Origin: Methanoculleus sp. | Lineage (GTDB): Archaea > Halobacteriota > Methanomicrobia > Methanomicrobiales > Methanoculleaceae | Length of the DNA stretch: 64,000 nucleotides | Direction of reading: 5' to 3' | Assembly (NCBI RefSeq): GCF_030019085.1 | Contig: NZ_JASEFJ010000001.1 | Location: forward strand, 62,001 to 126,000 | Shown: piece by piece, positions 1 through 64,000 of the stretch | Position numbering within the stretch: the stretch's first letter is position 1 | How the letters are laid out: each line of letters begins with the position of its first letter | Translations under genes and position numbers: made by a program | Notes under the pieces: model-generated | Told to the model about the DNA's origin: nothing | Seen by the model: only the letters and a program-made list of their open reading frames with translations | Database searches by the model: none

Positions 1-1
1 T

Positions 2-400
2 CCCGGTCTCTGCACTGGCTGCGGTACCTGTGTGGAGTACTGCAAACAGCACGCCATCGCTCTTAAAAACGGTGTCTCGGTTCTTGATGAGAGCAAATGT
101 GTCCAGTGTGGCGTTTGTATCCATTCCTGCCCGTACCAACTCCTGAAATCAGAGTATGATCATTACCAGATCACGGTCGGCGGTCGACGCGGGGCCTCTC
201 CAGCTGTTGGGCGGGAACTGGTTACAGTCGAGACCGCTGAGGAGGTGGTCGAGGTGGTCGAGCGGATCGTTTACTGGGTCTATCGGAGTGCCTGGAGTGG
301 CAGGCCGCTGGCCGATCAGATGGACGAGATCGGCTACGATGCGTTTGCAGAGGGGATCCGAAAAGAGTTCGGGCCGAAACCCGCAGAAGAGAAGCAGTAA
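2..400 (+). CDS. Sulfite-reductase-like Fe-S protein, C-terminal part (5' end outside window)
   Basis: The reading frame is open from base 2, so the gene begins upstream of the window. The visible part starts with a ferredoxin-like cluster motif (CTGCGTCVEYC) followed by a second one (CVQCGVCIHSCP), enough for two [4Fe-4S] centres. The following GGRRG...P..GREL stretch resembles the siroheme-domain tail of the sulfite/nitrite reductase family, including the small Dsr-like proteins of methanogens. I infer a Dsr-LP type redox protein. The catalytic siroheme-binding part is not visible, so a plain ferredoxin-domain protein cannot be excluded. No gene follows on this strand for 540 bases. Confidence 0.6.
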   Translation, partial: PGLCTGCGTCVEYCKQHAIALKNGVSVLDESKCVQCGVCIHSCPYQLLKSEYDHYQITVGGRRGASPAVGRELVTVETAEEVVEVVERIVYWVYRSAWSGRPLADQMDEIGYDAFAEGIRKEFGPKPAEEKQ

Positions 401-459
401 CAGCAGAAACCGATAGATGTACCGATATGGAAAGGAGCGGCCGTGGGCGCTAACTCCTC

Positions 460-762
460 CTATCGGTAATACATCGAGGCGAATCCCTCTCCAGCGTCGT
501 CCTCACATTCGATCTCGGTGCCGTCCCGAACGAGGGAGTTAAACATCATGGCCGCGTTTAATAGGTTTTCGTCCGGGTTTGAGCCATGTCGGACACCACT
601 CAGCGCCTGACGCTGCGGTGTCGGGATCGTCCGTTTACCCACCCGGACACCGGCACAGTAGCGACAGTAAGCACAGTGCGAGTAGACCGAGACCTCTCGC
701 CCCGCGCAGGTTACCGTCACCCTGTCCTTTGCCTCATCACGATGAAACTCAAGTAACTTCAT
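460..762 (-). CDS. Small cysteine-rich hypothetical protein
   Basis: A 100-residue ORF I do not recognise. Its N-terminal half has the motif CAYCRYC about 30 residues in, with another Cys near residue 19, which could bind a metal; the C-terminal half is acidic (ECEDDAGEG). It is transcribed away from tuf and stands alone between the end of the Fe-S protein and the tuf promoter. Codon use looks like its neighbours. It could be a small zinc or iron protein. Support is the intact frame and the Cys motif only. Confidence 0.5.
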   Translation of the reverse strand: MKLLEFHRDEAKDRVTVTCAGREVSVYSHCAYCRYCAGVRVGKRTIPTPQRQALSGVRHGSNPDENLLNAAMMFNSLVRDGTEIECEDDAGEGFASMYYR

Positions 763-851
763 GGTATGAGAAACATGGACTCTCCAGAAATAAGATTCTG
801 TCGACTGTCATGGTTTTTGAAGGATGGGCGCTACTGGCGCGCATAGAAATG

Positions 852-860
852 CTTTATATG
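852..860 (+). promoter_or_regulatory. TATA box of the tuf-rpsJ-agl23 transcription unit
   Basis: CTTTATATG fits an archaeal TATA box. It lies about 80 bases before the tuf start, which leaves a leader of roughly 55 nt. A strong Shine-Dalgarno (GTGGAGG, 924-930) precedes the ATG at 940. Confidence 0.55.
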
Positions 861-939
861 GTATACGTCACACGTATAGGTTACTCGCATAAGCAGGCTG
901 TTTGAGCTGACAGGCCTATATGAGTGGAGGATATAATCT

Positions 940-2217
940 ATGGCAGTTGAAAAGCCCCACATAAACTTAGCAGTTATTGGACACATCGACCACGGAAAGT
1001 CTACCACCGTAGGTCGGTTGCTCTTTGAGACCGGAACCGTACCGCCCCACATCATTGAGACCTACAGGAAAGAGGCCGAGGCCAAAGGCAAGGGCTCGTT
1101 TGAGTTTGCCTGGGTTATGGACAGCCTCAAGGAAGAGCGTGAGCGTGGCATCACCATCGATATCGCTCACAGGCGGTTCGACACAGACAAGTACTACTTT
1201 ACTGTCGTGGACTGTCCGGGTCACCGTGACTTCGTCAAGAACATGATCACGGGCGCATCTCAGGCGGACGCCGCCCTTCTGGTAGTCGCCGCACCAGACG
1301 GTGTGATGGAACAGACCAAAGAGCACGTCTTCCTGGCCCGTACACTCGGGATCAACCAGTTAATCGTTGGTATCAACAAGATGGATGCCGTCAATTACGA
1401 CGAGAAGCGTTTCAACGAGGTCAAAGCGGAGCTCTCCCAGCTGCTCAAGATCGTTGGCTACAAACCCGACAATGTCATCTTCATCCCGATGAGCGCGTTC
1501 AAGGGCGACAACATCTCAAAACCCAGCCCGAACACTCCCTGGTATAAGGGCCCGACGCTTCTTGATGCGCTTAACATGCTCAGCGAACCCGAGAAGCCCA
1601 CAAACCTTCCTCTGCGCCTTCCCATCCAGGATGTCTACTCCATCTCCGGTATCGGGACCGTGCCCGTCGGCCGTGTCGAGACCGGTGTCATGAAGAAAGG
1701 CATGAAGGTCAGTTTCATGCCTGCTAACAAAGAGGGAGAGGTAAAGTCGATCGAGATGCACCACGAGGAGATCCCCGAGGCGCTTCCAGGTGACAACGTA
1801 GGGTTCAACGTCCGCGGTATCGGCAAGGGTGATATCCGCCGTGGTGATGTCTGTGGCCCTGCTGACGCACCGCCGACCGTTGCAGAGGAGTTTGTCGCAC
1901 AGGTTGTTGTGCTTCACCACCCCAGTGCTCTGACCGTCGGTTATACGCCGGTCTTCCACTGTCACACCGCCCAGATCGCATGTACATTTGTCGAGCTCCA
2001 GAAGAAACTCGATCCCCGTACCGGTCAGGTCAAGGAAACGAACCCCACCTTCCTCAAGACCGGCGATGCTGCAATCGTCAAGATCAGGCCTACCCGTCCA
2101 ATGGTCATCGAGAAGGTCAAGGAGATCCCGCAGCTCGGGCGGTTTGCGGTCCGTGATATGGGCTCGACCATCGCGGCAGGCATGTGCATCGACATTACGC
2201 CGAAACAGATGAGATAA
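940..2217 (+). CDS. tuf: Translation elongation factor EF-1alpha (aEF1A)
   Basis: GTPase that carries aminoacyl-tRNA to the ribosomal A site. At 425 residues it is the usual archaeal length. The G1 motif GHIDHGKST is near residue 13, the DCPGH G3 motif near residue 90 and the NKMD G4 motif near residue 145, followed by the two beta-barrel domains. The ATG at 940 has a GGAGG Shine-Dalgarno 9 bases upstream. In many archaea the gene sits in an S12-S7-EF2-EF1A-S10 string; here only the EF1A-S10 pair is kept, with its own promoter. Confidence 0.97.
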
Positions 2218-2247
2218 GAAGATTCCTACATTTTTTGGTGGTTGTAG

Positions 2248-2556
2248 ATGCAGAAGGCCAGAATACGTCTTTCAGGAACCGACTTTGAGAAGATCGAGAT
2301 GGTCTGTGATAGGATCAAAGAGATTGCAGAGCGTACCGGCGTCAATCTGGCAGGTCCAATCCCATTGCCCACAAAGAAACTTGTGGTACCCACCAGGAAG
2401 AGTCCTGATGGTGAGGGTACTGAAACCTGGGACCGCTGGCAGATGCGGGTGCATAAGAGACTCATAGACATCGATGCCGACGAGCGTGCGCTGCGTCAGT
2501 TGATGCGCATACAGGTTCCAAAAGATATCGGTATTGAGATCGTTCTGGAGAGTTGA
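2248..2556 (+). CDS. rpsJ: 30S ribosomal protein S10 (uS10)
   Basis: 102-residue S10 of the 30S head, recognisable from [16 protein letters not shown] and the [19 protein letters not shown] loop. It follows tuf by 30 bases, the conserved archaeal pairing, and is almost certainly cotranscribed with it. The end overlaps the region used for initiating the next gene. Confidence 0.96.
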
Positions 2557-2567
2557 GGGGGCGCGGT

Positions 2568-4253
2568 GTGAAAGCCGCTGCGTTCACGGCGAAGGTCCGT
2601 GAACAACTCTCATTCGAGGTGGTCTTCCTCCTCATATTTCTGGCCACAGTTGCCCTTCGTTTTTACTCGCTTGATTTAAAGCTTTTTCACCACGACGAGG
2701 CTGTCCACGCGTGGTTTGCCTACAAACTCCTGACAGACGGGACGTATCTATACGATCCCATGTATCATGGGCCGTTCCTCTACTACGCGACGGCCGGGGT
2801 CTTCTCAATCCTCGGTGACTCCGATCTCACAGGAAGGCTCCTACCTGCGCTTTTTGGGTGCCTGGTTGTCCTCCTGGTTTACCCCATATACTGGCTCGGC
2901 TACCTGGACAAGAAACAGACCCTGGTAGCAGCGCTTTTTCTCGCGTTATCGCCGAACATGGTCTACTTCTCGCGGTTCCTGCGAAACGATATCTTTATAG
3001 TCTTCTTTACGATGCTGCTCCTTGTCGCTCTACTCTACTACTTTGAGCGGGGGCAGACCAGGTATGCCCTGCTCGCCGGAACAGCGATCGGTCTTGGGAT
3101 GTCTGCCAAGGAGAACATGCCCATCGTTATCCTGATCTTCGGGGTATATCTCATCTACCTTATCTGGACCGGGAAGGTCCGGTTCCCGGCCCACTGGATC
3201 AGGGACTTTGTGCTCGGGGTTTTCGTCGCGGTCGCGATTGCGACGGTTTTCTACTCCTCGTTTGGCGCTCATCCTGAGATGGCACTGGACTGGTGGCTTC
3301 GGGCCATCGAGCACTGGACGGCGATGCACGAGATGCAGCGTCTTGGCGGCCCACCATACTTCTATCTCCTCCTCTTTATCCTCTACGAGGTACCGATCCT
3401 GATCCTTGCCATCGTGGGGGTTCTGCAGTTTGTCGATGTTGCGGGCATGATCTCCAGGTGGAGAGAGCGGAGAGGGTGGAGAGGTATGGAGAGACCAGGT
3501 GAGACGGGGATAACCGATCCTGACGAAGAAGAGATCCCCGAATCTATGCCCCCGCCACCGGAAGTGGCGCCTCCGGGGTTGAGGGGACGGTTTCGCGAGA
3601 TAATCTCCGGGGTCGGGGAGATCCGGCCGATAGATCGGCAGAAGGAGTTTGCAAGGTTTGCCATATTCTGGATGCTTCTATCGCTTGCAGCATACGCCTA
3701 TATTGGGGAGAAGGTACCCTGGCTGATCCTCCACCAGCTTCTGCCCATGATCTTCGTTGCGGTCTATCAGATGACAACTAAGAAGGCGATAATTGCTGTC
3801 GTAGCGAGCATCTTGCTGGTCGCGATGACTTTTCACGTGGCGTTCACACCGGCGGACATAAACGAACCCATAGTCCAGGTCCAGAACTCAGAGGACCTCC
3901 GGTGGCTCTTTGCAAAGATCGATGCCGCTGACCGTGTGGCGGTCGCGACCGACTCATACTGGCCGCTGCCCTGGTACTACCGGGGCGATCGGAGCTCAAA
4001 ACTTGCTTACTACAGCCAGAAGGTTAGCGAGGAGACGATATACAACGGCGACTTTGACCTTGTTATCACCCACGACGCTGATACCTATCCGGCGCTCGAG
4101 GGTTACGTGAAAGAAACATGCCGGTTGAACTACTGGTTCTCGTACGATGAGAATAAAGACAGGTTGCTTGCCTACTACTTCTTCAGGGACGGAAATGTTG
4201 GAAGCAGAATACTGGAGGTCTTCTCGAAGGTTCCAGCAGGGACAACCACCTGA
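2568..4253 (+). CDS. Agl23-like membrane protein (flippase-activity-associated family, TIGR03663 type)
   Basis: About 560-residue polytopic membrane protein. It opens with a transmembrane helix and the motif FHHDEAVHAWFAY, the acidic-loop signature of PMT-like (GT-C fold) glycosyltransferase relatives. At least eight further hydrophobic segments follow, a proline- and charge-rich cytoplasmic loop lies near residues 300-350, and a soluble C-terminal domain ends the protein. The family is genetically linked to archaeal glycan export. The ORF track starts at a TTG (2553) overlapping the rpsJ stop; I prefer the GTG at 2568, which has the Shine-Dalgarno TTGAGGGGG just upstream. It may work with the glycan operon at 6.7-11.6 kb. 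Substrate unknown. Confidence 0.8.
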   Translation: MKAAAFTAKVREQLSFEVVFLLIFLATVALRFYSLDLKLFHHDEAVHAWFAYKLLTDGTYLYDPMYHGPFLYYATAGVFSILGDSDLTGRLLPALFGCLVVLLVYPIYWLGYLDKKQTLVAALFLALSPNMVYFSRFLRNDIFIVFFTMLLLVALLYYFERGQTRYALLAGTAIGLGMSAKENMPIVILIFGVYLIYLIWTGKVRFPAHWIRDFVLGVFVAVAIATVFYSSFGAHPEMALDWWLRAIEHWTAMHEMQRLGGPPYFYLLLFILYEVPILILAIVGVLQFVDVAGMISRWRERRGWRGMERPGETGITDPDEEEIPESMPPPPEVAPPGLRGRFREIISGVGEIRPIDRQKEFARFAIFWMLLSLAAYAYIGEKVPWLILHQLLPMIFVAVYQMTTKKAIIAVVASILLVAMTFHVAFTPADINEPIVQVQNSEDLRWLFAKIDAADRVAVATDSYWPLPWYYRGDRSSKLAYYSQKVSEETIYNGDFDLVITHDADTYPALEGYVKETCRLNYWFSYDENKDRLLAYYFFRDGNVGSRILEVFSKVPAGTTT

Positions 4254-4317
4254 TGCACTTCCTCCTTAGGGACATTTTGCAAAGGATGTGAGAAGAAGGT
4301 GTGCCTGGTCAGGCGTA

Positions 4318-5409
4318 TTATCCAAGTTCGTCCCAGCGCCTTCTCTTCCGGAGTAGCACCACACCAACTACGACAAGAACTACAACAACAACACCGATGC
4401 CGATGTAGAGGAGGAAGTCTCCACTGAGACTGAACCCCTCACCGATCTTCTGCCGTAGCGCGGTTGCATCTGCCAGTGCCTCATTTGCTTTTTTCAGGCC
4501 GTCAGTTGCCTTTGAGCGCGCCATTTGGTAGTTCCCGGCATTCAGGTAGTCCTGGGCCTGGGTATAGAACTGGACAGCGCTCTCACGCTTGGTTATGATG
4601 GCAACCACCTGCGGGTCGCTGCCCATGGATCGGTTCTCGACAAAGTAGTTTATCATCCCATCAAGCGATTCGATTGCCGCACCGGTATCGGCGACCGACT
4701 TCTCCGCCCATGCTTTGTCCAGGAGTTCACTTGCCTCGTCGATATTCGACTTCGCCGTGTTGATGTAATTCATGGCCTGTGCCGGCCCTGCCGAGGCGGC
4801 GCTGGTGAGCGCACTGCTGGCGGCACTGTACTTTGCCTGAACTGCAGATATGTCCACACCCTCTGCAGCCTTCGCATCCATATCGGCCTTCAGGTCTTTG
4901 AGGCGCTGCTGCTGTAAAGCAAGCGCACCCTCGATATCGGCTGCACTCACGACCTCGCGTGTCACTGTGTGGGTGTCTCTCACCTCGGTGCCACGCAGGT
5001 GCTCGATCTTGATTACCAGAACCTGCCCGGTTGTGCTCGAGGGGACGGTGCCGCGCAACTGGATATCTAGTTCGGTATTGCCTTCACCGTATGAGATCTC
5101 AAACTCCGTCAGTACGGGGTAGTAGCCGGTTTTTTTGGTGGTGTAAACGGCAATCCCATCGCGATATACGGCGATGTCCCAGCTTGGATTCTGCAGTCCG
5201 GTGCTCAACTCGAATGTCTCATCGCTCAGGTCCGTGGTGACCATATCATAGGTAAGCACGTAGCGTGCGGTCACCTGCTGTCCTGGCTCGAGTGGCCCGG
5301 TTGCAGGGTTGATTGTCTCAGTTTTGATGGTAAACGCCGATGCCGCCTGCACGACAAAGAGTAGTGCCAGCAGCAGGATAAACCACCTGACGATCTTTGC
5401 GATCTTCAT
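4318..5409 (-). CDS. Secreted, C-terminally membrane-anchored coiled-coil protein, in operon with CetZ-like gene
   Basis: 363 residues with clear topology. An N-terminal signal peptide (hydrophobic core, ending near QAASA) is followed by a beta-rich extracellular domain (about 25-165). A helical, Ala/Leu/Lys-rich region of likely coiled coil spans about 170-320. A single C-terminal transmembrane helix leads to a short basic tail (RKRRRW). I do not recognise the family. It starts 14 bases after the CetZ-like gene, so the two are very probably cotranscribed. The orientation places the coiled coil outside the membrane and only the basic tail in the cytoplasm. Possible role: envelope partner of the cytoskeletal protein (inference). 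Confidence 0.7.
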   Translation of the reverse strand: MKIAKIVRWFILLLALLFVVQAASAFTIKTETINPATGPLEPGQQVTARYVLTYDMVTTDLSDETFELSTGLQNPSWDIAVYRDGIAVYTTKKTGYYPVLTEFEISYGEGNTELDIQLRGTVPSSTTGQVLVIKIEHLRGTEVRDTHTVTREVVSAADIEGALALQQQRLKDLKADMDAKAAEGVDISAVQAKYSAASSALTSAASAGPAQAMNYINTAKSNIDEASELLDKAWAEKSVADTGAAIESLDGMINYFVENRSMGSDPQVVAIITKRESAVQFYTQAQDYLNAGNYQMARSKATDGLKKANEALADATALRQKIGEGFSLSGDFLLYIGIGVVVVVLVVVGVVLLRKRRRWDELG

Positions 5410-5423
5410 AACACCCCTTCTCC

Positions 5424-6596
5424 TTACTCAAACAATGGCTCAATGCCGTCATCAAACATGGTCGTACGCTTCTCCTTTGATTTCAGGACTTCTTCCTTTG
5501 TGGATTTTGCAGTCTCAAGCAGTTCTGTGATCCGTGGAGCATTCCCGATCGTTGCGAGGACAACCACCGCAGCGATGTAGTCGCTCTGCACCGGGTAATC
5601 CCCACCACGCACCTCGACGCCGGCGATGTTCTCCTCGACCCAGCTCTTTGACTTCTCCACACCCTTGCGGTCCATCTCCTCTGGTGGGCCGGCGAGAAGG
5701 ACAAGAGCCCGCTCGGCCGTAGAGTAGTCGCAGGGAAGGGTGAGACGCCCGAGCATGGCACGTCTGACAAGAGCTATGATCTTTGCTGACTTGTCCTCAC
5801 CCGTCAACACCTGCTCGCTCTTCTCCTTCTTGTTGCGCGTCAGACCGGCGAAGAGACCCTTGCTCTGCTGCTTGGCGCGCGGATTGACCTTTTCGCTGAT
5901 GGCGTAACCGACAGAGCTGATACCCCCGCCCCGGAGGGTATTGATGATCTCGCTTGAGTCCACGACCATCTCCCCGACGCCCGCTTTGCCGACCTCACCT
6001 GCCCGGAAGAGCACGCCAAACCGCCGGACGATCTCGTCATTCAGCCTGGAATAGGCGTCCTTGACGCTCTCACCCTCGTTTTTCCAGGCGCTGTTATCAA
6101 AGATGAATGTATTGTCCGCTTCGTTCACCAGGGTGCTCAGGGAACGGGCAGCGTTATACGAGTATAGTCGGCCTTCTTCGGGGGCGGGCAGGATGCCGAT
6201 CGCGTAGACCGGTTCCCGGTATATGCGCTTTAAGTGGCGGGCCAGGACAGGCGAACCACCGGAACCGGTTCCGCCGCCAAGACCGGCTACAATGACAAAG
6301 GCGTCTATATCGTGGGTGCCGCGTGAATCTATGGCATTTATTATTGAATCGATCTCATCGGCGGTCACCCGCGCGCCGGTCACGTTGTCGGTACCTACAC
6401 CGTGACCTTTCACAACCGTTTGACCGATAAGCAGCCGGTCTTTGAGCTCGATATTCTTGAGCCCCATCAGGTCGGTCCGCGCTGTGTTTACCGCGATGCC
6501 CCTGAAACTCTGGGTCTGAGATCGTTTGTCCTGTTCTATGAACATATCGACGATCTTGCCCCCGGCCTGGCCGAATCCTATGAAGAAGACCCTCAT
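5424..6596 (-). CDS. CetZ-like tubulin/FtsZ superfamily GTPase
   Basis: 390 residues. The N-terminal GFGQAGGKIVD and the tubulin signature loop GLGGGTGSGG (about 107-116) show a nucleotide-binding tubulin/FtsZ fold. The FDNSAWKNEG stretch and the weak similarity to FtsZ beyond the signature fit the archaeal CetZ group, which controls cell shape in haloarchaea; that function is family knowledge and not shown here. It is first in a two-gene operon with the anchored coiled-coil protein downstream. A cell-division FtsZ would be expected elsewhere in the genome. Confidence 0.82.
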   Translation of the reverse strand: MRVFFIGFGQAGGKIVDMFIEQDKRSQTQSFRGIAVNTARTDLMGLKNIELKDRLLIGQTVVKGHGVGTDNVTGARVTADEIDSIINAIDSRGTHDIDAFVIVAGLGGGTGSGGSPVLARHLKRIYREPVYAIGILPAPEEGRLYSYNAARSLSTLVNEADNTFIFDNSAWKNEGESVKDAYSRLNDEIVRRFGVLFRAGEVGKAGVGEMVVDSSEIINTLRGGGISSVGYAISEKVNPRAKQQSKGLFAGLTRNKKEKSEQVLTGEDKSAKIIALVRRAMLGRLTLPCDYSTAERALVLLAGPPEEMDRKGVEKSKSWVEENIAGVEVRGGDYPVQSDYIAAVVVLATIGNAPRITELLETAKSTKEEVLKSKEKRTTMFDDGIEPLFE

Positions 6597-6721
6597 TCTA
6601 CTTTCACACCCTCATATTGCCTGATTAAATATATCCATGCTTATGTATAAAGACCATGCATACAGAGTTAGAAGTAATTATTAAAAACAACACTTATATC
6701 TTTCACGTACAGGGGTGATCA
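6597..6721. promoter_or_regulatory. Divergent promoter region between cetZ-like gene and glycan operon
   Basis: 125 AT-rich bases between divergent genes. For the plus strand, CTTATATC at 6693-6700 lies about 26 bases before the ATG at 6722, so the transcript may be nearly leaderless, although AGGGGTGAT just before the ATG could serve as a Shine-Dalgarno. For the minus strand, the AT-rich block around 6625-6650 (TTTATACATA and GATATATTTAA on that strand) offers TATA candidates. Confidence 0.5.
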
Positions 6722-7954
6722 ATGAAGATCTGCGTTGTAGGGGGAGGTTTATCCGGTCTGGTCTCGACACTTGAACTCGCGGGGGAGCATGAGGTAGATC
6801 TCTTCGAGAGAAGGCCTGTTCCGGGAGGATGCCTTGGATCCTACCGGATTGGCAACTACTGGATCGAGGAGTATTACCATCATTGTTTTGCCGGGGATTC
6901 TGCGCTGCTCGCCCTCTTCAAGAACCTCGGGGTTATCGACAGACTGGTATGGCTCAAAGGAACCACCGGTTACTACGTTGATGGGGTAATCCATCCCCTC
7001 ACCACCCCCACCGAGATCCTGCGCTACCCCCACCTCACGCTTATCGAGAAGGCCCGCCTCGGGCTGCTGACGCTGCGCTCTCGCCGGTTTGACGTGGCCA
7101 CGCTTGACGAGCTCACAGCCCGGGACTTTGTCCTTGAAAAACTCGGGCCCGGGGTCTATGCTTCGTTCTTTGAGCCTCTCCTGAAGAGCAAGTTCGGAGA
7201 CCGGGCGGGAGAGGTCTCCGCAGCCTGGCTGATCTCCCGCATTGCCATCAGGTCTGACCGTGGTCCTGGAGGGGAGCGGCTTGGCTACCTGAAGGGAGGG
7301 TTCCACCACTTTATCACGCGACTTGAGGAGGAGGCGGAGCGACGGGGTGCATCAATAGTGCCCGGGACGCCTGTTGAGGAGATCCGGCGGGATGGCGAAG
7401 CATGGCTTGTAAACGGTGAAGCCTACGACGCTGTCATATCCACCCTCCCTCCCCAGGTGACCGCAACACTTGCCGGTCTGGATATATCCCCCGTTCCATA
7501 CCAGGGCGCCGCCTGCATGACCTTGGCGCTCGATCGTGACGTGACCGATGGGATATACTGGCTGAACATGAAGGATAAGGCCCCCTACGGTGCGGTTGTC
7601 TCGCACACCAACTTTGCCCCCTTTGAGTGGTATGGCGAGCAGATCGTTTACCTTGCATCTTACTTCGCAGATCGACTCCCGGAGGGGTTTGAGAAGAAGA
7701 TGCTCGCCGATTTCTGCAGGCGTTTCTCCGTCGAAGAAGGTGAGGTACACTGGCACCATCTGGCCGTCGACCCCTATGCCGGCCCGGTTTACACGACGGG
7801 GCTCCGGAAGCGACTGCCGCACTACGAAGAGCACGGTCTCTTTATGGCCGGGATGTTCAGCCCGCCGAACTACCCCGAGCGGAGCATGAATGGTTCGGTC
7901 ATCGCCGGGCAGGAGGTGGCAAAAAAGGTTCTTGAGAGGTTTGCGTATGGTTGA
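6722..7954 (+). CDS. FAD-dependent oxidoreductase (protoporphyrinogen oxidase/amine oxidase-like)
   Basis: 410 residues. The N-terminal dinucleotide-binding motif VVGGGLSGL is followed by FERRPVPGG, both typical of FAD-binding amine-oxidase-like flavoproteins, and the C-terminal FAD segment ends with GSVIAGQEVA. Related proteins act on polyprenoid or sugar-nucleotide substrates, but the substrate cannot be read from sequence. It is the first gene of a four-gene operon with overlapping ends, together with a glycosyltransferase, a flippase-like protein and a large DUF2298 membrane protein, which points to lipid-linked glycan or isoprenoid chemistry. The next gene starts 8 bases inside its end. 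Confidence 0.75.
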   Translation: MKICVVGGGLSGLVSTLELAGEHEVDLFERRPVPGGCLGSYRIGNYWIEEYYHHCFAGDSALLALFKNLGVIDRLVWLKGTTGYYVDGVIHPLTTPTEILRYPHLTLIEKARLGLLTLRSRRFDVATLDELTARDFVLEKLGPGVYASFFEPLLKSKFGDRAGEVSAAWLISRIAIRSDRGPGGERLGYLKGGFHHFITRLEEEAERRGASIVPGTPVEEIRRDGEAWLVNGEAYDAVISTLPPQVTATLAGLDISPVPYQGAACMTLALDRDVTDGIYWLNMKDKAPYGAVVSHTNFAPFEWYGEQIVYLASYFADRLPEGFEKKMLADFCRRFSVEEGEVHWHHLAVDPYAGPVYTTGLRKRLPHYEEHGLFMAGMFSPPNYPERSMNGSVIAGQEVAKKVLERFAYG

Positions 7955-8666
7955 GATCGAGGTGAGCGCCGTTCTGCCGGTCTACAACGATCTTGCGGCG
8001 CTCAGGACCGCCATACCGCGGTCGCTTGAGACGCTCGAAGAGATTGCACCCGGCAGGTTCGAACTGATAGTTGCCGAAGACGGGAGCACCGATGGGAGCG
8101 CCGAATTTGTCAGGGAGTATGAAACCCGGGACCCGCGGGTACGGCTGCTCCATGCAGATGATAGACTCGGACGGGGCCGCGCTCTCAACCGGGCGTTTGC
8201 CGAGGCGAAGGGGTCGATCGTCTGTTACTACGACGTAGATCTCGCAACCGATATGCAGCACCTTGACGAACTGATAGGTTCTATCCGGGAGGGCTACGAT
8301 ATTGCAACAGGCTCCCGTCTCCTCCCCGATAGCACCATCACCCGGAGCGGGGGTCGTGAGATCGCGAGCAGGGGTTACAACATGCTGGTACGCCTCCTCC
8401 TCCGGAGCAGGTTCCATGATCATCAGTGCGGGTTCAAAGCGTTCCGGCGTGACCGTCTGCTCTCTCTGCTCCCTTCCGTCACGGCGGACCACTGGTTCTG
8501 GGACACAGAGGTGCTGGTGCGTGCGCAGAGAAATGGTTACCGGATAAGGGAATTCCCTGTGCGCTGGCAGCAGGGCGAGGGGACAACCGTGCGTGGAAAA
8601 GATGTTGTCGAGATGGGATCGGCAATTGTGCATCTCTGGTGGCGACTTCATGTGGAAAAAAGTTAG
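7947..8666 (+). CDS. Family 2 glycosyltransferase (polyprenyl-phosphate glycosyltransferase-like)
   Basis: 239 residues from the ATG at 7947, which overlaps the previous stop; the earlier start in the ORF track would put 19 residues inside the upstream gene. The GT-A fold is clear: SAVLPVYNDL, the VAEDGSTDGS strand, RGRALNRAF, and the DVDLATD metal-binding acidic motif. The order and length match dolichol-phosphate mannose synthase-like enzymes without membrane segments. It probably transfers a hexose from a nucleotide sugar to a polyprenyl phosphate in the cytoplasm, with the neighbouring membrane proteins using the product. Confidence 0.85.
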   Translation: MVEIEVSAVLPVYNDLAALRTAIPRSLETLEEIAPGRFELIVAEDGSTDGSAEFVREYETRDPRVRLLHADDRLGRGRALNRAFAEAKGSIVCYYDVDLATDMQHLDELIGSIREGYDIATGSRLLPDSTITRSGGREIASRGYNMLVRLLLRSRFHDHQCGFKAFRRDRLLSLLPSVTADHWFWDTEVLVRAQRNGYRIREFPVRWQQGEGTTVRGKDVVEMGSAIVHLWWRLHVEKS

Positions 8667-9633
8667 CGCCATCATCATACCCACCCTGATCGCAGTAGGG
8701 ATCATCGGGTATATGCTATACCGCGTGTGGGACGATCTCGTCCTGACGCTCGAGCATGCGGTTCTGCCACTCCTGGTTGTGGCTGTGGGGATCTGCGGCG
8801 TTTCCTGGATACTTCGTGGTTTCCGTTACAGGTTCATCCTGCATGGACTCGGTGTCGAGAAAGGTGTCTGGTTCTCGACAGCATGTATCCTTGTCTCCCA
8901 GACAGCGAACCTCATCGTCCCGGCACGTCTCGGCGACCTTGTGCGCTTGCTAATTCTCAAACACGATGATGATGCCACCTATTCCGAGGGGTTCTCCTCC
9001 CTTGTTGTCGAACGTGTATTTGATGTCATGATGGTCGCAGTGCTCGGCGTCGTTGCGCTCCTGCTGGTTCTCACCATTCTCGATGTCCCTGATTGGTTTA
9101 TCATCGCTATTGCGCTGCCTCTCGGGGCAGGCTGCCTCTTCTTCGCCGTGATCTTCTGGTCAGGCAGGATGAAATCCTCTGAGAACCGGATCCTCATAGC
9201 CGTCCAGCAGATGCTCGACGAGGTTAGACAGGTCTCCCTTCATTCTCGTGCGCTCGCGACGCTCAGTCTCTCATCGATTTTTATATGGGTCGTCGACGTG
9301 CTGGTCTGTTACGCGGTTGTCCTTATGTTTCAGGAGTCAATGCCGTTTGCTGTGGTTATCCTTGCGATCGTGATCGGCAACCTTGTAAAAGCGGTGCCCA
9401 TCACCCCTGGCGGCGTTGGGACGTATGAGGTCGCGGTCGCACTCACCTTTGGGCTGGCCGGGATGGCGGCGGCCACGGCGACCCTGATCGCGGTCATAGA
9501 TCACCTGATGAAAAACCTGGTCACGCTCGTCGGTGGCGTCGGTTCGATATACTATTTCGGCGACTGGTCGATCGAGGTTTTGAAGAAGGCTATCAACCGG
9601 GAGATCGAGAGGGAGGATACGTTTGGCGGGTGA
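8650..9633 (+). CDS. Lysylphosphatidylglycerol synthase-TM/UPF0104-like membrane protein
   Basis: 327 residues from the ATG at 8650, which overlaps the glycosyltransferase by 17 bases. It has about eight hydrophobic helices with the family landmarks RGFRYRFIL, PARLGDLVRLL and TPGGVGTYEVAVALTF. Archaeal members lack the aminoacyl-transferase domain of MprF and are suspected lipid flippases. It lies between a glycosyltransferase and a DUF2298 protein in the same operon, so moving a polyprenyl-linked sugar across the membrane is a reasonable guess. Confidence 0.82.
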   Translation: MWKKVSAIIIPTLIAVGIIGYMLYRVWDDLVLTLEHAVLPLLVVAVGICGVSWILRGFRYRFILHGLGVEKGVWFSTACILVSQTANLIVPARLGDLVRLLILKHDDDATYSEGFSSLVVERVFDVMMVAVLGVVALLLVLTILDVPDWFIIAIALPLGAGCLFFAVIFWSGRMKSSENRILIAVQQMLDEVRQVSLHSRALATLSLSSIFIWVVDVLVCYAVVLMFQESMPFAVVILAIVIGNLVKAVPITPGGVGTYEVAVALTFGLAGMAAATATLIAVIDHLMKNLVTLVGGVGSIYYFGDWSIEVLKKAINREIEREDTFGG

Positions 9634-11623
9634 GTTTCTCGTTCCGGTTCTGATCTGGCTTGTGGTTATCAAGGCGCTCCAGTTAGCAGTCTGGCCGGTG
9701 CTCGACCGTACCCTCGACCACCTCGCGCCAGCCGCCGCCTACCCGGCATCGATCCTCCTGTTCACACTCGTCTCCTGGTATTGCGCTCTTGTTGGTCTCC
9801 CGATCCCGCTTGCTCTTCTTCCGTTTGTTGCTGCGATAATCTATGCCGGTTCAGGCCGGTTTTACACGAAGGAACGAGTGCGATCGTCGCTGAAGTGGGA
9901 TCTTGCCTTCCTGATCCCTTTCCTCTTCATGCTCGAGGTGCGCTGGATCAATCCGGCCATCTCCTCCGGGGAGAAGTTCATGGACCACGCCATCCTGGCC
10001 TCGATCATGCGCCAGCCCATCGTTCCGCCTCTCGATCCCTGGTATGCCGGGGGAACTCTTGACGTCTACTACTACATGGGTTACTGGATGAACGGGGCGC
10101 TCGGCCTCGTATCCGGTGCACCGTCGACGGTCACGTTCAACCTCGCCCTGCCGACGGTGCTAGGCCTCTCAGTCGTCTCGTTCTACGCTCTGGGGCACCT
10201 GATCCTTGACCGCCATCGGTGGCTCCCGGTGCTTGCACTCTTCATCCCGAACCCCTCTGTGATCTACCATATCCTGATCGGGAGTTCCTGGTTTGACGCC
10301 TTCTGGGGAAGCACCAGGACGATTGAGAACACCATCAACGAGTATCCAATCTTCTCCATGCTCTGGGGCGACGTTCACCCTCATGTCACGAGTTTCTTCA
10401 ACCAGGGGTTCCTGCTCTTTCTACTGGTTTTTGCCTATCTTCGGTGGGGCGATCTCTCGAAGAGGGGGAGGGCGATTCTCTGCGGGCTTACCGCCCTTTC
10501 CCTCGGGTCAATGCCCGCTTTCAACTCCTGGGACGTCCTGATCTACGCTCCGATCACGCTTCTATTCGGTCTAATGGTCTGGCGCCGCTACGGGAACTTC
10601 GGGCGCGACGAAAAGATGTCCTGGATGATGCTCGGAGTGGTGCCGCCGGTTGCTGTTCTTGCATACCTCCCCTTCTACCTCCACCTCAATACCCCCGGTA
10701 TCGGGGGAATCGGTATCGTCGCTGAACCCTCTGTGCCTTTTGAGTTCCTCCTGGTTCACGGATTCTTCCTGGCGATCCTTATCGCGTACTGTGTTCCAGA
10801 TATCAGAAAGCGCCCCTACCTGCTGCTTCTTGCGCTGGTGCCTGCGCTTGCCGGATACCCGGCTGCGGCGATCGCTTCCATACCGCTGATATACCTGATC
10901 GCTCGTCGCCGGTTCTCGGTCGTCGATACGCTCGCTATCCTGGGACTCCTGATCGTCATCGGCACGGAATTTGTCTACCTGGTGGACAACATGGGGGAGA
11001 CCTACTTCCGGATGAACACCGTCTTCAAGTTCTACCTCCCGGCGTGGTTCATGATGGCGACCGCAAGCCTTGCCATAATCGGGGGGTGGAGCCAGCGCTC
11101 CGGGATCGACCGACGCATGCCTCCCCGCGTCGGGAAAGCCCTTCCTGCCTTGGCTATCGTTCTACTCCTGATTGCGCCCTTCGCCATCGGCGTTGACTTC
11201 GGTTACGGGAGTCGCACTCTCGACGGGGCGGCATACCTTGCGGCCTCACACCCCGGCGACGCTGCGGCGATAGCCTTCCTTCGGGATCTTGCCGGCGATC
11301 AGATCCTCGTCGAGGCAGAGGGCGGCGATTACACCTACTACTCCAGGGTATCAACTTTCACCGGGCTCCCGACCATCATTGGAATGCCCTTTCACGAGTA
11401 CATGTGGCGGGGAGATTATGGCCGGATAAGCGAGCGGAGCGGTGATGTAAGGACGATCTACGAGCAGCCGGACCGTACAATCGACCTTGCGCGCGCCTAC
11501 AATGCCACCCTCCTCTACGTGGGTGAACCAGAACGTGAACGCTACAATGTTTCTATCCCCGTCGGGGCGCTTGAACTCATCTATGATGAGGAAGGAGTCC
11601 AGATATACCGGATCCCTGTTTGA
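9623..11623 (+). CDS. DUF2298 (YYY-type) large membrane protein, GT-C-like
   Basis: 666 residues starting with TTG at 9623; the upstream GGGAGGATAC is a good ribosome-binding site and the start overlaps the previous gene. More than ten hydrophobic segments are present. The triple-tyrosine motif DVYYYMGYWMNGAL near residue 150 is the family hallmark (Chlor_Arch_YYY). WGDVHPHV and a soluble C-terminal domain follow. The family is thought to be a GT-C-fold transferase acting outside the membrane, though the reaction is not established. It closes the four-gene operon and is followed by a hairpin. Confidence 0.82.
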   Translation: MAGEFLVPVLIWLVVIKALQLAVWPVLDRTLDHLAPAAAYPASILLFTLVSWYCALVGLPIPLALLPFVAAIIYAGSGRFYTKERVRSSLKWDLAFLIPFLFMLEVRWINPAISSGEKFMDHAILASIMRQPIVPPLDPWYAGGTLDVYYYMGYWMNGALGLVSGAPSTVTFNLALPTVLGLSVVSFYALGHLILDRHRWLPVLALFIPNPSVIYHILIGSSWFDAFWGSTRTIENTINEYPIFSMLWGDVHPHVTSFFNQGFLLFLLVFAYLRWGDLSKRGRAILCGLTALSLGSMPAFNSWDVLIYAPITLLFGLMVWRRYGNFGRDEKMSWMMLGVVPPVAVLAYLPFYLHLNTPGIGGIGIVAEPSVPFEFLLVHGFFLAILIAYCVPDIRKRPYLLLLALVPALAGYPAAAIASIPLIYLIARRRFSVVDTLAILGLLIVIGTEFVYLVDNMGETYFRMNTVFKFYLPAWFMMATASLAIIGGWSQRSGIDRRMPPRVGKALPALAIVLLLIAPFAIGVDFGYGSRTLDGAAYLAASHPGDAAAIAFLRDLAGDQILVEAEGGDYTYYSRVSTFTGLPTIIGMPFHEYMWRGDYGRISERSGDVRTIYEQPDRTIDLARAYNATLLYVGEPERERYNVSIPVGALELIYDEEGVQIYRIPV

Positions 11624-11692
11624 AAGTTTGATTGGCCCGGTGACGCTAGACGCTATGAGAAGGACACCGGTCCCTGGAGAAGGCAGAGAATG

Positions 11693-11712
11693 GGGAGGAG
11701 CCGTCTCCTCCC
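11693..11712 (+). terminator. Hairpin after the glycan operon
   Basis: GGGAGGAG-CCGT-CTCCTCCC is a perfect 8-base stem with a 4-base loop, 70 bases after the DUF2298 stop, followed by a short pyrimidine run. No long T-tract follows, so termination is only likely. The rest of 11624-11900 shows no credible gene. Confidence 0.4.
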
Positions 11713-11902
11713 TCATCTTTCTGCGCTTCCGGCACTGCCAGGTGTGTTTAACGAGAGACGTTCAGCGCGAGTAACTCTCTTGACATCAGCGAACCCGGTT
11801 TGAAGTGCCCCCTGTGCATACCCCTGGGGGATGGTGGCGAGTTTGTAATTTCAGAATCGTCGATTTGATTGCCTCCGCTCTTCCCGGCGCAGAGTGACAA
11901 AC

Positions 11903-11993
11903 CTTTATCACTACTCCTATTGACATAATACAGCGCATTCGATCAGCTACGCTACTGATGAATGATGATGGAGCAGCAGAGGGCTGCCCCTGA
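11903..11993 (+). promoter_or_regulatory. Promoter and possible kink-turn leader of the L7Ae operon
   Basis: CTTTATCA (11903-11910) is a TATA candidate about 95 bases before rpl7ae. The leader contains a box C-like ATGATGA (11962-11968; a second copy CTGATGA at 11955-11961), a GCAGC/GCTGC hairpin (11973-11987) and a box D-like CTGA (11990-11993), ending about a dozen bases before the ATG. This is the layout of a kink-turn, the RNA fold bound by L7Ae itself, so feedback control is possible. GAGGTGAG precedes the ATG as Shine-Dalgarno. Confidence 0.45.
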
Positions 11994-12005
11994 AAGAGGT
12001 GAGTT

Positions 12006-12374
12006 ATGGCAACGACTTATGTAAAATTTGAGGTTCCGGAAGAGATCCAGAACAAGGCCCTTGAGGCCCTTGAGATCGCAAGGGATACCGGGAAGGTGAA
12101 GAAAGGGTCCAACGAAACGACAAAAGCCGTCGAACGGAACATTGCCCAGCTGGTTCTTATCGGTTCTGACGTTGAGCCGCAGGAGATCGTGATGCACCTC
12201 CCGCCGCTCTGCGACGAGAAGCGGATCCCGTACGTCTACATCTCGAAGCAGAACGAGATCGGTTCCGCGAGCGGTCTGGAGGTAGGTTCCGCAGCCGCAG
12301 CGATAGTCAAAGCCGGCAAGGCAAAAGACCTGGTCGATGAGATCGCAAAGCAGATTGCTGCACTGAGAGCGTGA
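12006..12374 (+). CDS. rpl7ae: Ribosomal protein L7Ae (eL8), kink-turn RNA-binding protein
   Basis: 122 residues, the normal archaeal length. The fold is recognisable from [13 protein letters not shown], which contacts kink-turn RNA, and [17 protein letters not shown]. The protein is part of the 50S subunit and also the core of archaeal box C/D and H/ACA RNPs and RNase P. It begins the conserved L7Ae-S28e-L24e-Ndk operon. Confidence 0.97.
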
Positions 12375-12385
12375 GGGATTAAATC

Positions 12386-12595
12386 ATGGCAGACGAGGGA
12401 ACGCCAGCAGAAGTCATCGAGATCATCGGTTTAACCGGGATGCATGGTGAGGCCCGGCAGGTGAAGTGCCGGGTTCTCGACGGCCCGAACAAAGGCCGGA
12501 TCATCACCCGCAACACGGTAGGCCCGATCAGGGAGGGAGACATTCTCTCGCTGCTCGAGACCGAGCGTGAGGCGAAGAAACTCTCGAGGCGGTAA
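12386..12595 (+). CDS. rps28e: 30S ribosomal protein S28e (eS28)
   Basis: 69-residue OB-fold protein with the typical C-terminus [10 protein letters not shown]-like [14 protein letters not shown] and the segment [24 protein letters not shown]. It is the second gene of the L7Ae operon, 11 bases after rpl7ae, with the next gene 2 bases away. Confidence 0.97.
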
Positions 12596-12597
12596 CC

Positions 12598-12789
12598 ATG
12601 GTCGAGAAGTACGTCTGCAGTTTCTGTGGAGAGGTTCTGGAACCCGGCACGGGCAAGATGTTTGTGCGCAGGGACGGGACAATCTACTACTTCTGCAGCA
12701 CCAAGTGCCAGAACAACTACAGGCTCGGCCGGGTACCGCGCCGTGTTGAGTGGACTGCCGCCGGACGCAAGGCCCGCGGTAAAGAGTGA
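12598..12789 (+). CDS. rpl24e: 50S ribosomal protein L24e (eL24)
   Basis: 63-residue zinc-binding ribosomal protein. Zinc ligands come from [13 protein letters not shown] near the start and the [14 protein letters not shown] segment. ATG at 12598, 2 bases after rps28e. Conserved neighbour of S28e and Ndk in Euryarchaeota. Confidence 0.97.
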
Positions 12790-12794
12790 TCTCC

Positions 12795-13244
12795 ATGGAG
12801 CGCACCTTCGTGATGGTCAAACCTGATGGCGTCCAGCGCGGACTCGTCGGGGAGATCATCTCCAGGTTCGAAGCGAAGGGGCTCAAACTCGCAGCGGCGA
12901 GGATCGAGGCTCTACCCGCGGAGCGGGTTGTCGAGCAGTATAGTGAGCACATGGAGAAACCCTTCTTCCAAGGTCTTAAGGCCTACATCATGAGCGGACC
13001 CTGTTTCCTGATGGCCTGGGAAGGGAAGGACGCGGTCGCGGTCGTACGGAGGATGGTTGGCGCCACCAATCCAGCCGAGGCCGCACCCGGATCCATCCGC
13101 GGTGATTTCGGGCTTGATATCGGCCGGAACGTTATCCACGCATCAGACTCCCGGGAGAGCGCGGCGAGAGAGCTCGGGATCCACTTTGCGCCTGGGGAAC
13201 TGGTAGAGTATTCCCGGATCGATGAACCGGTAATTTACGAGTGA
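12795..13244 (+). CDS. ndk: Nucleoside diphosphate kinase
   Basis: 149 residues from the ATG at 12795; the ORF track begins three codons earlier at a GTG. It transfers phosphate between NTPs and NDPs through a phospho-histidine. The catalytic His lies in [12 protein letters not shown] and the [13 protein letters not shown] nucleotide-site motif is near the N-terminus. It is the last gene of the L7Ae operon here: the infB gene that often follows in other archaea is absent, and a strong terminator comes directly after the stop. Confidence 0.96.
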
Positions 13245-13250
13245 ATACTG

Positions 13251-13281
13251 TGCCGCCGAATTCCGGCGGCAGCTATTTTTT
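13251..13281 (+). terminator. Terminator after ndk
   Basis: TGCCGCCG-AATTC-CGGCGGCA forms a perfect 8-base GC stem, followed by ATTTTTT. It starts 7 bases after the ndk stop. From here to 13511 I see no credible gene; the short ORF at 13241 merely reads through this hairpin. Confidence 0.75.
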
Positions 13282-13511
13282 GGGTCTCGATATTGGCTGG
13301 AAGTTCTGGGTTGCTACCTGTAACCTGCGCGGAGATCTCACACATCTGCTACTTGCGTCTGCGTTCGTGACCCGGTCGAATCTGGCCTTTCATCGTTTGC
13401 TATCTCCCTTCGTGCCTTTACTGCAATAGGTCTCCAGGGGAACGGATTGACCATCCACTCCACGAACCACAAGTGCTATTATCGGCCTTATTGCATATCT
13501 GATGACGGCAC

Positions 13512-14165
13512 ATGGCGGATCTCCTGAGTTTCACGCTGCTGAGTCTCTCCTCCATCATCATCGTAGTGAACCCGCTTGCAGCCACCCTGATCTTTGTCTC
13601 CCTGACCGGTAGTATGGATCAGGCCGCAAGACTCAAGATCGCGCGCGAGGCAAGTCAGTTTGCTCTGGCTGTTCTGCTCATATTCACCTTTGGAGGCGGC
13701 TGGATACTCCAGATCTTCGGTATATCCGTCGAGGCTTTCCGAATTGCAGGTGGTATCCTGCTCTTCGGGATAGGTATGGACATGGTCTATGCAAAGACAT
13801 CCCGGACGAAGATGACCGCAACCGAGAAGTACGAAGGGCAGGATGCAGATGACATCGCCATCATGCCGCTTGCAATCCCGATGATCTCGGGGCCCGGGGC
13901 GATCACCTCGGTCATCGTGCTGATGAACGAGGCGATTGAGATGGGAGTTGTTGCAATTGCCGTTGTGCCGATCGCATCTGTTACAGCCATCGGGATCACC
14001 TACTACATGATGAAGAACGCTGACGTCATCGTCCGGCGCATCGGTCAGCGTGAGTATCGTGCTGTTAACCGCCTGATGGGAATGCTCCTAATCGCGATTG
14101 CCGTCCAGTTTATTATTGTAGGAATCAAAGCTGCCTTCCCCCTACTCGCTGGAGGTTCCACATGA
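13512..14165 (+). CDS. MarC-family integral membrane protein
   Basis: 217 residues with six predicted transmembrane helices. Family landmarks are NPLAATLIFVSLTGSM near the start, FRIAGGILLFGIGMDM, and the mid-protein PLAIPMISGPGAITSVI. MarC proteins are widespread inner-membrane proteins of unsettled function and were once wrongly linked to antibiotic resistance. The stop overlaps the start of the next gene by 4 bases, and a third gene overlaps in the same way. Confidence 0.9.
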   Translation: MADLLSFTLLSLSSIIIVVNPLAATLIFVSLTGSMDQAARLKIAREASQFALAVLLIFTFGGGWILQIFGISVEAFRIAGGILLFGIGMDMVYAKTSRTKMTATEKYEGQDADDIAIMPLAIPMISGPGAITSVIVLMNEAIEMGVVAIAVVPIASVTAIGITYYMMKNADVIVRRIGQREYRAVNRLMGMLLIAIAVQFIIVGIKAAFPLLAGGST

Positions 14166-14365
14166 CACCCACCTTTGCTCAGATCGGCGCGATCCTTATC
14201 AGCACCTGCATCGTTCTCGGTGGGATTCTAATTGTAGCACAGATGTTTGCTTTGACGGTCCCGTTTGCTCCTCAGATCATGGTGGCTCTATCGATCCTCA
14301 TCGTCATCGGTGCTGCCATGCTGATTCACACCGCCAGAAGCCTGGAGACGACTGTATCCCGATGA
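14162..14365 (+). CDS. Small two-helix membrane protein
   Basis: 67 residues, almost entirely two hydrophobic helices (IGAILISTCIVLGGILIVAQM and IMVALSILIVIGAAMLI) joined by a short loop. No family recognised. It overlaps marC upstream and the nitrilase gene downstream by 4 bases each, so translation is coupled. That supports a real gene and possibly a subunit or modulator of the MarC protein. Confidence 0.7.
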   Translation: MTPTFAQIGAILISTCIVLGGILIVAQMFALTVPFAPQIMVALSILIVIGAAMLIHTARSLETTVSR

Positions 14366-15165
14366 TGACAGCGATAGCGCTTGCTCAGGTTGCCACCGAT
14401 GCCAGGGGTGGTCGGGCAGGTATGCTCGATGTAGCTGCCAGGATGGCGGATGAGGCCGCAGGGGCGGGTGCATCGCTCATATGCTTTCCAGAACAGTTCG
14501 TGATCGGCTGGTCGCCGGACGTTTCCCCCGGGGCAGGCGAGCCCCTGGACGGTCCGCTTGCAAAGGCGTTTGGCCGTATAGCAGAGCGGTGCGGGATTGC
14601 GGTTGCAGGATCTATCATCCAGTCCAGCGGGGGATGCCGCCCTAAAAACACCGTGGTGGTGCTCGGTGCAGATGGGGAACTCATGGCATCATACGCAAAG
14701 ATCCATCTCTTCTCGCCGGATGGAGAGGACCGGGCCTACGAAGCAGGTGACCGGATCGATACTTTTATCCTTGATGGTATGGTCTTTGGGCTTGCTGTCT
14801 GCTATGACCTGCGGTTTCCGGAACTATTTCGAATCTATGCTCTCGCTGGGGCAGAGTGTGTTCTGGTGCCTGCGGCATGGCCGTCTTCCAGGCTCTCGCA
14901 CTGGGAGACGCTCCTCCCCGCGAGGGCTCTTGAGAACCGTTACTACGTTGCGGGGGTCAACACGGCCGGCATGCCAGGCGGCGCTTACTCCGGTGGTTCG
15001 CTTGCCGCCGACCCGGATGGCGCCATAATCGGCAGATGTGGGGCAGGGGAACGTCTCATCGTGGTCGAGGTCGATCCTGCGGCGGTCCATGTCGCCCGAT
15101 CCAGGCTCCCTTCACTTTCAGACCGCAGAAGTGACCTTTATCTGCGGTTGCTCTCCAGATTGTAG
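14362..15165 (+). CDS. Carbon-nitrogen hydrolase (nitrilase superfamily)
   Basis: 267 residues. The catalytic triad is visible: Glu in CFPEQFVIGW (about residue 44), Lys in YAKIHLFSP, and Cys in AVCYDLRFPEL (about 153). These enzymes hydrolyse amides such as omega-amidodicarboxylates or deaminated glutathione. The substrate here is unknown. It is the third gene of the overlapping marC-small membrane protein-nitrilase group, and the next gene begins 9 bases later. Confidence 0.9.
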   Translation: MMTAIALAQVATDARGGRAGMLDVAARMADEAAGAGASLICFPEQFVIGWSPDVSPGAGEPLDGPLAKAFGRIAERCGIAVAGSIIQSSGGCRPKNTVVVLGADGELMASYAKIHLFSPDGEDRAYEAGDRIDTFILDGMVFGLAVCYDLRFPELFRIYALAGAECVLVPAAWPSSRLSHWETLLPARALENRYYVAGVNTAGMPGGAYSGGSLAADPDGAIIGRCGAGERLIVVEVDPAAVHVARSRLPSLSDRRSDLYLRLLSRL

Positions 15166-15174
15166 AGATATCTC

Positions 15175-15921
15175 ATGAGGGGTGACCAGCACGTATCGCT
15201 CAGTCTTGCCACAACAGCGCTCTTTATCGCTCCCTATCTCAGCATCATCGACCCCTTTACAGCCGTTGTCCTCCTGTTTGGCACATTTGTCGGATCGGTT
15301 GCTCCGGACGCTGATGCCGCCGATGCAGCGATATTCAACGGCCGTGTCAGCGGGGCGAAAGGAAAACGAGGCCAGATCCTAAACGGCCTTGCAGTGGTGC
15401 TTCCGATCTTTGGCTATACCATCAGGTACCTCATCTACTACCCGATCTCGCTGGTGTTCATGCTCCTCCTCCGGAAGAACTACCGCCACCGCCACCGTGG
15501 GCTGCTCCACTCGCTCCCGGGTGTCGGTCTGACCGCGCTCATTCTCTCTGCGTACCTGGCCATACTTATGGCCTGGCTCGGAGTATCCCTCGCACTCCTT
15601 CCAGCATTCGGCTGTGGGTTCTTCGGTGGGTGTGTCCTCCACCTGCTTGAAGATGCCTGTACCCCCTCAGGCGTCGCCTGGCTCTACCCCCTCTCCCGCC
15701 GACGGGTCTCCGGACGGGTCAGGGCGGAGAGGTTCTTTGAGGTGCGCCCGGCAATCTTTGCCGCTGTTCTTGTGATAGCGGCGACAGGGGTGCTAATCGC
15801 GCCGTTCGTGACCGGTTTGACTTCGGATGAACTCCGGTTTATCGCGCTTGCTGCGGTCCTCATCCTCTGGCTGCTCTTCCTGCTCGCCTCTGGTGTAAGG
15901 CGCGAACGACGCTGGAGGTGA
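15175..15921 (+). CDS. Membrane-bound YdjM-like metal-dependent hydrolase
   Basis: 248 residues. The signature includes SLATTALF, FGTFVGSVAPDADAADA with metal-binding acids, RHRHRGLLHSLPG, and HLLEDACTPSGVAWLYPL. Several transmembrane helices are present, two of them at the C-terminus. This matches the YdjM/DUF457 family of membrane hydrolases, whose natural substrate is not known. It follows the nitrilase closely and probably ends that transcription unit. Confidence 0.85.
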   Translation: MRGDQHVSLSLATTALFIAPYLSIIDPFTAVVLLFGTFVGSVAPDADAADAAIFNGRVSGAKGKRGQILNGLAVVLPIFGYTIRYLIYYPISLVFMLLLRKNYRHRHRGLLHSLPGVGLTALILSAYLAILMAWLGVSLALLPAFGCGFFGGCVLHLLEDACTPSGVAWLYPLSRRRVSGRVRAERFFEVRPAIFAAVLVIAATGVLIAPFVTGLTSDELRFIALAAVLILWLLFLLASGVRRERRWR

Positions 15922-15965
15922 GGTGAAACCATATCTATACGTATCTATGCGGACAACAGTCTTGC

Positions 15966-17171
15966 ATGTACCGTCTCGTCTGCGTTCATTGCGGCGCAGC
16001 CTATTCCCATGACCAGATCATATACACGTGCAGTCGCTGTGGACACCTGCTGAGCGTCGAGTATGACCTTGATGAGATCGAAGTCTCGCGGGAAGAGTGG
16101 AACCGTCGCCCCCTCTCGGTCTGGCGCTACCGCGAGATCCTTCCCGTCCGCGGGGACCCGGTCACCCTACAGGAAGGTGGCACCCCCCTCTACCACCTGG
16201 AGAAAATCGGAAAGGAGCTGGGTCTTCCTGAACTCTATGCCAAACATGAGGGGATGAACCCGACCGGTTCGTTCAAGGACCGCGGCATGACCGTGGGTGT
16301 CAGCATGGCGCTTGAACTCGGTATGAAGAGCGTTGCCTGTGCAAGCACCGGGAACACCTCTGCAAGCCTTGCCGCCTATGCTGCAAAGGCCGGGGTCCCC
16401 TGTGTAGTCCTCCTCCCTGCCGGGAAGGTTGCCCTGGGCAAGGTTGCCCAGGCGCTGATGCACGGCGCCCGGGTCATCTCCATACGCGGCAACTTCGATC
16501 GCGCGCTCGAGATGGTACATGAACTCTGCGTCAGCCACGGCCTCTACCTCTTAAACTCGGTCAACCCCTATCGTCTCGAGGGGCAGAAGACGATCGGGTT
16601 TGAGTCGATCGACCAGCTCGATGGCGAGGTTCCGGACAGGTTGGTTCTCCCGGTAGGGAACGCCGGGAACATATCCGCGGTCTACAAGGGGCTCAGAGAG
16701 CTCGAGGCTCTCGGGTTCATAGACCGGTTACCCATGATGACCGGTATCCAGGCGGCCGGTTCACAACCGGTTGTGAGGGCAATCGAGCAGAACCTCGATG
16801 TTCTGGTCTCTGAACCCAACCCTGAGACTGTAGCCACCGCGATCAGGATAGGCGCCCCCGTGAACGCGGAGAAGGCGCTTGTTGCCATCCGCGCCACCGG
16901 TGGGACGGCGGCGGCCGTTACCGATGACGAGATCCTTGCGATGCAGAGGGATCTGGCGCGGAAAGAAGGGATTGGGGTTGAACCCGCCTCGGCAGCCTCG
17001 GTCGCGGGTGTCCGGAGACTTGCTGAGGAGGGTCTGATCGACAGGGATGAACGGATCGTATGCGTTGTGACCGGTCATCTATTGAAAGATCCAGAAACTG
17101 TGGTACGTCAATGCGAACCTCCAATCGAGATCGACGCGGAGCTATCCTCACTGCTCTCTGTCTTGCGCTGA
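15966..17171 (+). CDS. thrC: Threonine synthase
   Basis: 401 residues. It converts O-phosphohomoserine to threonine with PLP. The N-terminus has a zinc-ribbon-like CVHCGAAY...CSRCG segment common in archaeal ThrC. The PLP lysine sits in NPTGSFKDRGM, the phosphate-binding loop in CASTGNTSASLAAYAA, and the GNAGN motif follows. The next gene starts 61 bases before the thrC stop in another frame. Confidence 0.95.
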   Translation: MYRLVCVHCGAAYSHDQIIYTCSRCGHLLSVEYDLDEIEVSREEWNRRPLSVWRYREILPVRGDPVTLQEGGTPLYHLEKIGKELGLPELYAKHEGMNPTGSFKDRGMTVGVSMALELGMKSVACASTGNTSASLAAYAAKAGVPCVVLLPAGKVALGKVAQALMHGARVISIRGNFDRALEMVHELCVSHGLYLLNSVNPYRLEGQKTIGFESIDQLDGEVPDRLVLPVGNAGNISAVYKGLRELEALGFIDRLPMMTGIQAAGSQPVVRAIEQNLDVLVSEPNPETVATAIRIGAPVNAEKALVAIRATGGTAAAVTDDEILAMQRDLARKEGIGVEPASAASVAGVRRLAEEGLIDRDERIVCVVTGHLLKDPETVVRQCEPPIEIDAELSSLLSVLR

Positions 17172-17725
17172 TCCTGGTCAGCGCACCGGCGGCGGCAGAG
17201 GAGGCCGTATTTCGGGTTCTGCCGGATGGCACCGCTTACGAAGCCATGATAGAGGTTTCGGGAGATACATACGCCCTCTGGACACCGGGGCTGCTGGGTG
17301 AGCGCGTCCCGCTCCAGGTTGAGGACCTTGAGGTGTTCGGCCAGAATGGCGCGGTCGAATACCGTGAGGAAAGAAGGGGTGTCATCACCTTCCCGGAGGG
17401 GAACTACACCATCTCCTACAGGGTTCCGGTAAAGAACAATCAGTTCGTCGCCGCCTTTGACGAGCCGTATAACGTGACCGTTCTCCTGCCATCGGGTTTT
17501 GAGGTCGATAACCCGCTAATTGGTATGGTCAGTACTGGCGGGGTAGTCTCTCAGCGCCCGAACGGGACCACTGAAATTACCTGGGAGGGGGCAATGGTCG
17601 TGGAGGTCAGGTTTTACACACTCGAACGCGAGATTTTGCTTACCACCTTCGGCACCATGTGGCTTGTGGTCGCGTTTATCCTGATCTTCCCCTTCTTCTT
17701 CTCGCGCAGGAGGGGTGGCAGATGA
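17111..17725 (+). CDS. DUF5803-like secreted/membrane-anchored protein
   Basis: 204 residues from the ATG at 17111, which lies inside the end of thrC. The start is supported by the signal peptide that follows it (basic RTSNRDRR, then a hydrophobic core to SAPAAA). An extracytoplasmic beta-rich domain spans about 30-170, and a C-terminal transmembrane helix ends in [10 protein letters not shown]. The topology and length resemble the DUF5803 family of methanogens; function unknown. It overlaps the LysE-type gene by ATGA. Confidence 0.65.
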   Translation: MRTSNRDRRGAILTALCLALILVSAPAAAEEAVFRVLPDGTAYEAMIEVSGDTYALWTPGLLGERVPLQVEDLEVFGQNGAVEYREERRGVITFPEGNYTISYRVPVKNNQFVAAFDEPYNVTVLLPSGFEVDNPLIGMVSTGGVVSQRPNGTTEITWEGAMVVEVRFYTLEREILLTTFGTMWLVVAFILIFPFFFSRRRGGR

Positions 17726-18297
17726 TCGAGGTTCTCGCCGCATCCTTCCTGATCGGGTTCTCGGGGGCCGCATCCCCCGGCCCGCTTACCGCATCGGTTC
17801 TTGGCATCGGCTCGCGACGGCCAGCGCGTTTCGTCACTGGGCTTGTGCTGGGTCACGGTGTTCCTGAAGCGGCCATGGTCGCTGCCATAGCTTACGGTGT
17901 GCGTGACGTCCCGCACATAGATCTCGTCGCCCTCCTTGGTTCATGTGTTCTTATCGCACTGGGCGTCACTCAGTTTCTCCGTGCTGGAGAGGCCGTTGTC
18001 GTGAGCGAGGAGACCCGGATGCCGGTTGCCTTTGGACTGGCCTGCACCCTGGGTAACCCCTACTGGTGGGTCTGGTGGCTCACCTTTGGCGTCGGGTTTC
18101 TTGCGCTCCATCCATCATTTACCGCGTTCTATATCGGGCACATAGGCGCGGATATCGTCTGGCTCGGACTGCTTGCCGTTGCGGTCTCACGGGGGGCAAA
18201 CTTCCTTGGCCCTCATTACAAAAAAGTGGTGCAGGCGAGTGGACTCGCCATGATGCTCTTTGGGCTCTACTTTATTCTATTGGTTCTTTCGACCTGA
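17722..18297 (+). CDS. LysE-family exporter
   Basis: 191 residues from the ATG at 17722, overlapping the previous stop as ATGA. The N-terminal motif [20 protein letters not shown] is the LysE/RhtB signature, and about six transmembrane helices follow. Members export amino acids or other small metabolites. The nearby threonine synthase makes an amino acid export role attractive, but the substrate cannot be read. The gene ends convergently with porB, overlapping it by 26 bases. Confidence 0.85.
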
Positions 18298-19180
18298 TAT
18301 CTATCCCGAACCGCTCAGCGTTTGCATCTGCGATCTTCTGAATCTCCGCGATCAGGTCATCCCTATGGCTGGGTTTGAAGAGGTGCTGGAACCGTTTCTG
18401 CCTGGAGAGATATTCCTCAACCGGCTTGCGCTTCACCTTCTTCGCCTTCTCCACCACACCGTTGACCATCTCGTAGTTCACCCATAGACCGGTCTCGATG
18501 GCGAGTTTGGCCATGTTGATCGTCTCGCCTGACTCAAAGCCCCACCCGGTGCAGCAGGGGGTGTGAACCTGAATGTAGCAGGGGCCGGGTGTATTGATCG
18601 CACGCCGGACCTTCTTTTCGAAGTCGGCGGGATATGCGATCGAGGCGGTTGCTACGTATGGTGCCCCGTGGGCTGCCAGGATCCCGGGCATATCCTTCTT
18701 TTGGCGGACGTTCCCCGGGGAGCATGCCCCTGCTGGACTTGTTGTGGTGCTTGCGGCATACGGCGTTGCGCCTGAGCGCTGGATGCCTGTGTTCATGTAG
18801 GCCTCGTTGTCGTAACAGATGTAGGTGATATCGTGGCCCCGCTCGAAAGCGCCGCTGATGCAGAGCATACCGATATCGAACGTGGCGCCGTCACCGCAGA
18901 TACAGACAACCTTCTCGCTCCGCCCCTGCTTCTTCAGCGCCGCCTCAATCCCGGATGCAACCGCCGCGGCGTTCTCGAAGAGTGAGTGTATCCAGGGAAC
19001 CCCCCACGCGGTCTCGGGGTAGGGTGTTGAGAAGACCTCCATGCACCCGGTCGAGTTGACAACTATCACATTCTCTCCGGTTGCTTTCAGGAGCAGTCTG
19101 GCCGCAAGTGCCGGGCCGCACCCGCCGCACGCCCGGTGTCCTGGGGTAAAGAGGTCGCACCCTTCCGGTAACCCGGTCAT
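18272..19180 (-). CDS. porB: Pyruvate:ferredoxin oxidoreductase subunit beta
   Basis: 302 residues. It contains the TPP-binding motif [10 protein letters not shown] with the following NEAYMNTG, and the cysteines for the [4Fe-4S] cluster in RACGGCGP near the N-terminus and CCTGWGFE further on. The enzyme interconverts acetyl-CoA plus CO2 and pyruvate with ferredoxin; in a hydrogenotrophic methanogen it works in the direction of pyruvate synthesis. It is the last gene of porCDAB, starting directly after porA. Confidence 0.95.
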
Positions 19181-20335
19181 TCAGAGCACCTCCGTCCGCA
19201 GTCCATAAAACATATCTCCTCTCCCTTCCTCTGCGAGATCGACGATCCCTGCGATATCCTTCTTGCGTATATCACGCCCGCCGAGAGCGACGATGTAGTC
19301 GTATACGGCCGTGCCGGAACCAGAGAGCGCCGCTTTCACCTCGGTCCCGACCGCTCCGCCGCTCCCTAGTGAGATGTTCCTGTCAAGCACTGCCACGGTC
19401 GAGACACCTTTGAGTGCATCTGCGATCTCATCTGCCGGGAACGGCCGGAACATCCGGATCTTCAGGAGCCCTACTTTCTTTCCGGCATCGCGCATCTCGT
19501 CGATGGCGTCCTTTACGGTGCCGCAGATGGAACCCATTGCAAGAATCGCGGTATCGGCATCCTCCAACCGGTAGCCCTCGACAGGAGCGGAGTAGTCTCT
19601 CTCAAACTGCTCGGCAAACTCACGTCCGGCTTTCGCGAAGACCTCCTTTGCACGATGCTGTGCCTGATCGATCTCATAGCGGAACTCCATGTAATAGTCG
19701 GGGGTTGCGTACATCCCGAAACTCAGCGGGTTATTGGCATCAAGCCGCTGGTATGGGTTAAACGCGGGCAGGTAGGCGTCCACCTCCTCCTGCGTCGGGA
19801 TGGAGACCGGTTCGTAGGTGTGAGTAAGGACGTATCCGTCGAAACATACAAACGCTGGCAGGAGGACATCGTGGTCTTCACAGACCCTGTAGGCGATCAT
19901 GTGGAGATCGACGGCTTCCTGGTTGTCCTCTGCGTATAACTGGAGCCATCCGGAGTCGCGCAGCGATATCGAGTCCTGCTGGTCGTTCCAGATCGAGAGC
20001 GGCGCGCCCAGAGACCTGTTTGCGATAGTCATCACCACTGGCTGGCGCAGACCTGCAACGTTGAAGCAGACCTCAAACATCAGGGCAAGCCCCTGTGATG
20101 TCGTTGCCGAGTATACTCTGGAACCCGCTGCACTTGCACCGAGACAGGCTGAGAGGGCTGAGAACTCACTTTCGACGGTGATGTAGTCTGCATCGAGTTC
20201 GCAGTCCGCCACCATCTGGGCAAGGGCCTCGACGATGTGCGTCTGCGGTGTGATGGGATAGGCCGCGATCACCTGCGGGCGACAGCGTTTCACAATCTCG
20301 GCCACCGCGTGTGATCCTTCCATAATCTCCAGCAT
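19181..20335 (-). CDS. porA: Pyruvate:ferredoxin oxidoreductase subunit alpha
   Basis: 384 residues. The N-terminal AAYPITPQTHIVEALA is the POR alpha pyrimidine-domain motif, followed by EFSALSACLGASAAGSRVYSATTSQGLALM. It pairs with PorB to form the TPP site. The start overlaps the porD stop by one base and its end abuts porB. Confidence 0.95.
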   Translation of the reverse strand: MLEIMEGSHAVAEIVKRCRPQVIAAYPITPQTHIVEALAQMVADCELDADYITVESEFSALSACLGASAAGSRVYSATTSQGLALMFEVCFNVAGLRQPVVMTIANRSLGAPLSIWNDQQDSISLRDSGWLQLYAEDNQEAVDLHMIAYRVCEDHDVLLPAFVCFDGYVLTHTYEPVSIPTQEEVDAYLPAFNPYQRLDANNPLSFGMYATPDYYMEFRYEIDQAQHRAKEVFAKAGREFAEQFERDYSAPVEGYRLEDADTAILAMGSICGTVKDAIDEMRDAGKKVGLLKIRMFRPFPADEIADALKGVSTVAVLDRNISLGSGGAVGTEVKAALSGSGTAVYDYIVALGGRDIRKKDIAGIVDLAEEGRGDMFYGLRTEVL

Positions 20336-20595
20336 TATTTCTCCTCCTTCTCCATCCTTATGGATTCTTTAGGGCAGACCTCTTCGCAGATCCCACAACC
20401 CTTACAGTAGTCGAGATCTGGCTCGAAGATCCCCTCATCGGTCTCGCGGATGCAACCCTCGGGGCAGAACTGGGCACATATACCACACCTGTTGCAGGTC
20501 TCTGGGTCAAAGACCGGTTTGAAGACCCGCCAGGTGCCGGTCTTGTTCTCAAGTGCTTTGCCCGGAGGCGCGGCACAGCCAACCCGGAGTGCCAT
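20335..20595 (-). CDS. porD: Pyruvate:ferredoxin oxidoreductase subunit delta (ferredoxin)
   Basis: 86-residue 2x[4Fe-4S] ferredoxin subunit. The motifs are CNRCGICAQFCPEGC and CKGCGICEEVCPKESI. It carries electrons from the catalytic PorAB pair to external ferredoxin. Its ATG overlaps the end of porC. Confidence 0.94.
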   Translation of the reverse strand: MALRVGCAAPPGKALENKTGTWRVFKPVFDPETCNRCGICAQFCPEGCIRETDEGIFEPDLDYCKGCGICEEVCPKESIRMEKEEK

Positions 20596-21140
20596 TACGC
20601 AGCACCCCCGACCTGTTTGTAGGCACGCTCTGCTGCACGGGCGTTCTTCTCGGCCATGCTCCCGCTGAAGCGGTTCCGCAACGCGCCCTTGAGCGGTTCA
20701 AGCCCGATCTCACCGGTGGCTGCCGCGAAAGCTCCCATCAGCGTTGTGTTGGTGATGGGCACGCCAAGTTCTTCCAGCGCGATGGTGGTTGCGTCTATGG
20801 TGTAGACGGTTACACCTTCCGGAACGCGGAAATCACTGGCTGTCTTCTCGGTGTTGATGATAGCAATTCCACCCTGTTTTATGCCCTTGAATACGTCAAC
20901 ATCCCGGATCAGTGTCGGGTCCTGGACAATGATGTAATCGGGGTCGTAGATCTGGCTGCGCAGCCGGATCTTTCTATCACTGAACCTGACGAACGCCTGC
21001 ACCGGGGCGCCCCGGCGTTCCACGCCAAAAGCAGGGAACGCCTGGGAAAAAACACCGCCCTCGAATGCAGCACAGGCGATGAGTTCGGCGGCGGTCACAG
21101 AACCCTGGCCGCCCCTGCCGTGAATGCGTAACTCTCTCAA
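20595..21140 (-). CDS. porC: Pyruvate:ferredoxin oxidoreductase subunit gamma
   Basis: 181 residues. The gamma-domain signature RIHGRGGQGSVTAAELIA is at the N-terminus, then SQAFPAFGVERRGAPVQAF. It is the first gene of the por operon. The start in this frame is a TTG at 21140, which places the conserved motif at the expected distance from the N-terminus; an upstream ATT codon is the only obvious alternative. Confidence 0.94.
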   Translation of the reverse strand: MRELRIHGRGGQGSVTAAELIACAAFEGGVFSQAFPAFGVERRGAPVQAFVRFSDRKIRLRSQIYDPDYIIVQDPTLIRDVDVFKGIKQGGIAIINTEKTASDFRVPEGVTVYTIDATTIALEELGVPITNTTLMGAFAAATGEIGLEPLKGALRNRFSGSMAEKNARAAERAYKQVGGAA

Positions 21141-21171
21141 TCAATAACCCCCAATAAATCTTAATGATCAA

Positions 21172-21181
21172 TAATATAAAA
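21172..21181 (-). promoter_or_regulatory. TATA box of the por operon
   Basis: On the minus strand the sequence TTTTTATATTATTG lies about 32-42 bases before the porC start, a good TATA position for a short leader. From here to 21411 I see no gene. Confidence 0.5.
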
Positions 21182-21411
21182 ATCTGGCACTTCGGCTGTG
21201 CCCAGGGTGAGCTTCTCTCTGTGGAAGCGCGCTCTTTGTGTCTGTCACTCATGTGGGGTCCAGCGCATCGGATGTAGCAGATCGCCAAATCTGCTCTCAG
21301 CGCCCCCAACAGGTCAAAACAATAACCTCTTAATGGAGCAGACGCAGATCACATTTTGTAAATGATGTATACTTGACTTAAGTGAGATGTAAGCGTGAGG
21401 TTTAGCTGATT

Positions 21412-22077
21412 ATGAAGGGTATCTTGACAGTCTCGATGGATGCGATCGGTGTACTTCCCGCGTTCAAAGGGATCATCGTCCATGACTGCTGGTCGCCGTA
21501 CTTCGGGTATGCATGCGAGCATGCGGTCTGTAATGCCCATATCCTCCGCGATCTCAAAGGGATATCGGAGAATACCGACCAGCATTGGTCTGATGAGGTG
21601 CATGATCTCCTCCTTGAGATCTACGCCGCTGTTGATGGAGCCCCGGAATCAGCGGTTTCTCTCACACCGGTTGAGATCGAGGAGTTTCAAAGACGATTTG
21701 ATCTGATCCTCGATAACGGGAAGGCAGAGAACCCGCCATCTCCCCTGCCGGTTCAAGAAGGGAGACGCGGTCGGAAGAGACGAACTCCTGCTGAAAACCT
21801 CATTGACCGGTGTCAGAAATATCGTGTAGAGATCCTCCGGTTCATGACCGATTTCAGGGTGCCGTTTACGAACAACCTTGCTGAGCGCGATATCAGGATG
21901 GTGAAGGTTCAGCAGAAGATCTCAGGGACGTCTCAGTTGTGTGGAGGGGGCATCTAACTTCTGCAGGGTTCGGGGGTATATCTGGTGAGGAAGAATGGGG
22001 AGTCGGTCATCACGGCCATCCGGAGAGCATTCGAGAGAGAACCCTTCATACCAACTGCGGCTTACAGGTATACCTGA
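21412..22077 (+). pseudogene. IS66-type transposase remnant (C-terminal third)
   Basis: The frame encodes the C-terminal catalytic part of an IS66 transposase: GIIVHDCWSPYF, CNAHILRDLKGI, then TNNLAERDIRMVKVQQKISGT. A TAA at 21955 interrupts it; the same frame resumes with VRKNGESVITAIRRAFE and ends at 22075-22077. The FCRVRGYI-like stretch between lies in another frame, so at least two small frameshifts are present. The N-terminal two thirds and the terminal repeats are missing. It is a dead fragment. The region 22078-22362 after it holds nothing I can support. Confidence 0.8.
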
Positions 22078-22362
22078 CCTGTTACGATCTACTTTACTTC
22101 ATCCCTGAGAAATATCTTGTCATTTACTTTTCAATTAAGTTTACTTAACTGCATAAATTTGTGGAGCAGTGCCAGGCGATCGCCCGGATGGCGATCCCAA
22201 TCAAATGTGGTACGAGATTACAGAAGAAGTGACTGTGGATTGCCAGTCAGTAACAGTATTGAGCAATCTCAGGGAGGCTCTCTTGTAGGGGCTGCTCGGC
22301 GTTTGTGACACTCAGCAGTGGTGATGAGAATCCCATCCCCACACTCCGGGAGGTGTGTTTCG

Positions 22363-22980
22363 TCATTGGACGTTTGCAAGCCGACTTTTGAGGTCTTCGG
22401 GCGTGCACTGACGTATCTCCATCAGGGCTGAGACAACGGCGTCGGAGAAGACCAGCGCTGCGGTCTCAAAGAGTGTCCCGAGAGGGGCAAAAGACGCGGA
22501 GATCGATCGGTACTGGCCGGTGAGCTGACGGATCTCAAAGTCGCTTGGAAGCCCCTGGTCTTTGAGCGGGTTGTTCCCGATCTCTACAATGCAGTCAGCG
22601 ATACGGCCTATGCTCGAGTTGGGCGTTGAGGTGATAAGACAGACGATCCCCCCGAGTTCCCTGGCGGTCTCGCAGGCGTCCACGACCGAACGTGTCTCGC
22701 CTGAACCCGAGAACGCGACAAGCACGTCGCCCGGCCTGAATCCCGGCGTAATTGTCTCACCAATGACATAACTCTCAAACCCCAGATGCATCAGCCGCTG
22801 GGCGAATGCTCGTGCGACAAGCCCGGAACGCCCGGCTCCGGCGAGATAGATCCGTTTTGCGTTGAGGATCTCCTCGAGAAATCGGTTTGCGCTCTCCTTG
22901 TCGATGCTGCGCGCCACTTTTTCGAGGCTAGATGTCATCTGGAGCATGAGATCGGTGATACTGGGAAATTCCTGTGGCAT
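22363..22980 (-). CDS. hxlB: 6-phospho-3-hexuloisomerase (SIS domain)
   Basis: 205 residues from the ATG at 22980; the ORF track begins five codons earlier. The SIS fold is visible in IYLAGAGRSGLVARAFAQRL and VLVAFSGSGETRSVV, and the C-terminal FETAALVFSDAVVSALM completes the family pattern. It interconverts hexulose 6-phosphate and fructose 6-phosphate, which in archaea feeds the reverse ribulose monophosphate route to ribulose 5-phosphate. No HxlA partner is next to it. Confidence 0.88.
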   Translation of the reverse strand: MPQEFPSITDLMLQMTSSLEKVARSIDKESANRFLEEILNAKRIYLAGAGRSGLVARAFAQRLMHLGFESYVIGETITPGFRPGDVLVAFSGSGETRSVVDACETARELGGIVCLITSTPNSSIGRIADCIVEIGNNPLKDQGLPSDFEIRQLTGQYRSISASFAPLGTLFETAALVFSDAVVSALMEIRQCTPEDLKSRLANVQ

Positions 22981-23134
22981 GGTTGGTATCTCCAACTTTT
23001 AGTCTCTATACAACATGACACAGTTAATAGATATTCCTGCCTGGAAAAAGTTGTTTCAGATCCCATATGCAGGGAAATCGGTGTAGACCTCTCAAGCCAG
23101 AGGCTACCGACCGGAAAGAACTGGATCGCCCCCA

Positions 23135-24007
23135 TCAGCGTTCCACCGCAAGTCCGAGGATCTCGCTCGCTCCGGAGAAGACATCGCGAGCGATCCGGAC
23201 GAGGCCTCGCGCCGCGCACCACTCGTCGTAGACAGCGACTTTTCGGGAGAGGAGCGCCTCCACTTCAGGGGCGATGATAGGGGCCATGCTCCCGGCGAGG
23301 GCGACCTTCGCACCTGGGTTGAGGAGGAGCATTGCAGCAGATTCCATCGCCGCAAACATTGCCATCGTCCCCATCCGGAGGTCGGCGTCCATCGTGTAGT
23401 CCACACCGGCGTGGAGGAAAGCGTCGTTTGCTGTTGTCTCCCTGCGGTCGATCCTTCGGATGGCGTTCACATCAAGAGCCCCTTGCTGTGTCCCGGGTGC
23501 GAAGATGCAGGCGTCAAACGCCCCGGTGATCCTGCCGCCTGTTACCAGGAGGGTGACGGTGTTTGAACTGGCGTCGCAGACCACGACGTCATCTCCCAGG
23601 TCGTGCACGGCCTGGTAGGCGATCCCGATCTTCTCCGGGCTTGTCTGGTGGGAGTAAGCCTTGAACCGCGGGTCGGTCGGTGATCTGCGGTGCAGCCCCG
23701 GGATGACTATGGCGGGAAGACCGCTCTCCCTGATCGCATCGTAGACTCTGGTCCCGCCGCCGATGTGTTTGCCGGCACCCTCCTGTGAGACTACACCCCG
23801 GTTCTCGACCCTCCTTATATCGGTGATGGCGATTATACCGTCGCCCATCGAGTAGCAGACGGCGATGCCCTCGATCTCGTTGAGTGGGCAGAGGCGGGCA
23901 AGGTCGTCCGCCGAGAAATACCGGGCCTCTTCGCGAGAGATCTTGAACTCCGCCTCGCCGCATGAGAAGCGCATCGCTGTGGTGCCGTGGTCGATACCGA
24001 TGAACAT
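23135..24007 (-). CDS. Methanogenesis marker protein 12
   Basis: 290 residues. The N-terminal IGIDHGTTAMRFS is an ASKHA-type nucleotide-binding motif, and the long conserved middle (GKHIGGGTRVYDAIRESG, GLHRRSPTDPRFKAYSH) matches the methanogen-specific marker 12 family (TIGR03281). Its biochemical role is unknown. It occurs in nearly all methanogens, so a role in assembling or activating a methanogenesis enzyme or cofactor is suspected. The neighbours (hexuloisomerase and DUF368) give no clear hint. Confidence 0.88.
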   Translation of the reverse strand: MFIGIDHGTTAMRFSCGEAEFKISREEARYFSADDLARLCPLNEIEGIAVCYSMGDGIIAITDIRRVENRGVVSQEGAGKHIGGGTRVYDAIRESGLPAIVIPGLHRRSPTDPRFKAYSHQTSPEKIGIAYQAVHDLGDDVVVCDASSNTVTLLVTGGRITGAFDACIFAPGTQQGALDVNAIRRIDRRETTANDAFLHAGVDYTMDADLRMGTMAMFAAMESAAMLLLNPGAKVALAGSMAPIIAPEVEALLSRKVAVYDEWCAARGLVRIARDVFSGASEILGLAVER

Positions 24008-24075
24008 TAAGGATCACCTTTGTATCTCAATGTGATAGTAAGTTTCTGGATCGCACCGTGCGAAAGGCGATAAAC

Positions 24076-24948
24076 TCAGGCCATGTTTGCCTGATAGCGC
24101 CTCTTTGTGTACTCCACCGCGCTGACAACGACGATACCTGCAATCAAGAAGATCCAGCCTCCAGATACCATGTCACCGGCTGCTGTTCCTCTCTCCCAGA
24201 GCATCCGGGCCGAACCGAGCATCAGACCGGTGAGCAGGGCGAGCATCAGACCGTGGTAGGTCGAAAGGAGATACTTGAGGGCTTTTGCAAAGAGGAGGAG
24301 TCCTGCAATACCGCCGGTTATGTATGCAAGGAGTTCTGGTATCGATAGCGCCTGGAGCGCCGCAAGCATGAACTCGTACTGGTTCAGGACCAGGGTGATG
24401 TATGCTCCAGATATCCCGGGCAGGATCATCGCGCATAGTGCTACCATCCCTGTGAGGAAGAGAACCGGCAGTGAGTGCCCAATATCCAGGTAGCAAAGAC
24501 CCCCTATGATGTAGCCGGCAACCGCCCCTATGACGAGGAAGACAGCGGTTGCATGGCTATGGGAGCGGATATCGACGAATATGGCGACCGCGGAGGCAAC
24601 GATTAGCCCGAGGAAGAAGGAGTATGTCTCGACTGCGTAGTCGGTCAGGAGTGTAAGGATCACCCCTGACATCAGGAGGAATGAGGTGCCTATCCCGGCG
24701 AGGAGGGCGATAAGGAACGGTATATCTATCCTCTTGAGATCCGCCCGCAACGCTACAGTGTCGGCACGAAACAGGTCTTTTACAAGGTTCAGGTCGATGC
24801 TCCCGATCGCCCCGACCAGTCGCTCGTAGATCCCGGTGATCAGGGCGATCGTCCCTCCTGAGACTCCCGGGATTATATCACAGGCCCCCATCATAAGACC
24901 GCGCAGGTAGATCCCGGCGTACCCCTGGAGGTCCCTACGCAGATTCAT
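24076..24948 (-). CDS. DUF368 membrane protein (polyprenyl-phosphate transporter family)
   Basis: 290 residues with about eight transmembrane helices. The family motif GLMMGACDIIPGVSGGTIALITGIYERL is at the N-terminus and is echoed by MILPGISGAYITLVL in the second half, suggesting an internal duplication. Bacterial DUF368 (PopT) proteins recycle undecaprenyl phosphate across the membrane. In an archaeon the likely cargo is dolichyl phosphate for glycan synthesis. Its start overlaps the end of a decayed ORF. Confidence 0.88.
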   Translation of the reverse strand: MNLRRDLQGYAGIYLRGLMMGACDIIPGVSGGTIALITGIYERLVGAIGSIDLNLVKDLFRADTVALRADLKRIDIPFLIALLAGIGTSFLLMSGVILTLLTDYAVETYSFFLGLIVASAVAIFVDIRSHSHATAVFLVIGAVAGYIIGGLCYLDIGHSLPVLFLTGMVALCAMILPGISGAYITLVLNQYEFMLAALQALSIPELLAYITGGIAGLLLFAKALKYLLSTYHGLMLALLTGLMLGSARMLWERGTAAGDMVSGGWIFLIAGIVVVSAVEYTKRRYQANMA

Positions 24949-25109
24949 GGCCTAACTCCACGACAGATCTCGACCCGATAGTTTCCAGCCGCAGGCAGGT
25001 TGCAGACCTGCAGGGCGGGATATGGGCGTGCGGGACGCGCTCTCTTCCAGGTGGGTAAAATGACAGTCTCAATCGGACAACTCCTGTATCCTATACTGGA
25101 TGGAGCCTC
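24945..25109 (-). pseudogene. Possible RidA-like C-terminal fragment
   Basis: An open frame of about 54 codons without a start codon ends in a TGA that overlaps the ATG of the DUF368 gene (ATGA). Its translation includes ARPARPYPALQVCNLPAAG and NYRVEICRGV, reminiscent of the P-A-R...V..LP.....VEI end of RidA/YjgF proteins. The overlap suggests a former cotranscribed gene. The likeness is weak and judged by eye. Confidence 0.3.
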
Positions 25110-25253
25110 TTACGAAAAAGATGTGCCGTTCTTCTAACGCAGGGGTGGGCGGTGGTTATGACCTCATCGCGTGACCACAGCGATCCTTTCGAATTTCTCG
25201 TGCCCGCAAGCCCATCCAGTAATCCTATAGCATCGGAGGGACATTACTGTACA

Positions 25254-26183
25254 ATGTTCTGTATCGTAACGGGCGGTGCCGGTTTCATAGGTTCGCATAT
25301 AGTCGACGCCCTGGTTGCGGCAGGGGATGAGGTGCTGGTCATCGATGATTTCAGTGCTGGTAGCGAGAAGAACCTGGCGCACCACAAGGCTGGCGGCAGG
25401 GTAAGTCTCCTCCGGCAGAACCTGCTCGACAACGGGTGGCAGGAGCGGGTTTCAGGTGCAGACCGGGTCTATCACATCGCGGCTGACCCCGATGTCCGGC
25501 AGAGTGCCTTAAACCCGGATTCGCAGATCAGGAACAATATCATAGCCACCCATCGGGTTCTCGAGGCGATGCGGGCCAATGGCGTGTCTGAACTGGTCTT
25601 TACCTCAACCTCAACAGTCTACGGCGATGCCACCGTCATACCCACGCCCGAGACATACTCCCCGCTTGAACCGATATCCGTATACGGCGCGACGAAACTT
25701 GCCTGCGAGGCGATCATATCGTCCTACTGCCACTCGTTTGGTATGACGTCCTGGATCTACCGGTTTGCAAACATCATCGGCGAACGGAGTGGTCATGGTG
25801 TCATATCTGACTTCATCAGGAAACTTCGCGAGAACCCGGGCGAGCTCGAGATCCTTGGCGACGGCCGGCAGACAAAGTCCTACCTTGAGGTCAGGGAGTG
25901 TGTCCGGGCGGTGCAGTTCGGGATCGAGCATTCCCACGACCCTGTGAACATCTTCAACATAGGTTCCGAGGACTGGATCGACGTCGTAAAGATCGCTGAT
26001 ATAGTCGCGGGAGAGATGGGTCTCTCCGGTGTCCGTTACAGGTTTACCGGCGGTGAGCGCGGCTGGATCGGTGATGTGCCAAGGATGCAACTCTCGGTTG
26101 AAAAACTTAAGAACCTCGGCTGGCAGTGTCGGATGACCTCGGAAGAGAGCGTGCGTAGCGCCGTCCGCGCCATGCTGGGATGA
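25254..26183 (+). CDS. NAD-dependent epimerase/dehydratase (UDP-glucose 4-epimerase-like)
   Basis: 309 residues from the ATG at 25254; the 34 extra residues in the ORF track precede the Rossmann motif and look noncoding. The extended SDR fold shows VTGGAGFIGSHIVDAL at the N-terminus, VIDDFSAGSEKNL, the catalytic STSTVYGD and YGATK (YxxxK) motifs, and a sugar-binding C-terminal part. It probably makes a nucleotide sugar for surface glycans. ApgM follows after 24 bases. Confidence 0.85.
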   Translation: MFCIVTGGAGFIGSHIVDALVAAGDEVLVIDDFSAGSEKNLAHHKAGGRVSLLRQNLLDNGWQERVSGADRVYHIAADPDVRQSALNPDSQIRNNIIATHRVLEAMRANGVSELVFTSTSTVYGDATVIPTPETYSPLEPISVYGATKLACEAIISSYCHSFGMTSWIYRFANIIGERSGHGVISDFIRKLRENPGELEILGDGRQTKSYLEVRECVRAVQFGIEHSHDPVNIFNIGSEDWIDVVKIADIVAGEMGLSGVRYRFTGGERGWIGDVPRMQLSVEKLKNLGWQCRMTSEESVRSAVRAMLG

Positions 26184-26207
26184 AGTGGCACGGTGCAGGG
26201 ATTTTCC

Positions 26208-27362
26208 ATGAAGTACATCGTCATTCTTGGAGACGGCATGGCCGATGAGCCGCTTGCCGAACTTGGGGGCAGGACACCCCTTGAGTACGCAGAGACGCCG
26301 AACATGGACAGGATCGCGTGCGAAGGCCGTTGTGGGATGCTCCGGACGGTGCCTGAAGGATTCGAGCCAGGGAGCGATATCGCAAACCTCTCCGTCCTGG
26401 GCTACGACCCGCGTCTCTCCTATACCGGGAGAGGACCGCTCGAAGCGGCCAGCATGGGCATAGACCTCGGGGAGGGGGAGATGGCATACCGCTGCAACCT
26501 GGTCACGATCAGGGACGGGTTGATGGAAGATTTCAACGCCGGGCACATCTCGAGCCCCGAGGGGGCAGCCCTCCTGCGAGATTTGGATGCTGTGCTCGGG
26601 GATGTCAGGGTATATCCTGGTATCAGTTACCGCAACCTCCTCGTACTCCCGGATGGACGCGGATCTCTTACCACCCCTCCACACGACATTGTCGGCCGCC
26701 AGATCCAGGAGTATCTCCCGCGTGGGGAGGATGCCGCTCTACTCATTGAGTGCATGGAGCGGTCGTGTGAGGTCTTTTCCGATCACCCGGTCAACCGTCG
26801 CCGCGTCCAGGAGGGGAAGATCCCGGCGACCGGGATCTGGCCCTGGAGCGCTGGGAAGAGACCATCGCTTGAGCCTTTCAGCGCGAAGTACGGCCTTGCC
26901 GGCGGCGTGATCTCGGGGGTCGATCTCCTGCGCGGCATCGCCCGCCTTGCCGGGATGGAGGTGATCCGTGTTCCGGGCGCCACAGGATTCATCGATACTG
27001 ACTATCAGGCGAAGGCCCGATATGCGCTCGACGCCCTCGACCGTCTGGACTTCGTCTACATGCACGTCGAGGCCCCTGATGAGGCCGGGCATATGGGTAG
27101 CGTCGAGGAGAAGGTGCGGGCGATCGAGCGACTGGATGAAGCGATCGGGATAATTCTCGAGCGCCCGGGGACGATCGTCGCTGTTCTCCCTGACCACCCC
27201 ACCCCGATACGCTGCAGAACCCATACCGGTGAGCCGGTACCTTTTGCGGTGCTCGGGAAGGGGAAGGACGAAGTCAGGGCGTTCTCTGAACGGGAGGCGA
27301 GGAAAGGCTCGTTTGGGCTCATGGAGGCGAACGGGTTTCTTTCGATGCTCTTCTCACCGTAA
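26208..27362 (+). CDS. apgM: Cofactor-independent phosphoglycerate mutase (archaeal type)
   Basis: 384 residues from the ATG at 26208. It interconverts 3- and 2-phosphoglycerate. The alkaline-phosphatase-like core is visible: ILGDGMADEPLAELGGRTPLE with the metal-binding Asp, NLSVLGYDP, VEAPDEAGHMG, and LPDHPTPIRCRTHTGEPVPF near the end with metal-binding residues. Length and motif order match archaeal ApgM rather than bacterial GpmI. Confidence 0.93.
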   Translation: MKYIVILGDGMADEPLAELGGRTPLEYAETPNMDRIACEGRCGMLRTVPEGFEPGSDIANLSVLGYDPRLSYTGRGPLEAASMGIDLGEGEMAYRCNLVTIRDGLMEDFNAGHISSPEGAALLRDLDAVLGDVRVYPGISYRNLLVLPDGRGSLTTPPHDIVGRQIQEYLPRGEDAALLIECMERSCEVFSDHPVNRRRVQEGKIPATGIWPWSAGKRPSLEPFSAKYGLAGGVISGVDLLRGIARLAGMEVIRVPGATGFIDTDYQAKARYALDALDRLDFVYMHVEAPDEAGHMGSVEEKVRAIERLDEAIGIILERPGTIVAVLPDHPTPIRCRTHTGEPVPFAVLGKGKDEVRAFSEREARKGSFGLMEANGFLSMLFSP

Positions 27363-27428
27363 CCGCGCCAGAGAGCGGAAACCTGATTTTTCAGGAGGGT
27401 CTCACCGTAACTGGAGATGCGCCCCCGT

Positions 27429-27499
27429 GGCACTGTATCGATGGAGAATCCCCCTCTGGGGGGGCTTACAGAGAGGGGGGGACGTCCCCTTCCCCTGTC
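27429..27499 (-). repeat. GC-rich repeat unit B, copy 1
   Basis: Read on the minus strand: GACAGGGGAAGGGGACG... then AGAGGGGGATTCTCCATCGATACAGTGCC. It matches copies at 39773-39848 and 40018-40095 on the plus strand. No coding potential. Confidence 0.6.
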
Positions 27500-27810
27500 T
27501 TGACGTGTTACCGGGCACTCTTTTCCGGGATTCAGATCACCCCCACCTTCCGGCGCTTTCAGCGCCTCCTCCCGCCCTCCTAGAGGGGGCTGGCAGTGAT
27601 CGTCGCTAGACCCGGATGGCCGTGTCAGGGGAGTGAACGAGACGATCCGGATAGATACCCTCCAGAACACGGCACCCATGGATAATCGCCCCTGTCTCCT
27701 GCATCTCAGGTCGAACGGTATTCGCTGACCATCCCCCCACCACCCGGCCGCGATAGGTGGGATGGCCGTGCATGGGTCTTCTCCAGAGTCTCTCCCGTGT
27801 TTCCGGTTTT

Positions 27811-27928
27811 AAACTACCTGGATCTAATATCAGGCCTTAGAGCGAGTGTAGTTTTGCAAGGGAAGCGATCTTTAAGCCTTGGTGTGCGGATCTAACGGCA
27901 AAATAAGGCCTGAAGATCCAGGTAGTTT
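27811..27928 (-). repeat. 118-bp element with 15-bp terminal inverted repeats, copy 1
   Basis: It begins with AAACTACCTGGATCT and ends with the exact reverse complement AGATCCAGGTAGTTT. A second copy lies inverted at 39517-39633 with only scattered differences over the whole length. It has no ORF. Size and structure resemble a miniature inverted-repeat element or a mobile RNA hairpin unit. Confidence 0.7.
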
Positions 27929-27947
27929 TGGGGTGTGGGCTACTGGA

Positions 27948-28110
27948 ATATTATCTCACAAAAACCCCGGCTACCCCGGGGTACGGATAAAGGGGTGGTC
28001 TGTGGCGCTGTGGATGTACCTGGAATTCGTCCCCGGCGAGGTTCATTAGAGCAAGGGCGCAGCCTGATGAGACCTGGTTTGATGGCCTCGCAGGGTCAGG
28101 TGTTGATGAT
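27948..28110 (+). repeat. Dispersed repeat D, copy 1
   Basis: Starts CTCACAAAAACCCCGGCTAC and contains GGCGAGGTTCAT and GGTTTGATGGCCTC. The same order of blocks is found on the minus strand at 32990-33200, with moderate divergence. It lies just upstream of the RFAP-synthase fusion gene, so it may also carry that gene's promoter. Confidence 0.45.
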
Positions 28111-28157
28111 GGGCCACCAACCTTTTTGTGCTCTACATCTAAAATGCCTACATCGAT

Positions 28158-29705
28158 ATGGAACCCCTCACGACAGAAGAGATCGTCGAGAAGATCCGCA
28201 AGATCGAGGAGGGCGTGGGCAGGCTCTCTCCGATGCAGAAAGTCCTCATCGGGACCGACGGTTCGGTGACCGGGCTGCTCGAGATGGCGACAGGCCACCC
28301 GGTCAGCATAACCACCCTTGTCCAGGACGTTATCAGTGCTGATGTAGGGGCAGCGGATGAACTTGGTATAGAGCCCGGAGAAGAGATCAACTACCGCATT
28401 GTGGAGTTGAGGGACAGCGTAACCGGCGATGTGCTCATCTACGCGGTCTCCATCACCCCGCTTCGGCGTCTCGCCCCGGAGTTCCGGCATGACCTGATGC
28501 GGGCGGATATCCCCATAGGCAGGATACTCAGGCGTCACAGGATTGAGTCACGTCGGGAGATCACCGATGCAAAGATCATCCGGGCCGGCACAGATCTTGC
28601 GAGGTCGTTCAAAGTCAACCGCTGCGAGCCGATGGTCTCGCGGAGATACCGGATCATCCATCAGGAGGAGCCGCTGATAGTAATCGAGGAGATCTTCCCC
28701 TGCACCGCTTTTACGGACGAGATCCGGGTGGTGGTCGACGCACCGTCCCGCATCCATATTACCCTGATCGAGATGAACGGTGCCTCCGGCCGGGTGGATG
28801 GCAGTGTGGGGGTCACGCTCGATGAACCGGGCTGCGTTCTGGACGCGCGCAAAGCCACCGGAATAGATGTTCGTGGTGGCAACGATGAGGCGCGACGCAG
28901 GGTTGCCGATGCGGCCCGGGCAACGAGGGAGGCATTTGGTCTTCCCGGGGGTGCGGAGATTGTCCTCCACTCCACCGCAAGGCAACATGCCGGACTCGGG
29001 AGCGGGACTCAGATCGCACTTGCCACGGCCGCAGCCATCTGCCGCCTATACGAGCGGGATGTTTCAGTCGCTGACATCGCAAGGGTTGTTGGTCGCGGCG
29101 GCACGTCAGGGATCGGCACGGCGGCGTTCGAGCAGGGCGGTTTCATACTGGATGGGGGACACCGGTTCGGGTCCCCGGGCGGGAAACAGGATTTCCGCCC
29201 GTCGTCTGCATCAAAAGGGATTGCACCGCCGCCTGTTCTCGCACGCCACCGTTTTCCTGAGGATTGGGAGATCCTGCTGGTTACGCCAGAAGTCAGTACT
29301 GGGGCGCACGGGACAGCGGAGGTCGATATCTTCCGCACCCACTGCCCTGTGCCGATAGAGGAGGTTCGAGAAGTCTGCCACGAGGTGCTCATGCGGATGA
29401 TCCCGGGGGTCGTCGAGCACGATCTCGACCTCTTCGGTTCGGCGATAAACCGAACGCAGCACCTCGGGTTCAAGAAGGTTGAGGTCGGCCTGCAGCACCC
29501 CGTTGTCCCGGCACTCCTGGAGGGTCTGGTTCAGGCCGGTGCTGCCGGGGCAGGACTGAGTTCGTTCGGGCCGACGGTCTATGCCATAGGTGATTCCGGT
29601 ATGGGGGAGGTTGCCCGGGCGGCAGAAGAGGTGCTCGGCGAGATGGGCGGGTCGGTGACCCTGACAAAGGCGAGGAACTGTGGTGCAAACCTGCGTGCGG
29701 GGTAA
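28158..29705 (+). CDS. Fusion of DUF98 chorismate lyase-like domain and beta-RFAP synthase (methanopterin biosynthesis)
   Basis: 515 residues, about 190 longer than a stand-alone beta-ribofuranosylaminobenzene 5'-phosphate synthase. Residues 1 to about 185 match the DUF98/Rv2949c-like family, whose mycobacterial member is a chorismate pyruvate-lyase making 4-hydroxybenzoate; see SPMQKVLIGTDGSVTGLLE and the ending YRIIHQEEPLIVIEEIFP. From about 190 onward is a GHMP-kinase-fold RFAP synthase: PSRIHITLIEMNG, STARQHAGLGSGTQIALA, and GGTSGIGTAAFEQGGFILDGGH. The synthase joins an aromatic acid to PRPP in the first committed step of methanopterin synthesis. The fusion ties together making and using 4-hydroxybenzoate. 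Confidence 0.88.
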   Translation: MEPLTTEEIVEKIRKIEEGVGRLSPMQKVLIGTDGSVTGLLEMATGHPVSITTLVQDVISADVGAADELGIEPGEEINYRIVELRDSVTGDVLIYAVSITPLRRLAPEFRHDLMRADIPIGRILRRHRIESRREITDAKIIRAGTDLARSFKVNRCEPMVSRRYRIIHQEEPLIVIEEIFPCTAFTDEIRVVVDAPSRIHITLIEMNGASGRVDGSVGVTLDEPGCVLDARKATGIDVRGGNDEARRRVADAARATREAFGLPGGAEIVLHSTARQHAGLGSGTQIALATAAAICRLYERDVSVADIARVVGRGGTSGIGTAAFEQGGFILDGGHRFGSPGGKQDFRPSSASKGIAPPPVLARHRFPEDWEILLVTPEVSTGAHGTAEVDIFRTHCPVPIEEVREVCHEVLMRMIPGVVEHDLDLFGSAINRTQHLGFKKVEVGLQHPVVPALLEGLVQAGAAGAGLSSFGPTVYAIGDSGMGEVARAAEEVLGEMGGSVTLTKARNCGANLRAG

Positions 29706-30116
29706 GGCCCCTTCCTATAACCTCAGTGGTCGTGATACCCGGAGGGGAGTGGCAGGATCGCTTCCAAAGGACCGGGGTGGTGCATCAGCCCCGTGCATCA
29801 TCATCGCTCAGTGGGGGTAACTCTCATCATCTGCACCTCCTCCTGTCCAGGTACGGATTACAGGGCCGGGATATTAAAGCTCCCCGGCTAGTTCAACTCC
29901 CGATCTTATGGCGAACCCCCATGCCTCTCTCTCTGCGACCTCCAGGGCGTGCTTGCTGATCGACCGGTGGGGGATCGATTAATGCATGGCCGCAGCCTGC
30001 TCACACCGGTTTTGCAGGGCCGCGATGGCCATTTTGTAAGTATTTCATCCTGTTCCGCTGCTACATGAGGCTCACCGGTGGAACTGTATATATTGGAGTC
30101 CAATATTTATTTAGAT
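29706..30116. other. Intergenic region with promoter of the zinc-finger/cdc6 genes
   Basis: No credible gene. On the minus strand a short open frame near 29880-29980 reads SISKHALEVAEREAWGFAIRSGVELAGEL, but a stop lies directly upstream and it lacks a start; it may be a gene remnant. Near the end, CTGTATATATTGG (about 30083-30095) is a TATA candidate 25-30 bases before the ATG at 30117, suggesting a leaderless transcript. I searched by eye for origin recognition boxes and saw none. Confidence 0.5.
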
Positions 30117-30743
30117 ATGTCCAGCAAGAAGGAAGTCACCATCGGGGTCACCATCAACCTCGACAACTATGAGAACCTACGGATCGAGGTGGAGGGTGAT
30201 GCAGAGAAGCGGGAGGATGTGGAGAGCCTCATCCTCTTTCTGGACGGGATCCTTGCCAGACTCGGGCGAGGAGATCCCGCGACCGCAGAGCGTGTGGATG
30301 CGTATCGGCGGCGGGTTCTCTCGACAGGGCCGGCGGTACCAGAAGAGACAGTCCGGAAGGAGGAAGGTTCCATCACACCTCCAGAACCCGAAGACCGTGA
30401 ACCGATCCCGATTGCAGAGACTCCGGCGAAGTCGCTGGCCAGGAAGGGGTCGATCCCCGACCGGGCAGAACCCTCTCCCCGCCCCCAACCGGAACGCCAG
30501 GACCCGTTCCTGACCCTTAGAAAGACTCCAGAAAAACCGGAAGAAAACCCACTGGTTCCGTCTGCATCTGTCCCGCTGGGAGCAGAGTCCCCGGCGCAGA
30601 AGACGGTGCCGGCAAAGCCCTCCCAGGTGCAGGGAGAAGATGTCTGTGAGGTCTGTGGAGCACCGGTCCAAAAGTCGCAGGCGAAACTCTCGCAGCTCTT
30701 CATGAACCGGACGCTCTGCAAGAGATGCATGGAACAGCCCTGA
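30117..30743 (+). CDS. Hypothetical protein with C-terminal zinc ribbon, next to cdc6
   Basis: 208 residues from the ATG at 30117. The N-terminal part (VTIGVTINLDNYENLRIEVEGD) looks like a compact beta/alpha domain. The middle, about 75-165, is a low-complexity Pro/Glu-rich linker. The end carries a four-cysteine ribbon (CEVCGAPV...CKRCMEQ). No named family recognised. The N-terminal VTINLDNYENLRIEVEG pattern is seen in small archaeal proteins of unknown role. It lies 73 bases before cdc6 on the same strand, so a replication-linked role is possible but unproven. Confidence 0.6.
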   Translation: MSSKKEVTIGVTINLDNYENLRIEVEGDAEKREDVESLILFLDGILARLGRGDPATAERVDAYRRRVLSTGPAVPEETVRKEEGSITPPEPEDREPIPIAETPAKSLARKGSIPDRAEPSPRPQPERQDPFLTLRKTPEKPEENPLVPSASVPLGAESPAQKTVPAKPSQVQGEDVCEVCGAPVQKSQAKLSQLFMNRTLCKRCMEQP

Positions 30744-30816
30744 ACCCAATCGGGGTGTCCTGCGCAGACACGTCGACCTGGAGAATATAAATACTACGGT
30801 GGATGAGGAGTGTATA

Positions 30817-31962
30817 ATGAAGAAGAACCTGCTCATGTGGGACGAGACGCTATTTCGCGATCCTGAGGTATTCGAGATCGATTACGTCCCCGAGCAGTTC
30901 AACCATCGTGAAGCCCAGATACAGGAACTGGCCTTCCAGGTCAGGCCGGGGCTGCGCGGTGGCCGACCGTTGAACACCATCTGTCGGGGTATTCCGGGAA
31001 CCGGGAAGACTACCAGTGTCAAGAAGGTGTTTTCAGAGATTGAGGAGGCAACCCGGAAAATAGTCCCCGTATACATAAATTGCCAGATCGACAACACAAG
31101 GTTCGCCATCTTCTCGCAGATCTACCAGCGCGTCACCGGCAGGTCGCCACCACCCTCTGGCACCTCCTTCAAGCGGGTCTTTGAAACCCTGGCCCGTTTC
31201 CTGCAGGAAAAAGACCTTGTACTGCTTGTGGCGCTCGATGACGCGAACTACCTTATCGCAGAGAACGAGATCAACCAGGTCCTCTACACCCTCCTGCGCT
31301 CGTACGAGGCATACCCCCATGTTCGGACAGGTGTTATTGCTATAGTCAGCGATATGTCGGTCACGCTGCAGAATGAGGTCGACGTCAGGGTTGCGTCAGT
31401 ATTCCGGCCTACTGAGATATACTTTCCCCCTTACTCGGCGGCGGAGGTCCATGATATCCTCAAGGAACGGGTTATTCAGGGATTTTATCCGAACGTCCTC
31501 AGTCAGGAGATGCTGGATCTCGTTGTCGAGCAGACGCTGAAGAGTGGTGACCTCCGTGTCGGGATCGATCTACTCAAGCGTGCTGCACTGAACGCCGAGC
31601 GGGATGCGCGCAGGTCGATCGAGGAGGAAGATATCTGCAAGGCATACGAGGTTTCGAGGTATCTCCACCTTGCATTCTCGCTTCGGGCGCTCAATTCCGA
31701 GGAGCGTGAGGTCCTTGCCGGTATCGCGGAGATGTCGGCCCTTGTGGATACGGAGATAAGAACCGGAGACGTCTACAGCTTCGTAAAGGAGAGGGCTGGC
31801 GTCAGTTACACCAGGTTCTACGGGATTATTCAGAAGTTCGATACCATGCGGCTCCTGAACCTTCACTATTATCGTCATGGGCGGGGGCAGACACGGCTGA
31901 TCAGCCTGAGATACGACCCTGATCGCGTGCTTGAACACCTGGGACGGGTGCAGTCGATTTAA
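30817..31962 (+). CDS. Orc1/Cdc6-family replication initiation ATPase
   Basis: 381 residues from the ATG at 30817 (GATGAGGAG upstream is a good ribosome-binding site; the ORF track starts six codons earlier). It contains Walker A GIPGTGKTTSVKK, a Walker B segment LVALDDANYL, the sensor region, and a C-terminal winged helix ending TRLISLRYDPD. Orc1/Cdc6 proteins bind origin DNA and load MCM. The Walker B has Asp-Asp rather than the usual Asp-Glu, so ATP hydrolysis may be altered. Most methanogens of this group have more than one Orc1; which one this is cannot be told. Confidence 0.92.
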   Translation: MKKNLLMWDETLFRDPEVFEIDYVPEQFNHREAQIQELAFQVRPGLRGGRPLNTICRGIPGTGKTTSVKKVFSEIEEATRKIVPVYINCQIDNTRFAIFSQIYQRVTGRSPPPSGTSFKRVFETLARFLQEKDLVLLVALDDANYLIAENEINQVLYTLLRSYEAYPHVRTGVIAIVSDMSVTLQNEVDVRVASVFRPTEIYFPPYSAAEVHDILKERVIQGFYPNVLSQEMLDLVVEQTLKSGDLRVGIDLLKRAALNAERDARRSIEEEDICKAYEVSRYLHLAFSLRALNSEEREVLAGIAEMSALVDTEIRTGDVYSFVKERAGVSYTRFYGIIQKFDTMRLLNLHYYRHGRGQTRLISLRYDPDRVLEHLGRVQSI

Positions 31963-32011
31963 TAACTCTTATCTGTTTCACCACCGTTTGTACTCTGATG
32001 AGGTTTTCCAC

Positions 32012-32959
32012 ATGCTTAGCGTGAACGAACTTGCACTGGATATTTTTGAGGAACTTTTCGAATATGCGGAGGAGTTCTGTGCTGTCCCGCACGAACTCGA
32101 TAACGGCGCACGCATCGTCGACTGCGGGGTAAGCACTTCCGGCGGCTACCGGGCAGGGCGAAGTTTTACCGAGATCTGTATGGGCGGGCTCGGTGAGGTC
32201 GACATTACGATGGGCCGGATCAGGGATGTTCCCATCCCCTTCATAGAAGTCAGCACCGATTTCCCGGCGATTGCGTGCCTTGGGGCACAGAAGGCTGGCT
32301 GGACGATCAATGTCAATAAGTACTTCGCCATGGGTAGCGGTCCTGCACGGGCTCTCTCTCTCAAGCCACGCCACACCTATGAGGTCATAAACTACGAGGA
32401 TGAGTTCGACTACGCGGTCATCTGCCTTGAGAGCGACCATCTTCCGAACGGCGGCGTTATGGAGCATATCGCCGATGCCTGCAATGTGGATGTGGCAAAC
32501 ACCTGTGCGGTTGTTGCTCCAACAGCATCGCTCGTCGGTTCGATCCAGGTTGCGGGCCGGTGCGTCGAGACGGCGGTCTACAAGTTGAACGAACTCGGGT
32601 TCGATACAAAGAAGATCTCGGCGGCTATCGGGCATGCACCCATCGCGCCCATAAAGAAGGATGGCACAAAGGCGATGGGCAGCACCAACGACGCAACGAT
32701 CTACCATGGCAGCATCATGCTGACGATGAAGGCACCGGAGATCAAGGATTACCTCGAGAAGATCCCGAGCAACAGATCGAAGGGTTACGGAAAACCGTTC
32801 TACGACATCTTCAAAGAGGCTAACTTCGATTTCTACCAGATCGATACCTCGCTCTTCTCGCCGGCAGAGGTGGTAATCAATGAACTCTCCGAGGGTGCTG
32901 TCTACCATGTTGGGGCTGTCAATCCCGAGGTTACCCTGAAGTCTTTTGGCTTCCTTTAA
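32012..32959 (+). CDS. mch: Methenyltetrahydromethanopterin cyclohydrolase
   Basis: 315 residues from the ATG at 32012; the ORF track's 27 extra N-terminal residues overlap the promoter area. It catalyses formyl-H4MPT to methenyl-H4MPT, the third step of CO2 reduction to methane, in the cytoplasm. Typical Mch segments include GARIVDCGVSTSGGYRAG, DFPAIACLGAQKAGW, MGSGPARAL and GHAPIAPIKKDG. Single gene; a repeat follows downstream. Confidence 0.96.
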   Translation: MLSVNELALDIFEELFEYAEEFCAVPHELDNGARIVDCGVSTSGGYRAGRSFTEICMGGLGEVDITMGRIRDVPIPFIEVSTDFPAIACLGAQKAGWTINVNKYFAMGSGPARALSLKPRHTYEVINYEDEFDYAVICLESDHLPNGGVMEHIADACNVDVANTCAVVAPTASLVGSIQVAGRCVETAVYKLNELGFDTKKISAAIGHAPIAPIKKDGTKAMGSTNDATIYHGSIMLTMKAPEIKDYLEKIPSNRSKGYGKPFYDIFKEANFDFYQIDTSLFSPAEVVINELSEGAVYHVGAVNPEVTLKSFGFL

Positions 32960-32989
32960 ACACTTTTCGTATGAAAATGACCCACGATT

Positions 32990-33200
32990 TTCATCCGGTA
33001 TGCCTGTAGCCCTGACGGGCATTATGTGGTTTTTCTACAGGGCCCTCTCTTGAGGCTGTCAAACCGAGACCTCCCGGCTGTGCCGGGTTTGGATGAACCT
33101 TTTGATGGGCGATGCGCCCCCCCCAGCATCGGGGTGTACATCGCCGCAGGCTGCCCCTCATCTTTAACTCCGCGTAGCCCGGGGTTTTGCGAGAGAAACT
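32990..33200 (-). repeat. Dispersed repeat D, copy 2
   Basis: On the minus strand it reads CTCGCAAAACCCCGGGCTAC, then AAGGTTCATCC and GGTCTCGGTTTGACAGCCTC, matching the block order of 27948-28110. It also has local palindromes (CCCGGCTGTGCCGGG) and CCTGTAGAAAAACCACATAATGCCCGTCAGGGCTACAGG, which can fold. From 33201 to 33511 I see no gene, only the likely promoter of the tRNA. Confidence 0.45.
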
Positions 33201-33511
33201 ATTAATGAGTGAGATGGAGGCGGACGCTCCTTGCCACTCCCCCATTGATGATTGGCCCGGGATACGGTGCCCGGCAGGAGGTCTTCCGTGGTTTTTCGCT
33301 GAAACTTCCATGAGATCTAACCAGCGTCCCTGGCATGGCTATCAGCGTGGGTCGCCACGAAGTTCTCTCTCGCATTGTTGATGACGGTCTCTCCTATGCG
33401 GTTTTCTGGTCGCTCACGCCCGGGTTATTACAAAACCATGCCTGCACCACGGAAATCACGGCGGGCAACACGTTTATCCGTCGCGGTGCAAAATACTCTA
33501 AGGCATTAATT

Positions 33512-33585
33512 GGGCCTGTGGTCTAGCTGGTCATGACGTCGCCCTTACACGGCGAAGATCTCCGGTTCGAATCCGGACAGGCCCA
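33512..33585 (+). tRNA. tRNA-Val (anticodon TAC)
   Basis: A complete cloverleaf: acceptor GGGCCTG/CAGGCCC with discriminator A, D arm GTCTAGCTGGTCATGAC, anticodon stem TCGCC/GGCGA with loop CTTACAC giving TAC, T arm TCCGG-TTCGAAT-CCGGA. CCA is not encoded. No intron. Confidence 0.95.
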
Positions 33586-33591
33586 TGATTC

Positions 33592-33597
33592 TTTTTT
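33592..33597 (+). terminator. T-run terminator after tRNA-Val
   Basis: Six T residues just downstream of the tRNA 3' end, followed by a second T-rich patch (TTCTTTTTGG), typical of archaeal intrinsic termination without a hairpin. Confidence 0.5.
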
Positions 33598-33673
33598 CAG
33601 GTTCTTTTTGGGCGTATCAGCGCTATCGATACCTATATACGGGAGAATTAGCACATCCTGTGCTGTGAGAACC

Positions 33674-33883
33674 ATGAAGTTGAGTGCGCGAAACCAGATT
33701 CCAGGAACGGTGAAGTCCATCACCTAGGGGTTTGTCACCGCAGAGGTGGTCATCGAGCTGGACGGTGTCGGCGAGCTGGTCTCTGTCATCACCAGAAAGT
33801 CCGTTGAAAGCCTTGGGCTTGCTGTCGGCAAGAGAGTATATGCGGTGGTAAAGTCAACCGAGGTCATGGTCGCCATAGACTGA
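33674..33883 (+). pseudogene. Mop/TOBE-domain molybdopterin-binding protein interrupted by TAG at codon 18
   Basis: From the ATG at 33674 the frame reads MKLSARNQIPGTVKSIT, then TAG (33725-33727), then GFVTAEVVIELDGVGELVSV and on to VYAVVKSTEVMVAID and TGA. Apart from the amber codon this is a full-length (69-codon) single Mop domain, which binds molybdate or tungstate oxyanions. The usual residue at the stop is a charged one (GAG or AAG would need one base change). It may be a recent nonsense mutation, a sequencing error, or true readthrough. A TATA candidate (CTATATACGG) lies about 40 bases before the ATG. Confidence 0.8.
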
Positions 33884-34012
33884 TAACTGGCCTTTAATAC
33901 GGTTGGTGGAGACCCCGGACAGATCCGGTGAGAGTCCTGACAAATCCTCCCATTGTGTCAGGCATATGGCAGTTCTTCAGCCCCAGACGCGGTAAATGGA
34001 TGTAAATGACCT

Positions 34013-34034
34013 GCTGAAAACAAAAAAGAGGTTT
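34013..34034 (-). terminator. T-rich terminator after purH
   Basis: On the minus strand the purH stop is followed by AAACCTCTTTTTTGTTTTC, a T-rich archaeal termination signal. The interval 33884-34012 holds no gene. Confidence 0.45.
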
Positions 34035-35519
34035 TTAGTGCCGGAAGTGGCGCACCCCGGTGAAGACCATCGCGACGTTGAGTAGGTTTGCGGCATCTAT
34101 AACCTCCTGGTCGCGGATGGACCCTCCGGGCTGGACGAGCGCGGTCGCTCCCGCCGCAGCCGCGACCTCCAGCGTATCCGGGAAGGGAAGGAAAGCATCT
34201 GATGCCACTGCCGAGCCTGCAAGAGGTTTTCGGGCCTTCCTGACCGCGATCTCTGCCGACTCTACCCGGTTCATCTGCCCGGCCCCGATTCCGATTACCG
34301 CTTTTTCGTCGGCAAATATGATAGCATTGCTCTTTGTGTGTTTGCAAACCTTCCAGGCTAACTCCAGTGCCCTCATCTCGTGGGCATCGGGTTCCCGCTC
34401 CGTCACGACGCGCCAGTTTTCCCGGTAAGGTTCTGTGCGCTGGACCAGGACACCGCCATCGATGCTCCGGATCTCGTCCTGGACAACCGGTGCGGGAAGC
34501 CGGAGCACCCGCATGTTCTCCTTGGCCTTCACGATCTCCAGCGCACTCGTGCTGTATGAGGGAGCGATCACCACTTCAACGAACGTCTTTGTGATCTCGC
34601 GGGCAACGTCCTCCGTCACCTCACGGTTCATTGCGACGATCGAACCGTAGGCTGAGACCGGATCAACTTCCCGCGCGGCAATATACGTCTCCAGGAGTTT
34701 GTCGCCGGTGGCCACACCGCAGGGGTTGTTATGCTTGACTATGACGGCAGCACACTCCTCAAACTCCCGGAGCAACCCGACCGCTGCATGGACGTCCAGG
34801 TAGTTGTTGTAGGACATCTGCCTCCCCTGGAGCGGTTCTTCGCCGGCAATGCCCGCCTCCCCGTAGACCGCTGCTGCCTGATGGGGGTTCTCGCCGTAAC
34901 GTAGCGTTCTTCCTCCCCTGTACTGGACGGTGAGGATCGTCGGGAACGGCCGGCCTATGCCGTTGAAGTAGTTTGCGATCGCGCCATCATAGGCTGCAGT
35001 TCGGGCGAACGCCTTTGCAGCGAGGTTCAGGCGCTCTTCGGCTGTGAACCCGCCTCTCTGGATGGCCTCTACAACTTTGTCGTAATCTGCGGGATCCACC
35101 ACCACGGCAACGTGTCTATGGTTTTTTGCCGCCGCCCGCACCATCGCCGGGCCGCCGATATCGATGTACTCGATCACCTCATCGATCGAGAGACCCTTCC
35201 CGCTCATAGCCTCGAAGGGGTAGAGGTTCACCACGACGAGGTCGATAGGCTCGATGCCGTGTTCTTGCATCACACCTTCGTCAATACCCCTGCGGCCCAG
35301 GATCCCTCCGTGAATCTTTGGATGGAGGGTCTTGACCCTGCCGTCCATCATCTCGGGAGAACCGGTATAGGTGGATACATCTGTGAATGGGACACCCGCC
35401 TTATACAGCGCTGCCCCGGTGCCCCCGGAACTCAGGATACGGTAATCGTGCTCAATGAGCACCTTTGCGAGATCGACGAGGCCCGTCTTGTCCCAGACAG
35501 ACAGCAGTGCCCACTTCAT
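34035..35519 (-). CDS. purH: Bifunctional AICAR formyltransferase/IMP cyclohydrolase
   Basis: 494 residues, full bifunctional length. The N-terminal IMP cyclohydrolase (MGS-like) domain shows ALLSVWDKTGLVDLAKVL, LSSGGTGAALYKAGV and DGRVKTLHPKIHGG. The C-terminal transformylase domain shows LRYGENPHQAAAVYG, VKHNNPCGVATG and CKHTKSNAIIFADEKAVIG. It performs the last two steps of purine synthesis. The bacterial-type enzyme uses 10-formyl-tetrahydrofolate, which is noteworthy in an H4MPT organism; many methanogens use PurP and PurO instead. Divergent from grpE. Confidence 0.96.
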   Translation of the reverse strand: MKWALLSVWDKTGLVDLAKVLIEHDYRILSSGGTGAALYKAGVPFTDVSTYTGSPEMMDGRVKTLHPKIHGGILGRRGIDEGVMQEHGIEPIDLVVVNLYPFEAMSGKGLSIDEVIEYIDIGGPAMVRAAAKNHRHVAVVVDPADYDKVVEAIQRGGFTAEERLNLAAKAFARTAAYDGAIANYFNGIGRPFPTILTVQYRGGRTLRYGENPHQAAAVYGEAGIAGEEPLQGRQMSYNNYLDVHAAVGLLREFEECAAVIVKHNNPCGVATGDKLLETYIAAREVDPVSAYGSIVAMNREVTEDVAREITKTFVEVVIAPSYSTSALEIVKAKENMRVLRLPAPVVQDEIRSIDGGVLVQRTEPYRENWRVVTEREPDAHEMRALELAWKVCKHTKSNAIIFADEKAVIGIGAGQMNRVESAEIAVRKARKPLAGSAVASDAFLPFPDTLEVAAAAGATALVQPGGSIRDQEVIDAANLLNVAMVFTGVRHFRH

Positions 35520-35761
35520 GGTTACACGTAAGTGAGTTAGAGAGATATATCTGGCGCTCGCCGCAAAACCGGTTGGCGGAGAAGGGGATCCAGCCCCGAT
35601 AGGTTTTATCTCAATAAATGGATATTAGTGGAATTACGTCTGATCGTAAATCTGACAGAGGACGATGGGTAAATGTCTGCAGCGACAGTTAGTAATATAT
35701 AGAACCCCATTACAATAAATAGTAAAAGAGGCATGAAACCTTTTAAGAGCAGGTTAGGCGT
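35520..35761. promoter_or_regulatory. Divergent promoter region between purH and grpE-dnaK-dnaJ
   Basis: AT-rich gap. For the plus strand TAATATAT (35693-35700) is a TATA candidate giving a leader of about 40 nt before grpE. For purH, the AGATATATCT palindrome near 35541-35550 lies about 25 bases from the start. I see no clear inverted CIRCE-type operator. Confidence 0.4.
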
Positions 35762-36292
35762 ATGAAGGAGAATACATCCGAACCAAGCGGGGAGCAACAG
35801 ACTCTTGCAGAAGAGGCGGATGCGGCATCTCCAGCGCTAGAAGAGTTGCAAAAGTCATACGATGAACTGAAATTGGCATACGATGACCTTAACGACCGGT
35901 ATCTCCGGCTTGCAGCAGATTTCGAGAACTACCGTAAAAGGATGGCCCGAGAACTTGAGAACCTGACGAGGCTTGCCATCGAGGATCTTGCTGTCGAGTT
36001 GCTCGAAGTTGTGGACAACTTCGAGCGGGCGGATAGGGCCGAGTCTGGCGGTCTCGGAGAGGGTATGCAGCAGATACAAAAACTCCTTATGGGCATCCTG
36101 GAGCGGCACGGTATCAGGCCCATCGAGTGCCTTAACAGACCTTTCGACCCTGAATGCCAGGATGCTATCGCCTACGTCCCGTCGGAGGCAAAGGAGGGTA
36201 CCGTGATCGAGGAGGCCGTTCGTGGTTACTGCATGCAGGATAAGGTCATCAGATGCGCAAAAGTTGTAGTCTCTAAAGGAAAGGAGGAATAA
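35762..36292 (+). CDS. grpE: GrpE nucleotide exchange factor
   Basis: 176 residues. A long helical/coiled-coil N-terminal part ([20 protein letters not shown]) is followed by [14 protein letters not shown] and the C-terminal beta domain with [32 protein letters not shown]. It releases ADP from DnaK. It starts the grpE-dnaK-dnaJ operon, with dnaK 4 bases downstream. Confidence 0.95.
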
Positions 36293-36296
36293 CCAC

Positions 36297-38120
36297 ATGG
36301 TTTCAGAGAAGGTCATTGGTATCGATCTTGGAACAACCAACTCATGCATGGCGATCATGGAGGGTGGGCGGCCGACGGTCATTCCCAACGCCGAGGGTGG
36401 CAGGACCACCCCCTCAGTTGTGGCGTTCACAAAAGACGGTGAGAGGTTGGTCGGCAGCGCAGCAAAACGGCAGGCGATCACGAACCCGGAACGCACCATC
36501 CAGTCGATCAAGCGCAAGATGGGCACAAATGAGAAGGTCACCGTCGGGGACAAAACCTATACCCCTCAGGAGATCTCCGCGATGATCCTCCAGAAGTTGA
36601 AGATGGATGCGGAACAGTATCTGGGGGAGAAGATCACAAAAGCGGTCATTACGGTGCCCGCCTACTTCAACGATGCCCAGCGGCAGGCGACCAAGGACGC
36701 AGGGACGATCGCAGGCCTTGAGGTGCTCCGGATCATCAACGAACCAACCGCAAGTGCGCTCGCGTACGGCATCGATAAAGAAGACGAGGCCACGGTGCTC
36801 GTCTACGACCTGGGTGGCGGCACTTTTGATGTATCTATCCTGCAGCTCGGGGATGGCGTCTTCGAAGTCAAGGCGACCGCCGGTATAAACCATCTCGGCG
36901 GCGATGATTTTGACAAAAGGATCGTAGACTACCTTGTCGAGGAGTTCCTGAAGAAGGAGGGTGTCGATCTCCGCAAAGACCGGGTTGCCATGCAGCGTCT
37001 GCGTGATGCGGCCGAGAACGCAAAGATCGAGCTCTCAACAGTCCAGAAGACCAACATCAATCTCCCATATATCACCACCACGGAGAGCGGGCCCAAGTTC
37101 CTGGATATTGATCTAACCCGCGCGAAGTTTGAAAGCCTCATCGCTGACCTGGTGGAATCTACAATTGGACCTGTGAAACAGGCGCTGGCCGATGCCAAAC
37201 TGAGTCCAGAAGATATCGATCATGTCCTCCTTGTAGGGGGGTCGACCAGGGTTCCACTTGTTCAGGAGACTGTGAAAAAGATACTCAAGAAGGAGCCCGA
37301 CAAAGGTATCAATCCTGACGAGTGTGTCGCCCTTGGTGCTGCTATCCAGGCAGGCGTGCTCACCGGTGAGACGAAGGATGTCTTGCTTCTGGATGTGACC
37401 CCGCTCTCGCTCGGTATCGAGACGCTTGGCGGTATCGCGACGAAACTGATCGAGCGCAACACCACCATCCCGACGCGGAAGAGCCAGATCTTCTCGACCG
37501 CCGCCGATGGGCAGACATCGGTTGAGATTCACGTGGTGCAGGGTGAGCGGGCGCTCGCGAAGGATAACTTCACCCTCGGTCGGTTCCAGTTGACAGGGAT
37601 TCCACCTGCCCCTCGTGGCATCCCGCAGATCGAGGTGACCTTCGATATCGATGCAAATGGTATTGTCCATGTGTCGGCAAAGGATCTCGGTACCGGGAAC
37701 GAGCAGTCTATCACCATCAAGCCGCAGGACTCCCGTCCATCCGAAGCGGAGATCCGGCGGATGATGGATGAGGCCAGGAAGTTCGAGGAGGAAGACCGGA
37801 AGAAGCGTGAGGAGATTGAGCTACGTAATGCCGCCGATACCGCGATCTTCACTGCGGAACGGGCGATAAAGGATGCAAAGGATAATATCGAGGCCTCAGA
37901 CAGAGAGAAGATAGAGAGTGCGATCGCCGATCTCAAGAAGGCGCTCGAGGGTGAAGACACCGATGTGATCCGGCAGAAGATGGATGCCCTGACCGAAGCG
38001 GTATATGCGGTCACGACAAAAGTGTACCAGCATGCGCAGGCGGCTGCTCAGCAGCATGGGAAGACCGCCGCAGGGAAGGATGACGACGTCGTCGATGCCG
38101 ATTACGAAGTCAAAGAGTGA
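36297..38120 (+). CDS. dnaK: Hsp70 chaperone DnaK
   Basis: 607 residues. The ATPase domain shows [27 protein letters not shown] and [13 protein letters not shown]; the substrate domain has [14 protein letters not shown]; the lid is helical and ends [13 protein letters not shown]. Archaeal DnaK sets occur only in some mesophilic lineages and were acquired from bacteria. It is flanked by its cochaperones, and dnaJ overlaps its stop region. Confidence 0.97.
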
Positions 38121-38125
38121 GATGG

Positions 38126-39289
38126 ATGGGTCCGGAAAGCTACTATGATATCCTCGGCGTTTCACGCGACGCCGACGATAAGGAGATCAAGAAAGCCTAC
38201 CGGAACCTTGCACGAAAGTACCATCCTGACGTCTGCAAAGAACCGGGGGCCGAGGAACGTTTCAAGAAGATCAATGAGGCTTACAGTGTTCTCTCCGACC
38301 CCGAGAAACGCGCCCAGTACGACCGCATGGGACATGAGGCCTACAGCAGTGCCTCCCGCGGTTCATACTCCGGTGGTGGGTATTCCAGCGGGTTCAGCGC
38401 TGACTTCTCCGGGTTCGGGGATATCTTTGAAACGTTCTTCGGCGGTGGGTTCGCAGGCGGGGGAAGACAGCATGCTGGCCCACGGCCCGGTGCGGACATC
38501 CTGGTGAAGTTGCGGATCACACTTGAGGAGGCGGTTTTCGGGACTGAGAAGGAGGTCGAAGTAGAGCACGTCGAGCCCTGCCTTGAGTGCGATGGAACCG
38601 GAAGTGAGACGAAGAAGACCATCATCTGTCCAACCTGCGGCGGCACCGGCCAGATGCGGCAGATGAGTCAGTCTCTCTTCGGGAACTTCGTAAGGTTGAG
38701 CACCTGCACCAACTGCAATGGTCGGGGGAGGATCCCGGAGACCCGGTGCAGGGCATGCAATGGCAGCGGCCACCGACGTGCCCGTCGGACTGTGAAGGTC
38801 CGGATCCCGCCGGGCGTGGATACGGGTATGCGTCTCCGGATGGAGGGCTACGGCGACTTTGGTGACTACGGTGTGCCGCCTGGCGACCTATATGTGGAGA
38901 TCACCGTCACACCGCACAGGGCGTTTGTCCGTCGTGGCGATGACCTGGAGACCGCTATCGATATCACACCGGCACAGGCGGCGCTTGGCTCCGAGGTTGA
39001 GGTGCAGACGATCGACGGTCGCACCGTCATCCTCAACGTTCCGGCCGGAGTGCAGCACGATACGCGACTCAGGATACCTCGTGAGGGTGTGCGCTGGCAG
39101 ACAAAGCCCGGGGATATGCTGGTGCGGGTGCGGATAGTCATCCCCGAACGCCTGACGGACGAGGAGCGGGAGTTGTATGAGCGTCTGCTCGAGGTGGAGG
39201 GGCACAAACCCTCTTCGACGAAAGGCACGAAGAAGGGCAAGGGTTTCTTCCACGACGTTGTCGACCGGATGAAAGAGACGGTAAAATGA
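38126..39289 (+). CDS. dnaJ: DnaJ cochaperone (type I)
   Basis: 387 residues from the ATG at 38126; the ORF track starts at a GTG overlapping the dnaK stop. The J domain has the HPD motif (KYHPDV). A Gly/Phe/Ser-rich linker follows. The zinc region has four CxxCxGxG-type repeats ([32 protein letters not shown]), then the beta-sandwich substrate domain. It stimulates DnaK ATPase and delivers clients. Last gene of the operon. Confidence 0.95.
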
Positions 39290-39516
39290 GAGCGGTCTCT
39301 CTATTGAACGTTCGGGACCAGCTGAAGAATTTCTCTTGCCATCTCGGGTGGCATTGGCCGTAGGCTCAAAGACCAGCACGTGTAAGATCCTCTTCTGTGC
39401 CTCATCCGCCGTCGTGATCCGATCTTTTGTGGGAAAACGCCTCATTTATGAGGCCATCAGTTCAACGTTCTGAGATATAGACTTGCCACCTATCTTCCTG
39501 TATTTAGCTCCATCCG

Positions 39517-39633
39517 AAACTACCTGGATCTTCAGCCTTATTTTGTCGTTAGATCCGCACTTCAAGGCTCAAAGATCGCTCCCCCTGCAAAAGTACACTT
39601 GTTCTGTGGCCTGATATTAGGGTAGCTTAAAAC
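39517..39633 (+). repeat. Inverted-repeat element, copy 2
   Basis: AAACTACCTGGATCTTCAGCC through ...CCTGATATTAGGGTAGCTT. It aligns along its whole length with the reverse complement of 27811-27928. The right terminal repeat is damaged: ATCCA is deleted and one T is changed. The left terminal repeat is intact. Confidence 0.7.
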
Positions 39634-39772
39634 TGCGAAAAATGTGTATCCTCTGCATTGTTGGCGGGCAATTGCCAGAAACACGGGGGAGACTCTGGAG
39701 AAGACCTATGCACGGCCATCCCTGGTTGGTGGGGTTGGTCAGCGAAAGGCCGTATCCCTGGAGACGTGTAGA

Positions 39773-39848
39773 GACGGGGGAAGGGGCGTTCTGCCCACTC
39801 CCCGGTCAGCCCCACCTCTGAGGGGCGATTCCCCATAGATACAGTGCC
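39773..39848 (+). repeat. GC-rich repeat unit B, copy 2
   Basis: GACGGGGGAAGGGGCG, then CACTCCCCGGTCAGCCCC, ending GATTCCCCATAGATACAGTGCC. The core GGGGCGATTC..CATNGATACA is shared with the other two copies. Confidence 0.6.
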
Positions 39849-39915
39849 ATAGAGGGGGGACTTATTCACCCGGTTTTCCTGTGAGAAACGTCCTGGAGAG
39901 TTTACTACTGTCCCC

Positions 39916-39967
39916 GTGCACGGCCTTCCCTGCTATCGCCATACAATGCCCGCCTCTCCCGAGGGGG
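39916..39967 (+). repeat. Repeat unit C, copy 1
   Basis: GTGCACGGCCTTCCCTGCTATCGCC followed by CAATGCCCGCCTCTCCCGAGGGG. It resembles 40153-40201, and the first part also matches CTATGCACGGCCATCCCTGG at about 39707. The B-C order repeats as B-C-B-C with a period of about 240 bases, so the block looks like a degenerate tandem duplication. Confidence 0.45.
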
Positions 39968-40017
39968 CGGGATGAGGCCGCAGCGGTCTGGTGGTTGGTG
40001 TCTGTGTGACACGAGGA

Positions 40018-40095
40018 GACGGGGGAAGGGGGTGTTCCATCCCCCTCCCCGTCAGCCCCTCTCCAGGGGCAGCGATTCTCCATCGATACACTGCC
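40018..40095 (+). repeat. GC-rich repeat unit B, copy 3
   Basis: GACGGGGGAAGGGGGTGTTCC, then CCTCCCCGTCAGCCCCTCTC, ending GATTCTCCATCGATACACTGCC. Closest in its last 20 bases to copy 1 at 27429. Confidence 0.6.
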
Positions 40096-40152
40096 CTGGA
40101 GATATCTGCTTGGTCAACACAACACCATCATCGAAATCTGTCTCTACCCCCT

Positions 40153-40201
40153 GGTACGGCCTTCCCTGGCAATCACCCTGCACTGCCCCCTCCACGAGGG
40201 G
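40153..40201 (+). repeat. Repeat unit C, copy 2
   Basis: GGTACGGCCTTCCCTGGCAATC followed by CTGCACTGCCCCCTCCACGAGGGG, matching 39916-39967 with scattered changes. Confidence 0.45.
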
Positions 40202-40335
40202 TGGAGAAAGCGAACCTTCGCTTTATGTGGAGTTACTGAACCGTGGTGTTCCGGGAGCAGAACATCTGTCGCAATGCCCGTGTAGGGGAGGGTGAGGTCT
40301 CGCAAAGTGAGTTTAAACGGCCTATCTACGAGAAT

Positions 40336-40563
40336 CGTGCTACTATTTCTGATAATTGTAAAAATACCGCTGTTGTGAGTGTACTTCTGGTAGGGGTGAT
40401 CATTACACCTGGCGTTAACCAGAAGACAAAGATCCAGAAGGTGGCTGAATGGTGAAATCTGGAGGAGGCTATCCTGTATTATGCGGGGGTCACCGGATTA
40501 ACTATGACTTTCAGGCTGGGACATAATTCGAGAATGGGGCGGTTGTTTATATGTGCCAGGTGA
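40336..40563 (+). pseudogene. Possible decayed archaeal type IV pilin
   Basis: In one frame: NCKNTAVVSVLLVGVIITPG, which resembles the AVSPVIGVLLLVAIT class III signal of archaeal pilins with the SPVIG core disturbed. A TGA follows at 40453, then the same frame continues AILYYAGVTGLTMTFRLGHN and stops at 40561-40563. The second part recalls the HAGGDPI-type strand near the end of such pilins. A hairpin with T-tracts follows immediately, as expected for a former gene end. Judged by eye and weak. Confidence 0.3.
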
Positions 40564-40564
40564 A

Positions 40565-40589
40565 AATAACCCCCGTTTGGGGTTTTATT
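40565..40589. terminator. Bidirectional hairpin terminator
   Basis: AATAACCCC-CGTTT-GGGGTTTTATT: a GC core flanked by A/T tracts, capable of acting on both strands. It directly follows the possible pilin remnant. Confidence 0.5.
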
Positions 40590-40914
40590 GCGGTACTCGT
40601 GGGGTTGTGTCCCGGCCTGCTTTGTGTCACTAGTGTTGAACACCTTTCTTCGACCACTCTACGGTGGAGCGTGGGCCGTTGTTGGAGATCCTTCCCTGAA
40701 AGGCCGTGTTCTGGACGCAGGAGGGTTTCTGCGGGTCTAACGGTGAGCTGACGGGCGTCCTACCCCTCCCAACACCGGACTGCAGCGGGGAAGAGATGAT
40801 GTGTGACCTGAGCCTCCCTATCCTGTGCACAAACCATGGGGTTAATGATTGGTCGCATGCCGGAGTTACGTGCGTCTACTCCCATTTTATCCCCCTCCAG
40901 CCAATATCCTTAAG

Positions 40915-41868
40915 ATGAAGTTGCTCTTCGAACTCTCCGGTGAGCACCCGGATCTGCCGGTAGCGGAACTCGAGTGCGTGGGCCGGGTGCTCTCCAGGGG
41001 AACACAGGTTGCGGTCGCTGAGTGCCCTGACCCGAAAGCCGCAAGAAGACTTGCCCTGACACACGTGGTTATGGAGTATCTTGGGGAGTGCGAACCTGCA
41101 GGTGCGGATTTTGCAGATCTGCTTCGTGACCTTGCCCTCACAACCACACGGCCTTTTGCCGGCAGGGTGAAGACCGTTCAGGGGGCGCGGATGGATATAT
41201 CGAGCCTTGAGGCCGAGCGGATGATCGGGAGCCTGATCACCGGCCCCGTCTCGCTGCGTAACCCCGTGGAAGAATACCGCGCCCTAATCTCCGATAATCG
41301 CTGTTACTTTGGTCGCGTAATTCTCCGGATCGACCGTGGGGCTTTTGAGGCCCGAAATCCAATGCGTCGGCCTTTCTTCCATCCCGGTGTGATGATGCCC
41401 CGGCTAGCAAGGGCGCTCGTCAACATATCTCTTGTGGCACCGGGTGAACGTCTCTTTGACCCCTTCTGCGGCACAGGCGGGATCCTACTTGAGGCGAGGG
41501 AGATCGGTGCCAGGATCCTTGGGAGTGATTTCGATCCCGAGATTGTCGCTGGTTACAGGCGTAACCTCCCTGGCCAGGACGTTATGGTTGCAGATGCAGC
41601 GGCGGTTCCGGTTCGTGACGGTGTCATCGACGCCGTTGTGACAGATCTACCTTACGGCCAGTCAGTCAGGATCCGCGCAGAGAGCATGGGCCATCTATAC
41701 GACGGGTCGCTTGCAGAGATCCGGCGCATCCTGCGCCCCGGGAGGCGCGCGGTCGTTGTGACGAACCGTGACATAAAGTCTATCGCCGCCCGCCATTTCA
41801 CCGTTCTCCAGAGACACGAGCAGCGGGTGCACAGGAGTCTGACCCGCCAGGTACTGGTGCTTGCCTGA
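40915..41868 (+). CDS. tRNA (guanine-N2)-methyltransferase, Trm-G10 type
   Basis: 317 residues from the ATG at 40915; the longer ORF start adds 22 residues before the conserved N-terminus. The N-terminal half is a THUMP-like RNA-binding region. The C-terminal half is a Rossmann methyltransferase with FDPFCGTGGILLEARE, LGSDFDPEIV and the catalytic TDLPYGQSV (D/N-PPY-type motif). It methylates G10 of tRNA with S-adenosylmethionine in archaea. Little sequence lies between a likely TATA region and the ATG. Confidence 0.9.
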   Translation: MKLLFELSGEHPDLPVAELECVGRVLSRGTQVAVAECPDPKAARRLALTHVVMEYLGECEPAGADFADLLRDLALTTTRPFAGRVKTVQGARMDISSLEAERMIGSLITGPVSLRNPVEEYRALISDNRCYFGRVILRIDRGAFEARNPMRRPFFHPGVMMPRLARALVNISLVAPGERLFDPFCGTGGILLEAREIGARILGSDFDPEIVAGYRRNLPGQDVMVADAAAVPVRDGVIDAVVTDLPYGQSVRIRAESMGHLYDGSLAEIRRILRPGRRAVVVTNRDIKSIAARHFTVLQRHEQRVHRSLTRQVLVLA

Positions 41869-41914
41869 GGTCGTCCCCGCCCGGTTTTATGACTCCTGGG
41901 GTTGAATATTATTT

Positions 41915-42283
41915 GTGGAAATAAATTTTAAGCGATACGGCCTGTATCTCGTCCGATGGCAACTCTCGACGCCGATCCTGGCAGGGGTGCTCGCGTTGCT
42001 CGGCAGCCTTGGGGCGCTTGTCGCGACGGTAATCGCCAACCTGGTGGGAGGTCTCATCTTCTTCTGGGTCGATCGGTTTATCTTCACCTCCGAGACCTTC
42101 GCCGCGCAGTGGGAGGTGAGAGACGATGTCAGGTGCGTGGACTGCGGCAGGGTTGCCCGGGGTTACCGCCTGGTCAGGGCAAAGAACTACGACAGAACCA
42201 GCGATCCGGCCCCAGAGTTTCGATGTGAGGCATGTTCGAAGAAGAAGTCTGAAGAACTCAAAAAACTGGGTGTCGAACATTAA
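41915..42283 (+). CDS. Small membrane protein with C-terminal zinc ribbon
   Basis: 122 residues from a GTG at 41915. Two hydrophobic helices (STPILAGVLALLGSLGALVATVIAN and the next one around GGLIFFWVDRFIF) recall half of a GtrA-like fold. After them comes a soluble part with CVDCGRVARGY...CEACSKKK, a four-cysteine ribbon. I do not know the function. It is 46 bases downstream of the tRNA methyltransferase gene on the same strand. Confidence 0.7.
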   Translation: MEINFKRYGLYLVRWQLSTPILAGVLALLGSLGALVATVIANLVGGLIFFWVDRFIFTSETFAAQWEVRDDVRCVDCGRVARGYRLVRAKNYDRTSDPAPEFRCEACSKKKSEELKKLGVEH

Positions 42284-42430
42284 GAGGGTGTCGAGCCTGG
42301 AAAGGTAGCCTGTTCTTGCGTTGCAGGCCCTTCTCCGGGGAGATGGGCCCACTTCATCATCTGGCTGTCAAAGTTTGAGTTCTTTCTAACGGCCAGGTAG
42401 ACCATCTCTCCCTTTTTGGTGTAGTTATGT

Positions 42431-43189
42431 TCAGGGTTCTTTTTGTTGCCATCTGATCCCCGGGATGGTTGCGTTTCCTGTCAATCCAGGCCGACCGGGG
42501 TTCTGCCCCTCTTCGGAGACTATGGTGCCGACGAATGTACCTTCCACGATCGCCCTGTAGAGATTATCCGGTTCACGGCCGTCGATCACCAGGAGAGGGA
42601 TCCCGGAGCGTTCAATAACTTTTCCGGCCACGATATCGAGGACTGTGTTGGCGCCCGCGTTCATTCTGTTTGCTGTGAGGATCTCCAGGAGTTCTCGCGG
42701 TGTAAGGTGGTCATGCCTAACCGCACTGGCATCTTTCTTCGGGTCAGCGCTGTATATCCCGTCGATCGACGTGGCGTTTATGAGGAGGTCGGCACCAACG
42801 CTCTCGGCAAGTACCGCCGATACGGCGTCAGTTGTCTGTGCGGGAGTGATTCCACCCATGACTACGATCTTTTTGCTCAGCGCGAACTCAAGTGCCTCTG
42901 TGTAGTTTTCAGCAACACGCGGGTAGGCCGCCTCGCCGAGACCGGCGATTAGAAGACGTGCGTTCAGTCTGGTCACCATGATACCAAGTTCGTCCGCCGC
43001 TGCCTCTCCGCCGCCAAGACTACGAGCGACCCCGATATACCTGCGGGCCTCCCCGCCACCGCCGACAACAACAAAAAGCCGGCATTTCTCGGAGATCTTC
43101 TTCAGAACAGATACGTATCGAGCGATATTGTTCGATTCAAGCGAGGGTACCAGAATCGAGCCGCCCAGAGAGATAACAATCTTCTTCAT
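42431..43189 (-). CDS. pyrH: UMP kinase
   Basis: 252 residues. Amino-acid-kinase fold: KKIVISLGGSILVPS at the start, VVVGGGGEARRYIG, and DLLINATSIDGIYSADPKKD. It phosphorylates UMP to UDP. Archaeal PyrH is about 225 residues; the extra 20-25 residues at the C-terminus (EEGQNPGRPGLTGN onward) look unstructured and may be a lineage-specific tail. Confidence 0.93.
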   Translation of the reverse strand: MKKIVISLGGSILVPSLESNNIARYVSVLKKISEKCRLFVVVGGGGEARRYIGVARSLGGGEAAADELGIMVTRLNARLLIAGLGEAAYPRVAENYTEALEFALSKKIVVMGGITPAQTTDAVSAVLAESVGADLLINATSIDGIYSADPKKDASAVRHDHLTPRELLEILTANRMNAGANTVLDIVAGKVIERSGIPLLVIDGREPDNLYRAIVEGTFVGTIVSEEGQNPGRPGLTGNATIPGIRWQQKEP

Positions 43190-43236
43190 CCCACCCTATT
43201 ATTACCTGTATATCACTCATATACCTGTTTGCGAAG

Positions 43237-43386
43237 ATGCTGCACTGTCCGGTCTGCAACTCAACCGACATATGGGTGGTTACCGGAGGATACATCGGTT
43301 TTCTCTACCGCTGTAAGCGTTGCGGGTATCGCGGCGCGCTGGTTCTTGAGTATGATGAGGATGATGGGAAGGAGAATGGGCGGTAG
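43237..43386 (+). CDS. 49-residue zinc-ribbon protein (not in ORF track)
   Basis: ATG at 43237 to TAG at 43384-43386. The translation has CPVCNSTDIWVVTGGYIGFL and CKRCGYRGALVLEYDEDD, a classic two-CxxC zinc ribbon followed by an acidic tail. It is divergent from pyrH and lies 43 bases before amrS. Proteins of this kind are common in Euryarchaeota and uncharacterised. Confidence 0.8.
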   Translation: MLHCPVCNSTDIWVVTGGYIGFLYRCKRCGYRGALVLEYDEDDGKENGR

Positions 43387-43429
43387 TCCGCCGCAATAAC
43401 TATAATGATTCCAGACATGCGGTGATCAT

Positions 43430-44443
43430 ATGCACGAGGCGCGACTCTACCAGAAAAAGGAGGACAATTCCGTTCGTTGCTCGCTCTGCGCCCACAGGTG
43501 CACCATAAAGGATGGCATGCATGGCATCTGTGGCGTCCGCATCAACCGCGGCGGCACGCTCTACGCTGCCACCTTCGGCAAGGTGATCGCTGAAGCAGTC
43601 GATCCCATCGAGAAGAAACCGCTCTATCATTTCCTGCCGGGAAGTCTCTCTTACTCGCTTGGTAGCGTTGGCTGTAACTTTCACTGCGCGCACTGTCAGA
43701 ACTGGCAGATCTCCCAGCAGACGCTGGAGGTGGGTGGTTTCAGGGATATCAGCCCTGAGATGGGGGTGGAGCGGGCGATAGCGTCTGGCTCTTCGAGCAT
43801 CGCCTGGACATACAACGAGCCCACTATCTGGCATGAGTACCCACTCGAGATGGGAACGCTTGCACGCCGGAAGGGTCTTGGAACGGTATATGTCACGAAC
43901 GGCTACATCACGGAGGAGGGGTTGCGCGACCTCGCTGGCATGCTCAACGCATTCCGTGTTGACCTCAAATCGTTCTCGGATGCCTTTTATAGGAAGGTGT
44001 GCGGCGGGAGGTTGCAGCCAGTCCTGGACGCAACTGCGCTTGCAAAGGAACTCGGTATGCACATTGAGACGGTTACACTCGTCATCCCCGGTCAGAACGA
44101 CTCTATGGACGAGATGGAGGGGCTCATCCGCTGGGTGCTTGAGAACCTTGGACCCGACACGCCGATGCACTTTACCAGATTCCACCCCGAATACAGGATG
44201 CTGGATGCTGTGCCGACACCGGTCAGGACGCTTGAGAAAATTTACGAACGTGCAAAAGAACTCGGGATCAACTACCCTTACCTCGGGAACGTCGCAGGCC
44301 ACCCTTACGAGAGCACCTACTGCCCATCATGCGGAAACCTCATCATCGAGCGGTCGGGCTACGTCACCCGTATAAGAGGGCTTGAAGGGCATTCCTGCAC
44401 GAGATGCGGCGGGCATATCGAGTATGTCTCAGAGATCAGGTGA
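43430..44443 (+). CDS. amrS: AmmeMemoRadiSam system radical SAM enzyme AmrS
   Basis: 337 residues. The radical SAM motif is CNFHCAHCQNWQIS. An N-terminal cysteine pair (CSLCAHRCTIKDGMHGICGVR) and a C-terminal zinc-ribbon region (CPSCGNLIIERSGY...CTRCGG) match the AmmeMemoRadiSam family, which resembles pyruvate formate-lyase activating enzymes. The usual partners AMMECR1 and Memo are not adjacent. The Mut7-C gene overlaps its end by 20 bases. The modification it makes is not established. Confidence 0.9.
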   Translation: MHEARLYQKKEDNSVRCSLCAHRCTIKDGMHGICGVRINRGGTLYAATFGKVIAEAVDPIEKKPLYHFLPGSLSYSLGSVGCNFHCAHCQNWQISQQTLEVGGFRDISPEMGVERAIASGSSSIAWTYNEPTIWHEYPLEMGTLARRKGLGTVYVTNGYITEEGLRDLAGMLNAFRVDLKSFSDAFYRKVCGGRLQPVLDATALAKELGMHIETVTLVIPGQNDSMDEMEGLIRWVLENLGPDTPMHFTRFHPEYRMLDAVPTPVRTLEKIYERAKELGINYPYLGNVAGHPYESTYCPSCGNLIIERSGYVTRIRGLEGHSCTRCGGHIEYVSEIR

Positions 44444-44915
44444 ACGCCGTTTCCTGACCGACAGGATGCTCGGGACGCTGACGCGCTACCTCCGGTTCAT
44501 GGGCTACGACACCATGAGTGCAAACAGTCTCTCCCCGGGCAACACCCGGGAAGACACGCTCCTCCTCGAGATCGCAACCCGGGAAGATCGGATCCTGCTT
44601 ACACGTGACCGTGAACTCGCGCGCCGTGGCGTGGAGCGGGTGGTCTACATAACCTCTGAAGATATCATGTCACAGATCCGACAACTTGCTGACTCTGGCC
44701 TGATCGAGCCTGAGGTCAGGATGAGTCGCTGTTCGCTCTGCAACACGCGCCTTCGACCGGCCACGCGGCGGGAGATCCGGGAAACCCCCTACGCCCCGCG
44801 TTCGCCGCTGGAGAGAGAGTTCTGGTGGTGCCCCGTCTGCAAGAAACTCTACTGGATGGGGTCGCATGGGGCTCGTCTTGAGCGACGGTTGAGAGAGATA
44901 CGCTTGCTCTCCTGA
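44424..44915 (+). CDS. Mut7-C RNase-like (DUF82) protein
   Basis: 163 residues from the ATG at 44424, overlapping amrS. The N-terminal PIN-like Mut7-C domain reads FLTDRMLGTLTRYLRFMGYDT with acidic residues and ILLTRDRELARRG. A zinc ribbon follows (CSLCNTRLRP...WWCPVCKKLYWMGSH). Members are predicted nucleases. Conserved context with AmrS is not known to me. Confidence 0.85.
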   Translation: MSQRSGERRFLTDRMLGTLTRYLRFMGYDTMSANSLSPGNTREDTLLLEIATREDRILLTRDRELARRGVERVVYITSEDIMSQIRQLADSGLIEPEVRMSRCSLCNTRLRPATRREIRETPYAPRSPLEREFWWCPVCKKLYWMGSHGARLERRLREIRLLS

Positions 44916-45102
44916 ACCGGGTTGCACATTGTTTCGCGTTCCACCGCGGAACTATTGAGGGGGGGTCAAAAGTCAATACGAAGGAGTAATCTCTTTTGTA
45001 AAGCCTTAATTGCCCTCCCACCCACACTACAGTCTCTCCTGGCTGGAGCCCTGTTGCGAAGCAAAATAGGGAGATCCGGCAGAGAAGCGGAGTATACCTG
45101 GC

Positions 45103-45711
45103 CTAACAGATCTGCTCGATAAAGTTCTCCAGGATCTTAATCCCGACCTCACCGCTCTTCTCAGGGTGGAACTGGACGCCGTAGGTGCGTCCGCACCTGA
45201 CCGCGGATGCAAATGGGTGGATGTAGGTGGTGTTCGCGATGGTGTTGTCCGGTGCGGCCGCCGCGTAGTAGGAGTGGACAAAGTAGACATACTCCTCCTC
45301 GCGGAGCCCCCCAAATAGAGGCGTCTCCGTCTTGATGCGTATGGTGTTCCAGCCCATATGAGGTATCTTCTCCTTGCCTATCGGCACAAACCGTCTCACG
45401 TCTCCTGGTATCAGTCCGAGCCCGTGGTGGAGCCCATGCTCTTCGCTGGATTCCATAAGCATCTGCATACCAAGACAGATCCCGAGGAGCGGTGTCTCGC
45501 AAGCGGCGTTGACGACGGTCGCCTGGAGATCACCGAGCATCTCCATCCCCTCCCGGAACGCCCCGACACCCGGGAGGATGATGCCGTCTGCCGTCGTGAT
45601 CTCCTCAGGGTCTGCCGTTATCTTCGGCGCCGCACCCGCCCGTTCCAGGCCGCGAAAAACGCTGCGCAGGTTGCCCAGACCGTAATCAATTATAACTATC
45701 CTCTTCTTCAT
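45103..45711 (-). CDS. hisH: Imidazole glycerol phosphate synthase subunit HisH
   Basis: 202 residues from the ATG at 45711; the ORF track starts four codons earlier. Class I glutamine amidotransferase: IDYGLGNLRSVFRGLERAG, the nucleophile in LLGICLGMQMLMESSEEHG, and the His-x-Glu of VQFHPEKSGEVG. It feeds ammonia to HisF in histidine synthesis. The start overlaps the end of the upstream PAPS-reductase-family gene, so they are cotranscribed although functionally unrelated. Confidence 0.95.
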   Translation of the reverse strand: MKKRIVIIDYGLGNLRSVFRGLERAGAAPKITADPEEITTADGIILPGVGAFREGMEMLGDLQATVVNAACETPLLGICLGMQMLMESSEEHGLHHGLGLIPGDVRRFVPIGKEKIPHMGWNTIRIKTETPLFGGLREEEYVYFVHSYYAAAAPDNTIANTTYIHPFASAVRCGRTYGVQFHPEKSGEVGIKILENFIEQIC

Positions 45712-47101
45712 CGGAATTACCATGTCTCCGCCAGAGTCCGGACTCGATCCAGTCAGGATCGAGCCCCTGCTTTTCCTGCCACCGGGCGAGTTTCTCGTGC
45801 CAGATCTCCATTAGTTCCGGGTGTGTCTCCCCGATGATCGCAAACGTCGAGAGATCGCTCGAAGGGCACATGAAACAGCCGATGCGGTCGAGTCCTCGTT
45901 CGTAAAGACGGTTGTATGGTGCTTTCTCGCGGAAGATGTAGAGCCAGACGTGCATCGCCGTCCACTGCTGGATGGGAGCTGCCGAGACCTGTTGCGGGAC
46001 ATGCGGGTTCCGCCAGACCCGTCTGCTCCGCATCCGACGCACCGACTCGTACTTCCGCTGTCCGATGAACGAGAGGCACTCGCCCCAGTTCTCCTCGATC
46101 AGGCGACCGACGGGATGGAGTTTGCAGATACGGCAGCACCAGCGGTTATCGACGGCCGGCGGGCCGTTATCCTCGAACGTCTCCCAGAACGTCTCTTCGT
46201 CACAGACGCTGAAGACCTCAAGCCCGTATCGTCTCGCCACCACATCGACGTTCTCATAGGTCTCCGGGAACTCAAGTCCCGTGTCGGCAAAGAGGATCGG
46301 TACCGCCCCGATTGCCTTTAAGACGATCAGGAGGGTTGCAAGACTGTCTTTCCCGCCTGAGTATGAGACCGTGGGGGTGCGATGGTCTTCTTCTGTAACC
46401 TCCCTAACGAACCGGATACTTGCGGCCTCGTAATTGGCGAGAACGAGTTCGTTTGCTCTGACGGCCTCCTCCCAGGTCGCCTCACCCGGGATTGGGGTCG
46501 CCTCCAGGTTCCTGCGTGTCCGGACTACGACACCCCGCTCCATCGCGTCGGCGGTGGTCGCATCAACCTTTGCCCGCCCAACACCGACGCACTCGCCGCT
46601 CGCAGTCAGTATGAAGACCTCGTCGCCCGCGGCAACGGCAGGGTCTATCGAGATAAGGCCGGGTGCAAGGACACTTGCTCCTTCATCACGGATGGACGGG
46701 ACTGCGCCGTCGTCGACGATGACATAGCGACGGCTCGGTCGCATGTATGCCGCAGCGGCCCGGCGTGGGAGGGGTTCCCAGTGTCTCTCTCCTGGCAGGT
46801 AGCGGATCGCACCCACGACGGCGCCGCCAAGGACTATCTCGTCCATCCTGTCGTCCGCGGGGACCTTGTTCAGGAGCGCGATATGCCCTTCCGGTATCAG
46901 CCGCGCCCCGAAGTGATCGCTGAATATCCTGTTGATCCGATCGATGTCATCGGGGAATGCGGGGCGTGCGTCGCCGGGTGGGGTGACGGCTACCGGGCGG
47001 GTCGGACCACCGCAGTTGCAGACCCCGGATAGCACGGGAACGTGGCAGGAGTCGCACCAGTGAAGCGGGATATCGCCGAGGTAGATGCGTGGCATTCTCA
47101 T
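45686..47101 (-). CDS. PAPS reductase/ATP-pyrophosphatase-family protein with zinc ribbon and PUA domain
   Basis: About 470 residues; I use the ATG at 47101 (47095 is equally possible), since the 20 earlier residues look noncoding. The domains in order are: an N-terminal ribbon (CDSCHVPVLSGVCNCGG), a PUA-like RNA-binding domain (about 110-190), then an adenine-nucleotide alpha-hydrolase domain with the PP-loop SYSGGKDSLATLL, and cysteines in RWCCRICKLHP and IGCFMCPSSD that could hold an Fe-S cluster. The PUA domain suggests an RNA-modifying enzyme, perhaps thiolation, rather than sulfate reduction. Confidence 0.82.
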   Translation of the reverse strand: MRMPRIYLGDIPLHWCDSCHVPVLSGVCNCGGPTRPVAVTPPGDARPAFPDDIDRINRIFSDHFGARLIPEGHIALLNKVPADDRMDEIVLGGAVVGAIRYLPGERHWEPLPRRAAAAYMRPSRRYVIVDDGAVPSIRDEGASVLAPGLISIDPAVAAGDEVFILTASGECVGVGRAKVDATTADAMERGVVVRTRRNLEATPIPGEATWEEAVRANELVLANYEAASIRFVREVTEEDHRTPTVSYSGGKDSLATLLIVLKAIGAVPILFADTGLEFPETYENVDVVARRYGLEVFSVCDEETFWETFEDNGPPAVDNRWCCRICKLHPVGRLIEENWGECLSFIGQRKYESVRRMRSRRVWRNPHVPQQVSAAPIQQWTAMHVWLYIFREKAPYNRLYERGLDRIGCFMCPSSDLSTFAIIGETHPELMEIWHEKLARWQEKQGLDPDWIESGLWRRHGNSDEEEDSYN

Positions 47102-47251
47102 ACCCGTTGGAGTGAAATGGATAAAAATATTGGTGATAATCCTACATCCTTTCGCGGACAATCTTCTTGAAGGCCTCTTTTCCAGATCTTCTCGGTTGGT
47201 TGCGGTTCAGGTGGACAGGATTAAATACATCCTGGTTGCCATAGTATTATA

Positions 47252-47401
47252 ATGTTTAATCATGTTGAATTGTATCTACAGGAACTTCGCCGGAATATCA
47301 ACAACTCTAAATTGCTAAATGGGCAGTTCGGGATCTGTCCGTACCTCATATTCTTGGCAGGCGATGGTTGCACCACCTCCTGGATGGAGGGGGCGGGGTG
47401 A
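47252..47401 (+). CDS. Possible 49-residue protein (not in ORF track)
   Basis: ATG at 47252 to TGA at 47399-47401, reading MFNHVELYLQELRRNINNSK then ...GICPYLIFLAGDGCTTSWM. The stop lies 4 bases before the ATG of the next gene, and an AT-rich promoter-like stretch precedes the start. No family recognised. The composition is more AT-rich than the neighbours. Confidence 0.35.
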   Translation: MFNHVELYLQELRRNINNSKLLNGQFGICPYLIFLAGDGCTTSWMEGAG

Positions 47402-47405
47402 GATT

Positions 47406-47726
47406 ATGTATGACATGGGGAGTGCAGAAATGGCATCGATGCGGCTTACGCGAAAACCCCTGCGAAGGATCGAGATTCTTGGGCTGATAATATTCATCCT
47501 GATGGTTGTGGTCATGCTCGCGGTAGGTGCTCTGCTCTTCTGCGACTGGCTTGATGCACCGGGTTCGGCGCCTGCAGGTAGCCCGGTCGATCCAGGTCCT
47601 GTATCGACAGGGTTAAGCATAGCCGGTGCAATCCCCCTCATTCCATTTGTGGTGGGCGTTGAGGTAGCGGGAGCCCTCTCCCTCGCCCTGCTATATCTGG
47701 TCTCCGCTCTCGGGCGGAGGAGGTAG
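47406..47726 (+). CDS. Small two-helix membrane protein
   Basis: 106 residues from the ATG at 47406, preceded by GGGGCGGGGTGAG. A basic N-terminus (RLTRKPLRR) leads into helix 1 (ILGLIIFILMVVVMLAVGALLF). A Pro/Gly-rich loop follows, then a second long hydrophobic stretch ending in LGRRR. No family recognised. Confidence 0.6.
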   Translation: MYDMGSAEMASMRLTRKPLRRIEILGLIIFILMVVVMLAVGALLFCDWLDAPGSAPAGSPVDPGPVSTGLSIAGAIPLIPFVVGVEVAGALSLALLYLVSALGRRR

Positions 47727-47872
47727 CGCTCCCCCACCCCCCGTGCTCAGGGGGTTGGAAAAAAACGACCAATTTTTTCCGGAATTTAACGTTACGCTGT
47801 CGAGGGGTGGTAAATTTTATATCCCACCCGGTATACATCACGTATATCCCTCCTTGGGGAAGGGGGTGTATC

Positions 47873-47956
47873 ATGTCAAAGGATAAGCGGCCACAGGATA
47901 AGAAGATGGAAGAAAAGAAGGCAGAGAAGGGGCAGGACAAGGCCAAGAAGAACTAA
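47873..47956 (+). CDS. 27-residue lysine-rich small protein (not in ORF track)
   Basis: ATG at 47873 to TAA at 47954-47956, encoding MSKDKRPQDKKMEEKKAEKG and seven more residues (QDKAKKN). GGGGAAGGGGG just upstream can act as Shine-Dalgarno, TTTTATATCCC near 47814-47824 is a TATA candidate, and a T-run terminator follows the stop by 26 bases. The complete mini-transcription unit argues for a real gene. The protein is very basic and probably unfolded alone; nucleic acid binding is a guess. Confidence 0.5.
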   Translation: MSKDKRPQDKKMEEKKAEKGQDKAKKN

Positions 47957-47982
47957 AGACTCTCCATCTATCTCACCACCTC

Positions 47983-47989
47983 TTTTTTT
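47983..47989 (+). terminator. T-run terminator after the lysine-rich small gene
   Basis: Seven consecutive T residues in a pyrimidine-rich context (CACCACCTCTTTTTTTCG), typical of archaeal termination. Confidence 0.5.
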
Positions 47990-48148
47990 CGTATGAAGGG
48001 GGCAACCCCGGGCCTTCAACACCTGTGAGGAACCATCCTCCGCTCCGTTATGGTGCTGCCGGACTTTGAGCATCAGCGTTGCAGACAGGCAGAGGAGAGG
48101 GGGCGGATGTGAGGTCAGAGGTGCCTCCGAGACCAGGTACCTTCGGGC

Positions 48149-49603
48149 TCAGTTCAGTCTCAGTAACCGCGCATTGATCGCCACGATGATGGTGCTGAGG
48201 CTCATCAAAACCGCCCCGACCGCAGGTGTCAGCACGATACCGTAAGAGACTGCCACCCCTGCCGCGAGCGGGATTGCAAACGTGTTGTAGCCTGTGGCCC
48301 AGAGCAGGTTCTGTAACATCTTGGTGTATGTCTTCCTGGAGAGAAGGACGATATCGACCACGTCCCGTGGGTTGCTCCGGACGAGAACGTTATCTGCGCT
48401 CTCCACGGCGACGTCCGTCCCGGCACCGATCGCGATCTCCACGTCCGCCTGAACAAGCGCAGGAGCGTCGTTTATACCGTCGCCGACCATCGCCACACGG
48501 TACTGCTGCTGGATCTCCTCGATCTTCTTTGACTTTTCGTGGGAAAGGACCTCCGCGAAATAATCATCAAGCCCGAATTCGCCGGCTACCCATCCAGCCA
48601 CATAGCGGTTGTCCCCTGTGAGCATCATGCATCGGAGCCCCATCTCCTTCAGTCGGGCGATTGCGTCACGGGACTCGTCCCGGATAATATCCGCAAGAGC
48701 CAGTGCCCCGAGAAGTTTCTGGTCTTCCAGGAGAAAGACCCCTGTCTTTCCCTGTGATTCCGCCGTCGCCACCCGTTCATCGCCCACCGGTATGCCCGCC
48801 TCGCTGAGATACCCGGGGCTTACCACCAGGCTCGGTGTGCCGGCTATCCTTGCTTCCACACCTTTTCCTGGAATGGCCCTGAAATCTTCCAGCGGCAGGA
48901 GTTCAATCCCTCTCTCCTCCGCGCTCTGCACTATTCCCCGTGCAATCGGGTGCTCGGAGTTCGCCTCAACAGAAGCGGCACGCCGGATGATCTCCTCCTC
49001 ACTCACCGTGCCCCGGGCGAATACGTCGGTCACGCCGAATACCCCATTGTGAGCGTCCCGGTCTTATCAAAGACGATCGCCTGCAGGTCGCGTGCCCTCT
49101 CAAACGCCTTTCGTTCACGAGTTCTTCCAGCGCCCGCGAAGCGCCCATACCCGAGCGCATCTCCACCCAGTGGCCGAGAAGCATGATATCGATATGGGTG
49201 GCCAGTTCCCAGAAGAACAGTGCACCGCTGGCCACACCCAGCACCACAATGGCGCTGAAGATGTAGGCGACGGTGATCGCAACAGCGATCAAGGTCATCA
49301 TCCCGGACAACCGTGCCCGAATCTCCTGCACGATTCCTTTCAGGAATGGATACCCGCCGTAGGCGTAAACCGCCGTGGAAAGGGTGAGGAGAATGAGGGC
49401 CGACCCCGGAAAAGAGTATTCAACGCCGAAGAATGCCTGGAAACCCGGGGACAGGATCAGGATTGGCACCGTTAGTATCAGGGAGACGATGAACCGTTGC
49501 CGGAAGTCCGTCATCGCATGGGCGTGATCACCCCCAGGTGCTCTGCATGCGCTCCGTCTGCGCCTGTCCAGTGGTCAGTGTGGCTCTCCTGCTTCCGCTC
49601 CAT
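48149..49603 (-). pseudogene. Copper-type (CopB-like) P-type ATPase, broken by an internal deletion and frameshifts
   Basis: Minus strand. A His-rich N-terminus starting at 49603 (HTDHWTGADGAHAEHLG) runs out of frame near 49515. The next frame gives membrane helices and LLGHWVEMRSGMGASRALEELV. At about 49115 the sequence jumps into ERKAFERARDLQAIVFDKTGTLTMG in another frame, so roughly 200 residues with the actuator TGES loop and the CPH membrane motif are missing. Immediately after, GGGG lacks one G and the frame shifts again into GVTDVFARGTVSEEE, then the intact nucleotide-binding domain (MLTGDNRYVAGWVA, GDGINDAPALVQADV). The product cannot be a working pump. Confidence 0.85.
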
Positions 49604-49691
49604 CCGATCTATGCCTCCCGGGTACCAGAGTGGTGGCAGCACGTATGCCTCATAACGTTCACCAGCTATATCGTAGGAGCCGGGTGATGGG

Positions 49692-49838
49692 CTAGATCTC
49701 GGGTCTCGTCTCGACCATCGTCCCGCCGTAATACGGCAACTGTTGTCGGACACCGGATCCAATCACAGCCCGCAGAGAGGGGGGCTCACCGTCGAGGTAC
49801 CTGTCCAGCCTCTCCACTTCAGTGGCGGTTGCGTTCAT
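49692..49838 (-). CDS. Possible 48-residue protein
   Basis: From an ATG at 49838 it reads MNATATEVERLDRYLDGEPP, then SLRAVIGSGVRQQLPYYGG and a short tail. The composition is protein-like, but I know no family. It could equally be a fragment of a larger decayed gene next to the broken ATPase. Confidence 0.35.
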   Translation of the reverse strand: MNATATEVERLDRYLDGEPPSLRAVIGSGVRQQLPYYGGTMVETRPEI

Positions 49839-50119
49839 TGAGTGATCTCGGGGCTCTGCATCGGTCCATACCCTGCTCTCCACTGATGCGCAATCGGGGT
49901 GATCCCCGGCCCCGGGGAGGACCCCGGAGTTCGTCTCCTGGCATTACCCCAGGAGGGGGTGTTACGGGAGAGGCATTAATCTTGGGTAGCCTCCCTCAAC
50001 TGAAGTTTGAACCCTATTGGCAGGCGCCAGGAGTGGCCTGATCAGGATCCGTGATATGGTTCTCGACAGCAGTGTCGCGATCGTCCATCCGGGGGAAGGG
50101 ATCCTGGAGAATGAGTGTA

Positions 50120-50204
50120 TGCGAGGGAAGGGATTCGAACCCTTGAACTCCTTCGAGACTGGACCCTAAATCCAGCGCCTTTGACCTGGCTTGGCAACCC
50201 TCGC
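50120..50204 (-). tRNA. tRNA-Leu (anticodon TAG)
   Basis: Minus strand cloverleaf with acceptor GCGAGGG/CCCTCGC and discriminator A. The anticodon stem is CTGGA/TCCAG with loop TTTAGGG, giving TAG. A long variable arm (TCTCGAAGGAGTT) is typical of class II leucine tRNA, and the T arm AAGGG-TTCGAAT-CCCTT is complete. No intron; CCA not encoded. Confidence 0.95.
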
Positions 50205-50551
50205 GGTCTGGTGCGTGACACGGGTCAGGGGAACGTTATCCTGTTTGAAACCACAAATCCTGGCGGACTTTTACCCGCTAAGGCGACCCCTATCCTCATA
50301 TGTATCGCTGCCCTAAACCTTATAATTGTTCCCGGGCATTTGTTATGCCCGAGCGGGTCCGCTCCTCACCTCAGTCGAGCGATCAGGGTATTTGCCCTGG
50401 AAACTTACCATTATACAGTATAAGCCCCCATTCGGTCCGGTCATGCAAAAAGTACTCCGGAAGTGTGTTTCTGGCAAATCACGCTTGAAATGTTAACAAC
50501 AAAACCTTTATTGAATTGACTGACTGTATTTTTCCTGTAGTTGAAGGAACA
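50205..50551. promoter_or_regulatory. Intergenic region with promoters of tRNA-Leu and the Eha-Fwd operon
   Basis: No gene seen; the ORF at 50115-50423 runs through the tRNA antisense and is rejected. AAAACCTTTATTGAATTG (about 50500-50517) contains a TATA candidate some 40-50 bases before ehaB, whose ATG is preceded by GAAGGA. On the minus strand CAATTATAAGG (near 50318-50328) may serve the tRNA. Confidence 0.4.
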
Positions 50552-51037
50552 ATGCTGGGCGAACTCCTCTACATCCTGGCGGCGGCGATCATCACCTGGC
50601 TTCTCTTTGTGAGCGTCGATATCTTCTTCCGGTTGCCGGAAAAGGGGGGCGTCAGTGGAGCGTCAGCTGTTGCGCGGGATATCCAGGCCGCCGGTGGCGA
50701 TATTGCCGGGGGCAACATGATGGGAAACATCGTCTGCTCACCTGACGCCTCGGCAGGAACGCTCCTTGCCGCCTGCGGTGTCTACGTCGCCGGTATCCCC
50801 GGTGGACTTATCGCGGCTGCGCTCGTCTTCATCGGTAACCGCATCTGCCATGACCCCGGCTACGCAGGGACCACCGGCGCGTTACTGGCGACGTTCGTCG
50901 TATACGGGTTCACTCAGGTAGGGTTCACCGCAACGAACTTCATTGCAGGCACGGTGATCGCCATCCTCTCCATCCAGGGCATCTCCCACGTCCACGCGAG
51001 CAGGCTACTTGCACGGCTCTGGAGGGTCAGGCAGTGA
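50552..51037 (+). CDS. ehaB: Energy-converting hydrogenase A subunit B (EhaB)
   Basis: 161 residues from the ATG at 50552 with Shine-Dalgarno GAAGGA. Integral membrane protein: an N-terminal helix MLGELLYILAAAIITWLLF, a polar loop, and three or so further helices. Length and position at the head of the cluster match EhaB of Methanothermobacter. It forms part of the membrane arm that couples ion flow to ferredoxin reduction. No EhaA was found before it. Confidence 0.75.
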   Translation: MLGELLYILAAAIITWLLFVSVDIFFRLPEKGGVSGASAVARDIQAAGGDIAGGNMMGNIVCSPDASAGTLLAACGVYVAGIPGGLIAAALVFIGNRICHDPGYAGTTGALLATFVVYGFTQVGFTATNFIAGTVIAILSIQGISHVHASRLLARLWRVRQ

Positions 51038-51273
51038 TCGCGCTCCCCCTGGTTGCTGTGGTTGCGGTAGTTGCCGCGCTCCGGGCTACATTCGAGAGGA
51101 ATACCGCCAGGAAACTCCCTTACGTGAACGTCCTGAACTTCGCCATCGCCGCCTCTATCGTCCTGCTGCTCGACCACCCGCTTTCACTGGTGGCGGCCGC
51201 CGCCTACTTTGTCGGGTCGACGCTTGAGGCCAATGCGATCGCGAGCACCTATGCAGGAGCGAGGAACCAATGA
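51034..51273 (+). CDS. ehaC: Energy-converting hydrogenase A subunit C (EhaC)
   Basis: 79-residue membrane protein with two to three helices (IALPLVAVVAVVAAL and NFAIAASIVLLLDHPL). It overlaps ehaB and ehaD by 4 bases. The assignment rests on order, size and topology within the Eha cluster. Confidence 0.7.
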   Translation: MIALPLVAVVAVVAALRATFERNTARKLPYVNVLNFAIAASIVLLLDHPLSLVAAAAYFVGSTLEANAIASTYAGARNQ

Positions 51274-51500
51274 TCCCGGCGCTCGAGATAATGTTCGGGT
51301 TTATCGCGCTCGTGGGCGGGGTCTCTGCCGCCCTCATCCTGGACTACTATGGCAAACTGATCTCGCTCGGGATCCTTGTAGCCGGAGTCATACCGTTCAT
51401 CGTGGACCGCGGTTATCTGGACGTCGCCATCACGGTCTCTCTGATAGCCCCGATAGCCACAATATTTGTTCTCAGGGTCGTGAGGAGGGCTGATGCGTGA
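51270..51500 (+). CDS. ehaD: Energy-converting hydrogenase A subunit D (EhaD)
   Basis: 76-residue membrane protein with helices around EIMFGFIALVGGVSAALIL and ILVAGVIPFIVDRGYLDVAI. The latter recalls MnhB/NuoK-like segments of related antiporter-type modules. Overlaps both neighbours; assigned by order. Confidence 0.7.
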   Translation: MIPALEIMFGFIALVGGVSAALILDYYGKLISLGILVAGVIPFIVDRGYLDVAITVSLIAPIATIFVLRVVRRADA

Positions 51501-51739
51501 TGGAGGCTACCTTCATCCTCGGGCTCGCGATCCTTCTGATCGGTGTTCTTGCGGTTGCTTTCGTGCGGCCGAAGACCTACGTTGCCCGGTTGATCAACCT
51601 CGAGATACCGGGCTGGGGCCTCCTGCTCGTTATGCTTGCATATGACGAAACCCTCGCCCTCCTGACGTTCATCGCGGTAACCGCCATCAGCACGTTTGTT
51701 ATCGTGCGGCTGATGGAGTGGAGGGATGAATCCTGCTGA
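51500..51739 (+). CDS. ehaE: Energy-converting hydrogenase A subunit E (EhaE)
   Basis: 79 residues from the ATG at 51500 (a GTG directly before it is an alternative). Helices ATFILGLAILLIGVLAVAFV and a second one; FVRPKTYVARLINLEIPGWG resembles the loop of small antiporter subunits. Overlaps ehaD. Assigned by order and topology. Confidence 0.7.
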   Translation: MEATFILGLAILLIGVLAVAFVRPKTYVARLINLEIPGWGLLLVMLAYDETLALLTFIAVTAISTFVIVRLMEWRDESC

Positions 51740-52188
51740 TCATCTCCAGGATATCTCGATTCCTCTCTGATTTCCGGAATCTGGTAGCGATATTTGCCGG
51801 TGCATGCATCATCGTCGCCGTTGCCGGCATAATCTCCCTGCCGCTCGAGTTCGAGGAGAACCAGCTCTACCCAAAGACCCTCAACTCGGAATCCCCGCTC
51901 TACCCTTACGACCGGGGCGGGGTGCCCTTCGGCCCAACGGAAGTCGTCGCACAGTACCCGGAGAATTCTCCTTACTTGGGATATGTCACCACCTACCTGA
52001 CACCCTTCTCACGTTACCTCGCAGACCATACGCACTACCTGGGCACGACGATCGTCGCCCACCCGGGTGGGATCATCGATGAGATCCTCTACAACACCCG
52101 TGGACTCGATACGGTCGTCGAGACAAGCATCCTCTTTGTAGCGTTTGCGATCGCCTCACACCTCTACCGGAGGACAAAAGAAGAATGA
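51733..52188 (+). CDS. ehaF: Energy-converting hydrogenase A subunit F (EhaF), non-canonical start
   Basis: The coding frame is open from just after a TGA at 51727 to 52188, but it has no ATG, GTG or TTG until the GTG at 51922 given in the ORF track, which would cut off the N-terminal transmembrane helix (VAIFAGACIIVAVAGIISL). The best start is a CTG at 51733 or 51736, 6-9 bases after the ribosome-binding site GGAGGG. The product (about 151 residues) has an N-terminal helix, an extracytoplasmic loop (LPLEFEENQLYPK, then YPYDRGGVPFG) and a C-terminal helix, matching EhaF in size and order. Confidence 0.7.
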   Translation: MLIISRISRFLSDFRNLVAIFAGACIIVAVAGIISLPLEFEENQLYPKTLNSESPLYPYDRGGVPFGPTEVVAQYPENSPYLGYVTTYLTPFSRYLADHTHYLGTTIVAHPGGIIDEILYNTRGLDTVVETSILFVAFAIASHLYRRTKEE

Positions 52189-52784
52189 TCCTGACATACT
52201 CGATAGGTCTCTTCGTGGCGTTCGCGGTGACAGGGATAGCCTTTTTTGCCCTGATGCGCGAGACCGATGGTCTCCACCGTCTCCTCCTCACCGATCTTGT
52301 CGAGGTAGTCACCCTCGCGTTCATTGCGCTGGTCGGCACCGACCTCGCCGAGGCGCTCATCCTCCCGGGGCTTGTGGTGGGCACCTCGGAGTTGATCGCG
52401 CTCTCCGAGATCTACCGGGTCAAAGAAGGTTTCAACCGACCACCGTCCGATGGTCTGCAGATCGAGGTGATGGAGACCGCTCCTCCCATACTTGCCGCAC
52501 TCCTGGTCGGCTACGGTATCATCCTCTCCGGGTTCTCGGGTGGGGCTGTTGCCGGGCTCGGCGTGATCTTCTACTTCCTCAGCCGCGACCACCACGAGCG
52601 GTTTGAGGTGATCGAGACCGCGAGCGGCTACTCGTGGGTCATCTGGATCTTCGCGTTCTTCACCTTCATGATCTTCCCGGAGCGGTGGTTCTTTGCGGTC
52701 ATGCTCGCGGGGTCGGCGATCCTTGTCAAGGTTATGGCCAAGATGTCGATCATCGGCACCATGCGGGGTGGTCCAAATGTCTGA
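52185..52784 (+). CDS. ehaG: Energy-converting hydrogenase A subunit G (EhaG)
   Basis: 199-residue membrane protein with about five helices. Characteristic segments are YSIGLFVAFAVTGIAFF and DLVEVVTLAFIALVGTDLAEAL. Overlaps ehaF by 4 bases and ehaH by 8. It belongs to the membrane arm. Assigned by order and size. Confidence 0.75.
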   Translation: MILTYSIGLFVAFAVTGIAFFALMRETDGLHRLLLTDLVEVVTLAFIALVGTDLAEALILPGLVVGTSELIALSEIYRVKEGFNRPPSDGLQIEVMETAPPILAALLVGYGIILSGFSGGAVAGLGVIFYFLSRDHHERFEVIETASGYSWVIWIFAFFTFMIFPERWFFAVMLAGSAILVKVMAKMSIIGTMRGGPNV

Positions 52785-53430
52785 TATCGGCGGGGTCGAC
52801 CTCTTTGTGCTGGAGTTCGGGGATATCCTCCACTACTTCACTCCTTACTCCCTCACGCTATTCATCTTCGCGCTGATCTTCACAGTGCTTGTCATAGTTG
52901 CGAGGCCTGAGAGGCAGCTCGATATCGTGTTTGGGGGAGACGCCTACTACGCGAAGAAGACGCCCATCTCGGAGAGGCAGTTCCGGCGTTTCATGGCGAT
53001 AGCCTGCGGTCTTGCGTCCATGGGGGCGATGGCGAGCGGTGACATCTTCAACTACACGCTCTTCGTCTCAATGGTCGGTATCACCAACGTCGGCATCGTT
53101 GCGGCGGTGAAAAGCCGCCACGTTCTCAACGCCGCATACGAGTATGGGATCGTCGCCATGGTCGGCACCCTGCCGCTTTTCGGGGGTGCCGCGCTGATCC
53201 TCGGGACCACCGGTACGCTCTCCATCCCGGCCCTTGCGACCGGGGGCTATGCGGTCCCGCTGGTGGCGAAGATCCTCCTCGCTCTCGGCGTTACCGGGGA
53301 GGGGATGGCGCCGTTCTACGCGGCAAAAGCCGAGATGTTCAGGGCGCCGGGCGCCCCCTACGTCATCATGTGCTCCCTCTCATCGCTGTTGATCTTCCTG
53401 CGCGTCGTGGAGATTGTCATAACCATCTGA
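52777..53430 (+). CDS. ehaH: Energy-converting hydrogenase A subunit H (EhaH)
   Basis: 217 residues from the ATG at 52777; the ORF track begins 28 codons earlier inside ehaG. Five to six helices. The conserved-looking segments ASMGAMASGDIFNYTLFVSMVGITN and LLALGVTGEGMAPFYAAKAEMF resemble a short proton-channel subunit of the NuoL/M/N type. It is a candidate for the ion-translocating subunit. Confidence 0.78.
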   Translation: MSDIGGVDLFVLEFGDILHYFTPYSLTLFIFALIFTVLVIVARPERQLDIVFGGDAYYAKKTPISERQFRRFMAIACGLASMGAMASGDIFNYTLFVSMVGITNVGIVAAVKSRHVLNAAYEYGIVAMVGTLPLFGGAALILGTTGTLSIPALATGGYAVPLVAKILLALGVTGEGMAPFYAAKAEMFRAPGAPYVIMCSLSSLLIFLRVVEIVITI

Positions 53431-53435
53431 TAACC

Positions 53436-53639
53436 ATGAAGAAAAAGACGTTTCCCTACGGATTTGCGGTATCGGCCATCGCCATCATCGTCGCATGGGC
53501 GGCGCTGGCAGCAGCCCTTATACCGCTCTGGGCGGCAGTTACAATATTCGTCATCGCCTTTCCGTTACTGGTGCTCTTCCTGACACTCTGGTGGCGGGCT
53601 CCTGGGGGAGAAGAGGATATACCGTTTATAGGATACTGA
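53436..53639 (+). CDS. ehaI: Energy-converting hydrogenase A subunit I (EhaI)
   Basis: 67 residues from the ATG at 53436. Two helices (AVSAIAIIVAWAALAAALIPL and VTIFVIAFPLLVLFLTLWW) and a short acidic tail. Assigned by position between ehaH and ehaJ. Confidence 0.68.
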   Translation: MKKKTFPYGFAVSAIAIIVAWAALAAALIPLWAAVTIFVIAFPLLVLFLTLWWRAPGGEEDIPFIGY

Positions 53640-53640
53640 T

Positions 53641-54486
53641 ATGATCGAGTACCTGGTATTTGCAGCAGTCTTCGGGCTTCTTCTGCTGGGGCTTCACCGG
53701 AAAGTCATCGCACGTATACAGACAAGGCCGGGACCCCCCATCTGGCAGGAGATCCTCCACGCGCTGAAGTTCTCGTTCAAGAGTACCTGGGTGCCGAGAA
53801 CTGCAAGCGCTACACTCTATGTAGGGATAGTTCTCATCGGCATTGGGATCTGGAGCGCAGCGTTTTTTGTCGTCTTTGCCGGTGAGAGCATCCTGATCCT
53901 CTTTGCGATCTACATGCTCCACAAGGTGGTGGAGCATGGGTTTGGGCTCTCATCAGGGTCGCCCTACGGAAAGTTCGGTGGTGTTCGGTCAGTCATATCG
54001 GCGGCCTCCGAGATCCCGCTCTTCGTCACGATCGCCGCGATCTACCTCCTCACGGGATCGCTCATCCTGCGCGACATCACCGCCTACCAGGGAGTCCACG
54101 GCCCGCTCCTCTTTATCGCGCCTCCCTTTGCCATTGCTATGTTCCTCGTGATCCTCTCAAAGATGCCCTACGGCCCCTTCTCGATCGTGGAGAGCAAAGA
54201 ACTCGTGAGTGGCTACAAGACGGAGCACTTTGGGGTCTGGCGGGCTGGTCTGGCCGTGACCGAGGGGCTCAAGACGTTCGTGCTCCTCTACGCCTTTGTG
54301 GCGATCTTCATCGGGGCTGTTCCGTTCTGGGCGGCTCTTGTCATCATGACCGTGGTGCTCATATCTCTCTCGTTTGTCTGTGCGATAACCCCGATGCTAT
54401 CGCCGTATGACAGTGTCACCATCCAGGGCCTTATCACCGGGCTGATGCTGGTCTACACAGGATATCTCTGGTGGGTGATCCCATGA
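53641..54486 (+). CDS. ehaJ: Energy-converting hydrogenase A subunit J (EhaJ, NuoH-like)
   Basis: 281 residues with about eight helices. It is homologous to complex I NuoH/subunit 1, seen in RIQTRPGPPIWQEILHALKF and the acid-rich loop ESKELVSGYKTEHFGVWR that borders the quinone or ion path. It links the hydrogenase module to the membrane arm. Confidence 0.88.
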   Translation: MIEYLVFAAVFGLLLLGLHRKVIARIQTRPGPPIWQEILHALKFSFKSTWVPRTASATLYVGIVLIGIGIWSAAFFVVFAGESILILFAIYMLHKVVEHGFGLSSGSPYGKFGGVRSVISAASEIPLFVTIAAIYLLTGSLILRDITAYQGVHGPLLFIAPPFAIAMFLVILSKMPYGPFSIVESKELVSGYKTEHFGVWRAGLAVTEGLKTFVLLYAFVAIFIGAVPFWAALVIMTVVLISLSFVCAITPMLSPYDSVTIQGLITGLMLVYTGYLWWVIP

Positions 54487-54725
54487 TTCGTGAACTGGTG
54501 CTCCTTGGAGGGGTGTTCTACATTGTTATAGCGCTGGTGCAGTGGGTACAGAATCAGACAGTTCAGGTCGAGGCGGCGCTGGTTGCCGGGATCCTGGTAG
54601 TGCTCCCGCTCATCCATTACGCCCGGGACGAGGAGCGACTCAAGAAGATCGAGATGGCCGGACTCTGGCTGGCGATCGCCCTCTTTGTTGGTTACGCCCT
54701 TGCAAAGGCTGGGGGATACCTATGA
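54483..54725 (+). CDS. Energy-converting hydrogenase A small membrane subunit (EhaK or EhaL)
   Basis: 80 residues from the ATG at 54483, overlapping ehaJ by 4 bases. Three helices (LVLLGGVFYIVIALVQWV, VEAALVAGILVVLPLI, MAGLWLAIALFVGYALA). The order fits EhaK, or EhaL if EhaK was lost; only one small gene lies between ehaJ and ehaM. Confidence 0.65.
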   Translation: MIRELVLLGGVFYIVIALVQWVQNQTVQVEAALVAGILVVLPLIHYARDEERLKKIEMAGLWLAIALFVGYALAKAGGYL

Positions 54726-55111
54726 CCGGGCGCTGCCTCTACGAGAAAGACCTCCGGCCGCTGAAGTACAACATCCTGACCAGCACAAAACACGATGCGA
54801 CCGTCAGGGCGATTGCGAACCGACTCGGCGTGAGCGACGCAAAACTGCGTAGACTTCTAATTCAGCGACTCGATATGTCGCTGCTGGAGAACATCGAGAC
54901 CAGGTGGGAGATGGGGCTTCGGTATGCCGATGATGGCGATCCGCTGGCAAAGGAACTCGGGTGTGAACTCTTCAGCCGGTTCATACCTCTTCTGGATCAG
55001 GAGAGAATGAAAGAGATTTACGAAGAGACCAGAGCGCTGGCTCAGGAGATACCTTTTGAAGGGGCAATCGTGAGAGGGAAGGCACTGATCAGAGAGGCGA
55101 TCCTCTCATGA
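54722..55111 (+). CDS. ehaM: Energy-converting hydrogenase A subunit M (EhaM, DUF1959)
   Basis: 129 residues from the ATG at 54722. A soluble helical protein (LKYNILTSTKHDATVRAIANRLG, ETRALAQEIPFEGAIVRGK) matching DUF1959. It is the only Eha protein here without membrane helices or metal motifs; its role is unknown, probably assembly or regulation. It overlaps ehaN by 4 bases. Confidence 0.8.
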   Translation: MTGRCLYEKDLRPLKYNILTSTKHDATVRAIANRLGVSDAKLRRLLIQRLDMSLLENIETRWEMGLRYADDGDPLAKELGCELFSRFIPLLDQERMKEIYEETRALAQEIPFEGAIVRGKALIREAILS

Positions 55112-55563
55112 GCATACTCCAGAGCATCAAGAACGCCGTTCGGTCGAGATCGATCCATGTCAGTTACATCGACGTTGGGTCGTGCAACGGCTGCGATATC
55201 GAGGTGCTGGCCTGCCTTGCTCCGCGCTACGATATCGAGCAGTACGGGATCTACGTTCACAACAACCCCCGTGAGGCTGACGTCCTCCTGGTGATAGGGT
55301 CGGTCACCCCGCAGTGGGAGGACAAACTCCGTAACATCTGGGAGAAGATCCCCGCCCCAAAGGCGGCCATAGCCATCGGGAACTGCCCGATATCGGGGTG
55401 TGTATATGCACGTAAGGGTTCTTTGACAACCCCTCCAGTCAAGAACTATATACCCATAGCCGCAGAGGTTCCGGGCTGCCCGCCAAGACCGACGGAGATA
55501 CTCTCCGCCATACTCTCGGTTGCACCACTGATATTCAAAGATTACGAGGAAAAACAGTCATGA
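55108..55563 (+). CDS. ehaN: Energy-converting hydrogenase A small subunit (EhaN, NuoB-like)
   Basis: 151 residues. The proximal [4Fe-4S] cluster ligands are visible: GSCNGCDIEVLAC, GNCPISGCVY and VPGCPPRP, with the GSVTPQ segment typical of NuoB/hydrogenase small subunits of group 4. It passes electrons from the NiFe site to the ferredoxin-like subunits. Start overlaps ehaM; end overlaps ehaO. Confidence 0.93.
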   Translation: MSILQSIKNAVRSRSIHVSYIDVGSCNGCDIEVLACLAPRYDIEQYGIYVHNNPREADVLLVIGSVTPQWEDKLRNIWEKIPAPKAAIAIGNCPISGCVYARKGSLTTPPVKNYIPIAAEVPGCPPRPTEILSAILSVAPLIFKDYEEKQS

Positions 55564-56648
55564 AGAAGACCGTCGACGTCTCCATTCCGCTCGGGCCGAT
55601 GCACCCCTGCTGGAAAGAACCCGTTCGCCTCAAATGTGAGACGGCAGGCGAGCGGGTGCTCCATACTGAGGTCGAGCTCGGCTACATGAAGAAGGGGATC
55701 GAGCGGATCATGCGCGGCCGTCCCTGGCAGGAGGTTATGTTCCTTGCCGAACGGGTCTGCGGGATCTGCTCGGTCGTTCACAACATGGTCTTCATCGAGG
55801 CGATGGAACTGATAAGCGATATAGCGGTTCCGCCGCGAGCGGCCTACCTCCGGGTGGTTGCAAACGAACTTGATCGGGTTGCAAGTCACATCCTGGCAAA
55901 CTTCTCCTACTGCTACACTATCGAGCACGAGACGCTTGCTATGTACCTCTTAAACACCCGGGAGAGGGTGCTTGACAACCTGGAACGGCTCACAGGGTCA
56001 CGGATCAACACCGCCTACATGATACCTGGCGGCGTCCGGTTCGACCTCCTGCCGGAGGACGCTGCGACGATGCTTGCCGATCTCGCGAAGGTCGAGGAGG
56101 AGTTGAAACGCTACGTCCAGATCTTTGAGAGCGGCCCCCTGATCGGGCTACGGAGCCGGGGGATCGGCTACATGAGCCGCGAGGATGCAATCCGTGCTCA
56201 CACAGTAGGCCCGACTGCACGGGCAAGCGGCGTCGAGGACTGCGACCTGCGCCTCCGTCACCCGACCTACCGGGCGCTGGGGTTCGAGCAGGTTACCCGA
56301 ACCGAAGGCGACAACTTCGCCAGGGTAATGCTCCGGTTCCAGGAGGTCTTCCAGAGCATCGACCTGATCCGAAAATGCGTGGACACCCTCCCTGCAGGCC
56401 ACATCCGGGGCGGCGGACTATGCAGGGCAGGAGAGGTCTCCTACAGCGGCGAGGCGCCCCGGGGCGAGCTGACCTACACCATAAAGACCGACGATTTCGG
56501 CAGGGTGCTCGATATCGCGATACGAACGCCATCGATCATGAATATCGAGGCCTGCGCCCACTACATGGTCGTGAACGCCACCTCCATCGCCGACGTGACC
56601 TCGACGTTTATCAGCAGTGACCCCTGTATCGCCTGCAACGAAAGGTGA
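55560..56648 (+). CDS. ehaO: Energy-converting hydrogenase A large subunit (EhaO, NiFe)
   Basis: 362 residues. Both NiFe ligand motifs are intact: ERVCGICSVVHN near residue 60 and DPCIACNER at the very C-terminus. The protein ends right after the second motif, so there is no C-terminal peptide to remove during maturation. It is the H2-activating subunit, NuoD-like. The retained cysteines mean an active hydrogenase and not a complex I relic. Confidence 0.95.
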   Translation: MKKTVDVSIPLGPMHPCWKEPVRLKCETAGERVLHTEVELGYMKKGIERIMRGRPWQEVMFLAERVCGICSVVHNMVFIEAMELISDIAVPPRAAYLRVVANELDRVASHILANFSYCYTIEHETLAMYLLNTRERVLDNLERLTGSRINTAYMIPGGVRFDLLPEDAATMLADLAKVEEELKRYVQIFESGPLIGLRSRGIGYMSREDAIRAHTVGPTARASGVEDCDLRLRHPTYRALGFEQVTRTEGDNFARVMLRFQEVFQSIDLIRKCVDTLPAGHIRGGGLCRAGEVSYSGEAPRGELTYTIKTDDFGRVLDIAIRTPSIMNIEACAHYMVVNATSIADVTSTFISSDPCIACNER

Positions 56649-56652
56649 AGTG

Positions 56653-57264
56653 ATGCGATCGATCGTCTACTACGTGCGGGAGTTCCTCAGGCCCGAATGG
56701 CTCAAAAAGTTCTTCTTCGTAAAGACCGCGCCGCTCGTGACCCCACCGTACTTCAAGGGCTACCCTACCCTGACGGGGAAGGATTGTACGGGGTGTTTCA
56801 CCTGCATGATGATCTGTCCGGCACCCGACGCGATCGCCGTCCTCCGCAGAAAGGAACAGTGGGAGCCAGAGGTCTACCCTGGCCATTGCATTCGATGCGG
56901 TCTCTGTGTTGAGGCGTGCCCGGAAGGTGTTCTCGCAAGCGGTCGGGTCACGGATCTCGCCAGGCGCGATGCCACGGCGTTCTGGCATTCGTTTCACCTG
57001 GAGGTCGACGAGAGTCTCTGTATGCGCTGCGGGAACTGCTGCGTCTCCTGCCCGATCAACCGGCAGATCGATCCTCAACTCGCCGGGACAGGGACATCCA
57101 CAAGCGACGAGGTTATCATGCGGGTCAGCAGCGGGCGTGTGCGGATCCTCCACGAGGAGAAGTGCACGGGTTGTAAGACCTGCGAGACTCAGTGCCCGAG
57201 CGGCGCGATCCGGGTCGCCCGTATGGTGGAAGGGGTTCAGTTTCTGGACGGGGTGGAGTCATGA
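56653..57264 (+). CDS. Polyferredoxin subunit with four [4Fe-4S] motifs (EhaP/Q-like)
   Basis: 203 residues from the ATG at 56653. An amphipathic N-terminus (REFLRPEWLKKFFFV) resembles NuoI/EchF. The four cluster motifs are CTGCFTCMMICP, CIRCGLCVEACP, CMRCGNCCVSCP and CTGCKTCETQCP. It sits exactly between the hydrogenase and formylmethanofuran dehydrogenase genes, so it could carry electrons from EhaNO to Fwd. It may replace both EhaP/EhaQ and the FwdF/FwdG proteins, none of which is otherwise present here. Confidence 0.8.
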   Translation: MRSIVYYVREFLRPEWLKKFFFVKTAPLVTPPYFKGYPTLTGKDCTGCFTCMMICPAPDAIAVLRRKEQWEPEVYPGHCIRCGLCVEACPEGVLASGRVTDLARRDATAFWHSFHLEVDESLCMRCGNCCVSCPINRQIDPQLAGTGTSTSDEVIMRVSSGRVRILHEEKCTGCKTCETQCPSGAIRVARMVEGVQFLDGVES

Positions 57265-57650
57265 AGTTCCTGATGAACACCGGACGGACGGTCAACCAGG
57301 GCGTAACCGTTGAGAACAAGGGCTCTGTCGAGTACGCGAGGGAGGCCTCGACCTGTTTCATGCACGAGTTCGATATGCTCGAGCTCGGGGTCGATGACGG
57401 CGATCCAGTACTCGTGCGTGGCCCGGTTGGCGAGGTTGTGATGCGTGTGAAGGCGTCTGTTGAGGTTGAGATCGGGACTGTCTTTGTCCCCTACGGGCCT
57501 TACGCGAACCATATCGTGGCTGCAGATACCCATTCCACGGGAATGCCGGACTTCAAGTCGCACGAGGTGGAGATCGAGCCTACCGACGAAGAGCCGAAAC
57601 TGGTTTACGAACTGATGGAAGACCTTGGAGGGCTGGCCTATGAACGTTAA
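57261..57650 (+). CDS. fwdD: Formylmethanofuran dehydrogenase subunit D
   Basis: 129 residues from the ATG at 57261, overlapping the polyferredoxin by 4 bases. It is the molydopterin-dinucleotide-binding beta-barrel domain: MNTGRTVNQGVTVENKG at the start, LELGVDDGDPVLVRGPVGEV, and FVPYGPYANHIVAADTHSTGMP. It completes the active site formed by FwdB. First gene of fwdDBAC. Confidence 0.92.
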   Translation: MKFLMNTGRTVNQGVTVENKGSVEYAREASTCFMHEFDMLELGVDDGDPVLVRGPVGEVVMRVKASVEVEIGTVFVPYGPYANHIVAADTHSTGMPDFKSHEVEIEPTDEEPKLVYELMEDLGGLAYER

Positions 57651-58929
57651 AGACGCGGTCTGCCCGTTCTGTGGCTGTCTCTGCGACGATATCGAGGTTG
57701 AGATTGAGGGTGACCGGCTGGTCGGCGTCACAAACGCCTGTGAACTTGGGGCGACGAAGTTCCTGGGCGGCGAGAGGCTCAAGTCACCCATCCGGCGTGA
57801 AGGAAAGGCCTGGAAGGAGATCTCCTACGACGAGGCCATCCGTTACGCTGCTGACATGCTTCTTGACGCCGAACGCCCACTCCTCTACGGCTGGAGCGGC
57901 ACACACGGCGAGGCACAGTGCGTCGGCGTTCATATGGCTGAACTCGTGCGCGGTGTGATCGACAACACCTCGTCGGTCTGTCACGGTCCATCTGTCCTGG
58001 CCATCCAGGAGGTGGGGCATCCAGGGTGCACGCTCGGGGTCGTGAAGAACCGGGCGGACCTCTTGATCTACTGGGGGTCAAACCCGATCGACGCCCACCC
58101 ACGGCACCTCTCGCGCTACACCTGCTACGCTGAGGGATTCTTCCTTGAAAACGCCTTCCGCGACCGGAAGGTGGTGGTTGTAGATGTCAGGAAGACCCAG
58201 ACCGCAAACATCGCCGACGAGTTCGTCAGGGTCAGGCCCGGCGGGGATTACGCAATCCTCTCGGCGCTACGGACGATCGTCAGGGGTAAGACCGATACCA
58301 TCCCGCGGATGGTCGCCGGCGTCACACGAGATCAGCTGATCCGGGTGGCAGACCTCTGTCTGAACGCGAAGTTCGGGGCGGTCTACTTCGGTCTCGGTCT
58401 CACCATGATCCCGGGGAAGTACAAGAACATACGTAACGCCATCGAACTCGTCACGGAACTGAACCGGCACACGAAGTTTACCATATCGGCGATGCGTGGT
58501 CACTACAATGTCTACGGTTCAAACGAGGTCAACACCTGGATGACAGGCTATCCATTCGCGATCGACTTCTCCCGGGGTATCGCCTTCTACAACCCGGGGG
58601 AGACAACGGCAGTGGACGTCCTGGCCCGCAAAGAGTGTGATGCCGCACTGATCGTTGGGAGCGACCCGGCCGCTCACTTCCCGCGGAGGTGTATCGAGCA
58701 CCTGGCCGAGATTCCGGTCGTCCAGCTCGACCCCTACCCTAATGCCACCACCGCGTTCTGCAAAGTCCAGATCCCGGTGGCGGTGACGGGGGTCGACGCC
58801 GAGGGAACAGCCTACCGGATGGACGGCGTACCGATCCGGACCAGAAAGGTTCTATCGAGCGATTACCTCTCCGATGAGGAGGTCCTATCCCGGATGTATG
58901 CGTTGATGCAGGAGGCACTGAAGCGATGA
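57640..58929 (+). CDS. fwdB: Formylmethanofuran dehydrogenase subunit B (catalytic, W/Mo)
   Basis: 429 residues from the ATG at 57640. The N-terminal cluster motif CPFCGCLCDDIEVE binds a [4Fe-4S] centre. The metal ligand is a cysteine in SSVCHGPSVLAIQEVG, not selenocysteine. The bis-pterin fold continues with VGSDPAAHFPRRCIEHL. It reduces CO2 to formate, which passes through a tunnel to FwdA. Cys-type enzymes are usually the tungsten isoform in methanogens with two sets, but the metal cannot be decided from sequence. Confidence 0.95.
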   Translation: MNVKDAVCPFCGCLCDDIEVEIEGDRLVGVTNACELGATKFLGGERLKSPIRREGKAWKEISYDEAIRYAADMLLDAERPLLYGWSGTHGEAQCVGVHMAELVRGVIDNTSSVCHGPSVLAIQEVGHPGCTLGVVKNRADLLIYWGSNPIDAHPRHLSRYTCYAEGFFLENAFRDRKVVVVDVRKTQTANIADEFVRVRPGGDYAILSALRTIVRGKTDTIPRMVAGVTRDQLIRVADLCLNAKFGAVYFGLGLTMIPGKYKNIRNAIELVTELNRHTKFTISAMRGHYNVYGSNEVNTWMTGYPFAIDFSRGIAFYNPGETTAVDVLARKECDAALIVGSDPAAHFPRRCIEHLAEIPVVQLDPYPNATTAFCKVQIPVAVTGVDAEGTAYRMDGVPIRTRKVLSSDYLSDEEVLSRMYALMQEALKR

Positions 58930-60626
58930 CCGAACTCCTGGTGAAGAACGCCCATGTGATCGACCCTCTCAGCGGGATCAACGGCGAGACGATGGATATC
59001 GCCATCCGCGACGGAAAGATAGTTGAGGAGGTGAGCGCTGCGGCGGAGGTGATCGATGCCCGCGGAATGCTCACGATGCCAGGTGGGATCGACTCGCACA
59101 CCCATATCTGCGGGACGAAGGTGAACTTCGGGCGCTACATGAGCCCGGAGGATATGCGGGCGGGGAGGACGCCCCGACGTGGGCCGATGCACGCCACCTC
59201 AGGCTACAGCGTCCCGACCACCTATGGTAACAGTTACCGCTACAGCGTGATGGGCTACACCACCCTGCTTGAGGGGGCGATGGCGCCGCTTGAGGCCCGG
59301 CACACCCACGAGGAGTTCACCTACACCCCCCTCCAGGACACGATGGCAAACACCCTCTTTGACGGGAACTGGTCGATCATGGAGGCGATCCGGGATGGAG
59401 ACGTGAAGAGGGTTGCCGCAATAATCGCCTGGACGCTCTCGGCGGTGAAGGGGTTCGGAGTAAAGCTCACAAACCCCGGCGGTACCGAGGCCTGGCAGTG
59501 GGGGAAGAACGTATCCTGTATCCGCGACCCGGTGCCGTACTTTGGGGTGACACCGGCAGAGATCATCCGATCGGTCATCGAGGCAAACGAACTCCTTCAC
59601 CTCCCGCACTCTGTTCACCTCCATTGTAACAACCTTGGCACTCCAGGGAACTACACCTGCACACTGGGGTCGCTTGGCCTTGCCCCGGACCTGAACCCGA
59701 GACGCCAGACACTTTACGCCACCCACGTTCAGTTCCACGCCTACGGTGGGTCTGGGTGGAAGGACTTCTCTTCGAAGAGTGAGCCTATAGCAAACCTCGT
59801 CAACATGCGTCCTCAGGTGGTCATAGATATGGGCCAGATCCTCTTTGGCCGGACCACAACGATGACCGCGGATGGCCCAATGGAGTTCAACCTCTACCGC
59901 CTCCATCACGAGAAGTGGAGCAACCACGACGTGGAGTTAGAGACTGGTTCAGGGATCATCCCGGTCATCTACCGGCGTAAGAACCTGGTTAACTCGGTCA
60001 TGTGGGCGATCGGACTTGAACTTGCGCTACTCACGAAGAGTCCCTGGCAGTGCCTGCTCACGACGGATAACCCGAACGGTGCGCCGTTTGTTCGATACCC
60101 CGAGATCATAGGTCTCCTGATGAGCAGGAGGTACCGTGATGCTGAGTTTGCCACAATTCATCCCGATACCGGTTCGCGGGTGCCCCTGCCGGCGATCGAT
60201 CGTGAGATGGACTGGTATGAGATCGCGGTGATGACCCGCGCAGGGCAGGCGCGGGCGCTCGGGATCCAGGATCTCGGGAAAGGCCATCTTGCTCCTGGTG
60301 CGGATGCGGACGTCGCGATCTACCCTATCCGGATCGATGAGGTCGACCCCTCGGCCGATTACCAGAAGGTGATCGATGGTTTTTCCCGGACAGAGTACAC
60401 GATCAAGCGGGGCAGGGTCGTCGCCCGCCGGGGCGAGTGTGTGGTTCACGGGAGCAATTCCACCCTCTGGGTCAGGCCGAAGGTATCTGAGAACTATGAT
60501 ATGGGAAAGGACCCGGAGTTTGTCGAGAAGTTCGATCGGTACTATACCGTCAGGATGAGTAACTATCCGGTTCAGGAACAGTATCTGAACAGGAGTCGAT
60601 GCATCGAGACGGAAACAGAACTATGA
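58926..60626 (+). CDS. fwdA: Formylmethanofuran dehydrogenase subunit A (amidohydrolase)
   Basis: 566 residues. An amidohydrolase fold with a binuclear zinc site: GGIDSHTHICG for the first ligands, FGVKLTNPGG for the likely carboxylated lysine, then HSVHLHCNNLGT. It condenses formate with methanofuran. Overlaps fwdB and fwdC by 4 bases each. Confidence 0.96.
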   Translation: MTELLVKNAHVIDPLSGINGETMDIAIRDGKIVEEVSAAAEVIDARGMLTMPGGIDSHTHICGTKVNFGRYMSPEDMRAGRTPRRGPMHATSGYSVPTTYGNSYRYSVMGYTTLLEGAMAPLEARHTHEEFTYTPLQDTMANTLFDGNWSIMEAIRDGDVKRVAAIIAWTLSAVKGFGVKLTNPGGTEAWQWGKNVSCIRDPVPYFGVTPAEIIRSVIEANELLHLPHSVHLHCNNLGTPGNYTCTLGSLGLAPDLNPRRQTLYATHVQFHAYGGSGWKDFSSKSEPIANLVNMRPQVVIDMGQILFGRTTTMTADGPMEFNLYRLHHEKWSNHDVELETGSGIIPVIYRRKNLVNSVMWAIGLELALLTKSPWQCLLTTDNPNGAPFVRYPEIIGLLMSRRYRDAEFATIHPDTGSRVPLPAIDREMDWYEIAVMTRAGQARALGIQDLGKGHLAPGADADVAIYPIRIDEVDPSADYQKVIDGFSRTEYTIKRGRVVARRGECVVHGSNSTLWVRPKVSENYDMGKDPEFVEKFDRYYTVRMSNYPVQEQYLNRSRCIETETEL

Positions 60627-61393
60627 TGAGAGTCAACCTTACGCTTAAACCGATGGGGAGCTGGTCAATCCCGATCGAGGCGGAGTCGATCATCCCTGCG
60701 AACTTTCTTTCAGGCACCGATCTCACGGTCTGGCGGGGGAACCGCGAGCTCGGTCTTGAGGAGGCTTTCTCGGTCTCGGTGGTGGGGGGTGCTGATCGGG
60801 CGGAGGATGTGGAGATCGTTCTCGCGGGGAAGACCGCCCGGTTGAAGAGGGTCGGCGAGTACATGGACGCAGGGAAGATCACCGTCCTCGGGGATATCGG
60901 GATGCACTGCGGCAACTTCATGACCGGCGGGACGATCGAGATCCAGGGTAACGCCGATGGCTGGCTCGGTCGGGAGATGGGGGGTGGATCAATCATCTGC
61001 CGGGGTAACGCCGCTGATTACTGCGCTTCGGGCTACCGCGGCGGCCGGAAGGGCATGACCGGGGGTCGCGTGGAGGTCTATGGTCGTGTCGGCGATTTCC
61101 TGGCAGAGAACCTTGCTGGTGGGACGGTCATTGTGCACGGCGATGCAGGAGATATGCCCGGCGCCGAGATGCGTGGCGGGACGCTCATCATCCACGGGGA
61201 CTGCACGCGGCCGGCGGCTAACATGAAGGATGGCGCCTGCTACGTCTACGGGACGGCGCGGTGGATGCTCCCGACATTCAGGAACCTCGGCACGGTCAGG
61301 CACGAAGGGCGGACGCTAATCCAGTTTACTGGCGATGTGGCGAACCGCGGGAAAGGAAATCTTTTTGTCGGGAACTACGAATATCTGGACTGA
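60623..61393 (+). CDS. fwdC: Formylmethanofuran dehydrogenase subunit C
   Basis: 256 residues from the ATG at 60623 (ATGA overlap with fwdA). A right-handed beta-helix made of repeated G-x-x-G-x-x-M-x-G-G units: GNFMTGGTIEIQGNADGWLG, GGRKGMTGGRVEVYG and GDMPGAEMRGGTLIIHGD. It resembles the glutamate synthase alpha C-terminal domain and gives structural support in the Fwd complex. Confidence 0.94.
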   Translation: MMRVNLTLKPMGSWSIPIEAESIIPANFLSGTDLTVWRGNRELGLEEAFSVSVVGGADRAEDVEIVLAGKTARLKRVGEYMDAGKITVLGDIGMHCGNFMTGGTIEIQGNADGWLGREMGGGSIICRGNAADYCASGYRGGRKGMTGGRVEVYGRVGDFLAENLAGGTVIVHGDAGDMPGAEMRGGTLIIHGDCTRPAANMKDGACYVYGTARWMLPTFRNLGTVRHEGRTLIQFTGDVANRGKGNLFVGNYEYLD

Positions 61394-61542
61394 TGGTCAG
61401 GCACGAGTGTGGGTTTGATGCTCCGATCCACTGCAAGCGCTGCGGGAGACCGCTGGTCAGTAACGAGCGCCTTGGGCTATACTGCCCGCACTGTGGAAGA
61501 AGAGTGAGCATGATCTGTCCTGGTTGCGGTCGCCTCTGGTGA
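61393..61542 (+). CDS. 49-residue double zinc-ribbon protein ending the Fwd operon
   Basis: The ATG at 61393 overlaps the fwdC stop (TGATG). The protein is nearly all zinc ribbon: CGFDAPIHCKRCGRPLV, then YCPHCGRRVSMICPGCGRLW, with up to eight cysteines in CxxC pairs. No named family known to me. Translational coupling to fwdC suggests a role with the formylmethanofuran dehydrogenase, for example in assembly. The ORF track shows it only with an over-long start inside fwdC. Confidence 0.7.
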   Translation: MVRHECGFDAPIHCKRCGRPLVSNERLGLYCPHCGRRVSMICPGCGRLW

Positions 61543-61550
61543 AGCAGCGG

Positions 61551-61817
61551 TCAGAGACGGTTCTTCACCCATCGGGCGTAATCCGCCCTCAACTTGCAGA
61601 TCTCCTGATCGTTCAGATCCGCCTTCCCCGTCCGGTGGAGGTAAGACTCAAGCTGATCCACAACCTGTTCTGCATCCTGAAAGTCATCCACATCCAGATA
61701 GATCGGCACCCGCTCCACGTTGATAACCTCACCGCAGATGGGGCAGAGCCTCCAGCGCTGGTAGCGGTCCACGTAGTTGAAGGTCTTGCAGCCCGGACAG
61801 CGGATGACAAGGTACAT
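61551..61817 (-). CDS. DUF1922 zinc-ribbon protein
   Basis: 88 residues from the ATG at 61817; the earlier start in the ORF track adds 43 residues that look noncoding. The N-terminal ribbon YLVIRCPGCKTFNYVDRYQR...CPICGEVINV is followed by a helical tail (FQDAEQVVDQLESYLHRTG). DUF1922 is an archaeal family of unknown function. Convergent with the Fwd operon, 8 bases apart. Confidence 0.85.
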   Translation of the reverse strand: MYLVIRCPGCKTFNYVDRYQRWRLCPICGEVINVERVPIYLDVDDFQDAEQVVDQLESYLHRTGKADLNDQEICKLRADYARWVKNRL

Positions 61818-62249
61818 GATCAATGGGTGTGTGCAGGTGGCTGGATTTATAATTATCCATCGTGATTTCGCCGGTGAGACAGGGGTTATGCTATCAAACC
61901 AGTACTGATGAACCTCCCCGGTGTCCGGTGCCAGGGATGGGATCACTTGTTATTTGGGAGACGGGGAGAAACCAACCCCGAAAGAGCCATTTTATTCGCA
62001 CAGACTTCTCACACCGTTTTTGTGGTGCCAATCCTCATGCGCTGCACCCTCGATGAAGATCCCCGGTCGTGATGGCCCAGCGCTCGGGGGTAAACTCACC
62101 TGAGGGAGGGACAGTGTGTTCTCTCCCTGCAGGTGGCGTGCCCGCTCCCTCAAAACCCGGCGTGGAACAAACCCTGGAAACACGTCATTCAGTCGCACGA
62201 GACCGAGCCTTTTTCTGGAAGCAGCGACGATCACTGATCCGTGAATTCG
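61818..62249. other. Noncoding region upstream of cofE with a hairpin
   Basis: No gene supported. CACCTG-A-GGGAGGGA...TCTCCCT-G-CAGGTG (62097-62135) forms a strong two-part stem with a loop of about 10 bases, 115 bases before cofE. It could be a leader structure or the terminator of a lost gene. The short ORFs here (61862, 61921, 62069) have no protein-like features. Confidence 0.5.
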
Positions 62250-63002
62250 ATGGAGATCCAGGTATCCGCTGTTCGGGGTCTTCCCCTGATCCGGCAGGGC
62301 GACGATCTGCCAGGCATGATCTGTGAACGTGTCGCGTTCGAGGACGGTGACATCCTGACGGTTGCCTCGTCAGTCTATTCTAAAGCAAAAGGGTTCACAC
62401 GTGATCTTGAATCCATCGTCCCCGGCGCGGATGCCGTGCGGATAGCCAGAAAGACAGGAGAGGACCCGCGCTTTGTGCAGGCGGTGCTGGACTCCTCCGC
62501 GTCAATACTGCTGGAAGAGCCGTTCATACTCTCCGAACTGCCATTCGGCCACATTGGTGTGAGGGCGGGTGTTGATCATAGCAACATAGAGGATGGTCGG
62601 CTGATCCTCCTCCCTCCCGATCCGATGGCCGCCGCCGCCGAGATGAGGGACGAGATCCATCGAATCAGCGGAAAAGATGTCCGCGTGATAATTACCGATA
62701 CCTGTGGTCGGGCGTTCCGCCGCGGGCAGACCGGTATCGCCATCGGTTGGGCGGGGATGACGGCTATCGACGACTACCGGGGCGACACCGATCTCTTTGG
62801 CCATGTTCTCAAGATCACAGAAGAAGCGGTGGTTGACGAGATCGCCGCCTTCGCGAACTTTGTCATGGGAGAGAGCCACCAGGGCGTACCTGCAGTGGTC
62901 TTCAAAAACTGCCGCACCTGGAAGGGGCACGATCTCATATACTTCACCGCGGAGGAGGACATAATCAGGGCTGCGCTGCTGAAGGAGAAGAAAAAAGATT
63001 AG
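62250..63002 (+). CDS. cofE: Coenzyme F420-0:L-glutamate ligase
   Basis: 250 residues from the ATG at 62250 (a GTG at 62241 is the alternative). It adds glutamates to F420-0 using GTP. Family segments: VRGLPLIRQGDDLPGMIC near the start, GHIGVRAGVDHSNIEDGRLILLP with the substrate loop, ITDTCGRAFRRGQTGIAIGWAG, and the C-terminal VFKNCRTWKGHDLIYF. Its stop overlaps the stop of secG on the opposite strand. Confidence 0.95.
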   Translation: MEIQVSAVRGLPLIRQGDDLPGMICERVAFEDGDILTVASSVYSKAKGFTRDLESIVPGADAVRIARKTGEDPRFVQAVLDSSASILLEEPFILSELPFGHIGVRAGVDHSNIEDGRLILLPPDPMAAAAEMRDEIHRISGKDVRVIITDTCGRAFRRGQTGIAIGWAGMTAIDDYRGDTDLFGHVLKITEEAVVDEIAAFANFVMGESHQGVPAVVFKNCRTWKGHDLIYFTAEEDIIRAALLKEKKKD

Positions 63003-63157
63003 AAGAGGAGATTTAATATATAAACTGCCACACCGGTCGCAACGGCTATCGCGAGAACGACAGTCGGGCTGATATGGATGGCCCGGTGATCGTCGCTGTC
63101 GTAATAATTTACCAGGCCGGCAGAGGATACGAGTCTCCCGCCAGATTTCTTTGCCAT
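62999..63157 (-). CDS. secG: Preprotein translocase subunit Sec61-beta (SecG), not in ORF track
   Basis: 52 residues from the ATG complement at 63155-63157 to a TAA sharing bases with the cofE stop. The sequence MAKKSGGRLVSSAGLVNYYD followed by AIHISPTVVLAIAVATGVAV is the archaeal Sec61-beta pattern: a cytoplasmic N-terminus and one C-terminal transmembrane helix. It is the accessory subunit of SecYEG/Sec61. Too short for the ORF list. Confidence 0.93.
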   Translation of the reverse strand: MAKKSGGRLVSSAGLVNYYDSDDHRAIHISPTVVLAIAVATGVAVYILNLLF

Positions 63158-63203
63158 ACCAGATGGTTATCATTTGCAATATATAAAATCGAGGTTGGAC
63201 ACC

Positions 63204-64000
63204 ATGCAACAGTCTTCAGAACGCGTCATCACCGGCCGGGCGCTTCTCGGTGAAGATCTCCAGGAAGAGGACGTCAGTATAACCGTCTCAGGTGGTATCA
63301 TCACCTCGATAGAGCCCGTCTCACGGCCCTCTGGACTCTGGATTGTGCCGGCTTTCTTCAACGCCCATACACATCTTGGGGACACTGTTGCGATGGACAT
63401 TCCTGCCCGTGGAAGCCTGGCCGACCTGGTCAAACCCCCCAACGGTTTGAAGCACCGGATCCTTGCAGAAACCCCGCGCGCCGACCTGGTCAGGGGGATG
63501 CGCGCAAGCATTAACGCCATGATAGCAACCGGGACGGCCGGGTTTGCCGACTTCAGGGAGGGCGGGGTTGATGGCGTTGCAGCGCTCCGTGAGGCGGCAG
63601 CGGGGCTTGACTGCCATCCGGTCATTCTGGGTCGCGATGGCGGCGAGATGGTGAGCGATGGGGCGGGAATCAGCAGTGTCCATGACATGAAAAATGCAGA
63701 AGAGGTCGTGAGAGGTGCGCGTGCCGCGGGAAAACTGGTCGCATTCCATGCCGGGGAGAAGAACCTGGATGATATTGACGATGCGCTCACTTTTGAGCCA
63801 GACCTGCTCGTCCACTGCACCCACGCAACGGAGGGGCAACTTCGGTGCATAGTAGATATGGGTATACCTATCGCCGTATGCCCCAGGTCAAACTGGGTGC
63901 TCGGTGTCACGGCATCGCCGGCATATCCGCCGATCGCGCGCATCCTCAAACTCGGCGGCACGCTTTACCTGGGGACTGACAACGTGATGTTTGTCCAGCC
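63204..64000 (+). CDS. Amidohydrolase-family protein, 3' end outside window
   Basis: From the ATG at 63204 the frame stays open to the window edge (265 residues seen). Metal-dependent hydrolase: an N-terminal beta-barrel strand, PAFFNAHTHLGDT with the HxH zinc ligands, VAFHAGEKNLDD, HCTHATEGQL with further His ligands, and the incoming TDNVMF with the catalytic Asp. The layout is of the ATZ/TRZ/cytosine-deaminase type that deaminates or dechlorinates nitrogen-containing rings. Substrate unknown. Confidence 0.85.
   Translation, partial: MQQSSERVITGRALLGEDLQEEDVSITVSGGIITSIEPVSRPSGLWIVPAFFNAHTHLGDTVAMDIPARGSLADLVKPPNGLKHRILAETPRADLVRGMRASINAMIATGTAGFADFREGGVDGVAALREAAAGLDCHPVILGRDGGEMVSDGAGISSVHDMKNAEEVVRGARAAGKLVAFHAGEKNLDDIDDALTFEPDLLVHCTHATEGQLRCIVDMGIPIAVCPRSNWVLGVTASPAYPPIARILKLGGTLYLGTDNVMFVQ

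Follow-up and report, generated by a model that had tools for sequence, protein, structure and literature searches.

RodZ is a single-pass membrane partner of bacterial MreB that acts in the context of cell shape, joining a cytoskeletal filament on the inside to a beta-type domain on the outside. ZipA, EzrA, SepF and FtsA attach a polymer of the tubulin superfamily, FtsZ, to the membrane through a conserved short peptide; the peptide is carried by FtsZ, and the folded binder by the tether. The tubulin homologue CetZ1 acts in the shaping of haloarchaeal cells and in the placement of their motility machinery. In Haloferax, it is required for rods and motility (PMC10869688), and it is seen at the poles and cell edges, where its mechanism is unclear (PMC11621097). 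The main text of Brown and Duggin 2023 (PMC9856176) reports that genomes of Methanomicrobiales and Archaeoglobales have a single Halobacteria-like CetZ each, that the cetZ1 region has nolA and cof genes, and that neighbourhood similarities are few for Methanomicrobiales; the survey took in three Methanomicrobiales species, cetZs outside the Halobacteria branch, and 20 cetZ1 regions. That main text names no downstream membrane partner of cetZ, although an unnamed arCOG entry for the gene described here may appear in the supplement.

We analyzed a 64,000-nucleotide stretch from Methanoculleus sp. (the window) in which a cetZ gene is followed by a gene for a single-pass membrane protein, here called B. 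The predicted arrangement of B is like that of RodZ in having one membrane pass, a filament inside and a beta-type domain outside. RodZ differs in having a folded cytoplasmic helix-turn-helix domain and an actin homologue as its partner, whereas B would present a tail of about 10 residues, with no helix-turn-helix domain, to a tubulin homologue; the terminus that lies inside is also the opposite one. In comparison with the FtsZ tethers the roles are exchanged, as here it is the membrane protein that carries a short conserved peptide. Searches of Pfam and NCBIfam gave no match of B to any family, RodZ included, and no ZipA, EzrA, SepF or FtsA profile matched B or its distant homologues. By analogy, B may work as RodZ or the FtsZ tethers do, in joining a filament to the membrane.

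A cetZ gene and its downstream neighbor

Both open reading frames lie on the reverse strand, 14 bases apart, as the preliminary description had it. Its identification of the first product as a CetZ-like tubulin was borne out by matches above cut-off to CetZ_C (PF21011, E 3.4e-73) and to the tubulin GTPase domain (PF00091, 9.9e-32), and the reading frame contains the glycine-rich loop GGGTGSG. The NCBIfam FtsZ model fell far short on this protein (81 bits against a 295-bit cut-off), and a tree of close relatives grouped it with CetZ and not with FtsZ. Its best solved structure in a PDB sequence comparison was 4b46 (3e-123), given as H. volcanii CetZ1 in the main text of PMC9856176; the score was 415 bits, versus 265 bits for 4b45. 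Bit scores and tree both place it nearest to CetZ1, and not to CetZ2 or the deep CetZs. The protein can thus be classed as a CetZ by sequence, and its family membership predicts GTP-dependent polymerization. The source genome has four tubulin-superfamily genes; its second CetZ-type protein (L004, G000:C7:25771-26253) has 635 aa and a long extension.

Table 1. Features of the cetZ-B locus, in window coordinates
Feature	Position	Strand	Evidence
Gene B (363 aa), single-pass membrane protein linked to CetZ, family unclassified	4318..5409	-	ORF, profiles, AlphaFold2, homologues
WDELG plus stop, near-invariant, proposed docking motif	4318..4335	-	Pattern scan; column identity 0.99
Cytoplasmic tail of B, RKRRRWDELG (10 residues), predicted	4321..4350	-	Basic side of TM helix; alignment
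Transmembrane helix of B, about residues 332-353	4351..4416	-	Hydrophobicity; AlphaFold2 helix
Extracellular five-helix bundle of B, residues 156-324	4438..4944	-	AlphaFold2, pLDDT mostly > 90
Extracellular beta-sandwich of B, residues 26-153	4951..5334	-	AlphaFold2; Foldseek Ig-like sandwiches
Signal peptide of B, residues 1-25 (...QAASA|FT)	5335..5409	-	Sequence; helix 3-19 in AlphaFold2 model
Gap between cetZ and gene B, 14 bases, Shine-Dalgarno-like GGAG / AAGGGG ahead of gene B	5410..5423	-	Sequence
cetZ, 390 aa, Halobacteria-like, CetZ1-type	5424..6596	-	PF21011, PF00091, PDB match 4b46, tree
Intergenic region, AT-rich, TATA-like; presumed cetZ-B operon promoter	6597..6721	-	Sequence

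The intergenic region upstream of cetZ is shared with a divergent gene that begins at 6722. Among relatives of the same order, the gap between cetZ and B is mostly 4-14 bases, with some short overlaps under alternative starts; this spacing and its conservation suggest that the two genes are co-transcribed.

Gene B has no Pfam, NCBIfam or PDB sequence-family match, and none of its distant homologues rises above any Pfam or NCBIfam cut-off. An AlphaFold2 model, built from 22 sequences (mean pLDDT 86.5), contains the domains listed in Table 1; a linker modeled with low confidence (325-333) follows the bundle, and the membrane segment lies in a C-terminal helix from 332. The preliminary layout of signal peptide, beta domain, one transmembrane helix and basic tail survives in this model, but its coiled coil gives way to the five-helix bundle. 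The model of the Haloferax protein (264 aa, pLDDT 81.6) keeps the beta-sandwich, but its bundle is shorter and has three helices. Foldseek returned generic Ig-like beta-sandwiches only. Its top match, pT26-6p (PDB 2wb7; E 1.9e-6 over 313 aligned columns), had a TM-score of only 0.16, so the overall fold is not the same. Because a signal peptide stands in front and basic residues follow the transmembrane helix, we place the tail RKRRRWDELG in the cytoplasm. The N-terminal beta domain recurs in other, unlinked Methanomicrobiales proteins, with up to seven matches per genome.

Conservation of the pair within and beyond Methanomicrobiales

The preliminary description had proposed checking whether the pair is conserved in Methanomicrobiales, and there it is near-universal. 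A CetZ_C match was found in all 132 good genomes of the order and B in 131 of them (37/38 genera). Wherever coordinates for both were listed (113 genomes), the CetZ domain was followed by B on the same strand, at a distance of no more than 250 bases. The wider neighborhood, comprising an FAD oxidoreductase, a family 2 glycosyltransferase, an LPG_synthase_TM protein and a mannosyltransferase, is syntenic inside the order as well, and adjacency within Methanomicrobiales alone is therefore weak evidence. In the window, these order-wide envelope-type genes (PMT mannosyltransferase, FAD oxidoreductase, GT2 glycosyltransferase, LPG_synthase_TM) occupy 2553-4253 and 6722-11623 around the pair; a DUF2298 protein lies farther out.

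Such synteny would be expected if the pair were kept by genomic inertia or translational coupling and the tail of B served as a signal for topology or processing that has nothing to do with CetZ. Coupling could also draw on the haloarchaeal loci, where B overlaps cetZ1 by 23-32 bases under the chosen starts. Between lineages, however, all the other genes reshuffle, and whole-region synteny, which holds inside Methanomicrobiales, fails as the cause of the pairing.

A profile search of the phylum recovered full-length B homologues ending in WDELR/K in family f9, directly 3' of CetZ in several genera; shared tails and sequence suggest that this family is Archaeoglobaceae. The same search found CetZ-B pairs in families f26, f29 and f31, and pairs also occur in f10, f11, f16, f19 and f24. 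When named genomes were scanned with a DNA pattern for a CetZ1-type motif, the matches listed included CetZ1-type loci with B in Archaeoglobaceae, Methanomicrobiales, Halobacteria and Hydrothermarchaeota, and every complete named B-bearing locus among them had CetZ followed immediately by B on the same strand. Haloarchaeal B was present in 77 of 123 good genomes (31/56 genera), and it was directly 3' of CetZ, same strand, in 30/30 loci retrieved. When loci of four lineages were compared, all 51 had both CetZ and B, and the next most widely shared gene occurred at three. Chance adjacency is ruled out by these counts (113/113 genomes and 51/51 loci). The earlier proposal of a dedicated envelope partner is strongly supported, since the pair is conserved and the spread of B is related to that of CetZ. 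The pair is not peculiar to this group but extends to Halobacteria, Archaeoglobales, Hydrothermarchaeota and further families.

Two unusual arrangements were seen. Hydrothermarchaeota (L280, L320) have a CetZ-CetZ-B-CetZ cluster, with B ending KQRKEELG or KQRTGELG. In one metagenome-assembled genome, CetZ and B share a single reading frame of 603 aa (L316:4761-6569). We set this aside as Rosetta-stone evidence, as the CetZ tail and the signal start of B are lost in frame; it may reflect either a deletion in frame or an error of assembly.

The haloarchaeal CetZ that is paired with B is CetZ1. It scored 723 bits to 4b46 versus 312 to 4b45 (CetZ2), and the paired CetZ of Haloferax denitrificans agrees with the 4b46 sequence at 391 of 395 positions (99%); B adjoins it downstream and ends in YDKLG. 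The locus tag HVO_2203, which we presume to be that of an H. volcanii counterpart, was not mentioned in the literature searched. In the CetZ tree, paired proteins were confined to the CetZ1 clade, the Halobacteria-like Archaeoglobales/Methanomicrobiales clade and Hydrothermarchaeota; CetZ2 and other paralogues were unpaired, and CetZ2 was never found with B. The pairing label required 10 changes on this tree versus 40.7 in shuffles, with long branches making parts of the tree unsure.

Among the matches listed, no neighboring B was found at any of 14 CetZ loci in Natrialbaceae, nor in Halorubrum, which has kept CetZ1. A genome-wide search of five genomes without a neighboring B (G232, G239, G245, G256, G261) found none elsewhere. 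B is thus not obligatory for CetZ1. The unpaired CetZ1s of Natrialbaceae and Halorubrum are nested among paired ones in the tree and are best read as losses of B.

The C-terminal motif and the presence of CetZ

The main feature of B, absent from the preliminary description, is its invariant C-terminal WDELG. In an alignment of 32 diverse Methanomicrobiales B proteins, the only invariant columns were one proline and W-D-E-L; the final glycine was present in 31. Mean column identity was 0.99 for WDELG, versus 0.41-0.54 for each other region of B. At the DNA level, WDELG followed by a stop codon matched once in the window, at B (0 expected), and 54 of 61 related genomes gave a single match apiece, in every case at gene B and with many synonymous codon differences among the matches; a reversed control pattern occurred once in all 61 genomes. 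A general C-terminal sorting tag common to many proteins is ruled out by this single occurrence per genome.

Across most lineages the motif takes the form [W/Y/F]-D-[E/K]-L-x-COOH. We compared 182 B tails of lineages that have CetZ: 155 match [WYFH]D[EKR]Lx, and another 25 retain a leucine at the last or second-last place. The remaining two are second paralogues ending in DKW. In some haloarchaeal tails the aromatic residue or the aspartate is missing (NRLR, TKLQ, EYSKL), and the tail of f10 ends in RKRGVY.

Several lineages show further variation at these termini. In Archaeoglobaceae-like loci (L154, L155, L157, L160, L165), B stands in tandem with a second B-like protein that ends in basic residues and DKW (or DVW), a C-terminal motif distinct from that of B. 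Some f5 genera (g35 and g24; L084, L091, L092, L398) have a longer Gly/Lys-rich cytoplasmic segment ahead of a YDELF end, which looks as if a docking peptide were set on a flexible arm; the CetZ of these genera is also more divergent. In genus g109 (L390, L394), the CetZ C-terminus DELEPLF is replaced by YGDDEE or YGDNEQ and the B tail by PSRLK/R, possibly a joint change of the two ends. The C-terminus of CetZ in the window and its relatives (FDDGIEPLF, FDEDIEPLF) is itself like the W/F-D-E-L tail and could be a mimic of it.

Genomes that have no detectable CetZ provide a natural contrast. No CetZ_C match was found in five genomes of the haloarchaeal genus g119, each at least 95% complete, yet three of the five retain B at the orthologous locus, in the order nolA-like, [cetZ1 missing], B, cofC-like, cofG-like. 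Their tails read SWRDR, QWSDR and SWRDR, and the motif is lost. This genus may be Halococcus, which is reported to be without CetZ in the main text of PMC9856176. In a further genome (G521, genus g149, 78% complete), no CetZ was found and the B tail is SDRFG. None of these four CetZ-less tails, which represent one or two independent loss events, matches [WYFH]D[EKR]Lx. In f9 genomes where CetZ is present but unlinked to B, the tail is still WDELR/K; the motif follows the presence of CetZ. In family f12, which is also CetZ-less, B-like proteins end in KL but have no aromatic-acidic part, so a bare leucine is not CetZ-specific. B persists in g119 where CetZ is missing, which points to some role of the outer part of B that does not depend on CetZ.

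These results bear on the inertia or coupling explanation raised above. WDELG-stop is on no other protein in the genomes searched, and the motif is lost where CetZ is missing; this explanation, already disfavored, is very improbable. They bear also on the idea that B and CetZ share one process, such as shape or the polar motility machinery, and that the tail binds a third protein, for example a MinD paralogue or a polar scaffold, instead of CetZ. This idea gains from the variation of the tail between haloarchaeal families and from the positioning of CetZ1 by MinD2/MinD4 (PMC11621097). The motif is nevertheless gone with CetZ and kept when the genes are unlinked, CetZ being the only factor compared, and we regard a third-protein target as quite unlikely.

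A candidate link between CetZ and the envelope

We favor as probable a role of B as a transmembrane tether or receptor, with its tail docking on CetZ1-type filaments; the motif and the co-occurrence of the genes point to binding of CetZ by B and to a membrane location for the polymer. B would be exported by means of its signal peptide and anchored by its single C-terminal helix, so that the beta-sandwich and helical bundle face outward and about 10 residues remain in the cytoplasm as a tail. The end of this tail ([W/Y/F]-D-[E/K]-L-x-COOH) would dock on CetZ filaments, or on a co-acting factor. CetZ would thereby be tethered to, or positioned by, the envelope, and its assembly placed at, or informed by, the envelope.

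The large and divergent extracellular part of B, set against so tiny a tail, could instead belong to a sensor for the state of the S-layer or glycan coat, one that signals inward through the tail to regulate CetZ assembly. The surroundings would suit a sensor: the Methanomicrobiales cluster around the pair includes glycosyltransferase, flippase-like and mannosyltransferase genes, and the main text of PMC9856176 describes sugar epimerase genes near haloarchaeal cetZ. We nonetheless consider it unlikely, as no known sensory domain was found in B with Pfam, NCBIfam or PDB, and a 10-residue tail is too small for enzymatic output.

Shape control by the pair, which the preliminary description had proposed, is plausible, given that CetZ1, the partner in haloarchaea, is known to act in rod shape and motility. 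We propose more tentatively, and with some doubt, that B is the founding member of a family of transmembrane receptors that use a C-terminal [W/Y/F]DELx-type peptide to link CetZ filaments with the S-layer or surface side, an ancient archaeal module. In Haloferax, B might then supply the missing membrane attachment of CetZ1, and the overlapping gene B might be partly involved in the phenotypes of existing cetZ1 deletions.

B offers a concrete and mutable candidate for the mechanism of CetZ1: a membrane anchor with a five-residue cytoplasmic motif. As it occurs in Haloferax, where genetics is routine, and also in methanogens and Archaeoglobales, the function of CetZ outside the haloarchaea can be asked. 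The proposal, if true, would suggest that a filament of the tubulin family was connected through the membrane to the cell surface early in archaeal evolution.

Follow-up and report, generated by a model that had tools for sequence, protein, structure and literature searches.

A DUF98 domain fused to beta-RFAP synthase in Methanoculleus and other Methanomicrobiales, a probable chorismate lyase of methanopterin synthesis

Introduction

Does one protein of Methanoculleus sp. both form and use the aromatic acid from which its methanopterin would be made? The question is raised by a gene in a stretch of 64,000 nucleotides from this archaeon, which is the whole DNA analyzed here (the window). A preliminary description had recognized in it a 515-residue protein with a DUF98 (chorismate lyase type) domain followed by a complete beta-RFAP synthase.

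RFAP synthase, EC 2.4.2.54, is defined with 4-hydroxybenzoate as substrate. Among the DUF98 relatives, the cyanobacterial chorismate lyase family reported by Pfaff in 2014 is said to serve plastoquinone, and we take this family to be a member of PF01947. Rv2949c forms p-hydroxybenzoate for phenolic glycolipids (PMC7205293). We found no measured activity of an archaeal DUF98 in the literature searched, and no earlier direct genetic link of a 4-hydroxybenzoate-supplying enzyme to methanopterin. Likewise, no description of a fusion of DUF98 with RFAP synthase was found in the open-access papers searched, and the main text of a survey of archaeal fusions does not mention methanopterin (PMC11237513).

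Results

The fused gene lies at 28158..29705 on the forward strand and is a single uninterrupted frame of 515 residues, from the ATG at 28158 to the TAA that ends at 29705. In profile searches, its N-terminal domain (residues 1-188, 28158..28721, forward strand) matched PF01947 over residues 33-182 with 92 bits against a cut-off of 22, covering positions 3-143 of the 149 in the model. The C-terminal RFAP synthase domain (residues 192-512, 28731..29693, forward strand) matched NF040726 over residues 193-511 with 386 bits (cut-off 328, model positions 3-326 of 327) and TIGR00144 over residues 192-512 with 351 bits, above the curated cut-off. The GHMP kinase N and C domains correspond to residues 249-326 and 414-488 of the fused protein. 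Between the two parts is a confidently modeled junction (residues 179-198, 28692..28751, forward strand). The domain boundary had been placed at about residue 190, which is right. Both the DUF98 domain and the RFAP synthase that had been described are present, complete and conserved, and we found no lack of a DUF98 match, no loss of conserved residues and no frame error. The genome contains no other DUF98 and no second RFAP synthase that exceeds the family cut-off.

In the C-terminal domain, R198, H277, T284, R313, T316, S317, S349, E388, and K439 correspond to R19, H99, T106, R135, T138, S139, S174, E211, and K263 of ForT, whose roles in PRPP binding and catalysis have been described (PMC8183095, PMC9832568). 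G279 and S282, which count with these among the residues of the PRPP-binding GHMP loop and the 5'-phosphate/catalytic site, are present too. All 55 fused and all 21 stand-alone RFAP synthases retain R198, R313, T316, and E388. ForT, the formycin C-nucleoside synthase (6yqq, 8ap0, 8aoz), shares the fold of the C-domain at about 30% identity and has no DUF98 domain. Its chemistry is of the same type as that of RFAP synthase, in which PRPP and an aromatic carboxylic acid are joined by decarboxylating C-C bond formation (PMC8183095, PMC9832568). However, two substrate-contact residues of ForT, S21 and Q266, are H200 and E442 in the window protein. Every RFAP synthase compared has H, E, and G in place of S21, Q266, and S142 of ForT, and these changes are therefore differences between enzyme types and not damage. 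The characterized RFAP synthases (MJ1427, AF2089, and MTH0830; NF040726, TIGR00144) match the whole C-terminal half, including the PRPP-site and catalytic residues. They are stand-alone proteins, whereas here DUF98 precedes with a 19-residue junction and E205 stands for the usual aspartate. This position, D19 of the Methanothermobacter thermautotrophicus enzyme, is E in the window protein and one other genome and D in 53 of the 55 fused proteins; the D19N mutant of the M. thermautotrophicus enzyme kept activity (PMC6787355). R26 of that enzyme is R212 here and is kept. A second RFAP-synthase-like GHMP protein (G000:C2:35756-36682, locus L151, with relatives L063-L080) occurs in nearly all genomes sampled and scores about 85 bits, below the cut-off. 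Lacking equivalents of ForT R33, R135, and T138, it probably is not a PRPP enzyme of the RFAP synthase type.

For the N-terminal domain, we compared 83 fused and stand-alone DUF98 sequences. D34, G35, S36, T38, T53, N78, R80, S98, P101, P119, G121, E130, R132, R133, R162, and Y164 were invariant; R80 and R162 were found in all 83 rows, and E178 in 82. Q56 also ranks among the invariant residues of the domain. By eye, in a weak alignment, R80, R162, and E178 are the candidate counterparts of R76 and E155 of the Escherichia coli chorismate lyase UbiC, whose C-terminal TE-type motif aligns with E178. UbiC shares the overall fold family with the N-domain and belongs to a different Pfam family, and the alignment gave no significant sequence similarity between the two. 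All 53 fused homologs aligned match PF01947. The Rv2949c-like chorismate pyruvate-lyases of this family (Rv2949c of Mycobacterium tuberculosis, stand-alone AF1396/2nwi) have the profile, fold, and invariant residues in common with the N-domain. These known members are stand-alone, whereas the N-domain is fused to RFAP synthase. The cyanobacterial chorismate lyase equivalog NF037993 scored 43 bits against a cut-off of 175, which places the N-domain, as far as profiles tell, in relation to that group but outside the equivalog.

AlphaFold2 was run on the alignment of the 53 fused proteins. The whole chain was modeled with a mean pLDDT of 91.8 and a pTM of 0.88, and the position of the two domains relative to each other is probably a confident prediction. 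The top PDB matches were ForT for the C-terminal half and 2nwi, the stand-alone DUF98 of Archaeoglobus fulgidus, for the N-terminal half (TM 0.9 normalized by target, 44% identity). In the 53 fused proteins, the equivalents of E178 and R198 are separated by 19 residues in all except two, in which the spacing is 26. This short and constant junction at least holds both halves in a fixed arrangement.

The fusion is widespread. PF01947 was found in 101 of 150 sampled genomes of the order Methanomicrobiales, and in nearly all of the 101 it was part of a frame spanning roughly 500 residues or more that also contained an RFAP synthase match; matches outside such long frames were mostly at contig ends. 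About 75 one-frame fusions were present among the good genomes of the order. A search by name retrieved fused proteins of Methanoculleus, Methanogenium, Methanofollis, Methanoregula, Methanolinea, Methanocalculus, Methanothrix/Methanosaeta, and Ca. Methanolliviera. The preliminary description had spoken of this organism, and that scope was too narrow for a fusion that extends through at least one order and also occurs in Methanotrichaceae and Ca. Methanolliviera. Where the method converged, comparison with close relatives gave an omega of 0.05-0.11 for each half, reflecting purifying selection on both.

The RFAP synthase tree unites the fused forms from Methanomicrobiales and Methanotrichaceae in a single group (SH-aLRT 98) that leaves out Ca. 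Methanolliviera. They also group in the DUF98 tree, with a long-branched family inside the group. Two changes of fusion state are needed on the C-domain tree and four on the N-domain tree, where long branches meet. A single origin of the fusion is not rejected (p-AU 0.40 and 0.51). One genome (G113) has a lone DUF98 that sits within the fused group in the DUF98 tree, and therefore its RFAP synthase half has been lost.

The upstream neighbor of the fused gene is an apgM-family 2,3-bisphosphoglycerate-independent phosphoglycerate mutase gene (26208..27362), and Orc1/Cdc6 (30817..31962) and mch, the gene of methenyl-tetrahydromethanopterin cyclohydrolase (32012..32959, 2.3 kb downstream), follow, all on the forward strand. 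The window shares the string SDR-apgM-fusion-hypothetical-orc1-mch with G004, Methanofollis, and several genomes of Methanolinea and Methanoregulaceae. This string ties the fused gene to methanopterin weakly, because mch acts on methanopterin but unrelated genes are included. In family f7, two separate genes for RFAP synthase and DUF98 lie side by side in reversed order, which is an independent link of DUF98 to RFAP synthase and a stronger one than the neighbor string. Co-occurrence is likewise stronger support than the string: when two search listings for the phylum Halobacteriota were compared by eye, 215 of the 217 genomes with DUF98 also matched RFAP synthase with E below 1e-87. In the other two, the gene is cut by a contig end (G088) or the RFAP synthase half is lost (G113). 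The converse fails: many genomes have RFAP synthase without DUF98, and therefore DUF98 is not the sole source of the aromatic acid in archaea.

Two features of the flanking DNA were also observed. The gap between apgM and the fused gene (27363-28157) is 795 bp long, compared with about 76 bp in other Methanoculleus. Parts of it match 39514-40095 of the window and L151 with 84-95% identity over 45-126 bp, which suggests a dispersed repeat. At 29782-29834 on the reverse strand, Rfam models matched a C/D-box small RNA (snoPyro_CD, 43.8 bits with a gathering threshold of 45; sR1, 38.4 bits, E 3.5e-7). Its boxes ATGATGA and CTGA and its guide GAGTTACCCCCA are largely unchanged at 12 loci throughout the order. 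In Methanoculleus the RNA follows the fused gene; elsewhere its place is between apgM and that gene, and genomes that have lost the fused gene still carry the RNA.

Losses within Methanomicrobiales were counted by eye from the profile searches in the 108 good genomes of the order sample. Both parts were present in 78 (one cut by a contig end), DUF98 only in one, stand-alone RFAP synthase in six, and neither in 23, nine of which are single-contig genomes. The 24 genomes without canonical RFAP synthase (G016, G063, G068, G080, G001, G007, G013, G017, G025, G030, G031, G033, G037, G041, G042, G054, G065, G066, G078, G082, G087, G113, G117, and G121) all keep mptA, and a pterin-binding dihydropteroate-synthase-like gene is kept in all 11 of them that were tested. 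Remnants of the fused gene were found right after apgM, at the syntenic site, in three congeners: residues ~437-480 with a broken frame in G016 (L176), about the first 44 codons in G063 (L174), and two short pieces in G068 (L175). TrpE was not detectable in G068, G080, and G033 and is interrupted in G113. Four genomes of family f6, genus g20 (G024, G048, G070, and G074; loci L054, L173, L037, and L034) have a stand-alone RFAP synthase. It falls outside the group of fused forms from the order and was thus possibly acquired separately.

Several explanations of the losses were tried and rejected. There were no runs of N at the syntenic sites of relatives, as masked sequence would have left. The second RFAP-synthase-like gene is an unlikely stand-in, being below the family cut-offs and present in genomes of both kinds. 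Loss of chorismate supply does not apply, with chorismate synthase in all 108 good genomes, and a switch to PabB was not seen either, as a second chorismate-binding enzyme was found in none of 24 relatives tested for it.

Discussion

It is highly probable that the fused protein is a bifunctional enzyme which converts chorismate to 4-hydroxybenzoate and then ribosylates it with PRPP under decarboxylation. Homology suggests both activities and the choice of substrate. The N-terminal domain would strip pyruvate from chorismate, and the C-terminal domain would convert the resulting 4-hydroxybenzoate and PRPP to 4-(beta-D-ribofuranosyl)hydroxybenzene 5'-phosphate with loss of CO2 and pyrophosphate. 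This product would be the first committed arylamine precursor of (tetrahydro)methanopterin. Channeling, with 4-hydroxybenzoate handed directly from one site to the other, is a speculative addition. The genome encodes chorismate synthase. A PF00425 search of the genome found a single chorismate-binding enzyme, within a trpB-trpE-trpG-trpD string and best scored as TrpE (513 bits, just below the cut-off of 517.7), and no dedicated PabB; 4-hydroxybenzoate is therefore favored over p-aminobenzoate. The metabolic reading of the fusion is very likely right. The proposal that methanopterin begins from chorismate-derived 4-hydroxybenzoate holds in that the fusion ties DUF98 to the pathway. It is less novel than had been claimed: the 4-hydroxybenzoate route itself is not new, as passages in PMC8183095 and PMC3261824 credit White 2011 with 4-hydroxybenzoate as the RFAP synthase substrate in Methanocaldococcus jannaschii. 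What is added is the fused architecture and its breadth.

The N-domain could instead be a non-catalytic, UTRA-like effector-binding regulator of the RFAP synthase half, sensing 4-hydroxybenzoate, p-aminobenzoate, or a pterin. In the fold search, the N-terminal half alone matched UTRA effector domains of GntR/HutC proteins and then, slightly lower, E. coli chorismate lyase (1g1b/1jd3/1g81), so that the fold by itself is compatible with an enzyme as well as a sensor. The UTRA profile also matched 27 of the 53 fused members, but it did not match the window protein at all, which matches PF01947 strongly; the 515 residues also contain no DNA-binding domain, such as the winged helix attached to UTRA in GntR/HutC effectors. 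The nearest solved structure is a stand-alone DUF98. The residues that are invariant in fused and stand-alone forms include a polar set more like an active site than a drifting sensor, and G113 retains the DUF98 half with no RFAP synthase. Taken together, the DUF98 profile, its invariant positions, and the association with RFAP synthase favor an enzyme over a sensor, and we consider the regulator improbable. Somewhat less probable still is that both halves are enzymes but p-aminobenzoate is the in vivo substrate of the RFAP synthase half, with the 4-hydroxybenzoate of the N-domain serving something else. RFAP synthases of M. thermautotrophicus do accept p-aminobenzoate in vitro (PMC6787355). 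However, the genome lacks a dedicated PabB and the 24 relatives tested lack a second chorismate-binding enzyme, DUF98 is tied to RFAP synthase itself both by the fusion and by the separate neighboring genes in family f7, and the M. jannaschii pathway, as reported in passages of PMC3261824 and PMC8183095, begins with 4-hydroxybenzoate. That an assembly or sequencing error joined two neighboring genes is a negligible prospect for which nothing was found in favor. It is already refuted by the same fusion in dozens of independent assemblies, single-contig genomes included: the 53 aligned fused homologs have a constant junction, dN/dS is low in both halves, and the one-frame fusions number about 75.

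The bifunctional enzyme therefore remains the preferred reading, and the conserved physical link assigns DUF98 to the step before RFAP synthase with strong genomic support. We hold a wider picture tentatively, and as a whole it is rather doubtful: 4-hydroxybenzoate would pass directly from lyase to synthase, and about one-fifth of Methanomicrobiales would have lost the whole arylamine branch (DUF98 and canonical RFAP synthase) but not the pterin branch or methanogenesis, relying on an unknown enzyme or on the arylamine precursors of neighbors. About one-fifth of the good Methanomicrobiales genomes are without the fusion, which raises the question of how these archaea make the cofactor. The fusion also serves as a genomic marker that immediately separates the genomes that have it from those that do not. 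Together with the adjacent genes of family f7, the conserved fusion supplies the direct genetic link between a 4-hydroxybenzoate-supplying enzyme and methanopterin, and a single purified protein would suffice to test the first two arylamine steps.

Follow-up and report, generated by a model that had tools for sequence, protein, structure and literature searches.

The route by which electrons pass from the Eha hydrogenase to formylmethanofuran dehydrogenase (Fwd), and a private ferredoxin pool for the refill branch, have been debated since 2009-2017 without a structural answer. In its anaplerotic role Eha is described as providing Fwd with electrons of low potential (Lie 2012, cited in PMC6019823 and PMC9635834). 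Adjacency of Eha and fmd genes was reported in 2009 in three Methanomicrobiales by the authors who proposed that Eha feeds this Fwd (PMC2686161), a dedicated Eha-Fwd was proposed in 2017 (PMC5563889), and the neighbourhood was described in Methanoculleus MAG17 in 2024 (PMC11201294); it is the same gene cluster as the one analyzed here. The window (the whole stretch analyzed, 64,000 nucleotides from Methanoculleus sp.) holds both enzymes and raises the question of whether they are in direct contact.

Between positions 50552 and 61542, 19 co-directional ORFs, all on the + strand, run from ehaB (ATG at 50552) to a zinc-ribbon gene (stop at 61542), with 4-base overlaps at most junctions and no gap above 5 bp, the widest being ehaH/ehaI (5 bp) and ehaO/polyferredoxin (4 bp). 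An earlier note had counted about 18 genes head to tail; the common direction and the gaps of at most 5 bp stand, with the count corrected to 19. The families along the run are DUF2109/2108/2107/2106/2105, NADHdeh_related, NADHdh, NuoB-like, NuoD-like with hydrogenase motifs, 4Fe-4S, and FwdD, B, A and C. The features are as follows.

50492..50545, +, conserved promoter-like element before ehaB (gttaacaacaaaacctttattgaattga...), from an alignment of the window with 14 other loci over the 160 bp before this gene; putative archaeal BRE/TATA
50552..51037, +, ehaB, assigned by position and conservation in relatives; no Pfam match
51034..51273, +, ehaC (DUF2109)
51270..51500, +, ehaD (DUF2108)
51497..51739, +, ehaE (DUF2107)
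51736..52188, +, ehaF (DUF2106); 5' end without a standard start codon in the assembly
52185..52784, +, ehaG (DUF2105)
52777..53430, +, ehaH (PF10125, antiporter-like)
53436..53639, +, ehaI-like small membrane protein, assigned by position; no Pfam match
53641..54486, +, ehaJ (NuoH-like)
54483..54725, +, ehaK/L-like small membrane protein, assigned by position, conserved in relatives
54722..55111, +, DUF1959 protein (24.2 bits against a cut-off of 24.3), which may be a diverged EhaM
55108..55563, +, ehaN, small hydrogenase subunit (NuoB-like), four cluster Cys intact
55560..56648, +, ehaO, large [NiFe] subunit; C67, C70, C356 and C359 invariant (n=114 sequences)
56653..57264, +, Eha polyferredoxin, residues 1-100 NuoI/MbhN-like and 106-190 FwdG-like
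57261..57650, +, fwdD
57640..58929, +, fwdB, metal-ligand Cys114 intact
58926..60626, +, fwdA; seven His, Lys and Asp positions checked, all conserved
60623..61393, +, fwdC
61393..61542, +, zinc-ribbon protein (49 aa)

The element before ehaB is the one conserved promoter-like element recognized in that alignment. A bacterial promoter/terminator scan gave counts equal to those of shuffles, with no excess of consensus sites. Also, no synonymous-site footprint was found at the eha/fwd junction (top scan value 0.85 versus a permutation median of 0.87), and this measure gave no sign of an internal promoter. Judging from this arrangement, eha and fwd are probably co-transcribed. In a Methanoculleus transcriptome, shaking brought ehaB and ehaD down, and the fwd genes beside Eha showed no differential expression (PMC12008871), which is weak evidence against strict co-regulation.

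Both enzymes have their catalytic residues intact. EhaO contains both CxxC Ni-ligand motifs of group 4 [NiFe] large subunits (C67/C70 and C356/C359), and the accessory set comprises a four-Cys small subunit, NuoH-like and antiporter-like membrane subunits and the Eha-specific DUF2105-2109 proteins. FwdA, FwdB and FwdC score above the curated cut-offs of TIGR03121, TIGR03129 and TIGR03122, respectively, and FwdD reaches 113.7 bits, under the exception-model cut-off of 175. The metal-ligand Cys of FwdB is kept in 97 of 98 rows, that of the window included, and the FwdA metal site is likewise conserved. Among the ORFs of the window locus, separate fwdF and fwdG genes are absent from the 19-gene cluster, and neither was found alongside any Eha-type fwd locus examined, linked or not. 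On these sequences the catalytic core of the Eha-type Fwd qualifies as a formylmethanofuran dehydrogenase, and its electron module differs from that of the complete W-Fwd complex. The 19 genes are predicted to encode an ion-driven [NiFe] hydrogenase together with its own Eha-type FwdABCD, a reading that we hold, as one whole with the direct electron path described below, to be somewhat on the probable side.

The distribution of these parts was surveyed in 119 Methanomicrobiales genomes. EhaO and the polyferredoxin co-occur in the same 100; 99 of these also carry an Eha-type FwdA, which none of the 19 genomes without Eha has (Fisher test, 4e-21 when every genome is counted and 3e-6 when each genus and state is entered once, neither value being corrected for phylogeny). 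Genomes lacking Eha are spread over seven genera, three of which hold Eha-bearing genomes too, which means that the presence of Eha changed several times, with the parts changing together. ehaO and Eha-type fwdA are linked on one strand in 87 of the 119 genomes, and the polyferredoxin/fwdD overlap has a median of 4 bases (80 loci); the comparison of gene order across the Methanomicrobiales that the earlier note had suggested thus points to a conserved order and not to chance. In some genomes the run holds insertions, between polyferredoxin and fwdD (L079, L145) or between fwdA and fwdC (L084). Linkage was lost in one family, where fwd has moved off and the polyferredoxin and the zinc ribbon were kept with eha. 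The zinc ribbon adjoins the polyferredoxin directly where fwd is unlinked, and its assignment as a fwd gene was rejected. Setting plain contig breaks aside, an unlinked Eha-type FwdA occurs in 9 genomes, all 9 of which keep Eha. In the FwdA tree, linked and unlinked Eha-type sequences form one clade (100/100), the unlinked rows being one subclade. Linkage of eha and fwd is the rule, yet it is dispensable. The proposed tie of Eha to the CO2-fixing step is supported in that Eha and Eha-type Fwd are present and absent together; an obligate gene linkage does not follow. It is very improbable that the adjacency was inherited by descent and is functionally meaningless. The FwdA tree does broadly track families, but the parts are co-present in Eha-polymorphic genera, overlapping frames are kept across families, the polyferredoxin has a FwdG-like half, and the occurrence of unlinked copies only together with Eha had already disfavoured this explanation.

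The same genome contains a separate Hdr-linked fwd cluster with fwdF and fwdG, whose FwdB most resembles the one in the Methanospirillum Fdh-Hdr-Fmd structure; against the FwdB-type chain of 7bkb, the genome's C6 FwdB scores 600.7 bits and the Eha-type FwdB 397.8 bits. Two further fwd sets (C9 and C10) have, like the Eha-type set, no fwdF/fwdG next to them, so that the Eha-type Fwd could be using the FwdG/FwdF encoded in the Hdr cluster. The earlier note had Eha dedicated to this step rather than serving only to refill the cycle. The contrast does not hold: when Eha refills the cycle, it does so by feeding Fwd, and the genome has the Hdr-linked Fwd as well. A stronger form of that claim and of the 2009 proposal, in which CO2 is fixed mainly by the Eha-type Fwd, with Eha as its chief source of electrons and methanogenesis tied to ion gradients and not to bifurcation, appears improbable. 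It would agree with the near-universal Eha-type FwdA of Eha genomes and with three genomes (G094, G054, G092) whose single FwdA match is of the Eha type, but it is countered by the Hdr-linked cluster and by the 19 genomes that live without either Eha or Eha-type Fwd. Also, those three genomes have no full-length HdrA match, suggesting that the whole Hdr-fwd cluster probably lies in an assembly gap; for this reason their use as a natural experiment for an Eha-type Fwd without FwdG was dropped.

The polyferredoxin has four cluster motifs with 16 motif Cys, as previously noted, plus a variable C130. It had been described as a linker exactly at the junction, which is misleading. In 99 of 100 genomes its gene immediately follows ehaO (the remaining one being a truncated ehaO match), and it does so also where fwd is absent from its side, both in the family without linkage and beyond the order. 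Because it stays with ehaO without neighbouring fwd, it is the last Eha subunit, and a role as junction gene was rejected. Its N half matches FpoI (59.7 bits) and NuoI (57.4 bits), both below curated cut-offs, and also MbhN; E. coli HycF matches the protein too. The best single-domain PDB matches of the C half are FwdG chains (9sfi_U, 60.6 bits; 5t5i_G, 54.0 bits), a C-half profile scores FwdG-type chains at 80.5, 66.2 and 53.3 bits versus 38.3 or less for NuoI chains, and its best other match in the same genome is the FwdG of the Hdr-linked cluster. The single-chain AlphaFold model (pLDDT 90.6; N-terminal helices 2-11 and 14-22) aligned to 5t5i_G by VIA-align with Z 13.5 and rmsd 1.9 over 79 residues, the top three rows being FwdG-type chains, and the C half shares the FwdG spacer between motifs as well as its fold. 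This comparison mostly spans residues 111-193, so the N-half assignment rests on sequence. A FwdF-like origin of the C half was considered and set aside: no single domain of FwdF scores above about 35 bits (phmmer), FwdF profile totals are higher because the repeats add up, and full-length FwdF rows in Foldseek (rmsd near 23) were left out. By its sequence the first half of the polyferredoxin is NuoI/MbhN-like, and by sequence and predicted fold the second is FwdG-like. In one genome (G141) the polyferredoxin consists of the N half only; two genomes of another family, with fwd unlinked, have a four-cluster polyferredoxin with the FwdG-like half and a separate FwdG-like match.

The FwdG-like end of this iron-sulfur subunit suggests that electrons pass straight from Eha to Fwd. 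Influx of Na+ or H+ would enable Eha to bring the electrons of H2 to a low potential; these would leave through EhaO/EhaN to the first two polyferredoxin clusters, whose half would dock on the hydrogenase in the manner of NuoI or MbhN, and reach the FwdG-like half docked on FwdB. There CO2 would be reduced to formate, which FwdA and FwdC would condense with methanofuran. Most likely this would be the refill input of the methanogenic cycle, with the Hdr-linked Fwd working alongside. We infer that the FwdG-like domain contacts FwdB and that a free ferredoxin step is absent. Such a direct EhaO-EhaN-polyferredoxin-FwdB wire, resembling formate hydrogenlyase, is the explanation we lean towards. The Eha-Fwd complex that the earlier note held possible is favoured by the FwdG-like domain, as a predicted contact. 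A tentative prediction, at slightly below an even chance, is a membrane-bound supercomplex of Eha and Eha-type Fwd, where H2-dependent reduction of CO2 to formylmethanofuran would be powered by the ion gradient, with a hard-wired NuoI-FwdG fusion as the bridge and no diffusible ferredoxin involved. Coupling without contact is the less likely but serious alternative. Here the polyferredoxin would reduce soluble ferredoxin, the Eha-type Fwd would draw on that pool, gene clustering would mean no more than co-regulation, and the FwdG-like half would be nothing but a two-cluster domain that docks ferredoxin. This is the model published in 2009 and 2017 (PMC2686161, PMC5563889), and it accords with the family that lost linkage and retained all parts and with the other fwd sets lacking neighbouring fwdF/G. 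Against it, FwdG outranks other two-cluster proteins as a match of the C half, spacer and fold included, and in Fwd structures FwdG is where the F polyferredoxin attaches as electron-donating module (PMC11656701).

The adjacency is not new; the two-part NuoI/MbhN and FwdG polyferredoxin is, as far as found. Relative to the accessible portions of the Eha-fmd accounts (PMC2686161, PMC5563889, PMC11201294), the FwdG-like half, the order-wide co-absence and the unlinked family are added here, and the literature searched did not name a FwdG domain as part of Eha, although a mention may exist elsewhere. In the Fdh-Hdr-Fmd of Methanospirillum hungatei (PDB 7bkb), Fwd/Fmd is likewise fed by a partner enzyme via an F/G iron-sulfur module, the partner being a bifurcating Hdr and not Eha. 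The tungsten Fwd of Methanothermobacter wolfei (PDB 5t5i) has the FwdABCD core and the FwdG domain in common; its FwdG is a separate 82-residue chain carrying FwdF, whereas here a hydrogenase subunit has the FwdG-like half fused to it and no FwdF is encoded alongside. Methanothermobacter Eha (ehaA-T) has homologous subunits in the same order, but its transcription unit includes 6- and 10-cluster polyferredoxins and fwd lies elsewhere. E. coli formate hydrogenlyase (7z0s, 7z0t) joins a group 4 [NiFe] hydrogenase to a molybdopterin CO2/formate enzyme via ferredoxin-like subunits. Eha-Fwd would resemble it working in reverse, differing in the many small membrane subunits of archaeal Eha, the methanofuran-dependent amidohydrolase and a bridge made of one fused subunit instead of HycF and HycB.

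The FwdG-like end on a hydrogenase subunit offers a concrete and testable answer to the debated route, namely direct transfer. If true, it would represent a further way to feed Fwd, in addition to Hdr bifurcation and the F420-linked module, and would account for the loss of the Eha-type Fwd together with Eha.

The gene run that joins eha to fwd comprises 19 genes, and its coordinates and junctions were verified base by base:

50552-61542, + strand: eha-fwd run
First part: ehaB to ehaJ, including Eha-specific DUF2105-2109 proteins and antiporter-like and NuoH-like subunits
Remainder, in order: DUF1959 protein, ehaN, ehaO, four-cluster ferredoxin (polyferredoxin), fwdD, fwdB, fwdA, fwdC, zinc ribbon

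The tight head-to-tail arrangement described in an earlier note stands, the widest intergenic gap being 5 bp; its count of about 18 genes does not. In residue checks EhaO keeps its Ni-ligand cysteines, EhaN its cluster cysteines, FwdB its metal cysteine and FwdA seven metal-site positions. In the FwdA tree, the closest relative that carries a name is Methanoculleus. An element, gttaacaacaaaacctttattgaattga, located 5' of ehaB is conserved in Methanoculleus and near relatives, the polyferredoxin and fwdD genes overlap by a median of 4 bases over 80 loci, and synonymous-site conservation revealed no footprint before either gene. The run is likely a single predicted transcription unit. In a published transcriptome, shaking lowered ehaB and ehaD and left the Eha-adjacent fwd genes unchanged (PMC12008871).

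Two irregularities were recorded in the window. In ehaF (51705-51770) the standard start codon is absent; relatives have an ATG few bases 3' of a ribosome-binding site (MTPNRSIITRIS), and the window's ATG at the equivalent position is out of frame, reflecting either a small assembly indel or a genuine frameshift. Also, a P-type metal ATPase, recognized by eye (48149-49514, - strand), is apparently split into overlapping frames (48149-49033 and 48999-49514), by frameshift or assembly error.

Neither the gene order nor the basic idea that Eha feeds Fwd is new, since three papers precede this work. Adjacency of eha and fmd in three Methanomicrobiales, and reduction by Eha of the ferredoxin for Fmd, were put forward in 2009 (PMC2686161); two Fwd sets served by Eha and Hdr through separate ferredoxins were proposed for Methanocorpusculum parvum in 2017 (PMC5563889); and four fwd loci, beside Ech, Eha, a bifurcating system and formate dehydrogenase, were described in Methanoculleus in 2024 (PMC11201294).

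In order to assess co-presence, 119 Methanomicrobiales genomes were searched with FwdB, EhaO, polyferredoxin and FwdA and the results joined. EhaO and the polyferredoxin occur in an identical set of 100 genomes. Eha-type FwdA, called by a score gap (at least 880 bits, with one fragment at 625, versus at most 592 for others), is found in all but one of these (99) and is absent from all 19 genomes without Eha, Fisher tests of this co-presence ignoring phylogeny. Genomes without Eha are spread over seven genera, and three genera (g5, g13, g28) contain both states. In the sole Eha-bearing genome that lacks Eha-type fwdA (G068), the Eha-linked FwdB (L082:5876-6961) has its metal-ligand Cys replaced by Tyr, this Fwd being either in decay or repurposed.

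The gene-order comparison suggested earlier bore out the linkage: ehaO and fwdA are co-located on the same strand in 87 genomes, distant on a shared contig in five and on separate contigs in seven, contig breaks looking responsible in three of the latter (G081, G089, G102). True unlinking is restricted to one family (f2), where Eha-type fwdDBAC is mostly convergent to an Hdr-MvhD-fwd cluster. In the FwdA tree Eha-type sequences form a single clade (100/100), with the unlinked ones as one subclade nested inside it. Convergent, relocated sets of one family (L059, L064, L068, L087) adjoin two moeA-like genes. Methanocorpusculum (g17) has only fwdA and fwdC downstream of the polyferredoxin; fwdB is carried there by a long ORF at another place. 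Insertions also occur: two small, toxin-antitoxin-like genes between fwdA and fwdC (L084:12683-13397, G111), the second PIN-domain-like by eye, and roughly 1.9 kb containing a long ORF between polyferredoxin and fwdD (L079:8001-10007, G043; also L145).

The polyferredoxin is an Eha subunit, since it lies behind ehaO in every genome with Eha, including three outside the order (G141, G234, G330). Its proposed role as a junction linker fails in f2, where it and the zinc ribbon still follow ehaO despite the relocation of fwd. Residues 1-100 match FpoI, NuoI and MbhN. For residues 106-190, FwdG is the best single-domain PDB match, profile searches place FwdG chains clearly ahead of NuoI and other two-cluster proteins, and the best other match in the same genome is FwdG of the Hdr-linked fwd cluster; structural comparison of a model with pLDDT 90.6 ranks M. 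wolfei FwdG first, at Z 13.5 across 79 residues. Fifteen of the 16 motif cysteines are invariant or almost so. The other, C48, which stands second among the cysteines of the first motif, is substituted in 35 of 112 sequences (the window and 111 relatives) by Ala, Glu, His, Ser or Thr, often as CTHxLxC, so judging from sequence the first cluster is possibly three-Cys or His-ligated. A second, eha-free NuoI-FwdG polyferredoxin, about 50% identical, occurs near moeA-like genes in two genomes (L217:6770-7468, G111; L220:11643-12278, G108).

In the solved Fwd, the F polyferredoxin docks at subunit G (PMC11656701), and the Fwd of this run is encoded without fwdF or fwdG of its own. The make-up and gene position of the polyferredoxin are what a direct Eha-Fwd bridge would look like, with a NuoI-like and a FwdG-like end; by analogy, such a bridge would resemble formate hydrogenlyase operating in reverse. 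There is room, too, for Eha-type Fwd sharing the FwdG of the Hdr-linked cluster, as other fwd sets of this genome likewise lack fwdF and fwdG. These are two further sets, fwdDBAC with a moeA-like gene downstream (L042, C9) and a fwdB/fwdD pair without fwdA or fwdC (L044, C10), its FwdB 60% identical to the Eha type.

The Hdr-linked cluster reads fwdG, fwdF, hdrCBA, mvhD, fwdDBAC and an mcrB-like gene, the Hdr, Mvh and Mcr names being assigned by eye and position, and the Fdh-Hdr-Fmd structure of Methanospirillum is the closest match to its FwdB. Therefore, the Eha-Fwd module is best read as an ion-driven side input, which is the anaplerotic role of Eha already described (PMC6019823, PMC9635834); dedication to CO2 fixation rather than only refilling, as the earlier note had it, sets up an opposition where the module is best taken as filling that very role.
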